In this document: one piece after another, positions 1 through 49,504 of the stretch
Position numbering within the stretch: the first letter of the stretch is position 1
Layout: each line of letters begins with the position of its first letter
Origin: Candidatus Berkelbacteria bacterium Licking1014_7
GTDB taxonomy: Bacteria; Patescibacteriota; UBA1384; GWA2-35-9; CG2-30-39-44
Assembly: GCA_007376535.1 (NCBI GenBank)
Contig: VMGK01000008.1
Span: forward strand, 1-49,504
Length of the DNA stretch: 49,504 nucleotides
Reading direction: 5' to 3'
Program-made: the position numbers and the translations under genes
Notes under the pieces: generated by a model
The model's input: only the letters and a program-made list of their open reading frames with translations
The model's database searches: none
Told to the model about the DNA's origin: nothing

Positions 1-118
1 CCCTCCATGTTTTTTGAATTCCTCCAAATAATACTGGGCTTTTGTTTCGTCTTTGCCCTGTTTTTGGTAATAGTTGGCTAATTGGGCATAACTGTCTAAG
101 TTGAAATAGCGCCAAGAC
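1..118 (-). pseudogene. Partial ORF, TPR-like C-terminal-type peptide (WRYFNLDSYAQLANYYQKQGKDETKAQYYLEEFKKHGG), runs off the left edge
   Basis: Open minus-strand frame running off the left edge, with an in-frame TAG just upstream and no start codon seen; TPR-like helix pattern. Confidence 0.3.
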
Positions 119-194
119 CCGACCTTAAATACCCGACCTTGTGACTAGGAATTCACCGAAGCGAAGGAGACGCGACAACCTCTTTCAATCAAAC

Positions 195-1490
195 TCAACC
201 AAACAGGCTTTTAAATAATGTTGTAAGATCTTTGGGTCGCAGATAATCAAAATTCAACCCTTGCGCCTCTTTAAGCCGTTTGGCGTCAAAACTGGCTTTC
301 CTAATTTCACCGGTCAACCCCAACTCCCCCCAAAAACATATTTTTGGATTAACCGCTTGTTTTTTGCAACTTGAAATAATTGCCGCGGCGATTGCCAAAT
401 CCAACCCCACATCTTTAATTTTAATCCCGCCAACCATATTTAGATAAATGTCATATTGGGAAAGTTTTATACCTAACAGATTTTCAATGATCGCGGCGAT
501 TAGACATAGCCGATTGGCGTCCAAGCCATGCGCCATTCGTTTGGCATAACCAAATATGGTTTTATTGCAAAGCGCCTGCACTTCCACCAAAATCGGACGC
601 AAGCCCTCCATCGCGCAACCCACCACTGAACCAATAGCATTTTTATTGCGATCGCGTAAAAATAATTCAGACGGATTTGCCACGCTTTTTAAGCCCTTTT
701 CTGTCATTTGCATTACACCAACTTCATTCACATTGCCAAAACGATTTTTCGTGGCGCGCAAAATTCTCAATGTCCCCATTTTCTCACCTTCAAGATACAA
801 GACTGTATCAACTAAATGCTCCAATGTTTTTGGACCGGCAATTTGCCCCTGCTTGGTAATATGTCCCACTAAGATAATTGTTTTGCCAGTGGTCTTGGCG
901 ATTTTTTGAAATTCCATTCCAACTGCTTTAACCTGCGCGATTGAACCAGCGGAAGTCGCCAGCGCTTCTGATTCTAATGTCTGAACCGAATCCACAATAA
1001 TTAAATCATAGTTACTGGTTTCGCTCGCTGTAAGCGCTTTTTCCAAATCAGTGGTTGCAAGAAAATGGATATTTTCAATCTCAAGTCCCAAGCGCTTTCC
1101 CCGTTCGCCGACTTGCGACATTGATTCTTCGGCAGAAATATACAATGCCTTTTTAACTTTGGACGAAACCTCCAAAAGCAAAGTTGATTTTCCAACGCCC
1201 GGTTCTCCGCCCATTAGAATCAAACTGCCAGCCATCAAACCGCCACCCAATACTTCATCAACTTGCCGAATGCCGGTTTTAATTTTATCTTTGGTATTTT
1301 TAGTAAAATTCGCCAGACATTCCACGCGCGTTTCTGGCTTGCCTTTGTCTGACTTTTTTTGCGCACGGGAAATCTTAAACTCCACCAAAGTATTCCACTG
1401 ATCGCAGGCATCGCACTTTCCTTGCCAACTCAAAAATTCCGCCCCGCAGTCATTACAGACAAACACTAATTTTTTCTTACTTTTAGGCAT
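195..1490 (-). CDS. radA: DNA repair protein RadA
   Basis: N-terminal zinc ribbon CNDCGAEFLSWQGKCDAC, Walker A GGEPGVGKST, RadA KNRFG motif, Lon-like C-terminal domain. Start taken at MPKSKKK. Confidence 0.95.
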   Translation of the reverse strand: MPKSKKKLVFVCNDCGAEFLSWQGKCDACDQWNTLVEFKISRAQKKSDKGKPETRVECLANFTKNTKDKIKTGIRQVDEVLGGGLMAGSLILMGGEPGVGKSTLLLEVSSKVKKALYISAEESMSQVGERGKRLGLEIENIHFLATTDLEKALTASETSNYDLIIVDSVQTLESEALATSAGSIAQVKAVGMEFQKIAKTTGKTIILVGHITKQGQIAGPKTLEHLVDTVLYLEGEKMGTLRILRATKNRFGNVNEVGVMQMTEKGLKSVANPSELFLRDRNKNAIGSVVGCAMEGLRPILVEVQALCNKTIFGYAKRMAHGLDANRLCLIAAIIENLLGIKLSQYDIYLNMVGGIKIKDVGLDLAIAAAIISSCKKQAVNPKICFWGELGLTGEIRKASFDAKRLKEAQGLNFDYLRPKDLTTLFKSLFG

Positions 1491-3138
1491 TTTTAATATC
1501 AATTATTTTTAACTGTAAATTTTTTTGCCCGTTAAACTCATTTAAATCAACTGTGTAAGCAATGTCAACTCTGTCTTTTACTTTTAGCCAAGAAAAATCT
1601 TTTGCCACTGAAAAAGCGATCGCTGAAAAAACTCTATTACCATAAGAAAAATTTAATTTTAAGTGCTCGCTCTTTTTGCCCACTGGTCTGACTAATGCCA
1701 CATTCACTTTTTTACTCACAAAAACCGGGCGCGGATTTGACATACCGTAGGGCTCTAATTTGCTAACCGCCTGAAAAAATCGCATATTTACAATGTCTAG
1801 TTTAATCTCTCCGTCAATTAGTTGCGAAGGCGATAAAATATCATTGGTGAGTTTTTTGTCAGCCAAGCGTAAAATTTCATCATAAAAACTTTGTAAATTT
1901 TTTTTCTCTAAAACCAGTCCGGCGGCTTGCGCGTGCCCGCCAAATTTTCGCAAATGTTTTTTACAGATATTAAGCGCTTCAAAAATATGAAAATCCTTGA
2001 TAGATCGCGCGCTGCCTTTCATTATTTTCCCATCATCAGAAAAAACGATTGTCGGGCGATAATATTTCTCTGAAATTTTTCCCGCCAGCAATCCGACAAT
2101 TCCCGGCTTTAAGTCCTTCTGACTGATGATGATAATTTTATTCTTGTATAATTCTTCTTTTTGTATCTTTGCGATCGCTTTTTCAATCCCGTCTTGCATT
2201 TCATTTTGTCTTTGATTATTGATAAAATTTATTTTTTTTGCCAAAGTTTGCGCTTTTTGCTCATCTGCCGTTGTAAGCAAATTAAACGATCCGTCAGGGG
2301 TAAGCACTCTACCAGGAGCGTTAAGGCGCGGACCGATTTGAAAACCAACTGTATACACAGAAAAGCGATCGCTTTCAATCCCACTCACTTTATACAGCGC
2401 TTGCAGTCCAATATTTTTGGTCTTTTCCAGACGCTCCAAACCGAATTTTGCCAAGACGCGATTTTCACCAGTCAAAGGCACAATATCGCATATTGTTGAA
2501 ATCCCTGCCAAATCAATATTTTCTTTTAAGAAATTTTTACTCAGTAAATTATTTTTAACAAATGCCTGCGCTAATTTGAATACTAATCCGCCGGCGGAAA
2601 AATCTTTATATGGATATTTACAATTTGCCTGCCTGGGGTTGATAAACGCGTCTGGATCGGGATTTTTTGTTTTTTGAATTAAATGGTGATCGATGATTAT
2701 GGTTTGAATACTTTGTTTTTTGATAAAATTAATTTCTTTTTTATTAGTTGATCCAAGATCAATCGCCACAATCATCTGGCAATTTTTTTTGATCAATTCA
2801 TCTATGCCCGTTTTATTCAAACCATAGCCCTCATCCCGATTTGGTATATATATTTCCCACTTGATTTTCAGTTGGTCAAACATTTTTGCCAAAAGCGCCG
2901 CAGCTGGAATTCCGTCAGCGTCATAATCGCTAAAAATGCCGATTTTGTTATGTTGCGATCGCTTTTTTTTTATCATCTGAACCGCCTCTTTAATACCTTT
3001 CATCAAAAACGGATTGGCTAAGTCATTATCAAAATCTGGCGCTAAAAAACTCTGCCAATCGCGTTTTTTAATTTGGCGATTCAAAAGCAATTGCTCAATC
3101 AAATTATTGCTCTTCTTGGGACTGATTATCCAATGCAT
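1483..3138 (-). CDS. recJ: Single-stranded-DNA-specific exonuclease RecJ
   Basis: DHH motifs (SDYDADGIPAA, IDHHL), DHHA1 region with FGGHAQAAGL; full length. Confidence 0.94.
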   Translation of the reverse strand: MHWIISPKKSNNLIEQLLLNRQIKKRDWQSFLAPDFDNDLANPFLMKGIKEAVQMIKKKRSQHNKIGIFSDYDADGIPAAALLAKMFDQLKIKWEIYIPNRDEGYGLNKTGIDELIKKNCQMIVAIDLGSTNKKEINFIKKQSIQTIIIDHHLIQKTKNPDPDAFINPRQANCKYPYKDFSAGGLVFKLAQAFVKNNLLSKNFLKENIDLAGISTICDIVPLTGENRVLAKFGLERLEKTKNIGLQALYKVSGIESDRFSVYTVGFQIGPRLNAPGRVLTPDGSFNLLTTADEQKAQTLAKKINFINNQRQNEMQDGIEKAIAKIQKEELYKNKIIIISQKDLKPGIVGLLAGKISEKYYRPTIVFSDDGKIMKGSARSIKDFHIFEALNICKKHLRKFGGHAQAAGLVLEKKNLQSFYDEILRLADKKLTNDILSPSQLIDGEIKLDIVNMRFFQAVSKLEPYGMSNPRPVFVSKKVNVALVRPVGKKSEHLKLNFSYGNRVFSAIAFSVAKDFSWLKVKDRVDIAYTVDLNEFNGQKNLQLKIIDIKNA

Positions 3139-3184
3139 AATTTAAGAATGTAGAATTTTGACTTTTGACTTTTGACTTTTGACT

Positions 3185-3985
3185 TTATTTATAGTACGCT
3201 ATTCCTTCCACGCGCAGATCAATATATTCGCGAATTTCGTCTTTATGCTCGCTATAAATTTTTTTAAGCGCCGTGATCTGAGGATTAATTTGCCTTAAAG
3301 TTGTTAAGAAAATTTTCTTGCCTTGCTCAGTGTTGACGACTAACTGATAAGTTGTTTCGCGAATTTCAAAATTAGTTATCTTAAATTCGGTCTTCAAAGG
3401 GATTTCTTGATTGGCCGCCTCAGTGAAAATAATAAAGTCCTGATCAAGTATGGTGTCGCCTAATTTTATCGCCACATTGTCTGTGTCAACAATCAAAAAA
3501 TGTTTCACCTTATCAACCGGCTTAAACACCACCCCCAAACGATCCACCAAATAGTATTTATTATTTACCTGCCAAGTAAGCGCCGAATCCCTTTCCACCA
3601 ATTCCACCCGCAAACTCTCAGGCAAACCGCGGATAATTTTTATTCTTTGAATACCGGGCTGTTTTTGCTTCAATGTTTCTTCTGTCTTTTTACCGCCAAA
3701 CAAAAAAATGTTTTTGCCTTTAAGCGATCGCACTTCCAAAACAATGTCTGGCGACGCTTCTTTGTCAATTTCAATCTCGGTAATTTTGAAAAAAGAACTC
3801 AAAAATAACCACCAATATGCCAAAACACCAACCGCAACAACTGCTGCAATTTTCAAAATCAAATCGATTCTTATTTTGGGATCAACGATTTTTTGCGTTT
3901 TGACATCAATTTTTGGTTTTCTATAATCAATCCGCTTGCCCTTTTTGTAATATTTTTTTCCAAACTTAAAATCAATAAATTTCAA
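3185..3985 (-). CDS. ftsQ: FtsQ/DivIB-like cell division protein (POTRA domain)
   Basis: Single TM followed by a POTRA-like domain and a conserved FtsQ-type C-terminal region. Likely TTG start behind AGGAGG (GGAGTTTTGAAATTT). Confidence 0.75.
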   Translation of the reverse strand: MKFIDFKFGKKYYKKGKRIDYRKPKIDVKTQKIVDPKIRIDLILKIAAVVAVGVLAYWWLFLSSFFKITEIEIDKEASPDIVLEVRSLKGKNIFLFGGKKTEETLKQKQPGIQRIKIIRGLPESLRVELVERDSALTWQVNNKYYLVDRLGVVFKPVDKVKHFLIVDTDNVAIKLGDTILDQDFIIFTEAANQEIPLKTEFKITNFEIRETTYQLVVNTEQGKKIFLTTLRQINPQITALKKIYSEHKDEIREYIDLRVEGIAYYK

Positions 3986-4249
3986 AACTCCTCCTGATTT
4001 TATTCTATTAAAAAATCTAATCGTTACCATCGGACGATTGCGATTAGCAGGCGGGCGAGCATGCTGAAAATCAATTATACCTCAAAAAATTATTTACACG
4101 ACTTACGCACTTTTAACAATTCTAATATATTTTCGCCGTCTAATTGACTTCGACGCCATCCACCCCGTAAAGCTCACTTCGTTCGCCACGGGGCAGGCAC
4201 CCGAGCGCCGCGTCCCGTTAATGACGCTTCTGTAATAATAGAATGTAAT

Positions 4250-5437
4250 CTATTTTACAGAAAGGAATTTATCGGGAAGCTCGCCACGATTGGGAGCGCC
4301 GGCTTTCAAATATTTAGCCCCAACCGCGACTGCCAAATCCGCGATAAAATCGTCTTCGGTCTCGCCGGCCCGGTGAGAAATCTGCACTTCAAAATTTGCC
4401 TCCCTGGCTAACTTTATCACCGCAAAGGTCTCTGACAAAGTGCCAATTTGATTTGGCTTGACGCTAATAGAATTTCCGGCTTTCATCTCAATCCCCTTTT
4501 TGAGTCGGTTAATATTCGTTGAAAATAAATCATCACCCACGATGGCAATTTTACTGCCCAGATCAGCCGTTGCGTCTGCCCAACCCTGCCAATCATCTTG
4601 CTTAAAAGGATCTTCCAAAATCGTCAAAGGATATTCAACGCAAACGCGGCGATAATAGTCAATCGGCTGATACGGATAAGTGGCGATGGAGAGTTGGGGA
4701 ATATTATCAGCCGCCACATCAACTGCCAAGACCACCTCTTTTCCCGGCGCAAAACCGGCCTTTTTAATTGCTTCTACCAAAAACTCAAGCGCTTCCTCAT
4801 TCGAATTCAACTGAGGCGCAAAACCGCCTTCATCGCCAACATTAATCGCTTTTCCCATCAGTTTTAATTTCTTTTCCAATGTTTTAAAAATTTTAACGCC
4901 GATGGCCATTTTCTGAGAAAAACTTAAATCGCTATCTATCGGCACGACCATAAAATCCTGCATCGTCAAATTATTATCAGCATGAACTCCGCCGTTAATT
5001 AAATTAAACATCGGGCTGGGCAAATTCATTCTAACTTGTTTATCACCGCCATAAAGTTTTGCCAGATACTGGTAAAATGGCATTTTTTGCGCCAGGGAAG
5101 CCACGCGCGCCACCGCAATTGACACACTCAAAAGCGCGTTGGCTCCCAGTTGAGATTTATTTTCAGTACCGTCTAAATTGATCAATGTTTTATCAATTTC
5201 CGCTTGTAAAAAAATATCTTTGCCTTTCAAATTTTGCAAAATTATGCCATTCGCATTTTCTGCAACATGATCAATGTTTTTAATATCCACTGCTTCGTAT
5301 TTTGCCACAATCGCGCCGCTCGGCGCGGACGCGCGCGCTTTTTCACCCGAATCCAATTCAACTTCCACTTCTAAAGCCGGATCGCCTAATGAATTATAAA
5401 TTTTCTGACCGGTGATATTTTTTATTACTGGCATCAA
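4250..5437 (-). CDS. eno: Enolase (divergent; altered loop and short C-terminus)
   Basis: DEGGFAP, EDPF..DDW, VGDDLFSTN, KPNQIGTLSE, SHRAGETEDDFIADL. The SGASTG loop reads SGAIVA and IQEFM reads MQDFM. Confidence 0.88.
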   Translation of the reverse strand: MMPVIKNITGQKIYNSLGDPALEVEVELDSGEKARASAPSGAIVAKYEAVDIKNIDHVAENANGIILQNLKGKDIFLQAEIDKTLINLDGTENKSQLGANALLSVSIAVARVASLAQKMPFYQYLAKLYGGDKQVRMNLPSPMFNLINGGVHADNNLTMQDFMVVPIDSDLSFSQKMAIGVKIFKTLEKKLKLMGKAINVGDEGGFAPQLNSNEEALEFLVEAIKKAGFAPGKEVVLAVDVAADNIPQLSIATYPYQPIDYYRRVCVEYPLTILEDPFKQDDWQGWADATADLGSKIAIVGDDLFSTNINRLKKGIEMKAGNSISVKPNQIGTLSETFAVIKLAREANFEVQISHRAGETEDDFIADLAVAVGAKYLKAGAPNRGELPDKFLSVK

Positions 5438-5481
5438 TAATCCTCCCTGCCAATTTTCGCTTTAATTGCCACAATACCTTA

Positions 5482-6516
5482 TTAATAATTGTTTTCAAAC
5501 TCTCCCACAAACTCAATCTCTGGTTCTAATTTTACCTTAAATTCAGCATACACTTTTTTTTGTAAAATATCCACCAAGTCCTTAATGTCCTGCGCGCTCG
5601 CCTTGCCTGAATGAGTAAAAAAGTTGGCGTGCCGTTTTGAAACTCGCGCGTCGCCCACCCGAATTTTTTTTGCTCCCACTTGATCAAGCATATAAGCGGC
5701 GGTCTTTCTAATATCTCCGTAAACCTCTTTTTCGCGCGAAGATCTGCCTAACGGATTTTTGAAAGTTGAACCAGAACAAATAATATTTTTGGGCTGGCGG
5801 CTTCTGCGCAACTCAATAAACTTATTAATTTCCCTAATAATTTGTTCGGTATTTTTGTGTTGCAATTGCAAAGTAGCGGACAAAATTATTGGTTGGCAAC
5901 TGCCCCATGATACACCTTGCGATCGCTTAATAATACTTAATTGTGATCGCTTCAAAATCGTGCTTCTATAAAACGGTTTTAGATACTTCCCGTTTTTTTT
6001 GACCACCTCAACGACCGATAATTTAAAATTTGGAACAAGCAAAATTATCTCTCTGACAAAACTGCCGATTTCCCAGCCGTACGCGCCGGCATTGCCGTAA
6101 ATTGATCCGCCCAAAGTACCGGGTATGGTCGCAAAAAATTCAATTCCGCCCAAACCCTCAGTTGCCAACGCCATTACCAACTCTGAATTAGTAATACCTG
6201 ATTCTGCGCTCACCTGTCCCCGAATAAGATCAAAATGAATTTCTTTGGCTAAATTTAATATCACTAAACCATCAAAACCTTTGTCAGAAAAAACCACATT
6301 TCCCCCTCTGCCTAAAACAAAATAGGCAATGTTACGTTGCAAACAAACATTGATTGCGTCAATAATTTGACTTGACTTTAATGCCTTGAATAAATATCTG
6401 GCTTTTCCGCCCACTCGCATCGTGGTATACTCTTTCATTGAAATATCGGTTAAAACCTTAGCGTCTATTTTTTCTTGCAATGCTGATTCTATTCTACGAT
6501 TTTTGATTTTTGTCAT
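5482..6516 (-). CDS. murB: UDP-N-acetylenolpyruvoylglucosamine reductase MurB
   Basis: FAD-binding GRGGNVVFSD, IPGTLGGSIYGNAGAYG, YRST and C-terminal HANFF. Confidence 0.93.
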   Translation of the reverse strand: MTKIKNRRIESALQEKIDAKVLTDISMKEYTTMRVGGKARYLFKALKSSQIIDAINVCLQRNIAYFVLGRGGNVVFSDKGFDGLVILNLAKEIHFDLIRGQVSAESGITNSELVMALATEGLGGIEFFATIPGTLGGSIYGNAGAYGWEIGSFVREIILLVPNFKLSVVEVVKKNGKYLKPFYRSTILKRSQLSIIKRSQGVSWGSCQPIILSATLQLQHKNTEQIIREINKFIELRRSRQPKNIICSGSTFKNPLGRSSREKEVYGDIRKTAAYMLDQVGAKKIRVGDARVSKRHANFFTHSGKASAQDIKDLVDILQKKVYAEFKVKLEPEIEFVGEFENNY

Positions 6517-6520
6517 TATT

Positions 6521-7849
6521 TTAAATTGTGAGATTTGAGATTATCTTGTATATATCTCCGGCGCCCATAATGACAACCACATCATTATCTTTCACTTCTT
6601 TTTGCAAAAAGTCAATAATTTTGGAAAAATTGTCCAGATAAATTGTATCTTTATGATGTTTGGATATTTCTCGCGCCAAATCTTCACCCGTGAAATCTGA
6701 TGTTTTTTCGCGCGCAGACAAAAAAATCGGCGCAACCAGGACTTTATTCGCCTCAGAAAAACTTTTGCCAAAATCAGACAGGAGCGCTTGGGTGCGGCTC
6801 ACGGTGTGCGATTGAAAAACGCAAATAATCCGATTTCTGTTATATTGCGATCGCAACGCCTCTAGCGCATTTTGAATTTCAGTTGGATGATGCGCGTAAT
6901 CATCGTAGATTTTCACTTTTCTATCGGGGTCAATTTTTCCGTCAAATCTCAATTCTAACCGTCTTTGCAGACCTTGAAAATTGTTTAATGACTTTTTGAT
7001 AACTTTTGTGTTCACCCCTAAAAATCGGCAAACATACGCCGCCACTGTAGCGTTAAACAAATTATGCTGTCCGAAAAATTTTAATCGCAAACCGATAAAC
7101 GGCTTTTGAAAAAAAATTGGTCTAATTTTAACTTTTGATTTAGCGGATTTTATCAGTCGTTGAGAAAATTTTTCGTCCGCGCGGATAATCGCCAATCCCT
7201 TTGGATCCGTTCTTTTAACAAACTTTTTGTAAACATTAAAATAACTTTTTTCATTTGGATAAATATCCGGATGGTCGTATTCAGTCGAAAGCACAATGCT
7301 AATATAAGGGTTTAGATATAAAAATTTCGCTCGCGATTTAACGTCTTGCGGGTCTGCCGTATATTCGTCTGCCTCAACTACAAAATAATCGCTTTTTCCC
7401 CAATGGGCGGAATTTTTGAGTCCGCAGACCGACGCGGCGCCAATTAAATAGCCCGTGTCAATTCCCGCGTCAACCAATGTTTTAACAATCATAGCGGTAG
7501 TCGTGGTTTTTCCGTGCGTGCCAGAGACCGCAATCACTTTTTTACTACGAATAAAATAAGCGATCGCTTTGCCATACGACATCACTTTTATTTTCAAATC
7601 TGTCGCTTGCTTGACTTGCGGATTATCTTTGCCATTGTGAGCGGCAGTATAAATCACTAAATCAGTCCTGGGAGAAATTATTTTGTCAAAACCAATATCA
7701 ATTGTTATTTTGCGATCGCGCAATATTTTATCAGTGATGAACTCGTCTGCCACATCAGAGCCAGACACTTCAAAACCCTGCTCTTGGGCAATAACTGCGA
7801 GCCCGGCCATTCCCACTCCTTTAATTCCCACAAAGTAAATTTTCATCAT
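6521..7849 (-). CDS. murC: UDP-N-acetylmuramate-alanine ligase MurC
   Basis: GIKGVGMAGLA, GTHGKTTTTAM, EADEYT, YDDYAHHPTEI. Confidence 0.95.
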   Translation of the reverse strand: MMKIYFVGIKGVGMAGLAVIAQEQGFEVSGSDVADEFITDKILRDRKITIDIGFDKIISPRTDLVIYTAAHNGKDNPQVKQATDLKIKVMSYGKAIAYFIRSKKVIAVSGTHGKTTTTAMIVKTLVDAGIDTGYLIGAASVCGLKNSAHWGKSDYFVVEADEYTADPQDVKSRAKFLYLNPYISIVLSTEYDHPDIYPNEKSYFNVYKKFVKRTDPKGLAIIRADEKFSQRLIKSAKSKVKIRPIFFQKPFIGLRLKFFGQHNLFNATVAAYVCRFLGVNTKVIKKSLNNFQGLQRRLELRFDGKIDPDRKVKIYDDYAHHPTEIQNALEALRSQYNRNRIICVFQSHTVSRTQALLSDFGKSFSEANKVLVAPIFLSAREKTSDFTGEDLAREISKHHKDTIYLDNFSKIIDFLQKEVKDNDVVVIMGAGDIYKIISNLTI

Positions 7850-8943
7850 ATGTCTTTAATTAAATCAAAAATTACTTCCGCGATTTTTTTCGCTGAATTC
7901 TTGTCGCTAAATTTGGCAACATTTTCCGACAACCTTTTCTGCCTATTTTTATCTTGCGCCAAATTATCAATCGCGTCAAACAATCTTTCACCAGATAATT
8001 TTTCCTGCTCCAGCACCTCTGCCGCTCCGGCTTTTTCAAGAATACGCGCGTTTTTTTGCTGATGATCCTGGGCTGACCAAGGAAACGGTATCAATATAAC
8101 CGGTTTTTTTGCCAACGCCATATCAGCAATACTGCTGGCGCCAGCGCGACTCACCGCCAAATCGCAAACTCTCCACGTTTGTGCCATCTTATATGAATCC
8201 AAAAATTCCGCTGACCAATAACCGACCGACTTTTTATCATTTTTATCAAAAATAGTCGGCGATTTTTTCCCGGTAATATGAATAATTTGATATTTTTCCA
8301 AAAGTTTACTAATGATCGGTTTTAAGATATTATTCACTGAAAGCGCGCCTTGCGATCCGCCAGTTATGAGTATGATCGGTTTTACAGAAGAAAAACCAAA
8401 AAATTTCAGATCTTTTGTCGCAGATAAAATTAAAGAATTTCCCGGCGTGCCAGTAAAAATCGCCTTATCCAAATCAATGCCAGTATAATTTTTCAGTCCA
8501 AAACCAAAACAGGTCTTTTGCGATAAACGATGAGCCAAAAGATTGGTGGCGCCCAGCGCTGAGTCCGACTCGTGAACAATAATTTTTTTACCCAAGACCT
8601 TTCCCGCCAAAAGCACTGGCAAACTCACAAAACCGCCTTTTAGAAAAATCGCATCTGGCTTGAAACATAAAATTCGATAAAGCGCCAGAAAAAAACCAAA
8701 AAATATTTTTAGTCCATCCCACAAAGTCCACAAACTGACATAACGACGAAATTTACCCGACAAAATCCATTGATAATCAACCTTGCCTTCACCGCGCGCT
8801 AATTTTTTTTCCAACCCCAAAAAAGTGCCTAAATATAAGATCTGGCAACCTTGTTTTTTTAATTCTTTCACTACTTCCAGAACTGGCAAAATATGCCCGG
8901 CTGTCCCGCCGCCCGAGACAATCACTCTTGTCATTTTTACCAT
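7846..8943 (-). CDS. murG: MurG N-acetylglucosaminyltransferase
   Basis: SGGGTAGHILP, GGSQGALSVN, SRAGASSIAD; overlaps murC by 4 nt. Confidence 0.94.
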   Translation of the reverse strand: MVKMTRVIVSGGGTAGHILPVLEVVKELKKQGCQILYLGTFLGLEKKLARGEGKVDYQWILSGKFRRYVSLWTLWDGLKIFFGFFLALYRILCFKPDAIFLKGGFVSLPVLLAGKVLGKKIIVHESDSALGATNLLAHRLSQKTCFGFGLKNYTGIDLDKAIFTGTPGNSLILSATKDLKFFGFSSVKPIILITGGSQGALSVNNILKPIISKLLEKYQIIHITGKKSPTIFDKNDKKSVGYWSAEFLDSYKMAQTWRVCDLAVSRAGASSIADMALAKKPVILIPFPWSAQDHQQKNARILEKAGAAEVLEQEKLSGERLFDAIDNLAQDKNRQKRLSENVAKFSDKNSAKKIAEVIFDLIKDI

Positions 8944-9138
8944 AAATCAATTATAGCACAAATAGATTAAATCAAAAGTCAAAAATCAAAAATAAATAGT
9001 AAAAAGTAAAAATTATTTTTGAATTTTGATATGCTCGCCTCGCTGAAGCAAGAGCGAAGCGGGTCATTTTGATTTTTAATTTTTGCCTGTCCCGTTGCGA
9101 TAGCTTGCGGGGATATTTGATTTAATTAGAATGAATAT

Positions 9139-10254
9139 TTACTCGCTATATTTTGAGATATTATACAAAATCCCCACACCTGCTAAAAGCGCGACGAGCG
9201 CTGATCCGCCATAAGAAATAAAGGGCAAGGGAATGCCAGTGAGTGGCAAAATACCGGTTGTCGCTCCGATATTTACCAACGTTTGAAATGCAATCCAAAA
9301 ACTAATGCCAGTCGCCACAATCCTGCCAAACGGATCCGGGCATTTTAACGCAATCGTAAAACCCTTGTATATTAACGTAGCGATTATAAGCACAATTACA
9401 AGCGATCGCAAAAAACCTAATTCTTCAACAATTATCGCAAAAATCGAATCAATATGTGGCTGGGGAAGATAAAGATATTTTTGGCGCGATTGACCAAAAC
9501 CCAATCCCCACCAACCGCCAGAACCAATTGCCAAAAACGATTGGGATATTTGATAGCCCGCGCCCAACGGGTCAGATAAAGGATGTAAAAAAGTTAAGAC
9601 CCTTTGCATGCGGTAATTAGCGCTTTTTATCAAAGCCCAAAAAAACATCAGACCAAATCCACCCGCAAAAAACAAATGAATCTTTGACGCGCCTGCCACA
9701 AAAACCATCACTGCCGCGCAAGCGGTAATGACTAAAACCGTTGACAAAGCCGGCTGTTTCATAATCAATAAAATCAATACACCCAAAATTAGAATAAACG
9801 GCGCCACACCAGACAGAAAATGCCTGATTTGATTTTTTTTACTGGCTAACCAAGCTCCGGCATAAACAATATAAATTATTTTCATAAATTCTGACGGCTG
9901 TAAACTAAACGGACCCACTTCTATCCACCTTTGCGCGCCAGCAATTTTTTGACCCAAGCCCGGTATAAAAACCAAAACCAAACCCAGCAAACCAATACCT
10001 AACAAATACACCGAATATTTTTCCCACACTTTATAATTAATCGCACCTAATACCATCATCACTACAATCCCCAGACCCAAAGAAATCGCCTGTTTAGTCA
10101 AGAAATAAGTATTATAACCATAACGGTCATACGAAATTACTACCGAGGCGCTCGAAATCATTGCCAATCCAATTAAAGATAACAAAAGCGCCAAAAGCAA
10201 AATCCAATAATCACCTTTTTTCCCTTGTTGGGGACGAAAACGATTTAGAGACAT
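9139..10254 (-). CDS. ftsW: FtsW/SEDS-family lipid II polymerase/flippase
   Basis: Multi-pass membrane protein with SSAS, GAQRWI, QPSEFMKI, PFISYGGSA motifs. Confidence 0.92.
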   Translation of the reverse strand: MSLNRFRPQQGKKGDYWILLLALLLSLIGLAMISSASVVISYDRYGYNTYFLTKQAISLGLGIVVMMVLGAINYKVWEKYSVYLLGIGLLGLVLVFIPGLGQKIAGAQRWIEVGPFSLQPSEFMKIIYIVYAGAWLASKKNQIRHFLSGVAPFILILGVLILLIMKQPALSTVLVITACAAVMVFVAGASKIHLFFAGGFGLMFFWALIKSANYRMQRVLTFLHPLSDPLGAGYQISQSFLAIGSGGWWGLGFGQSRQKYLYLPQPHIDSIFAIIVEELGFLRSLVIVLIIATLIYKGFTIALKCPDPFGRIVATGISFWIAFQTLVNIGATTGILPLTGIPLPFISYGGSALVALLAGVGILYNISKYSE

Positions 10255-10364
10255 AATATAGCAAATTTCGAAACTCAAATCTCAAATCTCAAAATCTAAT
10301 CTAAAATTCAAAATTATTTTAGGCACTACATTACACTTTGAAATTTGTATCTTGAAATTATTTT

Positions 10365-10544
10365 TTAAGCACTTCTTCCTGAATATTCCTGCGCCAGTTT
10401 ATTCCAGTATTTTCTTGCCGTATAATCATCAGGCTGATCAGTGAGCGCCTGCGCCACATCCACCACTGAAAACCACCACTCATTTTTGTAGAGTGTTTTG
10501 CGAATTTCTTTTCCCTTAAACAAAACAATTTTTGTGATTTTCAT
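10365..10544 (-). pseudogene. Bro-N/prophage antirepressor-like N-terminal fragment (59 aa)
   Basis: Not in the ORF track. MKITKIVLFKGKEIRKTLYKNEWWFSVVDVAQALTDQPDDYTARKYWNKLAQEYSGRSA* resembles the start of Bro-N proteins, then stops early. Confidence 0.5.
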
Positions 10545-10606
10545 AAATGCCTTGAGTTACGAAATTGCTTTTTGAGACTGTCAACAAATACGAAAGTGAT
10601 ATTTCA

Positions 10607-11590
10607 TCACTCCCCCACGGGCGTGTTAGGAGGTTTGTTGGTGTGATAGTTGACCGTGTAGTCGGAGAGAGTGGGAGTGGAAACGCCGTCAGTGGAAGTG
10701 AGACGGGATTGAACTTGCAGATAAGTTTCACCCGCATCTTTTTTGGCTTGAGTGATGGTAAGTTGGTTAGGATAAGAGATGATTAGATTAGCCACATCGC
10801 CCGAAGCCCAAGCAGTCCAGCCACTGGTGGAAACTCCGCTGGAATTAACCAGTTGAAAACGATAATCAATCGTTGTGTTGGCTGGCTCGGTTTCATTGAT
10901 ATCAAAACCTTGATATTCTACTACATACCTTGCCGCATCGCCGGTAGAGCCGATTTGGGTGGAGGCAGAGGTATGGGTGGCAATACCGCCTTGATATAAT
11001 AAAAAATTATGAAGAGTTCCACCACAAGAACCTGGCATACATATTTCTTCAGGTTTCCTAATTCTAATATATCTAGCTGATATAGTCGGGCTAAAAGTTA
11101 ATTGAGAATATTGATATGCTTCAGCAAAAGTGCCTTGGTCTGAATAGCTATTGTCATCCGATGAAGTTTCAAAATGCCATACTGTGCCCGGATCTGCTAT
11201 ATAGTTATACATTCTCATCTTGTTAATACCTTCAATTTCTGAACCAAGATCAATTTTCCACCAGATCTCTGCTGAATTATTCTCCCCCCAATAAGTGTCT
11301 ATATCTCCATCTATAACCTTCCCTTTATTGGATTGATCTGTCGAGGCAGAGGTAGTTCTACCTATTAGGGAAATTTCCGCTTCTGACAATAATTTTATAT
11401 CGCCCGATGATGAATTTAGATCAACAGCCGCACTCGAATTTCCAGCGTCCCAGTCTGCTTTACTGGTAAGCCCGATAGTTGATGATGCACTTTTTGTTTT
11501 TTCAATATTTTTTCTATGGATATTAGGTAGGACATAAGCCATTAATAATATTACGATGATACTTGAGATAATAAAAACATTTTTTATCAT
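10607..11590 (-). CDS. Secreted/anchored protein with discoidin (F5/8 type C)-like domain
   Basis: N-terminal TM MIKNVFIISSIIVILLMAYVL; KGKVIDGDIDTYWGENNSAEIWWKIDLGSEIEGINKMRMYNY and ISARYIRIRKPE resemble a discoidin fold; ends abruptly at NKPPNTPVGE. Confidence 0.65.
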   Translation of the reverse strand: MIKNVFIISSIIVILLMAYVLPNIHRKNIEKTKSASSTIGLTSKADWDAGNSSAAVDLNSSSGDIKLLSEAEISLIGRTTSASTDQSNKGKVIDGDIDTYWGENNSAEIWWKIDLGSEIEGINKMRMYNYIADPGTVWHFETSSDDNSYSDQGTFAEAYQYSQLTFSPTISARYIRIRKPEEICMPGSCGGTLHNFLLYQGGIATHTSASTQIGSTGDAARYVVEYQGFDINETEPANTTIDYRFQLVNSSGVSTSGWTAWASGDVANLIISYPNQLTITQAKKDAGETYLQVQSRLTSTDGVSTPTLSDYTVNYHTNKPPNTPVGE

Positions 11591-11631
11591 ATTTTCATTA
11601 TACTTGAATATAAAAAACAAAGGAAATAAAC

Positions 11632-11664
11632 GATGCGCCGCGCGATTAAGCGCGGCGCGAATGG
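11632..11664 (-). terminator. GC-rich hairpin, probable terminator of the 229-aa gene
   Basis: Perfect GCGCCGCGC-gattaa-GCGCGGCGC stem just downstream of the 11688 stop; T-rich on the minus strand afterwards. Confidence 0.5.
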
Positions 11665-11687
11665 TCATAATGCAAAGGGGCATCCAG

Positions 11688-12377
11688 TCATCGAAGAAGA
11701 ACTTCGGAGATTTCGCCCTTGGAACTGGCGCGGAGCTCAACCATCACCACTTTGTCTGGCAGCGACAATTGGAGTTCGTCCCAGCCGCAAATAGGTGACA
11801 GTTTCCCCTGCTCTTTCCCGTTGACATATACTGTCAACCCTTGCGGGTTTTCAACATAGCCATTGACCCTGATCACCGCGATGGCGACCGGTTGGACGAT
11901 GTCAATGACAACCGACCCGCCAGCCCTCATGGGGTAGCTGGGCGACAACTGTCCATCCGTGAGCATGGGGACTTTTCCGCCAGTACTCTTGAACGCACAG
12001 CCCCCGGTGAGGTTTTCCGTTATAGCTACCTCTTGCTCGAGCTGCGAGTTCTTTTTGTTTTCTGCCAGGCGCCCTCTTCGAAGCTCATCGCTCGTTGGTG
12101 GGATGTAACTATCTGGCGGACGATCTGCTCCGACTTCCTTCTCTATTTGACTAACAACTCTGTCCCAATCGTCCTGCGACCAACGGACCGCTCGGGTCTC
12201 GGTAGCGGATCGCGTCCTGGATGGCGCCACGATCGCGACGAGCAACAATGTCACCGATGCCACAGCACCGATGATAATCACTATCCGGGTAAACCAACTC
12301 CACCTGATGTAGGTGGGCTGGTCGTCTTGCGCTTCCTCAACGACAGGAATCTCTACTTGGTGTCTTTCAGCAGCCAT
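11688..12377 (-). CDS. Hypothetical membrane-anchored protein, foreign-looking composition
   Basis: SD GAAAGGAAGG upstream of ATGGCTGCT; one TM (IVIIIGAVASVTLLLVAIVA); visibly more GC-rich than neighbours. Confidence 0.7.
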   Translation of the reverse strand: MAAERHQVEIPVVEEAQDDQPTYIRWSWFTRIVIIIGAVASVTLLLVAIVAPSRTRSATETRAVRWSQDDWDRVVSQIEKEVGADRPPDSYIPPTSDELRRGRLAENKKNSQLEQEVAITENLTGGCAFKSTGGKVPMLTDGQLSPSYPMRAGGSVVIDIVQPVAIAVIRVNGYVENPQGLTVYVNGKEQGKLSPICGWDELQLSLPDKVVMVELRASSKGEISEVLLR

Positions 12378-12501
12378 TTCGGCACCTTCCTTTCAAGGAT
12401 TCGTGCGGCGAAAAACGAATCTATGATTGCCCTTCGCCACTTCTAACCATAGCATACCAATATATACTAAAAAAGTCAATACTCGGAAGCGCAACTATCG
12501 C

Positions 12502-12550
12502 TTTAACCTAAAATCTGTCCTCTACAGTAGCGGACAGATTTTAGGTTAAA
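12502..12550. repeat. 49-nt perfect palindrome (19-bp arms, 11-nt loop)
   Basis: TTTAACCTAAAATCTGTCC-tctacagtagc-GGACAGATTTTAGGTTAAA read directly from the sequence. Confidence 0.9.
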
Positions 12551-12563
12551 AAGATAAATTTTT

Positions 12564-13955
12564 TTACAAATACTTAATTATCAATTCCTTAAACTTTTGC
12601 CCTCTTTCGCTGGCGTTGCTAAACTGGTCAAAGGACGCGCTGGCGGGCGAGAACAAAATTGTGTCGCCCTTTTTGGCAATTTCCACCGCTTTATCAACCG
12701 CTTGTTCCAAATCATCAACCAAAACCGCCTTGCGCCGATGGGCATACGGTATCGCCTCAAAAATTTCCCGCTGGTTTTCACCCAGCAAAATCGCTCGCTT
12801 GGCTTTTTTGGCGATCGCCTTGCCCAAGCGCGAAAATTTCAACCCCTTGCTTTTGCCGCCGCAAATTAAAATCGGGTGAGGAAAAGCATCCAAAGCGCTG
12901 ATAGTCGCTTCGGGGTTGGTAGCGTACGAATCATTCACCCCGACTATCCCTTTTCGTTCCAACACCGGCTCCAAACGATGTTCCAAGGGGTCAAACGTCT
13001 TGACTGCGCGCGCGATTTGATTTATCCGGCTGCCCAAAATTCTTCCAACTAAAATACTGGCCAAAATATTTTCAAGATTATGCCTGCCTCGCAAACGCAA
13101 ATCAGACACTTTACAAATCTCCTCTTTTGCGCCATTGTATGCCAGTTTGACTTTTCCATTCTGTAAAAAAGCGCCTGTCTCCACTTCTTTTTGCAATGAA
13201 AACCACCAAATATCTGCCTGAGTAATGCCGGCAAAGGCAAACGACTTTATATAATCAGCATTTATCACTGCCACATCGCCCGGTTTTTGATGCGCCACAA
13301 TTTGATATTTTGCTTGAATATATTCACGCGCGTCCTGATGATAATCCAAATGATCATCGGTAATATTTAAAACCACTGCAATGTGCGGACTCCTACCCAT
13401 ATCCTGCAATTGAAAACTGCTCATTTCATAAACTATCTCATCGTCTTTTTTCAATTCATCTAAAAATTCAAACGGATCCACTCCAAAATTTCCCGCCAAA
13501 TAGACATTAACACTGATGCCAATAAACTTTTTCATCAAAATGCGAAAAATCAAACTGGCGGTCGTGCCCTTGCCTTTAGTGCCGGTAATACCGATGATTT
13601 TTGCTGGACACAGGTCAAAAAAAAGTTTGGTCTGAGAGGTAATGATTGCGCCTTGGTTACGCGCTTGCTGAATCTTTTGATTTAAATACGGAATACCGGG
13701 CGTGCGAATCACCAAATCAAAATTGTCCAAATTGTCCAGATACTCTTCTCCCAGCCTAAATTTCACCCGCGCCGTCAGCTTGCCTAAATGGCTGGCTCGC
13801 AGTTCATTTTTGAGCTTTTTATTGCGATCGCAAATGGTTATTTTTTTGGCACCGTGCTTTAAGAGCCACCTAAAAAGCCCCAGATTATTCCTGCCCAGCC
13901 CAACAATGGCGATTTTGGCGCCGACTAATTTTTGAATTTTTTCTTGAGTTTCTAT
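12564..13955 (-). CDS. murD: UDP-N-acetylmuramoylalanine-D-glutamate ligase MurD, probable non-canonical start
   Basis: GITGTKGKGTTASL, DDHLDYH, NDSYATNP. Frame stays open 63 codons upstream of the ORF-track start, encoding IAIVGLGRNNLGLFRWLLKHGAKKITICDRN. In-frame TGA at 13965-13967; SD GGAGGGG before ATA. Confidence 0.85.
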   Translation of the reverse strand: METQEKIQKLVGAKIAIVGLGRNNLGLFRWLLKHGAKKITICDRNKKLKNELRASHLGKLTARVKFRLGEEYLDNLDNFDLVIRTPGIPYLNQKIQQARNQGAIITSQTKLFFDLCPAKIIGITGTKGKGTTASLIFRILMKKFIGISVNVYLAGNFGVDPFEFLDELKKDDEIVYEMSSFQLQDMGRSPHIAVVLNITDDHLDYHQDAREYIQAKYQIVAHQKPGDVAVINADYIKSFAFAGITQADIWWFSLQKEVETGAFLQNGKVKLAYNGAKEEICKVSDLRLRGRHNLENILASILVGRILGSRINQIARAVKTFDPLEHRLEPVLERKGIVGVNDSYATNPEATISALDAFPHPILICGGKSKGLKFSRLGKAIAKKAKRAILLGENQREIFEAIPYAHRRKAVLVDDLEQAVDKAVEIAKKGDTILFSPASASFDQFSNASERGQKFKELIIKYL

Positions 13956-13984
13956 ATCCCCTCCTCAGTTCAAATTTAATAAAA

Positions 13985-15127
13985 TTAAATTAACCCCTTA
14001 CCAGTATTAATTATAAACACTTTTTTACTTTCTGGCACTAATCCTTGACTGAAACGTTCAAAATATAAGCCCAACCCCAGGGCGGCTGTTGGTTCGGCTT
14101 CGACGCCACGCGCAGTTAATGATTCATACGCTTCTATTACCCTATCCTCGTTTAATGGCTGTTTAATTGTATTTTTTCCCGTAAAAGCAAGATTAACCAT
14201 GCTTTTAATATCTCTATCTTGAAATAATAAAAATGGTTTGAATTTAGCCGTGGCTTTGTCGGCTTTACTGTCAAGTCTGGCTGGCTCGGCACCCAAAATG
14301 TTTATTGAAATTACTTTAGCAACATCTGCTTTTAATCGCGGATCGGGTACCCCGGCAGCATCGTTGCGCATTGAACGCGCCTGCCAGAATAAATAATTTT
14401 CCATTAATCTGCCTGAACCGTAAGGCAAATATATTTCATCCGGCTCTTCATTAAAAACTTCATGAACATGCCAATCGTAAAATACTGATGCTGGGTCAAT
14501 CGCTCTGCTTGAAGTTATATCTATACCATCAACATTGTCCGCAATTCTGCAAATCTCTGATCCGCTTAACCGTAGGGATAAATCTGTTGCGTAAATATTT
14601 ACCCGTAATTTTAATAACTCCTCTAAAATAGATTGTTTTATATTGAAATCGATGACCAATTTAGGCGGAGGTAAATCATATTTTTTAAAACATTCGGCTA
14701 ATGCCAGCCCTTCATTACCAGCTGTTATCACTGACAAATATGGAATCGGTATTTTTTCTAACTCCCCTTTAGTCAGAGTCTGTGCTCGGTGAATTTTCAG
14801 ATACAAGGCACGAGCATAATCACGATAAAGCGTGGCTAATTCCCACGCCGCTCTATCTTTGATGGTGCCGGTCGGATTGCTTGTGCGATCTGATTCATCT
14901 TTAACATATACTTTTCCGTAACCTTCTTGGGAAAAATCGAGTGGTTTTACCGGGGTAGCCCTCCATTCCGGCGCATCCGGATCTGCTTCGGCATATCTCG
15001 GAATTTCATCGCCCCACTTTTCTACTAAGCCGTAACTCATAAAACGGGGATATTCTATTTGCTTCTTAATTTCCCGCTGCAAATTATCCCTCTCGCCAAA
15101 TTGTCGCAAATTTCGTTCGTTAAACAT
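13985..15127 (-). CDS. PLP-dependent enzyme, fold type II (threonine synthase/cysteate synthase-like)
   Basis: NPTGTIKDRAA, ITAGNEGLALAE, PYGSGR, EPTAALGLG motifs. Confidence 0.75.
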   Translation of the reverse strand: MFNERNLRQFGERDNLQREIKKQIEYPRFMSYGLVEKWGDEIPRYAEADPDAPEWRATPVKPLDFSQEGYGKVYVKDESDRTSNPTGTIKDRAAWELATLYRDYARALYLKIHRAQTLTKGELEKIPIPYLSVITAGNEGLALAECFKKYDLPPPKLVIDFNIKQSILEELLKLRVNIYATDLSLRLSGSEICRIADNVDGIDITSSRAIDPASVFYDWHVHEVFNEEPDEIYLPYGSGRLMENYLFWQARSMRNDAAGVPDPRLKADVAKVISINILGAEPARLDSKADKATAKFKPFLLFQDRDIKSMVNLAFTGKNTIKQPLNEDRVIEAYESLTARGVEAEPTAALGLGLYFERFSQGLVPESKKVFIINTGKGLI

Positions 15128-15128
15128 T

Positions 15129-15743
15129 TTAATAAACCTCCAAACTCGCCTCCACCAGCGCTTTTTTTATTTCTTCATCCGGGGTTTCAAACCCGGGCAG
15201 ATAGATTATTTTTTCCGAATAATCAATGTCTTGAAAATATACAAGTTGCGATCGCAATAATTTCTCGTTAAATTCCGCGCCGAAAATTTCCTCGGCTTTT
15301 TTTATCACTTTATTAATCTTGCGCCGCTTGAAGATAAAATACAAATCCACATAATCCTTCCATTTGGGACGGCGACCCAAAGCATACGCCTTCATCGCGC
15401 CTAAAGTCAGTAAATCGGGTAAACCGATTATATCTTCAAAACTTTCTGATGCCTCAACGGAAAAAGGATAATGAAAAAAAGTCATCTTAACTGAATCAAC
15501 CGAAAGAGTGAATTGACCGGTTTCATCGCGAATAGTCCGAAAAAATCTCTGCCGCCGCTTAATCTTTCGTCTGATTTTAAGATTATCAAACGATTGATTG
15601 GCAAACAAATCAAAATCAATCGACTGGCGATGCCCTAAATGAAGCGCGATCGCCGTGCCGCCAACCAAATAAAAATCTTTCTTGAATGCTTTAACCAGCG
15701 ATAATGATTGAACTTGCTCTTTGCTTAAAATTTCTTTATGCAT
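15129..15743 (-). CDS. AbiEii/AbiGii-type nucleotidyltransferase toxin-family protein
   Basis: FYLVGGTAIALHLGHRQSIDFDLF signature, LLTLGAMKAYALGRRPKWKDYVDLYF. Confidence 0.85.
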   Translation of the reverse strand: MHKEILSKEQVQSLSLVKAFKKDFYLVGGTAIALHLGHRQSIDFDLFANQSFDNLKIRRKIKRRQRFFRTIRDETGQFTLSVDSVKMTFFHYPFSVEASESFEDIIGLPDLLTLGAMKAYALGRRPKWKDYVDLYFIFKRRKINKVIKKAEEIFGAEFNEKLLRSQLVYFQDIDYSEKIIYLPGFETPDEEIKKALVEASLEVY

Positions 15744-15990
15744 ATCTGTTAAAATACAAAGTAAAATAGTTGGTAATTTTGGGATCGTAATTGGTTCTGG
15801 GGCGCGCTATCTGACGACGGAAAATTTCCGCGGTTTTTTTGATACCTAAAATCTTAAAGAGCCCCTGAACATCGTCCCAATTGCCCCAGTTGAGCACTGC
15901 TTCAACAATCGTCCCTTCAGACAAGCTATCATAATTTTTAGTGGACCAAAAAAGTCCCGGGCGTTGTTTGGCAAAATCTTGAATGGTCAT
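15736..15990 (-). CDS. Small protein upstream of the AbiEii toxin, putative antitoxin
   Basis: MTIQDFAKQRPGLFWSTKNYDSLSEGTIVEAVLNWGNWDDVQGLFKILG...; overlaps the toxin start by 8 nt; promoter TAAGTCGTGTTATAAT upstream. Confidence 0.65.
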   Translation of the reverse strand: MTIQDFAKQRPGLFWSTKNYDSLSEGTIVEAVLNWGNWDDVQGLFKILGIKKTAEIFRRQIARPRTNYDPKITNYFTLYFNRYA

Positions 15991-16296
15991 AGTTTTGATA
16001 GTTATCTTTTTTATATTATAACACGACTTACACAAAATTACCTTATGTTATATTTTCTTGGATAATCGCTTCTCTGCACGCTCGTCGCCCCAGCGTGGCT
16101 CCTCGCTCGTCCTCGCCTCGTCGTGAATTAACAAATTTTTGTGAGTACTAAAAGGCAAAATATTTATATTTTGGACTTTGGGCTTTCATTTTGAGATTTG
16201 CCTGCCCCGTTGCGATAGCTTGCGGGGAGATTTGCCTGCCCCGTTTCGCGAAGCGAGTTCGGGGAGATTTGAGATTTGAGTGGCAAAGCCACGAAT

Positions 16297-17340
16297 CTAT
16301 CCCCGACCAACCAACGCCATAAACAACCCGATAACCGCAAAAACCAAACCGACAACCCAGAGCCGCATCACCACTTTGCTTTCGCCCCACCCCAGGGCTT
16401 CAAGATGATGATGCAATGGACTTACCATAAAAAGTTTTTTTCCTCTGATTTTTTTGGATAAAATTTGCAAAATCACTGATAATGTCTCCACTACAAACAC
16501 AAATCCGATAATCGGTAAAATCAACGCGGTGTTGGTAAGCATCGCCACCACCCCCAGAGTCGCTCCGAGCGCCAAAGCACCGGTATCTCCCATAAAAAAT
16601 CGCGCCGGTCCGATATTAAACCAAGTGTAAGCCAATGTCGCGCCGGAAATTGTGGCGCAAAAAATCGCTAATTCCATTTTACCTGACAAAAGCGCCACCA
16701 AAGTATAAGCGCCAAAAGAATAAGTCAACAGCCCGCCTGCCAATCCGTCCAATCCGTCAGTAATATTAACCGCGTTGGCAGTCGCCACGATCACTAAAAC
16801 AAACAAAACAATATACCACCAGCCAAGATCAATGGTGTAAGGCAATCCAAACCAATTGCCTGCTGGAATATGGATTATTGTCCAGTCAAGTTTGTAATAA
16901 AACCACAATCCGCCCAAAATCGACAAAAGCAAAAGCCAGAAAAACTTCCATCTAAAACTCATACCCGCTACTTGGCTTTTACCGCGCAGATTTATCATAT
17001 CGTCTAACAACCCCAGCGCGCCAAATGACAAAAGCGTAAAAAGCGGCAAGAGGGTTTGCCCGCGCGAAAAATTAAAAAGCAAAGTGATAATACCAACACA
17101 AAGCCAGATTAAAACGCCTGCCATAGTGGGCACTTTGCGACTATGCTTATCTTTATGAAGCGCGTTATATACCACTGCCTTTTCACCAGTGATCGCTTGA
17201 GCGCGCGGCTTTTTCCAAAGTTTATATTTGTATAAAAAATGGGTTAAGACAGGCGTAAGCGCCATTGTCAAAAAAAACGCGCCCGCGAAAAAGCCAAACA
17301 AATCTGCCAGATCCCTAATTGAAAGTAAAAACATTTCCAT
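16297..17340 (-). CDS. mraY: Phospho-N-acetylmuramoyl-pentapeptide-transferase MraY
   Basis: KVPTMAGVL, NAVNITDGLDGLAGG, FMGDTGALALG, PLHHHLEALGW. Confidence 0.96.
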   Translation of the reverse strand: MEMFLLSIRDLADLFGFFAGAFFLTMALTPVLTHFLYKYKLWKKPRAQAITGEKAVVYNALHKDKHSRKVPTMAGVLIWLCVGIITLLFNFSRGQTLLPLFTLLSFGALGLLDDMINLRGKSQVAGMSFRWKFFWLLLLSILGGLWFYYKLDWTIIHIPAGNWFGLPYTIDLGWWYIVLFVLVIVATANAVNITDGLDGLAGGLLTYSFGAYTLVALLSGKMELAIFCATISGATLAYTWFNIGPARFFMGDTGALALGATLGVVAMLTNTALILPIIGFVFVVETLSVILQILSKKIRGKKLFMVSPLHHHLEALGWGESKVVMRLWVVGLVFAVIGLFMALVGRG

Positions 17341-17437
17341 TATATTATCTCAAAATGCAAGACACAAATCTCCCGCCCGCCATCGCTATCGCTCAGGCGA
17401 TTAGCGGGCAGGCAAAATGACAATGTAAAGTTAAAAA

Positions 17438-18535
17438 TTAAATTATAATTTTAGGTTTTGGATTATCAATTAGCTTTTCCACCACTTCTTCCATTTTCAT
17501 CCCCCGCGAGCCCTTGACTAAGATTATATCACCGGGCATTAGAGTTCCCAACAAAAATTGCGTCAGTTTCTCTTTGCTGTCAAAATAATAAGGCGCTTGG
17601 TAATAGCGCGCTAAATCGCCATAAGACACAAATAAGTCAACTTGTTTTTTGACCATCTTGCCGATTTTTTGATGCCACTTTTTGCTTCCTGACCCCAACT
17701 CCAACATATCCGCTAAAACTACAATTTTTCTTTTTGCCCTAATTTCTTTTTCCGCTTTTTGCAAAAAAATCAGCGCCGCTGGCACTGACACCGGATTGGC
17801 GTTGTAAGTATCGTCAATTATTTTGTAGCCCCTTGCAGACGAAATAACATTCAACCTCTGGCTGATTTTAGTTGCCATTTTAAGTCCGGCTGACACTTCT
17901 TTTCCATTCAATCTGTAATAATCAGCCACTTGACGCGCCACACCCGCCAAATCCTGAACATCAAAAAATCTTTTGGTCGCTTTGATATCATCTATCCATT
18001 CGCGCTTCAATCCTTGGCTGGGCAAAATCGCCAAACCATCTGCTGGCAAACTTTGCATCACACTCATTTTTTCTTTCATCAATTCGTCAGTATTTTTGAA
18101 AAATTCCAAATGCGCTGGACCAACGTTGGTAAGCGCGCCGATTTTGGGCGCTAATTCTTTTACAATTTCAGCCAAATCGCCTTTTTGGTCAGCGCCGACT
18201 TCCAAAACCAAAATTTTCGGATAGGCAATAATTTTTAATTGAAAAAGAAAAAATTTTAGCAGCGCCCAGAGAGATAAAAAAAGCCATTTTATCGCGCCGG
18301 GCTCTTTGGTTTTTATCTGTAAAATCGCCAGCGGAATGCCAAACTTGGTATTTAAGTTTCCATGCGACTTGCCGATCTTGCCCAACCTTTTCTCAGCAAT
18401 TTTCAACACTGCGTAGACCATTTCCTTAGTCGAGGTTTTGCCAGCCGGACCAGTGATTGCAATAATTTCCGGCTTAAATCGCGCCAAAATCCCTTTTCCT
18501 AATAGCCATAAAAATTTTGTCAGTATGTTTTTCAT
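17438..18535 (-). CDS. murF: MurF, UDP-MurNAc-tripeptide-D-Ala-D-Ala ligase
   Basis: ITGPAGKTSTKEM, LEVGADQKGD, NVGPAHLEFF, IDDTYNANPVS. Confidence 0.93.
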   Translation of the reverse strand: MKNILTKFLWLLGKGILARFKPEIIAITGPAGKTSTKEMVYAVLKIAEKRLGKIGKSHGNLNTKFGIPLAILQIKTKEPGAIKWLFLSLWALLKFFLFQLKIIAYPKILVLEVGADQKGDLAEIVKELAPKIGALTNVGPAHLEFFKNTDELMKEKMSVMQSLPADGLAILPSQGLKREWIDDIKATKRFFDVQDLAGVARQVADYYRLNGKEVSAGLKMATKISQRLNVISSARGYKIIDDTYNANPVSVPAALIFLQKAEKEIRAKRKIVVLADMLELGSGSKKWHQKIGKMVKKQVDLFVSYGDLARYYQAPYYFDSKEKLTQFLLGTLMPGDIILVKGSRGMKMEEVVEKLIDNPKPKIII

Positions 18536-18947
18536 TTGTGTTAAGTATGTTTTTCATTATGTTTAGAATACAACTTTGCGTCCCAAAAGTCAAAAAAATG
18601 CACCTGCTCGAGAGCGAATGCACCTGCTCGGGAGCACAAGATAATATAAATTATTCCAACAATTTGCCATATTCATTTGACATACTCAAACCTGTAAAGA
18701 GGTCAGTCAAAAGAGGTCAGTCAAACCTGTAAAGAGGTCAGACCTGTTTGCAGGTATGGATATGTCAAATTTTGAAAATTACAGGTTTGAAGGATAGTGT
18801 ATTTTTGTGTATTTTTTTGTGTGTTTTTGGCAGGTAAATTAAAAATTGAAAGATGACACTTTTTTGTCATTGCTGTAGGTCTAATGTTGCGCGAGTAGAT
18901 TCGCGAATTTAATATACCTTGAATTTCGTAATTCAAGGTTATATAGA

Positions 18948-20681
18948 TCATTTTTTCGGTTCAATTTCCATATAGCGCAATAAAAAATCAGCCATTTCGC
19001 GAAAAACTGGACCAGCCGATCCTTCGGCAAACTCAACCGCGCTCGGCTTATCAAGTTTGACTAAAATTACAAACCGCGGATCCTCGACCGGACCAAAGCC
19101 AACAAAAGAATGTATTGATTGCTTTTCTTCATATCCACCGCCGGGTTTAGGAACTTGGGCAGTGCCGGTCTTGCCAGCCAGCGAATACCCTTCAATATAC
19201 GTTCTTTTCCGATAACTATTTTCAATCACTGACTGCAACATTTTCTGCACTTTTTGCGCGCTTTCTCGAGACACCGCCTGACCAATGACTTTTTTTTCTA
19301 TTTGAATTTCCTTACCGTCTGGTTTGACAATTTTATCAACAATATGCGGCAACAATAACTCGCCATTATTGGCAATCGCGCTGTAAGCATTGACAACTTG
19401 AAGCGGAGTCGCGGAAATTCCCTGCCCAAAAGTCATTGTTGCCTGATGAATATCGCGCCATTTTTTCAACGGCAGTAAAAAACCAGTGGTCTCGCCAGAA
19501 ATATCCAGACCCAAAACTTTCCCCCAGCCAAATTTTGCAAAATTCTCATACATGGCCTCTTTGCCAATTTGCTCGCCCACCCAAACCATACCCACATTGT
19601 CCGAATGCTCTAAAATTTGCGTAATCGTCTCCTTGCCAAACGGCTTGTCCTGCGCCGTATGAATTTCGTACCCCTGCACTACCACCATATTTGAAAAAGT
19701 TCCTGCCTCAGTATCTGGCTCAAATTTCCCCATATCCAAACCCTTAGCCACGACAATCGGTTTAACAATTGAACCCGGCTCATAAACATAAGAGATCAGC
19801 GGATTAGTCATGCGATCCTTTCCCTCCTCTTTATCTCTTTTCGCTTCTTCGTTGAAATTATTTGGATTAAAACTTGGCGTCCCGGCCATTGCCAAAATTT
19901 TTCCGGTCTTGGGATCAAGCACAATGATTTGCCCGCTTTCCGCTCCATATTTTCCGACTGCCGCTTTTATTTTTTCTTCAGCAAAATACTGAATATTATG
20001 GTCAATTGTCAAGATTAAATTGTCTCCATCGCGCGCTTTGGTCTCTTCATCAATATTGATAAACCTACCCTTATTATCCCGTTCTGCCGTAAGCGCGCCT
20101 TTATAGCCCATCAATTGATCGTTGTAATATCCTTCCACCCCATACGCGCCTTGATCGTCGAAATTGACAAATCCCAAAATATGCGACGCTAATTCGCCTT
20201 CGGGATAATATCGCACATTTTCCGGCACCACCAAAACGCCAGCTAAATTTTCCCCTTTGATTTTACTTGCCACCCCTTCCTCAACTCTTTTTGCTAATGG
20301 CGGAATGTATAATTTATTATTATTTATTTGATCAAAAATTTCTAACTCGTTTTTTTGTAGTTCTTTACTTAAAATTTGCGCGACTTTTTGTTTATCCTTA
20401 ACATTTTTTGGCACCACCCAAATCTGAAACTTTTTTGCGTTGATTGCCAAAGGATATAATCCATCTTTGGTCTGGGCAAAAATTTCTCCCCGGCTACTCG
20501 GTATTTCTTCTTGGGTATAGTATTGATTTTTCGCCTGTTTTGAATAACTTTCATGCCCCAAGACCCCCACCACAAAAATCCGATAGCCCAAAAGCGGCAC
20601 GATAAGCATCATTAAAAAACGCACCCACAAAAGCCGCTTTAAATAAAAAGCCGTATTGTCTTTGAAATGTTTATTCAACAT
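18948..20681 (-). CDS. ftsI: Penicillin-binding protein FtsI (transpeptidase)
   Basis: PBP dimerisation region, YEPGSIVKP (SxxK), SDN, KTGTAQVP. Confidence 0.94.
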   Translation of the reverse strand: MLNKHFKDNTAFYLKRLLWVRFLMMLIVPLLGYRIFVVGVLGHESYSKQAKNQYYTQEEIPSSRGEIFAQTKDGLYPLAINAKKFQIWVVPKNVKDKQKVAQILSKELQKNELEIFDQINNNKLYIPPLAKRVEEGVASKIKGENLAGVLVVPENVRYYPEGELASHILGFVNFDDQGAYGVEGYYNDQLMGYKGALTAERDNKGRFINIDEETKARDGDNLILTIDHNIQYFAEEKIKAAVGKYGAESGQIIVLDPKTGKILAMAGTPSFNPNNFNEEAKRDKEEGKDRMTNPLISYVYEPGSIVKPIVVAKGLDMGKFEPDTEAGTFSNMVVVQGYEIHTAQDKPFGKETITQILEHSDNVGMVWVGEQIGKEAMYENFAKFGWGKVLGLDISGETTGFLLPLKKWRDIHQATMTFGQGISATPLQVVNAYSAIANNGELLLPHIVDKIVKPDGKEIQIEKKVIGQAVSRESAQKVQKMLQSVIENSYRKRTYIEGYSLAGKTGTAQVPKPGGGYEEKQSIHSFVGFGPVEDPRFVILVKLDKPSAVEFAEGSAGPVFREMADFLLRYMEIEPKK

Positions 20682-20713
20682 TCTTATTTAACCAAGAATG
20701 CCAGCAGGATTCT

Positions 20714-21016
20714 TTATTCCGTAAGAAGTCCTGTCTCCTCTACACCCTTTAACACCTCTTTGAGAGATTTTAGCCGAATTGCCTCTATTTCCAATCGACG
20801 ATTTTCTTCTTTTAGTTCTTCTTTAGTAAGACGTAATTCGCGAATTTTATAGGTCTTAGTGGCGCTTTGGGTAGTTTGCGCCAGATAAAAAAGCGCGATT
20901 GACGCAAAAATTATCATTGTAATAAATTTTAATGAAAGCGGTCCAATCTTGATGGTCTTGGCAATCGTACGTTTTCTTACCCCTTGTTTAACACTGCTTG
21001 AATTGGTTAAAAGCAC
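20714..21016 (-). CDS. ftsL: FtsL-like division protein (TM plus coiled coil)
   Basis: Position upstream of ftsI; TM FITMIIFASIALFYLAQ followed by a coiled coil; GTG start behind AGGAGGGAATAA. Confidence 0.7.
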   Translation of the reverse strand: MLLTNSSSVKQGVRKRTIAKTIKIGPLSLKFITMIIFASIALFYLAQTTQSATKTYKIRELRLTKEELKEENRRLEIEAIRLKSLKEVLKGVEETGLLTE

Positions 21017-21094
21017 TTATTCCCTCCTATTTGTTTTTACATTATAGACCCCTTGCGTAATAATTTTCGCAAGAGATCTAATAAATTTTAAGGT

Positions 21095-21298
21095 GGCGGC
21101 AGCAGGGTAAATTGGCTAAGTACCTGCTTAAAACTTATTCGAGCAGATTAGCCAATCCCCTCCTTTTGATATTTGTTTTGGAAAATTCGCTGATTTACGT
21201 CAGCGAGGCGCGACCCTGATGGATCTATTTGTTTTTTTGCTTTTCCGCAAACTGAGTCTAAAGCTCAAAAGGCAGAAAAGGCTAAAATCGCTGCCGCC
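21095..21298. ncRNA. Candidate multi-branched structured RNA in the dcw operon
   Basis: Closing stem GGCGGCAGC (21095-21103)/GCTGCCGCC (21290-21298) encloses three hairpins: ATTGGCTAA/TTAGCCAAT, TCGCTGA/TCAGCGA, CTTTTC/GAAAAG. No ORF explains the span. Strand undetermined. Confidence 0.45.
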
Positions 21299-21311
21299 CC
21301 GGTAAACAAAA

Positions 21312-21743
21312 TTAGATACCTAATTCTTCAAGTTGCTCGGAAATTTTTTCTTTTTCACTCTCGGTTTTTATCTTTATCGCTTCCCAAGCTTTGGTCTCCC
21401 AAATCTCAATCTTGCTATACAACCCCGCAATCACGGCTTGGGATTTTAATCCAGCGTATTTTCTAAGATATTCTGGCACCAATGCTCTGCCTTGCCGGTC
21501 AAAACTAATCTCAACCGCACCAGAAAACATAAAACGGGAAAAGGCGCGCGCTTTAGGATTTGTCATCGGAAGTTTGACTAATTTTTCTGAAATTCTTTGC
21601 CATTCTGGTTGCGTGTAAATTGTCAAACAATTATCCAATCCACGAGTAATCACAGCGCCTTTGCCCAGCGCTCTTCTGAGTCGATACGGAATGGCTATTC
21701 TGCCTTTTTGGTCAATTGAATGGGTAAATTCGCCGATAAACAT
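21312..21743 (-). CDS. mraZ: Transcriptional regulator MraZ
   Basis: MFIGEFTHSIDQKGRIAIPYRLR and a second AbrB-like repeat FDRQGRALVPEYLRKYAGL. Confidence 0.95.
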   Translation of the reverse strand: MFIGEFTHSIDQKGRIAIPYRLRRALGKGAVITRGLDNCLTIYTQPEWQRISEKLVKLPMTNPKARAFSRFMFSGAVEISFDRQGRALVPEYLRKYAGLKSQAVIAGLYSKIEIWETKAWEAIKIKTESEKEKISEQLEELGI

Positions 21744-21956
21744 AATAATATCTCAAAATTCAAAATTACAACTCAAATTTCAAATCTTAAATAGTTTTTA
21801 ATTTTTAACTGTGGCTTTGACATTTGACATTTTAGATTTGAGTTTCTACTATAGTGTTTTTGCTTTTTGCTGTTTGATTTTTGATTTTTGATTTACACTT
21901 GTTTGTTTTCGCGCGCTTGGCTTTCGGGTTTAAATCACCACATTACCATCGCTTTT

Positions 21957-21992
21957 CCACTTTTTTATCTACTTTTCCCCACTTTTATCCAC
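21957..21992 (-). promoter_or_regulatory. MraZ operator-like direct repeats upstream of mraZ
   Basis: Minus strand reads GTGGATAAAA-GTGGGGAAAA-GTAGATAAAAAA-GTGGAAAAG, i.e. GTGG-type repeats at 10-12 nt spacing. Confidence 0.75.
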
Positions 21993-22161
21993 AACGATAT
22001 TTTTATAATAACAACGACTAAAAAATTTGTCAAGCCCCGAAAGGTCGCCAGACCGTTTCGAGGCGCCCGCCGTCGTTCAATCTCTTGCAATATCCTGATT
22101 GCAGGAATTTACAAGTAGATTTCATTTGAATGATTTCGTAACTCAAGGTAAATAACTATTA

Positions 22162-22458
22162 TTAATGTCCAGTAAGCCCCCAACGTCTTGAACTGCCCCC
22201 CATGGCAGAACTCCAAATCTGAGTTTTGTGGGAATACAAAAATCTCATAAACTTCCAAAATGTTCGAGGGGGAATTTCGGCAACAAACTGGTCGAAACGC
22301 CAAGCAATATAACTATCCTGATTCGGTTTAAACCGTGTGCTACTCAGCATTTCAAACAAAATTACCAAAGCGCCAATCCGATGAGCAAAACCATAGATAA
22401 TCGGTGGAATCGCTAATAATACTTTCATTCCATACGATCTTGGCGCTTTTCTTAACAT
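22162..22458 (-). CDS. Hypothetical small protein
   Basis: ATG with upstream GGAGGTGTGG SD; hydrophobic N-terminal segment; no recognised family. Confidence 0.5.
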   Translation of the reverse strand: MLRKAPRSYGMKVLLAIPPIIYGFAHRIGALVILFEMLSSTRFKPNQDSYIAWRFDQFVAEIPPRTFWKFMRFLYSHKTQIWSSAMGGSSRRWGLTGH

Positions 22459-22877
22459 ATCCACACCTCCTGTGGGGAAAAATTACCTCTCGCGTCGTTT
22501 TCAAATTACCATATCTAAAAGTTAATTACAACTTAGCCAACCAAAAAACCCGCCTTACAGCGAAATTTAACAAAACCATAAGATAAAAAATTTTCCGAGT
22601 TGTAATAATTTGTAATGGCGATAACTGACCATCTATCTTTTTTTGCCACTATCATACTATTCAGTATGATAGTGGCAATATGACAATCTCTGAATTTCAA
22701 AAATGCCTAAGTTGGTCGCCTTTCGACTTTGCTCAGGGCGACTCTGAGCTTATCAAAGAGTCGGAGATGGCAGGACTCGCCCACCTTCGCTCAATCTCAT
22801 CGCCAAATAGATTATTATTTCTCTTGGCGATATAGATGTCGCTTTGAGCGGGTAAAAACCGCCGACCTTCCCGATTA

Positions 22878-22950
22878 TCAGGGTGGCGAGACTTGAACTC
22901 GCGACCTCTGGCTCCCGAAGCCAACGCTCTACCAACTGAGCTACACCCTG
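22878..22950 (-). tRNA. tRNA-Pro (anticodon CGG)
   Basis: Minus strand CAGGGTGTAGCTCAGTTGGTAGAGCGTTGGCTTCGGGAGCCAGAGGTCGCGAGTTCAAGTCTCGCCACCCTGA; loop TTCGGGA; CCA not encoded. Confidence 0.93.
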
Positions 22951-23464
22951 ATATTTTTTACCTACCACAACAATCAAAACACAATTTGCCTTTCATCGCG
23001 AGCAGATATTTAATTGAATGAATTAAATCAAAGAGCAACGAAGATAAATGTCAAAATCCAAATTGTTCCAAATGCCAAATGAATGCCAAAATCCTAATGA
23101 CAAATAATTTGACATTTAGTCATTTTAATTTAGGATTTGATTTGACATTTGAAATTTGAGCTTTGGAATTAAAAACCCTGCCCGGTAAAATTTCTTAATT
23201 GCCTGCCCCGTAATCCGCCTCAGGCGGATGTTCGGGGTAATTTAATTTCTTCATTCTACCCAACCCGCATTCAATCTCTTGCAGAAACCTAATTATATGT
23301 TACTGCAAATAGATTTTCCGCCAGAGGCGGATCTGCCTTTGGCATGACACTTTGGCGGGCAGGCATTTTGATTTATCATTCTTGATATGTGATTTAGTTA
23401 GAATAAATATCTGTGAGCAGATGATATTTTTAATCTGTATCTTGGAATTTACATTAAAAAATCA

Positions 23465-24250
23465 CTACGGATTTTTCACCACCTCAAAAATCCGCTTGAT
23501 CTTGCGCGTTTTTTTTGTCGCTGGATCAATCTCTATCACCACGCCAGCCACTTGCGCGGGAAAATCCGCTGGTTCATTTTTAAATTTTAGACCAGTGTGA
23601 AAATGCCTGATAATTTCGTCTTTTTCAATACCAATCACACCATTGCGCGGTCCGCACATTCCTGTGTCGGAAATATATCCCGCGCCGCCAGTCAAAATCC
23701 GCTCGTCAGCGGTTTGAATATGAGTATGAGTGCCGAAAATCGCCGTCACTTTTTCTTCAAAAGCCAATCCCAACGCCACCTTCTCGCTGGTTGCCTCCGC
23801 ATGAAAATCAACTAAAATTATTTCGCCTGAATGCTCGCCAACAAAATCATCTAATACCTCAAACGGACTTCGCAAATATTCAGACATATATACCAAACCC
23901 TGCAAATTCACTAACCAGACGCGCTCGCCTAATATTTTCACCTTCAAAAACCCTTTGCCCGGCACCTCATCCCTTACTGGATAATTCAAAGGTCTAATCA
24001 AGTCATCTCTTTGCCACATTTCCGGCTCTTTATTCTTTTTGAAAATATGGTTGCCTGAAGTAAAATAATCAATACCAATCTCTCGCATTTCGTCTAATGT
24101 TTTGATGGTCGCGCCGTCGCCATGCGCCAAATTTTCCGCATTGGCAATCACTGCGTCCGGCGCGTATTTTTTCTTTAACTTTGGCCAAACTTTTAGCACT
24201 GCCTGCCTGCCAACCTTTCCCACAATATCCCCCAGAAAAATAATTTTCAT
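23465..24250 (-). CDS. ymdB: YmdB-family metallophosphoesterase
   Basis: MKIIFLGDIVGKVGRQAV, GNHIFKKNK, VDFHAEATSEK, GTHTHIQTADE. Confidence 0.92.
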   Translation of the reverse strand: MKIIFLGDIVGKVGRQAVLKVWPKLKKKYAPDAVIANAENLAHGDGATIKTLDEMREIGIDYFTSGNHIFKKNKEPEMWQRDDLIRPLNYPVRDEVPGKGFLKVKILGERVWLVNLQGLVYMSEYLRSPFEVLDDFVGEHSGEIILVDFHAEATSEKVALGLAFEEKVTAIFGTHTHIQTADERILTGGAGYISDTGMCGPRNGVIGIEKDEIIRHFHTGLKFKNEPADFPAQVAGVVIEIDPATKKTRKIKRIFEVVKNP

Positions 24251-24400
24251 AATAAAATATAAAATACTTTAGTTTTAAGATTATTTTTAATATATACTAG
24301 AAATTTTTCGGCAACGAGCGCGCTGAAAATCAATTATACCTCAAGAATAGATTACTTTGAGACAATCAACAAGCGAAAAATTTTATGAACCCATTTTACT

Positions 24401-25735
24401 CTAATCATTCAACTTTTCGTCAAGATAATCGCTGATTTCTTTAATTTGAATTCGCTCCTGCTTCATCGTGTCCCGTTCGCGCACAGTCGCCGCGCCATCT
24501 TCCAATGAGTCAAAATCCACCGTAATGCAAAACGGCGTGCCGATTTCGTCTTGACGGCGGTAGCGGCGACCGATTGAACCGCTTTCATCATATTCGCAAT
24601 AAAATTTTTTAGACAAATCCGCAAAAATGCTGCGGCTGATTTTGGCAAGTCCCGGCTTTTTTATCAGCGGAAAAATCGCCGCTTTAATCGGCGCTAACTC
24701 AGGTTTAATTTTCAAAACCCGCTCGCCTTTGGCGCGACCATCCGCGCCGTCTGACTGGCAAAAACCGCCTGCCATTACTGCCAGCGCCAACCTTTCCAAA
24801 GAACAGGTCGGCTCAATCACGAACGGCATAATCTTTTTTCCAGACGCTGAATCAAAATATTTCTGCGCCTGTCCGCTCGTTTTCTCGTGCTGTTTCAAAT
24901 CAAAATCCTCACGATTGGCAATGCCGGCAATCTCGCCCCAGCCAAACGGAAATCTATACTCTATATCAGTAGTAGCGCACGAATAATGCGCCAATTCTTT
25001 TTTACTATGTTCCCTGCGCCTCAGATTTTCTTTTTTTATTCCTAAATTCAAAATAAATTTTTCCCAAGACGAAACCCATTTTTCAAATTCTTCATCCGCG
25101 GTTTTAGGGTCAACAAAATATTCTATTTCCGCAATTTCAAATTCACGCAAGCGAAAAATAAACTGACGGGCGGTAATTTCATTACGAAAACATTTACCAA
25201 TTTGCGCCAGACCAAAAGGCAATTTAGCGCGCATAATATCTAAAATATACGAAAAACTGGTGAATATTCCCTGAGCGGTCTCAGGGCGAAGATAAACTTT
25301 ATTATTTTCATTTTCCACTGATCCGATATAAGTTGAAAACATTAAATTAAAAGGTCTTGGCTCTGACAATTCTCCAGCGCATTCCGGGCATTTATCTGCG
25401 TCTGTTTTACCCTTTACTAATTTATCTTGACGAAATCGTTTGCGACATTTCAGACACTCTACCAATGGATCGGTAAAACCGGCTTCGTGTCCAGAAGCGC
25501 GTAAAGTTTCTAACTTAGTAATAATCGCAGTGTCAATTAGAAAAATATTTGGCTCTTGCCTAATCCAACGATTCAGAAAATTTTCCCGCAGATTATTTTT
25601 TAGCAGAGCGCCATACGGTCCAAAATTGTAAATTGCGTTTAGTCCGCCATAAATTTCATCAGACGGATAGACAAAACCCCGTCGCTTTGCCCAAGAAACA
25701 ATTTGTTCCAAATTATTTTGCGGATTGCCCGGCAT
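24401..25735 (-). CDS. glyQS: Glycyl-tRNA synthetase (single-chain, class II)
   Basis: RRGFVYPSDEIYGG, YNFGPYGALLKNN, LRPETAQGIF, RNEITARQFIFRLREFEIAEIEYF. Confidence 0.94.
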   Translation of the reverse strand: MPGNPQNNLEQIVSWAKRRGFVYPSDEIYGGLNAIYNFGPYGALLKNNLRENFLNRWIRQEPNIFLIDTAIITKLETLRASGHEAGFTDPLVECLKCRKRFRQDKLVKGKTDADKCPECAGELSEPRPFNLMFSTYIGSVENENNKVYLRPETAQGIFTSFSYILDIMRAKLPFGLAQIGKCFRNEITARQFIFRLREFEIAEIEYFVDPKTADEEFEKWVSSWEKFILNLGIKKENLRRREHSKKELAHYSCATTDIEYRFPFGWGEIAGIANREDFDLKQHEKTSGQAQKYFDSASGKKIMPFVIEPTCSLERLALAVMAGGFCQSDGADGRAKGERVLKIKPELAPIKAAIFPLIKKPGLAKISRSIFADLSKKFYCEYDESGSIGRRYRRQDEIGTPFCITVDFDSLEDGAATVRERDTMKQERIQIKEISDYLDEKLND

Positions 25736-25860
25736 ATTTTTTTTGTATATTGTTTGGTGTATTTTTTTGCGCCATATTAGTATCTTACCTTAAATTCAAA
25801 AAAAATCAAAATTAAAATGTTGCAAGAAACCCCTTTTCACGTTTTTCACGTTTTTCACGT

Positions 25861-25965
25861 TTTTCGCAACACATTGACTAATCGTCTTACGGTTACGACA
25901 ACGATGCCCGTATCGGCTTTAGGTTACGTCATTCGTCAAATAATTTAGCCGTTGCCGATTGACGA
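25861..25965. repeat. R3 interspersed element, copy 1
   Basis: TTTTCGCAACACATTGACTAATCGTCTTACGGTTACGACAACGATGCCCGTATCGGCTTTAGGTTACGTCATTCGTC, near-identical to 46976 onwards. Confidence 0.85.
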
Positions 25966-27079
25966 TTTGTCTATCTACTAATCTTCTCTCCGCGCTCTCG
26001 GGTAATCTTGAAACAATTTCATGCGGTATTGTGCCAGCCCAACGCGCCAAATCATTGACCGTAATTTCTTCTTTATCCTGCCTGCCCACCAAAATCACCT
26101 CATCCCCCTCAGCCGGCGACATTTTTTGCGACACTCGCATAGCCGACGTGATATCAATAAAAGTATAATCCATATTGATTCTGCCAACAACTTTGCATTT
26201 TTTGCCAGAAACCAAAACCTCCGCCTTTCCAGACAAAGCGCGCGAATATCCGTCCGCATAGCCCGCGCCGATAATCGCCAAGACAAAATCTTTTTTCGCC
26301 TTATAGTCGCAACCATAACTCACGCATTCGCCCTGGCTAACTCCTCTAATTTTCAATATTTTCGCCTTCCAATTCAAAACCGGCGCCAGCGCTAAGACAT
26401 TTTGCTCTGCCAAGCCATAAAGCGCCAGACCCAGACGGATTAATTCAAGCCACACCTGATCATTCAAAAATACAGCGTCAGAGTTGGCAATATGACGCAA
26501 AGGAATTTCCAAATCCTTTTTTTGCAGATCAAAAAGTACCTCAGAAAAAATTTTCCATTGCTTCTCGATCGCCTCGTGATCAGCGCTATTGTAAAAATGA
26601 CTATAAATCCCTTCAACAAAAAGCGAAGAATAATTTTTTGCTTTTTCAACCAATGACACCACTTTAAGCGGATCGCAGCCAAACCGATTCATTCCAGTAT
26701 TTACTTTTATGTGAATAGTCGCCCGTTTGCCAAAAATCTGCGCCTTGCCAGCCAAAAATTCTAAGTCATTCTCGCTATCAATCGTGAGCCGAAAATTACC
26801 TGAAATTGCGCTGCTAAAATCATCGCGAGAGACAGGACCCAAAATCAAAATCGCGCTTTGGGGCAAAATTTTTCTTAAAACCTGCGCTTCAAAAATATCT
26901 GTCACCGCAAACCATTTACAGCCAACTCTATCGAGCGCTAAAGCGCATTTCTCCAAACCGTGCCCGTAAGCATTTGATTTAACCACTCCCATTATTGAAG
27001 TATCACTTCCCACAAAATCGCTAATTTTTTTAAAATTATCTGCCAGCGCCTGCAAATTTATTTCTAAAAAATTATCCAT
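25919..27079 (-). CDS. alr: Alanine racemase, C-terminus overlapping an interspersed repeat
   Basis: VVKSNAYGHG, VKVNTGMNRFG, GRINMDYTFIDIT. Last ~20 aa lie within a repeat also present at ~47.0 kb. Confidence 0.92.
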   Translation of the reverse strand: MDNFLEINLQALADNFKKISDFVGSDTSIMGVVKSNAYGHGLEKCALALDRVGCKWFAVTDIFEAQVLRKILPQSAILILGPVSRDDFSSAISGNFRLTIDSENDLEFLAGKAQIFGKRATIHIKVNTGMNRFGCDPLKVVSLVEKAKNYSSLFVEGIYSHFYNSADHEAIEKQWKIFSEVLFDLQKKDLEIPLRHIANSDAVFLNDQVWLELIRLGLALYGLAEQNVLALAPVLNWKAKILKIRGVSQGECVSYGCDYKAKKDFVLAIIGAGYADGYSRALSGKAEVLVSGKKCKVVGRINMDYTFIDITSAMRVSQKMSPAEGDEVILVGRQDKEEITVNDLARWAGTIPHEIVSRLPESAERRLVDRQIVNRQRLNYLTNDVT

Positions 27080-27830
27080 CGCTTAACCGTTTTACTTTTT
27101 TAACAAAGTCCTGCCCGACAAGTTTTCTCTCAGCCAAAAATTCTAAATACCCTTCCAAAATCCTATCTGTTTCCTGAATTAAATTATCCGGAATATTTTC
27201 CAATTTTTTCAAAGTAGAAATATTTTCAATCGCTATCCAACGAATTAATTTTATACAATTGTCGCTTACACCAAAACTCGATTTGTCAGCAACACTGCAA
27301 TCTGAGCACAAAATTCCTCCTTGCAAAAAAGAGAAAAAGTTTTTACCCAGCGCCAACCTTTTCTGGCAAATAACGCACTCGTGCATTTCTGGTTTAAACC
27401 CCAGTTCGCTTACAAACTGCAGTTCAAAAAAAATTTTTGCCACGCTGTGATTCTGCCTGCCTAAAATTTCAATGCTATCTGACAAATGCCCCAAAACCGC
27501 TGGATGTTTTTCGCCCAAAGGCAGGAAAATCTTAACCAATTCCAAAAAATGATAAATCAAACTGGCGTTTTTAAGATCATTTTTGACTTTTGAAAAATTA
27601 TTTATCACCTGCGCATCAATAATCGTATAAAATGTCTTGCCTTTATAAAAATGAAATTTAGCCAAATTCGCCAATTCCAAATGACCGTTTAACCGGGCTA
27701 AAATTTTGCGCGCCCCGCGCGCCAATGCTTGCACCAAGCCAAAGTCCTCGGTAAAAATCCAAATTAAACGGTCGCTCTCTGAAAAATCGCGACGGGCAAC
27801 CACTATCCCTTTGGTTTTAATATTAGGCAT
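27072..27830 (-). CDS. recO: DNA repair protein RecO
   Basis: TKGIVVARRDFSESDRLIWIFTEDFGL..ARGARK, CVICQKR...CSDC; overlaps alr by 8 nt. Confidence 0.88.
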   Translation of the reverse strand: MPNIKTKGIVVARRDFSESDRLIWIFTEDFGLVQALARGARKILARLNGHLELANLAKFHFYKGKTFYTIIDAQVINNFSKVKNDLKNASLIYHFLELVKIFLPLGEKHPAVLGHLSDSIEILGRQNHSVAKIFFELQFVSELGFKPEMHECVICQKRLALGKNFFSFLQGGILCSDCSVADKSSFGVSDNCIKLIRWIAIENISTLKKLENIPDNLIQETDRILEGYLEFLAERKLVGQDFVKKVKRLSDG

Positions 27831-28116
27831 AATAAATCTATCTCAAAATTCAAGTCGCAAAACATAATTATATCAAATATCAAAAATGATAAATCAAAAT
27901 GACATATCAAACATTAAAAATATTTTTGCTTTTTAATATTTGTTTTTGCTTTTTGACTTTTGCTTTTTGATTTAAGTTTTTACATTTGAGTTGCCTGTCC
28001 CGTAATCCCGTCACTACGGGATGTTCGGGGTGATTTTGAGATTTGCCTGCCCCGTATTGCTCCGCCATCTGGCGGAAGTTTTCGGGGAGATTTGAATTTT
28101 GAGATTTACATTTTGC

Positions 28117-28881
28117 CTAAGTATTCTGCGCCTGTTGCAAATCGTCAAAAGTATTAATACCGATGGCGTCAATCCGACGCGCCACTGGGGCGGCTGGCAC
28201 TTTTTCGCCTTGCGCAACAGCAATACCAACCAAATCAGTCAGATAATACTCGCCGGAAATTTTATCTTTTTTAATCTTTGACAAATTTTCGCCCAGCCAG
28301 CGAGTATCAAAAAGATAAGTGCCGACATTGCCTTGTCTAATTTTGAACTCAGTGGCAGTGGCGTTTTTTACTTCAACAACTTTTATCACATTGCTATCTC
28401 TATCTTTAATAATCCTGCCAAAATTTGAATTTTTATCGATCTGTGTTTCGGTGATAATAATTTTTGGTCTATTTTCAGCCATTGCCTGATAGAATTTATT
28501 TAACAAATTTTTAATGGTTTTTCCCCCGAAGTACGGATGGTCGCCGTTTAACACAATCGTCGGAAAAGGACTATTTTTTACATAAGAAATCGCTTTCAGG
28601 GTCGCGTGTCCGGTGCCTAACTGGCGGCGCTGCCAAGCGAATTCAACTGCCTTGGCGCTTTTTATTTTTCTCTTCTCGCTTTTAATATAATCAATCACCA
28701 TTTGCCCGCGAAAGCCAACCACAAAAATTATTTTATTAATCTCTGCGATCTTTGACATTGTCTTCAATATCCGTCCAATCATCGGCTTGCCTTTCACTTC
28801 AAATAAAACTTTAGGGCGCGCCTTGACGTTTAACCGAATCCCCTTTCCCCCGGCTAAAACAATCAAATTTACTTTTTTCAT
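28117..28881 (-). CDS. NTP-transferase (GlmU N-terminal-like sugar nucleotidyltransferase)
   Basis: VNLIVLAGGKGIRLNVKARPKVLFEVKGKPMIGRIL, QLGTGHATL, VLNGDHPYF. Confidence 0.85.
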   Translation of the reverse strand: MKKVNLIVLAGGKGIRLNVKARPKVLFEVKGKPMIGRILKTMSKIAEINKIIFVVGFRGQMVIDYIKSEKRKIKSAKAVEFAWQRRQLGTGHATLKAISYVKNSPFPTIVLNGDHPYFGGKTIKNLLNKFYQAMAENRPKIIITETQIDKNSNFGRIIKDRDSNVIKVVEVKNATATEFKIRQGNVGTYLFDTRWLGENLSKIKKDKISGEYYLTDLVGIAVAQGEKVPAAPVARRIDAIGINTFDDLQQAQNT

Positions 28882-28908
28882 ATTTTTGTTATAGCACAAT
28901 TTTAGGAT

Positions 28909-28938
28909 AAAAAAAAGAGACGGCGCAGAGCCGCTGTC
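28909..28938 (-). terminator. Probable intrinsic terminator downstream of mutM
   Basis: Minus strand CGGC-tctgc-GCCG followed by TCTCTTTTTTTT. Confidence 0.55.
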
Positions 28939-28958
28939 GAATTTTACATTTTGTAAAT

Positions 28959-29855
28959 TTATACTTGGCAGTGCGGGCAAAAATAGGCGCTTCTTTGCCC
29001 GATTTTTTTGCGCTTGATTTTACCGGCGCATTTTCGGCATTTTTCGCCTTCCCTTGCATAAACCCCTGCCTCATCCAAATAGCCGCCTTTTGATCCGTCA
29101 ACTTTACGATAATCAGACATTGAAGTTCCGCCCAATTTAACCGCTTTGCTTAAAACCCTATTGATGGACTGATAAATTTTTCGAATTTCTCGCGCAGTCA
29201 AACTGCCAGCCGCTCTCCCCGGCAAAACACCAGCGCAAAATAAAATTTCTGATGAATAAATATTACCAATGCCAGCAATTAATTTTTGATCCTGCAACAA
29301 ATCCTTTATCCTGCGCCTCGGATATTTTTGAATTATACTATTTAGATTAGAAACCCCTAAAATGAGTAGTTCCCCGCTTTTCCTATCATTTTTAGTATAG
29401 GGTAATGGTTCAAAGCCCAAATCAGATAATAATGTTTTTAATTCCCCTTGATCAACAATTTTAATCCAGCCAAAAACCCGCAAGTCATTGAAAAACAAAC
29501 GCGAACCATCGTCAAATTCAAAATATACCCGCGTGTATTTGTGGGGTAATTTATCTTGTCTGCGATACATCTCGTCTGGATGACCACCGACCACTTTGTT
29601 ATTTGGAATTTTCTGGCTTTGCCAGATAAGCTGTCCAGTCATTTTGAGATGAATCAGCAAATATTTCCCCCTTTCCAACTCAAAAATAATATATTTGGCG
29701 CGCCGACGGACAGCGATAATTTTCTTGCCCAAAATCTCGCTTCTCTCTCCCAGAAAACTTTTTTTATTTAAAATTTTAACCGCGCTAATTTTCTTGCCCG
29801 ACAATACTTTATCCAAACCACGAACAATCGTTTCCACTTCTGGCAACTCTGGCAT
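28959..29855 (-). CDS. mutM: Formamidopyrimidine-DNA glycosylase MutM/Fpg
   Basis: MPELPEVETIVRGL, HLKMTGQL, DQKLIAGIGNIYSSEIL, C-terminal CRKC...CPHC zinc finger. Confidence 0.96.
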   Translation of the reverse strand: MPELPEVETIVRGLDKVLSGKKISAVKILNKKSFLGERSEILGKKIIAVRRRAKYIIFELERGKYLLIHLKMTGQLIWQSQKIPNNKVVGGHPDEMYRRQDKLPHKYTRVYFEFDDGSRLFFNDLRVFGWIKIVDQGELKTLLSDLGFEPLPYTKNDRKSGELLILGVSNLNSIIQKYPRRRIKDLLQDQKLIAGIGNIYSSEILFCAGVLPGRAAGSLTAREIRKIYQSINRVLSKAVKLGGTSMSDYRKVDGSKGGYLDEAGVYAREGEKCRKCAGKIKRKKIGQRSAYFCPHCQV

Positions 29856-29986
29856 TACTCCTCCTTGCCCAAATCCAATAGACCAGCCAAAATCAAAAAT
29901 GTCGCCACAATTGTAAGCCCGGCATCGCGCCAAACAAAAATAAGCGCGCCTGCCACAATTGCCAACACCGCTTTTAAATATTTCAT
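29855..29986 (-). CDS. 43-aa small membrane protein, coupled to mutM
   Basis: MKYLKAVLAIVAGALIFVWRDAGLTIVATFLILAGLLDLGKEE; SD AGGGAG; TAATG overlap with mutM. Not in the ORF track. Confidence 0.65.
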   Translation of the reverse strand: MKYLKAVLAIVAGALIFVWRDAGLTIVATFLILAGLLDLGKEE

Positions 29987-30051
29987 AATTGCTCCCTTTT
30001 TTTATGTTATACGACTGACGTAATTTTCGGCTTATCAGTTGTCCAGTTATA

Positions 30052-30888
30052 TCACACAAACGTAAATACTATAATCGCGCCGATCGCCAACATACCAAAA
30101 ATATACTTAATTTGCAATTTCTCGCGCAAAACAATTTTATCCAAAATCAAAACCAAAAACGGACTCAAGACCAAAATCATTGTCGTTGACACCACCCCTA
30201 ATTTATCATACCCGACATACTGAATTATTTTGAAAAGCGCGCCGAAAAGCCCTACTCCCAACACGCCTCCCCATTGCTTCTTTGAGATATTAGAAAATTT
30301 TACTGGTTTAATCGCGGTAAACGTAATTGCCACCAAAAGCGCGCGGGAAAAATAAAGCGCGGCTGGCGACCAAACCGCTAACAAACTTTTTACCACCACT
30401 GCTTCCAGCGCAATTAAAATTACTGCCACCAGCAACCACTTATCGTACTGGCTAAAATTAAAATGCTGTTTTTTAATATGAGTTAAAATCAATACTACAC
30501 TGACTGCTATTGCTGCTAATAAATGTTTCACTTCCCGTTCCTCAGGCAAAAACAAAGCCGAAGCCACAACCGTGAACAGCGGAGCGGTCATCACAATCAA
30601 CTCGTAATGATCCAGTTCTTCGCGCCAAAGCGCCTGAGTATTTAGCCAATTCCACCAAACTGCCAACGTCACCATCGCGCCGAATAATAGTAAAAATTTC
30701 AGACCCGTTGCTTCAGCGGCGTCAAGATACCCAAACCAGTAAAGGGATAAAGCGCTGAACCCTGCCAGCGACCAGAAGATTAAAGTATTAAAATAGTTGC
30801 AGGTTAATTTTTGTTTTGCCAATGTCCATTTACTGATTATTACTGCGGAAATATCTGCCGCCACTGCTAAAAAAATTAAATAAAACAT
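30052..30888 (-). CDS. EamA/DMT-family transporter
   Basis: About 10 hydrophobic segments with two EamA-like halves. Confidence 0.78.
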   Translation of the reverse strand: MFYLIFLAVAADISAVIISKWTLAKQKLTCNYFNTLIFWSLAGFSALSLYWFGYLDAAEATGLKFLLLFGAMVTLAVWWNWLNTQALWREELDHYELIVMTAPLFTVVASALFLPEEREVKHLLAAIAVSVVLILTHIKKQHFNFSQYDKWLLVAVILIALEAVVVKSLLAVWSPAALYFSRALLVAITFTAIKPVKFSNISKKQWGGVLGVGLFGALFKIIQYVGYDKLGVVSTTMILVLSPFLVLILDKIVLREKLQIKYIFGMLAIGAIIVFTFV

Positions 30889-30891
30889 ATA

Positions 30892-32328
30892 TTAAATTCT
30901 CGGGAAAAGCGCCACTGGTTTTAAGGTTTTCAACTGCCTTAAAATCTCTTGATTAGTTTGCGGCAAAAATGGTTCTAATTCTATGGCAATTTCGTAAATA
31001 CCATTATTCAATTTTTGCAGTTCAATATTTTTGCCCTTTTCCCAAAGCCGATTTTGCGAAATAAAATTATTCCAATATCTTACAGAATCCCAAATTTCAC
31101 TTAATTTTTTATTTTTAATTTGAATTTTTGATTTTTGTCCCGAACTTGTTTCGGGGATTTTTAATTTCGCGAAAAGCGGTATACTTCTCTGAATTAAATT
31201 GCCCAATTCATTTGCCAATAATCCATTATAAATCTCCTCAAACCGTTTTTGCGACCAGTCGCCATCGCCAAATTCTGACAATTCTTTCAACAAATAAAAA
31301 CGCACGCTATCTGTACCGTATTTTTCAATATATTCTAACGGATCTATCACATTGCCTAACGTCTTGGACATTTTTTGACCGATTGACTGAATAAACCCGT
31401 GCACGCGAATCTCGTCAGGCAGTCGCAAGCCGGCTGACATTAACATTCCCAGCCAAATTAAGCCGTGAAAACGCAAAATATCCTTTCCGATAAAATGAAT
31501 AATTCTATCAAAACTCTGCCATTTTTTTGTTATCTGGCTAAAATTTTCTTGCTTCAAACCTAACCCTGAAATATAATTAATCAGCGCGTCGCACCAGACA
31601 TAGATCGTCTGATAATTGCGAATTGATAATTGCGAATTGATAATTTTTTCTTTTTCTTTTTTCCTTTTTCTATCGGTGCCATCAGGCACCGACACGCCCC
31701 ATGGTAGTTTATCGCTCGAACGGGAGAAAGAAATGTCCTCCGCATCTTTAACAAGATTTAAGAGTTCGTTTTTCCGACTTTGGGGATATATTCTAATTTC
31801 GTCTTTTTCTATCGCCTTAAATATCCGATCTTTATATTTTTCTAATCGAAAAAAATAATTTACCTCTTTAATCTTTTCTGGCGCTTTTTTATGATACGGA
31901 CATTTTCCGTTTTGCAAATCGCGTTTTAAGACAAAGGCTTCGCAATCCACACAATATAGTCCTTCGTATGCTTTTAAGTATATATCTTTTGATTTTTCCA
32001 GCAATTTCCAAAACTCTTGGGCAATTTTTTTATGATAAGCGCTTGAAGTACGGATAAAATTATCTTGCGAGATATTTAATTTTTTAGTCAAGGCAAAAAA
32101 CAAGGCGCTGTTTTGATCAACAAAATCTTGCGTCTTGATATTTTCTTTTTGCGCCGCGTCCTGAATTTTCTGACCATTTTCATCAGTGCCAGTCAAGAAA
32201 AACACTTGGTTTGTCTGGCGCAGTTGGCGCGCCAAAACATCAGCCAGCACCAACTCCCATGCGTGCCCAATATGGGGCTTAGCATTAGCATAAGCAATTG
32301 AGGTAGTAATCAAAATATTTTTCTTCAT
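30892..32328 (-). CDS. metG: Methionyl-tRNA synthetase with in-frame repeat insertions
   Basis: TTSIAYANAKPHIGHAWE, FLTGTDENGQKIQ, KMSKTLGN. In-frame palindrome encodes PETSSGQKSK. Confidence 0.95.
   Translation of the reverse strand: MKKNILITTSIAYANAKPHIGHAWELVLADVLARQLRQTNQVFFLTGTDENGQKIQDAAQKENIKTQDFVDQNSALFFALTKKLNISQDNFIRTSSAYHKKIAQEFWKLLEKSKDIYLKAYEGLYCVDCEAFVLKRDLQNGKCPYHKKAPEKIKEVNYFFRLEKYKDRIFKAIEKDEIRIYPQSRKNELLNLVKDAEDISFSRSSDKLPWGVSVPDGTDRKRKKEKEKIINSQLSIRNYQTIYVWCDALINYISGLGLKQENFSQITKKWQSFDRIIHFIGKDILRFHGLIWLGMLMSAGLRLPDEIRVHGFIQSIGQKMSKTLGNVIDPLEYIEKYGTDSVRFYLLKELSEFGDGDWSQKRFEEIYNGLLANELGNLIQRSIPLFAKLKIPETSSGQKSKIQIKNKKLSEIWDSVRYWNNFISQNRLWEKGKNIELQKLNNGIYEIAIELEPFLPQTNQEILRQLKTLKPVALFPRI
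31137..31157. repeat. Palindromic insertion inside metG
   Basis: GTCCCGAACTTGTTTCGGGGA; longer match to the endoQ copy TTTTTGATTTTTGTCCCGAA(C/T)TTGTTTCGGG. Confidence 0.85.
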
Positions 32329-32330
32329 AG

Positions 32331-32491
32331 AGACCTCTTGCGTAATAATTTTCGCAACGAAATTTTCAGATTTTGAGCGAGGCAAAGCAAAAATTTTGAG
32401 ACATATACAGAGTATCTGTTGAAAAATTTTTGCAAAGCCGCAGCCAAAAATATGGAAATTGCAGTAGAAAGATTATTGCGCGAGAGGTCTA
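32331..32491. repeat. R4 MITE-like element with terminal inverted repeats
   Basis: AGACCTCTTGCGTAATAAT ... TTATTGCGCGAGAGGTCTA; left half recurs at 21046-21078. Confidence 0.7.
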
Positions 32492-32523
32492 TAGAACAAT
32501 CATAGCAAAAAACCAACCTAAAA

Positions 32524-33858
32524 TCAAAACAAACTTTTTTGGGCGGATTTTTCCCGATCCCCGTCTTTGAAAACTTTCACTTTTCCAAACTCGCCGTCAT
32601 AGCCCGGATCAATAAAAATATCGCCTTTCCGAACCCGCATAATCCCTTCAATAATCCGCTCGTTTGTCTGATTTTTCAAATCGCTCGGGCTTACATCTTC
32701 TAAAATTGCCAACTCTGAACCGAATTCCCGAATCAATCTCGTATATTCGTTTTTGACTGTCAAAGTATTTTCGCCCACCCGAAAACTTTCAGCGATAATT
32801 TGCGACAATTGAACCAAGGACTTATAAGACGCTGGATTTTCGGGTTTTCCCCCCACCGGACGATCCGCCAGTTCATCAACCCGATAAATCACCCCCAGAG
32901 TCATTGGTCTGCCACACTTTGGACACAAATTTTCATCTGCAACTTTTGATTTTTGTCCCGAATTTGTTTCGGGATTGATTTTTGATTTATTTTTATGGTC
33001 GGTCTTGTATCCGCAGGCGCGGTGCCCGGACCAATGGTATTTTCCTTCCTCCGGATAAAATTCTATCGTATAGGCAAAATGCGAGTTATTCTCATTAAAA
33101 CCGTGTTCACGAAAATTAGCGCTCCCCTCTTTTAACATTTTTCTTAACAAATCATAAGTAAGCGCTTCGCCTTTTTTCAGATAAAATATATTCGCTTCGC
33201 GCGCAATATTGCCCAACGAATGCCCATCGCCGTTTGACACTAACGCAAAATTATCCAAGTCGGACACGCGCCAATTCATCGCTGGATCTGACGAAAGTCC
33301 GGTTTCCACCGCCAAAATTCTTGATGTTAAGTCGCGAAAACATTCTTTAATACTGTCATAACCGGATTTTGACCCAAGCACAGAAAACCAAGGCGTCCAA
33401 ATATGCGCCGGTATTATAATCGCGCGTTGGTCGCATTCCAGCGCGATTTTTGCCAAATTGTAGGCGGAAATTCCCAAAATCGGTCGCCCGTCAGAATATA
33501 AATTCCCGATATTGGTTAATCGCTCGTTAAATTTTTCCACTGCCGCAAAATTAGGCATTAAAAACACCAAATGGATTCTGCGCACTTTGCCAAATTCAGC
33601 ATAAATGCAAGAAATCTCAGTAGATAAAACAAATTTTATCTCGTCGCTCTCACCCTTTAATTGGTAAAGTCCGCTACCCGCCTCGGCTAAATTTTTTTTG
33701 AGTGCTGAAAACCAAAACGGATGGGTAAAATCCGCTGTGCCCAATAAATTTACACCTTTGTATTTGGCCCACAACCGCAAATTTTCCAATGTCATTTCGG
33801 CTGAAGTGGCGCGGGAAAATTTAGAGTGAAAATGTAAATCAGCCACTATTTTTTGCAT
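32524..33858 (-). CDS. EndoQ-like PHP-domain endonuclease
   Basis: ADLHFHSKFSRATS, STEISCIY, VSNGDGHSLGN and CxxC zinc region, as in PHP/EndoQ proteins often labelled UvrD-like. Confidence 0.8.
   Translation of the reverse strand: MQKIVADLHFHSKFSRATSAEMTLENLRLWAKYKGVNLLGTADFTHPFWFSALKKNLAEAGSGLYQLKGESDEIKFVLSTEISCIYAEFGKVRRIHLVFLMPNFAAVEKFNERLTNIGNLYSDGRPILGISAYNLAKIALECDQRAIIIPAHIWTPWFSVLGSKSGYDSIKECFRDLTSRILAVETGLSSDPAMNWRVSDLDNFALVSNGDGHSLGNIAREANIFYLKKGEALTYDLLRKMLKEGSANFREHGFNENNSHFAYTIEFYPEEGKYHWSGHRACGYKTDHKNKSKINPETNSGQKSKVADENLCPKCGRPMTLGVIYRVDELADRPVGGKPENPASYKSLVQLSQIIAESFRVGENTLTVKNEYTRLIREFGSELAILEDVSPSDLKNQTNERIIEGIMRVRKGDIFIDPGYDGEFGKVKVFKDGDREKSAQKSLF
32955..32975. repeat. 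Palindromic insertion inside the EndoQ-like gene
   Basis: GTCCCGAATTTGTTTCGGGAT encoding PETNSGQKSK, same frame as the metG copy. Confidence 0.85.
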
Positions 33859-33927
33859 AAAATCATTATGACATAAATACTATTCCTAATCAAACACGCA
33901 TATTATCTCAAATTATCGCGTATTACC

Positions 33928-34626
33928 CTAGAATTTTTTTACCACAAACCAAAAAGTTAATAAAATTATTTTAGAATCAAACCAAATTGATTTTTTACAA
34001 ATATACTCCAAATCATAAAAAAGTTTCTTTTCTGGCTCAAAAGAAGTGGCGCGATGAATCTGCGCCCAGCCAGTAATGCCGGGCTTAACTGCCAGACGGT
34101 TTTGCCAATTTTTAACTTCGCTGGAAAATTGCCGATGAAAATACGGCACTTCCGGCCGCGGACCGACAAAATTCATCTCCCCCTTAAGAATATTAAAAAG
34201 TTGCGGCAGTTCATCAAGATAGGTAAAACGCAAAAATTTTCCCAATTTGGTAATGCTTGGGTCATCGCCTCGTACTAATTGCGGACCGTTTTTCTCCGCA
34301 TCTTTTTTCATGGTGCGAAATTTGTAAAAAGTAAATACCTTGCCATTTTTTCCCACTCGCTGGCTGGTAAAAAATATCGGTCCAACTGATGTAATTTTAA
34401 TCAAAATCGACACTAACACCAAAATTGGCAGAAGCAAAATTAGACAAAACAGAACAAAAATAAAGGGTATTAAACCGCAGGGCAAGCCCTGCAGCCATAA
34501 GGAATTCCCCCGCCAAGGCGGGGGGGTACTAACCCTTTTTTTGTCAACTTCGCTCGGACGCTGTGTACGAGAATACTCGTCCACGCGCTCCTCGCTCGTT
34601 GAAATAAATCTGCCTATCCTAAACAT
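33928..34626 (-). CDS. Bacterial sugar transferase (initiating polyprenyl-P glycosyl-1-phosphate transferase)
   Basis: GPIFFTSQRVGKNGKVFTFYKFRTM, LGKFLRFTYLDELPQLFNILKGEMNFVGPRPE. Confidence 0.9.
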   Translation of the reverse strand: MFRIGRFISTSEERVDEYSRTQRPSEVDKKRVSTPPPWRGNSLWLQGLPCGLIPFIFVLFCLILLLPILVLVSILIKITSVGPIFFTSQRVGKNGKVFTFYKFRTMKKDAEKNGPQLVRGDDPSITKLGKFLRFTYLDELPQLFNILKGEMNFVGPRPEVPYFHRQFSSEVKNWQNRLAVKPGITGWAQIHRATSFEPEKKLFYDLEYICKKSIWFDSKIILLTFWFVVKKF

Positions 34627-35566
34627 TAAAACCTCTTTTCATGGCACAACTTCGGCGGATAAAACAGCGAAACGAAAATAAATTGATGGCATTTAATCGC
34701 CGCGCCTTTTTTACCTTACTGAATAAAATTAAGCGCCATAAAATTTTTGCTGCCCACACTATTAGCATCACCAAACGATATAATTCTGCCCGCTGCCTGC
34801 CAAAATGTTTGTCAAAAAAATAATACATTGATTTGTGCGCTTCCAAAAAAATCAATTCCGCTGGCACTGTCCGGGAGCTTTTTCCGCCATAATGAATAAC
34901 TTTGATGGCCGGATAAAACCACACCTCCCGATGATGTTTTTCTAACCGCAAACACAAATCAACATCTTCGCCATATAAAAAAAATTCTCTGTCCCAGCCG
35001 CCAATTAAATTAAAAACCGTTCGTTTGATCAATAAATTTCCGCCAGAAACCGACGGCGCCTTTTTGATTAAATGTTTTTGTTTATAATTCAAATGATAAC
35101 GATTGTATAAACGACTTTTCTTAAATTTTCTAGCCAAGCCGATTTCTTCGCAAAATTCATACCAAACTGTTGGATGCTCGCGTCCGCCCCAAAAAAATTT
35201 TTCATCCGAGGAAATTGCCAGAGGCGCAACCGCGCCAAAACCAGCTTTTTTGTCAAAATATTTAATCATTTGGTAAATACTTTCTGTAAGCGCAACATCA
35301 GGATTGATGAAAAAAATATATTTGCCCCGAGCTTTTCTGGCTCCCTGATTGTTGGCGCGCGAAAAACCAAAATTTTCTTGATTTTCAATTAATTTTACTT
35401 GAGAAAACTTGGTTTTTATCAATTCAACAATCTTGTCTGACGAATTATTATCCACCACAATAATTTCGTAGTCAAAATCAACGCAATGTTTAATAATTGA
35501 TTGTAAACATAGCCCGATATATTTTTGAGAATTAAACGCAACAATAATAATAGATACTAATGGCAT
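34619..35566 (-). CDS. Glycosyltransferase family 2
   Basis: PLVSIIIVAFNSQKYIGLCLQSI, VDNNSSD, FGFSRANNQG, WDREFFLYGEDVDLCLR. Confidence 0.9.
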   Translation of the reverse strand: MPLVSIIIVAFNSQKYIGLCLQSIIKHCVDFDYEIIVVDNNSSDKIVELIKTKFSQVKLIENQENFGFSRANNQGARKARGKYIFFINPDVALTESIYQMIKYFDKKAGFGAVAPLAISSDEKFFWGGREHPTVWYEFCEEIGLARKFKKSRLYNRYHLNYKQKHLIKKAPSVSGGNLLIKRTVFNLIGGWDREFFLYGEDVDLCLRLEKHHREVWFYPAIKVIHYGGKSSRTVPAELIFLEAHKSMYYFFDKHFGRQRAELYRLVMLIVWAAKILWRLILFSKVKKARRLNAINLFSFRCFIRRSCAMKRGFNV

Positions 35567-36501
35567 ATTTGGTTATGATTTTTTTCAAAAAGTATATGCA
35601 GTCCCCTTTTACTGCTGGCAACGTTTTTGTGGGTTGGTGAAATAATACTCCGATCAAAATCCGATATATATTTACGCCAACTGGAAAATAAATTTAAAAT
35701 TTTTCCATAAAAAATACTTTTATTCAAATATACTTGTTCCGGATTTGGCTCTATCGCCACCCATTTAATTTTGAAACCATTGCTTCGCAAGGTCTTAAAC
35801 ATTTGCCGGCGCGCATTATTAGTCACTAAATGAGGATGTGTCTCTATAACAATTTTCAGCTTTTTTTGTTTCAAAATTCGCTCCATTCCATGAATAATTT
35901 CAATTTCGTATCCTTCAACATCCATTCTGATGATATCTGGCATTTTTTTACCTTTTATAAAACTGTCCAAGGCGCGCATTCTTACTGATTGTTTTTTGAT
36001 CAACTTAAAATCTTTGCTTAAATTTTGTTTTACATTAGACCAATTTCTTTTTTGAGAAATATTTATCTCTCCATTTTTATTCTTATCGCCTAGGGCTAAT
36101 TGAAAACTTCTGACATTGTTCAATTTGTTGTAATTGATATTTTTTTGCAAAAATAAAAAATTCTCTTTGACCGGCTCTATGGCGTAAATGGTTCCGGTTT
36201 GCCCGACCAATTTTGCCTCCTGCAAAACATAATATCCTAAATTGGCGCCAATATCTATCACCGTGTCGCCTGATTTTATCTCTTGCTCTAATCGCTTAGT
36301 CAAAAACGGCTCGCGAACACCTTTTAACATCCATAAATCGCGCGAAAATCCCAAATCTTTGGTATTTACCCACAACCAGCCAGACCTTGTTTTAACTTTG
36401 ATGTCTTTTTTTATCACACCTAACAGTTGCCATTTTATTGCAACAGTAAGCAAAGCGCTTTTGATAATTGCCACTTTAATCAATTTCAAAAAAATATTCA
36501 T
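35557..36501 (-). CDS. FkbM-family methyltransferase
   Basis: DTVIDIGANLGYYVLQEAKLVG, AIEPVKENF, IRMDVEGYEIEIIHGM. Confidence 0.88.
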   Translation of the reverse strand: MNIFLKLIKVAIIKSALLTVAIKWQLLGVIKKDIKVKTRSGWLWVNTKDLGFSRDLWMLKGVREPFLTKRLEQEIKSGDTVIDIGANLGYYVLQEAKLVGQTGTIYAIEPVKENFLFLQKNINYNKLNNVRSFQLALGDKNKNGEINISQKRNWSNVKQNLSKDFKLIKKQSVRMRALDSFIKGKKMPDIIRMDVEGYEIEIIHGMERILKQKKLKIVIETHPHLVTNNARRQMFKTLRSNGFKIKWVAIEPNPEQVYLNKSIFYGKILNLFSSWRKYISDFDRSIISPTHKNVASSKRGLHILFEKNHNQICH

Positions 36502-37748
36502 AAAAAGGACTTTTTAATTTGGTTTTCAACGATTTCTTTCGTATACCCTTTTTTAAGAAAAGCCCGGGCGTTTTTTGACAATTTTTTTCGTTTTTCTGCA
36601 TTGCGTAATAATTCTAGGGTTTTTTGAGCAAATTGCAAAGGAGTATCCGCAATCAATAATTCTCTGCCGTCTTTAACTCCCGCCAATCCGCGTGCCACTT
36701 TTTTGGTCGCAACCACCGCTGCCCCAAAAGAAAACGATTCTAAAACTTTGGTCTGCACGCCCTGCGCGATTGGCAGCGGAACAACCGCGACACTGGCTGG
36801 CTGATAATATCGGCTAACCCTTTCTACTTCTCCGGTAATAATGACATTTTTTGACGTTAATTTTTGGATTGACTGGGCTGGTTTTCGTCCCACAATATAA
36901 AACTTTACCTTGGGAATTTCTTTTTGAATATAAGGTAAGACCTTTTTGCAAAACCAGATTACTCCAACAATATTGGGAAAATATTTCATCGTTCCAACGA
37001 ATATACAGATTGCTGCGTCCCGCATTCGCGGGACTCGCAAAGGCGCATTTCTCTTACTTCCCCTTTTACTTCCCCTTTTACTTACCAGATTGGCGTAAAT
37101 CGAAACCACCCGGGTTTTTTGTTGATATTCTTCTGGGACTAATTCTTTTTCTTTTGGGGTTGACACGATTATCCGGTAAAATCGGGAAAAAGCCAAATTT
37201 TGAAAATCCTCCATTTTTTTTACTTCCCGTTTCAGCCAAAACGCGCGCCAGCGACCAACATAAGGAATATATTGATTATAACGATTGGAATCAATATCGC
37301 ATATATCAAAAATTACTTTGGTTGTTATTTTTTTATCCAGCAGGTATTGAGACGTCACTAAACTATGGCAAAAAATAAAATCATATCTTTTTTTCCGAGT
37401 CGTTTCAAAAATAACGCGCTTAAATTTTCTGGAATAAAAATACGTCACAATTGAGGGAATCTTAGGCGAAAAAAGAGCCCGGAAAAAATTTACTTTTGAA
37501 ATTATAGGATTTGTATAAACCGCTTGAGAATGGGGAAATTTTAATTTCATTTTGAGAAAATTTCGGTATTCATATTGATTTTCACACAAAACCAATATGT
37601 CTAAATTGTGTTTCCCGTTAAAAAATTCCAAAAACTGGTTGGCACGAATTTTGTCTCCTTGATTTTGAGGATAAGGCGGTCGGTTGGAAATAAATAAAAT
37701 TTTATGTCTTTTGATCATAAAAATTTTAGAAAAATTAATTTTAATCAA
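36498..37748 (-). CDS. Glycosyltransferase (GT4-like) with in-frame repeat block
   Basis: FISNRPPYPQNQGDKIRANQFL, VAVVPLPIAQGVQTKVLESFSFGAAVVATKK; contains NLVSKRGSKRGSKRNAPLRVPRMRD. Confidence 0.85.
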   Translation of the reverse strand: MIKINFSKIFMIKRHKILFISNRPPYPQNQGDKIRANQFLEFFNGKHNLDILVLCENQYEYRNFLKMKLKFPHSQAVYTNPIISKVNFFRALFSPKIPSIVTYFYSRKFKRVIFETTRKKRYDFIFCHSLVTSQYLLDKKITTKVIFDICDIDSNRYNQYIPYVGRWRAFWLKREVKKMEDFQNLAFSRFYRIIVSTPKEKELVPEEYQQKTRVVSIYANLVSKRGSKRGSKRNAPLRVPRMRDAAICIFVGTMKYFPNIVGVIWFCKKVLPYIQKEIPKVKFYIVGRKPAQSIQKLTSKNVIITGEVERVSRYYQPASVAVVPLPIAQGVQTKVLESFSFGAAVVATKKVARGLAGVKDGRELLIADTPLQFAQKTLELLRNAEKRKKLSKNARAFLKKGYTKEIVENQIKKSFL

Positions 37749-38841
37749 ATAATTTTAATATTGCCGGCATTGCTTGGCGACTAGAAAACTGTCTAACAAA
37801 TTTATAGGTGGACTCTGGCATTTCTTTTGACGCAACTAACTCCTCTATTTTTTGAACAACTTTTTCGATTGACTCTCTTTTGAAATCAAATAAAAAACCA
37901 TTTTTATTGTCAATAATTAACTCTTTTAACTCAGGCGAAAATAAAGCCACCACAGGAACTTTGCACGCCATTGCCTCAAGCATAGACAACGACATCCCTT
38001 CAAATAACGAACAGGACAAAAAAATATCGCTGGCTTGATAAAACTTGGCTAAGTCATTCTGACTCATCCAAGGGAAAAAAATAACTTTCTTTTCCAAATT
38101 AAATTTTTTGGTCAGATTTTTCAATTTATTTTCCCTCTCACCAGAACCAATAATTAAAAATACCGATGCGGAATTTTTTTGATTATACTTGGCAAAAATT
38201 TTCAAACTCAAACAAATTTGCTTGGAAAGCGCCAAACGACCAGTGTAAATAAATATTACCTTTCCCGAAAAACCGATTGCCTTTTTAACCCTTAGTTTAT
38301 TTCTGGGAAAAAAAGTATTTTTTTGATAAAAATTGGGTGTGTAAATAAATTTTTTCCTATAAGACCGGTAATGTTTGTGATAATAATTTAAATCCGGTAA
38401 ATTAAGCAAAAAAATCTTGTCACATAAAGACACGGCCATTCTTTCCGCAATTTTAACCAGCCAGGATTTTAGCGCGTTTTTTCTAAAAGGAAAAGTATGC
38501 GATCCTCTTCGACCATGGATGGTCAAAAAAATTTTCGGTCGGTTTTTCAACCATAATAAAGTTGACGCATAATATATCTGATGAAACCAAACCGCGTCAA
38601 GACCCAAAAATTTTTTCCTTTTTTTAAGCAAATCAAAAAAAAATTGAAACGAAATCGGCAGTAAGCCAAAAACTTTTTTGCGATATTTTAATTGGCAAGT
38701 CGCGCCTCTCCCATTACAACCAAAATAAGAAAATTGATAAAATTTTGATTTATTATCCAAAAAATTTTTAATATATAAACCCACGCTTGATACATGCTTT
38801 TGACTTAAATCCTCCCAATGGAAAATCGCAATTTTTTTCAT
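37741..38841 (-). CDS. Glycosyltransferase family 4
   Basis: IFIYTGRLALSKQ, FYQASDIFLSCSLFEGMSLSMLEAMACKVPVVAL. Confidence 0.9.
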   Translation of the reverse strand: MKKIAIFHWEDLSQKHVSSVGLYIKNFLDNKSKFYQFSYFGCNGRGATCQLKYRKKVFGLLPISFQFFFDLLKKRKKFLGLDAVWFHQIYYASTLLWLKNRPKIFLTIHGRRGSHTFPFRKNALKSWLVKIAERMAVSLCDKIFLLNLPDLNYYHKHYRSYRKKFIYTPNFYQKNTFFPRNKLRVKKAIGFSGKVIFIYTGRLALSKQICLSLKIFAKYNQKNSASVFLIIGSGERENKLKNLTKKFNLEKKVIFFPWMSQNDLAKFYQASDIFLSCSLFEGMSLSMLEAMACKVPVVALFSPELKELIIDNKNGFLFDFKRESIEKVVQKIEELVASKEMPESTYKFVRQFSSRQAMPAILKLFD

Positions 38842-38984
38842 ATTACATATTATAATATAAAATACGACTTATGCCCACCTTCCCTATAAAAACATTTTCG
38901 CCGGCTAATTGACTTCGAGCGCCATCTATCCCGCGGAGAAGCAATTAGACAAGAAAATGGAATTATGGCGTGGGTCGTATAAAA

Positions 38985-40274
38985 CTATAATTTCACCCGA
39001 GAACGTTTGGCGATCACTAACATTTTTCCCAAAATCCTTGATAAAGACGCCAATATCGCCAACAAAAACCAAAATGTCTTTTCATACTGAGTTGACAAAA
39101 AAAGCGAACCAAACAAAAACGCCCACATCGAAATCTCAAGCGCCTCAGAAATGTAAAAAAGCTCGTGATCGCGCAGAATTTTAAACCAATGACTACACCA
39201 CCTCAACCGCCAAATTGCCAAACCAATCAAAATCATAAAAATTGACAATCCGATAATCCCGGTTTCCGCTGCTAACTCTAAATAGGTATTATGCGTTACC
39301 TGAGAAAGCGCCACCCGGGTATCCGGGGTTTCGATCTTAAAATTTCCCAACCCAACGCCAATAATCGGATTTTGGAAAAAAAGTTGCAGGGCTAATTTTG
39401 AATAAAAAATCCGATTATCTATGGAATCATCGCTCAGTCGTTTTTCCGCAGTGGCCAATCCGGGAATCGTCAAAATTCTCTGCCGGTAATTACTCGAAGC
39501 AAATATTACGACCACCAGCAAAAATATTAGCAGACCGAGGCGTAAAAAATGTTTTCCTTGCTTGAAAAAAATCAAAAACAGCACCAAACCTAAACCCAGA
39601 AAACCACCGCGTGAATAGGTTAAAACCACAAATCCAACAAACAACAAAGAAGAACATAACAGAAAAAATTTCACGATTTTATTTTTAAAGATAAAAAATA
39701 AATAAAACGACAAGGGAATTAAAACTGTTAAATAGAGCGCCAAATAATTCGGGTCGCCGGAAAAACCGGTCGGGCGAAATAAAGTTTGAAGATTAATAAT
39801 TGATAAATTGAGAACTTCATTCTTGTACTTTAAATAATCAGCGATTCCGTAGGTTACATCTGCCCAGCCGGCAATTACCATAATCAATAAAATCGTTTTA
39901 ATTTGTTTAATATTTTTTACAAAATATATGATTGAAACAAAAGTCAAAACAATCGAAGCCATTCTGCGCAAAAGATAATAGTTCGAATCAAAATAAGAAA
40001 ATAAAAAACTTATTCCCAGCCAAGCGCAAAATAATACCACCAAAACGATTATCCAATTTTTTAGATCTGGCATCTCCTTACTGGTATAGATTTTTATCAG
40101 CAAACCAACTCCCAGCGCCACACTTACAATTTCCCCGGGAGAAAAATATAGTCCTAAAAAATTCGTCTGATAAGTCATTACTGCCACTGAAAAATACACC
40201 CCGAGCAAAGGGCGGGCAACAATAATCAAAAAAATACTTACTGCAATAATCCAATAAAGTACTTGCAACCACAT
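38985..40274 (-). CDS. O-antigen ligase/polymerase-like membrane protein
   Basis: Multi-TM; TYSRGGFLGLGLVL, NPIIGVGLGNF, VTHNTYLELAAETGIIGL. Confidence 0.88.
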   Translation of the reverse strand: MWLQVLYWIIAVSIFLIIVARPLLGVYFSVAVMTYQTNFLGLYFSPGEIVSVALGVGLLIKIYTSKEMPDLKNWIIVLVVLFCAWLGISFLFSYFDSNYYLLRRMASIVLTFVSIIYFVKNIKQIKTILLIMVIAGWADVTYGIADYLKYKNEVLNLSIINLQTLFRPTGFSGDPNYLALYLTVLIPLSFYLFFIFKNKIVKFFLLCSSLLFVGFVVLTYSRGGFLGLGLVLFLIFFKQGKHFLRLGLLIFLLVVVIFASSNYRQRILTIPGLATAEKRLSDDSIDNRIFYSKLALQLFFQNPIIGVGLGNFKIETPDTRVALSQVTHNTYLELAAETGIIGLSIFMILIGLAIWRLRWCSHWFKILRDHELFYISEALEISMWAFLFGSLFLSTQYEKTFWFLLAILASLSRILGKMLVIAKRSRVKL

Positions 40275-40365
40275 AACATTAAATCAAATAGCAAAGAGTA
40301 AAAAGCAAAAACAAATATTAAAATGTAAAAATATTTTTAATTTTTGATATGTCCCGTCGTCGTTC

Positions 40366-40474
40366 AATCTCTTGCAGAAACCTAATTATATGTTACTGCA
40401 AACCCGCCATCGCTATCGCTCAGGCGATTAGCAGGCGGGGGAATAATCACCTATTTTTGCAAGAGATTGAATGC
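40366..40474. repeat. R1 element with inverted ends TTCAATCTCTTGCA/TGCAAGAGATTGAA
   Basis: Also at 22070, 23270, 43838 and (inverted) 47826-47905; shared core CTTGCAGAAACCTAATTATATGTTACTGCA. Confidence 0.8.
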
Positions 40475-40586
40475 AGGCGGGGAAGAATGAAAAACTTCAA
40501 TCAATTTTCAATTTTCAATTTCCAAACGAAAAATTGTTGCGGAAGAAGTCTAATCACAACCTCTAATCACAACAATTATACCCCGC

Positions 40587-41210
40587 CTATTTGGCTTTTA
40601 CAAGCACTTTATCAATCAATCCATATTTTATCGCCTCAATCGGAGTCATAAAAAAATCCCGGTCTGTATCGCGCTCAATTTTATCAATTTTCTGCCCAGT
40701 GTGGTTGGCTAAAATCCGGTTGGCCAATTTTTTAATCCTAAGCATCTCGCGCGTCTGAATTTCCACATCAGTCGCCTGCCCCTCTGTCCCGCCCATCACT
40801 TGATGAATTAAAATTCTGGAATTAGGTAAAGCAAAACGTTTGCCGGGCGCGCCGGCTGAGAGTAAAATCGCGGCGGCAGACGCCGCTTGACCGATACAAA
40901 TTGTTGACACATCGGGCTTAATATATTGCATTGTGTCATAAATCGCCATTCCCGCCACCACCACGCCGCCCGGAGAATTAATATACATCTGGATATCTTT
41001 CTCTGGATTTTCCGCTTCTAAAAACAAAAGTTGCGCCATCACCAAATTCGCCACCTGATCGTCAATCGGGGTGCCAATAAAAATAATTCTATCTTTCAAA
41101 AGACGAGAATAAATATCATACGCCCGCTCGCCAAACTGCGTTTTTTCCAACACTATCGGAACAAACAATTGGTTAGTTATGTGAGAAATTTTTGAATTTT
41201 GATTTGTCAT
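40587..41210 (-). CDS. clpP: ATP-dependent Clp protease proteolytic subunit
   Basis: [59 protein letters not shown]. Confidence 0.96.
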
Positions 41211-41233
41211 TTTGCTTTTTAATTTTTGATATT

Positions 41234-42442
41234 TTATTTAGTTTTTGTTGCGATCGCAATTAAATGTCTCACCGCCTTTTTGATCGCCTCTTTATCCGCG
41301 CTCTCCCAACCTTCCCGTTTAATCACCTCGCCCAGAAGCAATCCAATCTCAATATTTTTTTTGGCTTGGGGCGATAAATCTTTCCTAAATTCCTCTGACG
41401 TTTTTTTAATCATCGGCAAATATTTCTCCAAAGTAAGCCCCTGACGGGACAAATTACGCGAGATATTATCTACCTGCCGATTAACTTCTTCTTGGATTAA
41501 GGCATCGGGAATTTTTACCTTCAACAATTTCAGCGCCTGTTCCAAGACATTGACTTCAAGCGCGCGCTCCGCTTGTTGTTTTTTTTCCAATTCAACACTT
41601 TTTTTAATCGCTTCTTTTAAGTCAGATAACTTATTATGCCCAAAATTTCCGGCAAAACTATCATTTAAGTCCGCTAATTCAATTTCTTTCACCTGCAAAA
41701 CCTTTACTTCAAAATAGACAATTTTGCCAGCCAACATTTTGTCAGAAAAATTTTTTGGCAACTCAAGTGCAAAATGCTTGCTCTCATCTTTTTTCAAACC
41801 AATAATATTGTTTTCAAACCCGTCAATAAAAGCGCCTTCTCCCAGAATAAAAGGATAATGCGGGCTGGTGAGCTTTTCCTGCGTCACATTATCAATTTTA
41901 CCAGTAAAATCAATCTCCACAAAATCGCCTTTTTTGCAGGGGCGGAGAGTATCAGTCATTTTGGCTTTTTGATTTTGGAGTTTTTCCAAGACCTTTTGGA
42001 CATCTTGCTCGTTTACAGAAATATCCATTTTTTTATCCGATTTGACTTTAATTTTTGTATAATCACCCAAAATTACTTTTGGCTTTTCAATAATCTCGCT
42101 TTCAAATTCTAAAATATCGGTTTTGGAATTATCTAACGGATTAAAAGTCCATTTTTTTAAATTTATTTTTGGCTGAATAACCGGCGCTAATTTTTCCTGC
42201 TCAATCGCTTTGCCCAAACTACCCCTCAACGCCATATCTAAAACATCTTGGCTAATACGCGCCAAACCCACTTCTTCAATAATCAATCTTTGGGGCGCTT
42301 TGCCCGGACGAAAGCCCTTTATTTCCACCTCAGGCGCGACGCGCTCGTAGACCTTTTGAAAATAGCCGGTCAAGTCCTTTGCCTCAACCAATACGGTAAG
42401 CAGTTTGTGCGCCTCTTTTTGTTGGGTAATTTTTATTTTCAT
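41234..42442 (-). CDS. tig: Trigger factor
   Basis: [24 protein letters not shown]-like middle domain, C-terminal helices. Confidence 0.9.
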
Positions 42443-42624
42443 ATATTGAACCCATTGCAAATCTCTCCAATCTACTACAATATGCCACATTTGGCTACAA
42501 AATACTCATCGTTCGTCATCGTCCGCCTTGGCGGATGCTTCCTCACCGCCCGACGGGCGGGAATTTCTGGACTAGTGTTACGAGATTACGAGTGTCTTAA
42601 AGAATTTTAACAGTATTGAAACAA

Positions 42625-42660
42625 CAAAAAAAACCGCTGGCACACGAATTTGCCAACGGC
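42625..42660 (-). terminator. Intrinsic terminator of the small-ORF cluster
   Basis: Minus strand GCCGTTGGCA-aattcgtg-TGCCAGCGGTTTTTTTTG. Confidence 0.85.
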
Positions 42661-42661
42661 A

Positions 42662-42832
42662 TTACGAGGGATATGAAACAAAAAGTGGAGATTGAGAATC
42701 GTATCCGCTTTTTTTGCACCTATCTTCTCGAACAAAACCTAGCCATCTTTGAACATGAGAATTCTCGGTCTTAGGTTTTTTGGTCAGAAGATTGGTCGGA
42801 GACAATGTCTTTTTTTGTTTCCTCTTATCCAT
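42662..42832 (-). CDS. 56-aa basic small protein
   Basis: MDKRKQKKTLSPTNLL...; SD GGAGGTGCG 7 nt upstream. Confidence 0.6.
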   Translation of the reverse strand: MDKRKQKKTLSPTNLLTKKPKTENSHVQRWLGFVREDRCKKSGYDSQSPLFVSYPS

Positions 42833-42986
42833 TTTTCGCACCTCCGGCGCATTTTGTTTCTTTTGGTTTAGCAGTGAATAATCCAGCAATTACAAAAAGA
42901 AAAATCACAACGCAAATCCCTGCCAATACATAAAGATATTCCAAAATACCAATAACCATATCGGTAAACGAAAGCGATCGCTTCAC
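42825..42986 (-). CDS. 53-aa small single-TM protein (GTG start)
   Basis: VKRSLSFTDMVIGILEYLYVLAGICVVIFLFVIAGLFTAKPKETKCAGGAKNG; SD AGGAGG; overlaps next ORF by 8 nt. Not in the ORF track. Confidence 0.65.
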   Translation of the reverse strand: MKRSLSFTDMVIGILEYLYVLAGICVVIFLFVIAGLFTAKPKETKCAGGAKNG

Positions 42987-43004
42987 CACGCACCTCCTGC
43001 TGGT

Positions 43005-43106
43005 CTATAATCTTAAATTAATTTTAGCATTGGGAAAACAGATTGCCAGAAACATTTGCAAAAACATAAACAAATAGATCTCAGCAATATCAACAATGCA
43101 ACCCAT
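43005..43106 (-). CDS. 33-aa small hydrophobic protein
   Basis: MGCIVDIAEIYLFMFLQMFLAICFPNAKINLRL; SD AAGGAGGAGAG. Confidence 0.55.
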   Translation of the reverse strand: MGCIVDIAEIYLFMFLQMFLAICFPNAKINLRL

Positions 43107-43139
43107 CTCTCTCCTCCTTAACTAATTGAATCTAATACT

Positions 43140-43259
43140 CTATTCCATCTCTTTATAACTACGGAGGCATAGCACGTCAAAAAGAACACCCAAACATAAC
43201 ATGAAAAAACTTCCTATAATATCAATGGTTTCAACCAAACCCGCAAACAATCGCTTCAT
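43140..43259 (-). CDS. 39-aa small hydrophobic protein
   Basis: MKRLFAGLVETIDIIGSFFMLCLGVLFDVLCLRSYKEME; SD AAGGAGGCG. Confidence 0.55.
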   Translation of the reverse strand: MKRLFAGLVETIDIIGSFFMLCLGVLFDVLCLRSYKEME

Positions 43260-43287
43260 TTTACGCCTCCTTGTCTTTGTCAGATAA

Positions 43288-43686
43288 TCAAGCCCTGATC
43301 ATCCAGCCCCGTCGATCGCGCTTGGCGCAACTCAGCGTTGACAAATACCTTCTGGGATTTTTCAAAAAAATAATCGTGGCATAGCGGGCTTTGGCTTTTG
43401 ACTGCCAAAACTCATCTGGCATTGCCAAATCCTCGCCGTATTCTCGGCGCAACTTTCCCAGTTTCTCGCCGTCCAAATTTTCAAAATACAAAACATTGTC
43501 TGCCTCGACCTGCCCGAAGATTTTTCCTCCAGACGGTTTAAGTAAAATTATGTCGCCCTTTTTAACTTTTGCATACGGCGCGAGACGGGCAATTGAAAAC
43601 CTTCCCTCAATTTTCTTTTTGCCGGATAAAATATTCTCAATCGCATCTCCGACAAAAACTCCAATATGCATTGTCGGTTTTTCCAT
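43288..43686 (-). CDS. ASCH/PUA-like domain protein
   Basis: MHIGVFVGDAIENILSGKKKIEGRFS..PYAKVKKGDIILLKPSGGKIFGQVEAD. Confidence 0.75.
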   Translation of the reverse strand: MEKPTMHIGVFVGDAIENILSGKKKIEGRFSIARLAPYAKVKKGDIILLKPSGGKIFGQVEADNVLYFENLDGEKLGKLRREYGEDLAMPDEFWQSKAKARYATIIFLKNPRRYLSTLSCAKRDRRGWMIRA

Positions 43687-43850
43687 AATGTTTGTTTGAA
43701 GTATAACTAAAAAACGACTGATTGTCAAAAAAAAGGATCCGGGCAAAATGAATTATGAATTATGAATAAATCAAAAAGCAAAAGTCAAAAAGCAAAAACA
43801 AATATTAAAAAGCAAAAATATTTTTAATGTTTGATATGTCCCGCCGTCGT

Positions 43851-44834
43851 TCAATCTCTTTGAGACGCGCCGCCTGCCAAAGAAACATAGGAAAATTTAT
43901 CGGCTAATTTGAATTTGTCAATCACCGCCACTGTATCTCCGCCTGCCGCCACAGAAAACGCTTTGGTCTCAGTGATACATCTTGCGATCGCTTCAGAACC
44001 AATTTCAAATCCTTGCTCTTCGGTTTTGCCTAAATTGCCATTCCAAAAAATTGTCCTGGCTTTTTTTATCTCTGCCTGGAAAATTTTAATCGTTTTTTTA
44101 TCAATATCCCACACTTCGCCTTGATTATTTTTAACTCCCCCCAAAGCCAAAACAACTTTATTATCGCCTAAAATTTCCGCGTCTTTCTGCGCTTCAAGCG
44201 CGGTCTTGCCGCCCACCAAGACATTATCCGCAATTTTTGCCAGCGCTAAAATCGCCGGTTTTTTGTCTTCAATTTTTGCTCCGCCAATAATTACCACAAA
44301 CGGTCTATTTTTTTGTCTAAGCAATTTTGATAAATTTTCAAATTCTTTTTGAAACTGCAAACCGGCGCAAGATGGTAAAATTTTTGCGATCGCAACTGTG
44401 CTCATATGCGCCCGATGCGAAACCGAAAATGCATCATTGACAAACGCCTTGCAAAATCCAGCATAACGGTTAGCCAGCACAGACGAATTTTTTTCCTCGC
44501 GCGGATCAAAGCGTATATTATCCAGCACGGTAAATTTTTCTCTAGAATACTGAGGATAAATTTTGGCAAAATGATTTTTCAAAGAAAAAGTGCGCAATTT
44601 TTCATCGCGCCCTTGGGGACGACCCAAATGCGTCATTATGTAAATGCGGCGCGCTTGGCGCTCCAAAAGATTGTCAAAAGTCGCAAAATTAGCCCGCATA
44701 CGGGAATCGTCTAAAATTTTATAGCCATTGATGTCGCCTTGAGGCGGATCAATCGGCACATTCCAATCCACCCGCGCCAAAACCCGATTCTTAAAAATAT
44801 CTTGCTGAATATCGTCTAAGATTTTCAGATTCAT
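43851..44834 (-). CDS. pgk: Phosphoglycerate kinase, C-terminally truncated
   Basis: ARVDWNVPI, HLGRPQG, NDAFSVSHRAHMST, IIGGAKIEDK, GGDTVA, LAGGAS, then QRD* from a repeat. Confidence 0.9.
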   Translation of the reverse strand: MNLKILDDIQQDIFKNRVLARVDWNVPIDPPQGDINGYKILDDSRMRANFATFDNLLERQARRIYIMTHLGRPQGRDEKLRTFSLKNHFAKIYPQYSREKFTVLDNIRFDPREEKNSSVLANRYAGFCKAFVNDAFSVSHRAHMSTVAIAKILPSCAGLQFQKEFENLSKLLRQKNRPFVVIIGGAKIEDKKPAILALAKIADNVLVGGKTALEAQKDAEILGDNKVVLALGGVKNNQGEVWDIDKKTIKIFQAEIKKARTIFWNGNLGKTEEQGFEIGSEAIARCITETKAFSVAAGGDTVAVIDKFKLADKFSYVSLAGGASQRD

Positions 44835-44835
44835 A

Positions 44836-44925
44836 TTATTTCTTTTTAGCCAACAACACTAATAAAAGACCGATAACAACAATCAACCCAACTGCAATGT
44901 AAAACATAAATAATACCTCATTCAT
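44836..44925 (-). CDS. 29-aa small TM protein
   Basis: MNEVLFMFYIAVGLIVVIGLLLVLLAKKK; ATGA overlap with the upstream ORF; directly before pgk. Not in the ORF track. Confidence 0.5.
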   Translation of the reverse strand: MNEVLFMFYIAVGLIVVIGLLLVLLAKKK

Positions 44926-45179
44926 TTTTTTAAATTATTTGTAGTATAACCAGCTGAAATTAATCCAGCCAAAAAACACATTATGGAAAATATTACCCCG
45001 ACCCACAACACCTCTTTGTCGCTATTTGATAATATCTCTGATTTCCCAACATCAAATAACTTTATTAATATCGACCCGACCGTGAGATGAGATAAAGTAA
45101 AAAAATATGACGAAACTTTATCTAATTGCCGATTATTAAAATCAATTTTAAATTTTGCATTATATTTTTGCTTTATCAT
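44922..45179 (-). CDS. 85-aa hypothetical membrane protein
   Basis: Two hydrophobic segments; sits between tpiA and pgk on the same strand. Confidence 0.55.
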   Translation of the reverse strand: MIKQKYNAKFKIDFNNRQLDKVSSYFFTLSHLTVGSILIKLFDVGKSEILSNSDKEVLWVGVIFSIMCFLAGLISAGYTTNNLKK

Positions 45180-45197
45180 TTTTGAATTTTACTTTAT

Positions 45198-45932
45198 TCA
45201 TGCATTTCTCAAAATTTCCAAAAACTCTTTGGGATCTAAACTGGCAGAACCAACCAACGCTCCGCCAATACTATCCTGCACCGTGAACTCGCGAATATTT
45301 TTACTATCAACCGAACCGCCGTATAAAATTTTTGTAGCGGGAAATTCTTTTGAGAGCGCCCGGGCAACTTTGCCGGCATATCCGCCTGTGGCTGGCTGAG
45401 CGTTTGGGTTGGAACTAATCGCCCAAACCGGTTCATAGCACAAAATCACGGCTCGCCTTTGAGGCGCTGCCAAATCCTTCAAAATTTGCTTGGCAATATT
45501 TATTACTTCAAAAATGCTATTGTCGCTTTTGACATTTTCACCCACGCACGCAATCGGGGTGATTTGATTTTTCAAAAGCAAATTAACTTTGGCGCGGGTT
45601 TGCTCTGGCGATTCGCCAAAATGCGCCACTTGCTCGCTATGCCCAACAATGCAATATTCCACTAAATTTTTAAGCATCTGGGCTGACACTTCACCGGTAA
45701 AAGCGCCTTTTTCCTCATTAGAAACATTTTGCGCGCCCAACGCCAATTGCCTCACTGAATGGGTTTTGGCAATTTCCGCCAAAGGCGCCAGCCAAACATA
45801 AGACGGGCAAATCACCGCTTTAATATCATCAATATTCTCCAGACCGTTTTTAATCATCTCAAAATCAAGCACTGCGTCAGCGATTGTCTTATTCATTTTC
45901 CAATTAGCCACAATCAAAGGATGCTGATCCAT
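45198..45932 (-). CDS. tpiA: Triosephosphate isomerase
   Basis: VANWKMNKT, IVGHSEQ, YEPVWAI, LYGGSVDSKNI. Confidence 0.94.
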   Translation of the reverse strand: MDQHPLIVANWKMNKTIADAVLDFEMIKNGLENIDDIKAVICPSYVWLAPLAEIAKTHSVRQLALGAQNVSNEEKGAFTGEVSAQMLKNLVEYCIVGHSEQVAHFGESPEQTRAKVNLLLKNQITPIACVGENVKSDNSIFEVINIAKQILKDLAAPQRRAVILCYEPVWAISSNPNAQPATGGYAGKVARALSKEFPATKILYGGSVDSKNIREFTVQDSIGGALVGSASLDPKEFLEILRNA

Positions 45933-46104
45933 TTTTGGTTTAACACGACTGAGGCACTTTTAACAATTTTCGGGATAATTGACTTCGAAGCCATCCACAG
46001 CCGAGCGGGCACGGTGGTCGCCGCGGCGACCGAGCGAGGCGAGGACGAGCGAGGAGCCGTGCTGATCGGTCTTTATAATTTTGCCCTAATGATCTATGAT
46101 TTCA

Positions 46105-46206
46105 CTAACTTTCAAAACTACCGTTCATTCCCAAGTTGATACAACGAACGCCCCGAAGCAGAAAACCCACTATCGCAACCCACATGATGATGTCCATTAT
46201 TACCAT
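46105..46206 (-). CDS. 33-aa small hydrophobic protein
   Basis: MVIMDIIMWVAIVGFLLRGVRCINLGMNGSFES; SD GAAGGAGGT. Not in the ORF track. Confidence 0.5.
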   Translation of the reverse strand: MVIMDIIMWVAIVGFLLRGVRCINLGMNGSFES

Positions 46207-46317
46207 TTCCTGATACCTCCTTCACGGCATCTCAGATTTCTACGCGCACAATTTGCAAGTTCTCGATAATGACCAATTCTTAAAAACCAAAAGTTTTGCA
46301 TTTCTTCCCAGATCATC

Positions 46318-46530
46318 TTATCGTCTTATTGATACTTGGTACTTCATTCTGTAAGCAAGAGCGGACTCAATCCAAGACAGTCGCTCTTTCATCTGATCCA
46401 TCTTCCAGCCGACTACAATTAATTGCTGATATTTGATCCGATTCAGTTCGGAAACGGACCTCCGATATTCTCGAATCAATTCTCGATTAGTCATATCCAG
46501 ATACATCTGGGGAAGATCGTATTCTCTCAT
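46318..46530 (-). CDS. 70-aa hypothetical helical protein
   Basis: SD GGGAGGTGAGGAG just upstream of ATG; charged coiled-coil-like sequence. Confidence 0.6.
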   Translation of the reverse strand: MREYDLPQMYLDMTNRELIREYRRSVSELNRIKYQQLIVVGWKMDQMKERLSWIESALAYRMKYQVSIRR

Positions 46531-46592
46531 CTCTCCTCACCTCCCTGCGATAGAATACGGTCCAACATAGTAGCCATGGCAATAGTAGAAGA

Positions 46593-46817
46593 TTATCTTC
46601 TTCTTTTTATCATATTTGTCAGAATTTCTTCCGGATTTATGTCAAAATCCTGCGACAACGGTTTACCATTTTGTGAGATACAGATTTGTTCGTCAGACGA
46701 TTTAGGAACAAGCATCAGAAGATATTCTCGTCCAGTCATTCTCTCGAACGAACAAAGCGCAGTGTTCAGATTAATTAAAGCCGATTCGCATGCTGGATCA
46801 ATGTGCCATATTCCCAT
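46593..46817 (-). CDS. 74-aa hypothetical protein
   Basis: SD AAGGAGGAAG; MGIWHIDPACESALINLNTALCSFERMTGREYLLMLVP... Confidence 0.6.
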   Translation of the reverse strand: MGIWHIDPACESALINLNTALCSFERMTGREYLLMLVPKSSDEQICISQNGKPLSQDFDINPEEILTNMIKRRR

Positions 46818-46861
46818 TTTGCTTCCTCCTTGTTCATGAGCGAATACATTTTTACTCTACC

Positions 46862-46886
46862 AAAAAAAATGCCCTGCGTCAAGGGC
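46862..46886 (-). terminator. Intrinsic terminator
   Basis: Minus strand GCCCT-tgacgc-AGGGC-ATTTTTTTTG. Confidence 0.8.
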
Positions 46887-46975
46887 AATGTCAGCGCAAT
46901 CTCTCTATCATTCATTCTCTCTATCATTGCGAGCGAAGCGCGGCAATCTCTCCTTCACTTTTCTCCTTTTCTCGT

Positions 46976-47110
46976 TTTTCGCACGCATTAACTAATCGTC
47001 TCACGGTTACGGCAACGATGCCCGTATCGGCTTTAGGTTACGTTATTCGTCTTTAGCCGTTGCCTTGAGACGATTGACGATACGGGCTACGTAACCGACA
47101 AACGACTGAC
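46976..47110. repeat. R3 interspersed element, copy 2 (extended)
   Basis: TTTTCGCACGCATTAACTAATCGTCTCACGGTTACGGCAACGATGCCCGTATCGGCTTTAGGTTACGTTATTCGTC plus inverted sub-repeats. Confidence 0.85.
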
Positions 47111-47226
47111 GGTCATCAAAACGGGCTGCGTAGCCGTTACCAATTGACGATTTTTGGTCTAATTATCGCTCCTCGTAATGACCTCCTCGCAATGACTTCT
47201 GTTAAAAATATTCTTAAATCTGTTGC

Positions 47227-47649
47227 CTACTCACTGCCGGGCGCGGGATTCTCCGGCGGAGCAGGGGGAGTGGCGTCGTCTTCCGGAGTGGCGGCTGGCG
47301 CGGGTGTTTGCCCGCCTAATACCTGATCCTTGCCTGGAGTTGGGGCTAACGGTGTCTGAGGAGCGCCTGCCTCTGGCGCTGGCGCGCCACTATCAGTAAC
47401 ATCTGGCGCTGAATCATCTGGCGCTGGCATTGCCGGAGGAGGGGTCTGAGGAGCCAGTGGCTGTTCTGGCGCCTCATCTGGCGCTGGTGATGTTGAACTT
47501 GGAATAACTGGCTCTTCTGCCGCTGGCACAGAAGTTGCGTCAGTCGCATCCTGCGCCGCCGCGCCGCTATCAGAATTATTTTGATTTTGACCTGTGTCGT
47601 CAGTCGTCGACGACGTTTGACTATCCCCTTGTGTTGTTTGATCGTCCAT
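47227..47649 (-). CDS. Acidic Pro/Ala-rich low-complexity protein, probably disordered
   Basis: MDDQTTQGDSQTSST...; SD GGAGGA upstream of ATG. Confidence 0.65.
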   Translation of the reverse strand: MDDQTTQGDSQTSSTTDDTGQNQNNSDSGAAAQDATDATSVPAAEEPVIPSSTSPAPDEAPEQPLAPQTPPPAMPAPDDSAPDVTDSGAPAPEAGAPQTPLAPTPGKDQVLGGQTPAPAATPEDDATPPAPPENPAPGSE

Positions 47650-47661
47650 TTTTTCCTCCGC

Positions 47662-47768
47662 TTCTGGGTGGCGCTCCCAAACCCTCCTTCGCACTTACCG
47701 TGAAACCTATTGCATAGTGTACTCACGGTGCGTGCTTCGGTAGGGCGCAGCAGGAAGCCAGCCCAGAA
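47662..47768. ncRNA. Rod-like imperfect hairpin, possible structured RNA or 5' leader
   Basis: Serial helices TTCTGGG/CCCAGAA, GGC/GCC, TCC/GGA, CCCT/AGGG, GCAC/GTGC, ACCGTGA/TCACGGT. Strand undetermined. Confidence 0.35.
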
Positions 47769-47825
47769 AGTCCGCCAAAGTGAAATCTAATTTGAGAAGA
47801 CCGGCCCGGCGGCAATGAAATCTAT

Positions 47826-47905
47826 GTGCAGTAACATATAATTAGGTTTCTGCAAGAGATTGAACGACGACGGGTACTTCTCAAAGAGATTGAACGACGG
47901 CGGAC
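47826..47905. repeat. Two adjacent inverted R1 units downstream of proS
   Basis: TGCAGTAACATATAATTAGGTTTCTGCAAGAGATTGAACGACGACGGG and TCTCAAAGAGATTGAACGACGGCGGA. Confidence 0.8.
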
Positions 47906-47910
47906 AATTA

Positions 47911-49140
47911 TTATTCTCTTTTTAATTTTTCTAAAAATTTATCCCACTCCATCACCTCAATTCTACCACTAACTCGCTCTTTGACTTCAACTTTATCTGC
48001 GGTTTTTTTACTCTTCACCACCCGATACGGAATACCCAATAAATCCGCGTCGGCAAACTTCTCGCCTGGACTTGCGTCTCGATCATCCATCAAAACTACG
48101 TCTGACAAATTTTCTGACAAACCAAAACCAGCGCCAGTCAAATCAATTAAATACATTTGGTACGGCGCGGTTTCCGCATTCCACACCAAACCATTTTTGT
48201 CTGACAAGACCTCGGCGATCGCAGCCAAAACGCGGGTTGTGCCAATGCCATAACTTGCCATAATCACTGGGTTTCGATTCCCATCTTTGTCGCTAAAATT
48301 TAATCCGACTGCTTGGGAAAATTTGACGCCGAGTTTAAAAATATTTCCCACTTCAATTGACCGTTTCTTTTTCATCTCCGCGCCGCAGTCGCATTTTACC
48401 ACTAAATCGCTATCTTCAACCCCCGCGCCTGCCACAATTTCTTTATTTTTACCTTTATGGCATTTTTCGCAAACATAAATTGTATCCTCGCCATTCTCGC
48501 TTATAACCTGAAATTCATGCGAGAAGTCGCGGGTAAAAGTGCCGCCTGAAGCATTGGTGATGATAGCGTCTAATCCCAAACGTCCAAAAATTCTAATATA
48601 AACCTCCATCACTTTCTGATAATATTTGTCTAAACACTCCTCATCCGCGTGAAAACTATACAAATCTTTCATCTCAAATTCCCGACCGCGCAACAGTCCT
48701 GAGCGGGCGCGCGGCTCATTGCGAAATTTATCCTGAATTTGAAAAATACCTTTGGGCAAATCCTTATACGAATGAATATAATTTTTGGCAATCTCTGCCA
48801 CCACTTCTTCGTGCGTGGTTGCTAATCCAATGTCTTTTCCCCGACTGTCGCTAAATTGATACATTACATCTTTCAGTTCATTCCATCTGCCAGAAACAGA
48901 CCAGGTCTCTTTGTTTTGCAATTCGTTTAAGTAGACCTCCTCTGCCCCAAATGTCTGCAATTCCTCGCGGATAATCCGACGGATATTTTGCAAAACCCTA
49001 AAACCCAAGGGCAAAATGCTGTACACGCCCGCCATATTTTTATAAACAAAACCAGCGCGAGTTAAGAGACAGGCGTTTTTCGCCTCCTCGTTTTTGGGAT
49101 CTTGTTTTTGAGTGTGAGTAAAAAGTTTTGATACAAGCAT
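47911..49140 (-). CDS. proS: Prolyl-tRNA synthetase (short form without editing insertion)
   Basis: GFVYKNMAGVYSILPLGFRVLQNI, REFEMKDLYSFHADEE, YGIGTTRVLAAIAE. Confidence 0.94.
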   Translation of the reverse strand: MLVSKLFTHTQKQDPKNEEAKNACLLTRAGFVYKNMAGVYSILPLGFRVLQNIRRIIREELQTFGAEEVYLNELQNKETWSVSGRWNELKDVMYQFSDSRGKDIGLATTHEEVVAEIAKNYIHSYKDLPKGIFQIQDKFRNEPRARSGLLRGREFEMKDLYSFHADEECLDKYYQKVMEVYIRIFGRLGLDAIITNASGGTFTRDFSHEFQVISENGEDTIYVCEKCHKGKNKEIVAGAGVEDSDLVVKCDCGAEMKKKRSIEVGNIFKLGVKFSQAVGLNFSDKDGNRNPVIMASYGIGTTRVLAAIAEVLSDKNGLVWNAETAPYQMYLIDLTGAGFGLSENLSDVVLMDDRDASPGEKFADADLLGIPYRVVKSKKTADKVEVKERVSGRIEVMEWDKFLEKLKRE

Positions 49141-49365
49141 ATTTTTATCATAACACGACTTAGGCACTTTTAACAATTTTTAATATATGGGACTATCGTC
49201 GAATACCATATTTGCGCTATTTTACCAAATTTTAGTAATTTTACAAAAACAATTTTTTCGCCAATATATCCTATATTTCCTTAAAAATTCTTTTTGAAAA
49301 TTCCTTAAAATTTGAAAAAATATCATCAAAAGCGCATTCGACGACAGTCCCTTATTTTCGCAGGA

Positions 49366-49504
49366 TAATTGACTTCGACGCCATCCGCCCCGTAAAGCTC
49401 ACTTTGTTCGCAACGGGGCAGGCACCCGAGCGCCGCGTCCCGTTAATGACGCTTCTGTAATAATAGAATGTAATCTATTTTACAGAAAGGAATTTATCGG
49501 GAAG
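49366..49504 (-). repeat. Near-copy of the eno 3' end plus downstream intergenic (matches 4141-4279)
   Basis: 139 nt aligned with 3 mismatches; last 92 nt identical, including eno codons LPDKFLSVK-TAG. Confidence 0.93.

Follow-up and report, generated by a model that had tools for sequence, protein, structure and literature searches.

A short palindromic repeat read in frame in metG and an EndoQ-like gene of a Berkelbacteria genome, and its occurrence in other genomes

Two adjoining genes on the minus strand of a contig from Candidatus Berkelbacteria bacterium Licking1014_7 carry the same short palindrome inside their reading frames, and the question is how it came to lie in both. The window, that is the whole stretch of DNA analysed, has 49,504 nucleotides. 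The first gene is metG (30892..32328 from its ATG), which codes for methionyl-tRNA synthetase (Pfam tRNA-synt_1g, E 4e-89; A. aeolicus MetRS 2csx, E 1.9e-86), and the second one (32524..33858) codes for an EndoQ-like nuclease of the PHP type (Pfu EndoQ 5zb8, E 4e-43). We consider it probable that both have received a non-autonomous palindromic element of around 40 bp, residing in a Patescibacteria (CPR) genome and tolerated where the reading frame is kept.

The two genes have the block TTTTGATTTTTGTCCCGAA[C/T]TTGTTTCGGG in common, with 29 of 30 nucleotides identical (31126-31155 in metG and 32944-32973 in the EndoQ-like gene). An earlier note, made from the letters of the window, had described such a shared sequence; it is indeed present in both genes, although the identical flank actually starts TTTTGATTTTTG, where four Ts are common and a C of EndoQ stands opposite the fifth T of metG. 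The palindromes themselves were found by exact match at the places claimed, 31137-31155 and 32955-32973 on the plus strand, and the two copies are read in an identical frame, as the note had stated: the MetG peptide is PETSSGQKSK (from P392) and the EndoQ peptide is PETNSGQKSK (from P296). The metG palindrome of 17 nt (CCCGAACTTGTTTCGGG, 31139..31155, plus strand) has 6-bp arms and a 5-nt loop and is predicted to form a DNA hairpin of -5.7 kcal/mol (z -2.8), and for the 17-nt palindrome of the EndoQ-like gene (CCCGAATTTGTTTCGGG, 32957..32973, plus strand) the predicted value is -6.8 kcal/mol (z -4.0). The latter, together with a flanking T and A, makes a 19-nt palindrome that has TTGATTTTTG directly on both sides. 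These 10-bp direct repeats could be a target duplication, the element ends or AT-rich filler; they are suggestive of the first, yet uninterpretable without an empty site because this genome is rich in filler of period 7. Downstream of the palindrome the homology between the two genes extends as (ATT)GATTTTT, with a codon-sized gap of 3 bp in metG in the alignment.

Regarding the rest of the 806-kb genome, a model (R1) made from the sequences of four copies matched exactly four places, all of them with E<1e-8, the next best match having a value of 0.16. The genome search that the earlier note had proposed therefore gives four copies, of which three are genic, one of these counting as coding depending on the start codon chosen. 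The copy in metG covers 31123..31167 on the minus strand (E 9.2e-9 when the whole genome is searched and 1.8e-13 for the window; limits from the four-copy alignment), its sense strand being AAAAATC---CCCGAAACAAGTTCGGGACAAAAATCAAAA, which encodes IPETSSGQKSKI. The copy in the EndoQ-like gene covers 32941..32989 on the same strand (E 1.1e-13), with the sense strand CAAAAATCAATCCCGAAACAAATTCGGGACAAAAATCAA encoding KINPETNSGQKSK. The third one (C26:7797-7846), whose coding status depends on the start codon, lies in the N-terminal tail M-M-K-K-Q-K-S-N-L-K-Q-I-R-D-K-K of rpsK, the gene of ribosomal protein S11 (Pfam S11, E 8e-38), and the fourth one (C21:30932-30980) is intergenic, near hisS. All four have common flanks beyond the palindrome. 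The unit comes to around 40 bp, made of a hairpin of 17-19 nt (GTCCCGAACTTGTTTCGGGA) between flanks that are A-rich on the sense strand.

Half of these genomic copies lie 1.8 kb apart on one strand, as would be expected if the block had been copied locally between metG and EndoQ by gene conversion or template switching, with no dispersal mechanism as such. We regard this as unlikely, since the other two copies are on other contigs, the loop base pairs the metG copy with that of C21 and the EndoQ copy with that of rpsK in the alignment, and the palindrome is also found in unrelated genes of other genomes. In G027, a genome of the same class, the palindrome CCCGAACT[C/T]GTTTCGGG lies in frame in IleRS (L051), twice in AlaRS (L313, L235) and in the gene of tRNA-guanine transglycosylase, TGT (L042). 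By plain count, translation genes have been entered in frame more than once in at least two genomes of the class.

Beyond the class, the palindrome is much more widely distributed. Of 380 genomes of the phylum, 21 contain the 17-mer with either loop and not one contains the reversed control; the 17-mer is concentrated in the class of our genome (10 of the 36 class genomes in this sample, our own included). In a scan of GTDB genomes the core CCCGAACTTGTTTCGGG was found in at least 10 phyla among the matches listed, which include Bacteroidota, Balneolota, Ignavibacteria, Spirochaetota, Melainabacteria, Alphaproteobacteria, Armatimonadota, Campylobacterota (Thiovulum), Deferribacterota, Lentisphaerota and several Patescibacteria lineages. 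Although some tens of matches are expected for a random 17-mer in the amount of DNA scanned, the setting of the core is fixed and this argues against chance: among the matches listed, GTCAT precedes it at 82 of 146 sites (gtcac at 7) and ATC follows it at 76. The core also occurs in another setting, (C/T)(C/T)TGT-core-A, chiefly among Bacteroidota and in a single Kerfeldbacteria genome; this other setting is the one most similar to the window copies. The 17-mer was also found in 25 stretches of viral contigs, several of them in the GTCAT setting; no clear viral vehicle for the palindrome was recognised among these stretches.

The constancy of arms and loop across phyla, together with the strong hairpin potential, might instead reflect an RNA hairpin within genes, or a site where protein binds (an attenuator, an mRNA stabiliser or a chromosome-organising site) that is translated incidentally and kept for regulation. 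In keeping with this, copies outside our genome are mostly located between genes, roughly 27 of 174 being in possible long open frames. However, the only four copies of our own genome show no common position with respect to gene starts or ends, and the mid-gene sites in EndoQ and MetG are not where an attenuator would be expected, and therefore we find this explanation very unlikely.

About 14 residues of the window EndoQ are without counterpart in all 11 class homologues that cover the region, and they are also absent from Pfu EndoQ (5zb8). By comparison with this solved protein, the extra segment immediately precedes CPKC, the second half of a Cys/zinc-type motif. Judged by these alignments, the EndoQ copy is a clean insertion in the loop of the Cys motif, which is how the comparison with homologues suggested by the earlier note turns out for this gene. 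We placed the segments of EndoQ and MetG by aligning both proteins to the solved EndoQ and MetRS, single-sequence AlphaFold models having a mean pLDDT of only 31 and 35. Furthermore, the EndoQ of another genome, G023, has a different in-frame insertion in the same loop, VIPSGSEESV, encoded by GTCATTCCGAGTGGTAGTGAGGAATCTGTC (L193, about 2340-2372), which is itself a palindromic repeat of the GTCAT type. The same EndoQ loop carries different palindromes in the two genomes and, therefore, it was invaded at least twice.

The earlier note pointed to the common frame of metG and EndoQ; such a common frame is not a rule, because the rpsK copy is translated in a different frame, as NLKQIRDKK, and consequently it is the DNA that is conserved and not the peptide. 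In the genic copies the A-rich strand is always the sense strand. All three frames of this strand are free of stops and the opposite strand is open in only one frame, which explains that the genic copies are translatable and all have one orientation. It is hardly credible that PETxSGQKSK is a functional peptide or binding motif kept by selection: one frame and a near-identical peptide in two proteins would suit it, but there is the other frame of rpsK, an intergenic copy exists, the segment is missing from every EndoQ homologue examined, and other genomes read the palindrome as PELVSG, SRNEFG, IPKQVR or IPNLFR. Finally, a chance palindrome in AT-rich DNA of low complexity can be taken as refuted, since, abundant as TTTTTGATTTTTG filler and similar repeats are in the window, dinucleotide shuffling gives only 0.01 expected palindrome matches there, the reversed control stays at zero and the four genomic matches are highly significant.

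The case of MetG is different from that of EndoQ. Its copy sits in the linker that leads to the anticodon-binding domain; the length of this linker varies among homologues, and there the window protein is shorter than most homologues (in a comparison including solved MetRS). A clean insertion, the outcome for which the earlier note had proposed to align MetG as well, cannot be claimed here; according to the alignment, the copy may have replaced sequence instead of simply lengthening the protein. A second in-frame insertion in metG, unrelated to the element, lies at 31614..31692 on the minus strand. It adds about 20 residues that neither 29 MetG homologues nor the solved MetRS have, and it is clean. 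It consists of a perfect hairpin, TCGGTGCC-TGAT-GGCACCGA (CGGTGCC-TGAT-GGCACCG), behind which come an A-rich tract and two copies of AATTATCAATTCGC in tandem (the unit is also given as AATTGCGAATTGATAATT / AATTGCGAATTGAT). As a repeat family this hairpin was rejected, one copy being found in our genome and one in one relative.

Taken as a palindromic element that moves between sites, the repeat would have the following history. Copies would have landed in genes, among other places, and those in genes would survive where the frame is kept and the site is tolerant, which means loops, linkers or tails. The element could spread as single-stranded hairpins, either through a Y1 (HUH) transposase acting in trans or through template switching in replication, and the peptides that it adds would be neutral. 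As to the reading of the earlier note, the four genomic copies, the EndoQ insertion and the in-frame copies of G027 speak for a dispersed palindrome in unrelated genes; its mobility is inferred. In kind, the repeat is what that note proposed, a gene-invading palindromic repeat that is real and well above chance.

Among the known repeats, the nearest group is the superfamily of CGTC-tagged REPs (Di Nocera et al. 2013, PMC3733652), which includes dRS3 of Neisseria and RPE-4 and RPE-6 of Rickettsia. They are defined by a CGTC or TGTC tag and a stem of 8-9 bp that begins with AT, with a loop of 4-5 nt, and they frequently form head-to-head dimers. The same work reports that REPs of the CGTC and GTAG kinds lie in frame within genes for DNA repair and for tRNA synthetases, that recB of two Xanthomonas species holds different REPs at nearly one site, and that no transposase gene is flanked by the CGTC repeats; it makes no mention of Patescibacteria or candidate phyla. 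Our repeat resembles the CGTC REPs in its GC-containing stem and 5-nt loop, in its in-frame presence in DNA-repair and tRNA-synthetase genes and in having no transposase gene alongside. In most genomes, the core has a (C/T)GTC tag, an 8-bp stem beginning with AT and a short tail, and the GTCAT-core-ATCT copies of other genomes agree with the definition in tag, start of the stem and 5-nt loop. However, the four copies of our own genome have no CAT between TGT and the core, which is bordered by A/T-rich flanks instead. They read TGT-CCCGAA..TTCGGG-ATT, with neither the CGTC tag nor the AT start of the stem, and they have 6-bp arms (plus a T-A pair in EndoQ) and a 5-nt loop, against the 8-bp stem and 5-nt loop of GTCAT copies elsewhere. 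Head-to-head dimers were not found in our genome, and elsewhere an inverted GCTGAA..TTCAGC unit follows the palindrome at several loci. The copy number of our genome, four, is also very low. Since the window copies have the core in common with the CGTC REPs and lack the tag and the AT, we regard them as a variant and not as a strict member.

The earlier note had drawn a parallel with the Rickettsia palindromic elements. The classic one, RPE-1, has around 100-150 bp and is inserted within the frames of housekeeping genes, unrelated to each other, in a bacterium with a reduced genome (Ogata et al. 2000, as cited in PMC10969869). The parallel holds in that a dispersed palindrome contributes stretches of peptide to proteins of different families, as in EndoQ, MetG, the N-terminal tail of rpsK and the IleRS, AlaRS and TGT of G027, but the nearest group is that of the CGTC REPs with RPE-4 and RPE-6, and not RPE-1. 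From the latter our repeat differs in its unit of only around 40 bp, its few copies and its two frames within one genome instead of a single one, and no sequence link between them is expected.

With the REPs and REPINs mobilised by RAYT transposases the repeat has in common that it is a short, dispersed and imperfect palindrome of 20-40 bp, in a genome where Y1_Tnp genes are present. The differences are that the Y1_Tnp genes of our genome are not flanked by the palindrome of the element, that there is no GTAG tag and that the copy number is low. We found no CCCGAA palindrome beside the Y1_Tnp genes at the loci inspected, in our genome and in 11 relatives that bear the palindrome, and a RAYT acting in cis was consequently rejected as the mobiliser. 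Y1_Tnp genes are commoner in palindrome-bearing genomes (12 of 14 against 35 of 85, p=0.003), and within the class they occur in 10 of 10 palindrome-bearing genomes against 19 of 45 (p=0.0009); class and genome history confound this association. The mechanism that we tentatively prefer, giving it somewhat less than an even chance, is a single-stranded hairpin mobilised in trans, and its main alternative would be template switching during replication. The Y1_Tnp genes of contig C33 and of contig C8 (two on the latter) are flanked by unrelated palindromes of 27-61 bp, with none similar at C22 and C18. At least three RAYT-like genes of our genome (L187, L188 and L189, on C33 and C8) thus have their own long palindrome on both sides, different for each gene, for example AACCCAAATTTGCAAGCCCGTCGGGCTTGCAAATTTGGGTT. 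At G000:C10 1893-1915 (L332), outer arms of the RAYT type (CCCAAATTTG..CAAATTTGGG) enclose TCCCGATAATATATCGGGA, an interior other than the one next to the RAYT gene, as though palindromes exchanged their interiors.

Gene-invading palindromes have been described before, in Rickettsia and in other bacteria, so what we describe is a variant in a host group that is new as far as we found. In our literature search the 17-mer was printed in no paper, nor was any of the peptides HPELVSG, PETSSGQ and IPKQVRDD, and no paper was found on palindromes within genes in Parcubacteria. Patescibacteria are the bacteria with the smallest genomes. The gene-invading palindromes (RPE, CGTC REP) are thereby extended to a group in which additional DNA should be strongly selected against. 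Of the new results, the strongest are the two different palindromes in the EndoQ loop, the two frames in one genome and the series of tRNA-synthetase genes that carry palindromes in frame; this loop and the repeatedly invaded synthetase genes are natural test cases for how proteins tolerate insertions driven by DNA. Moreover, a near-universal sequence with no dedicated transposase turns the mover of CGTC-type repeats into a question that can be searched. It is possible, though we hold it doubtful, that CCCGAACTTGTTTCGGG represents a single lineage of selfish hairpins, whose letters stay unchanged in many bacterial phyla through continued horizontal spread and through mobilisation in trans by general host or transposon machinery, and which regularly makes new loops in the MetRS, IleRS, AlaRS, TGT, S11 and EndoQ of Patescibacteria.

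Other repeats are read in frame in these genomes too. The LeuRS gene of our genome (G000:C29, L331, minus strand) has two tandem in-frame palindromic repeats, CCCGAACTCGCTTC..GGGACAGGCAAATCTC, read as ..GRETGQANLPELASRNGTGKSQNKK.., and a separate KSKIKNQKSK segment built of filler of the same type. In G027, AlaRS holds several kinds of in-frame repeat in one protein (PELVSGSPS, VIPTAVEES and VIPTEAEES), and IleRS has NDQMPMTNDQ tandem repeats. Regarding the window itself, a dispersed mosaic repeat lies at 27869-27987, 40280-40402 and 43767-43865, and also at 22066-22126, 23240-23316 and 47814-47904; it is composed of an AT-rich stretch of the (A)nGCAAAAATC type joined to TTCAATCTCTTGCAGAAACCTAATTATATGTTACTGCA and it includes long identical inverted copies. 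Furthermore, a repeat of 152 nt is present at 4128-4279 and at 49353-49504, with 96 percent identity. The second copy ends exactly at the contig end, and this end, lying within the repeat, is probably an assembly break.
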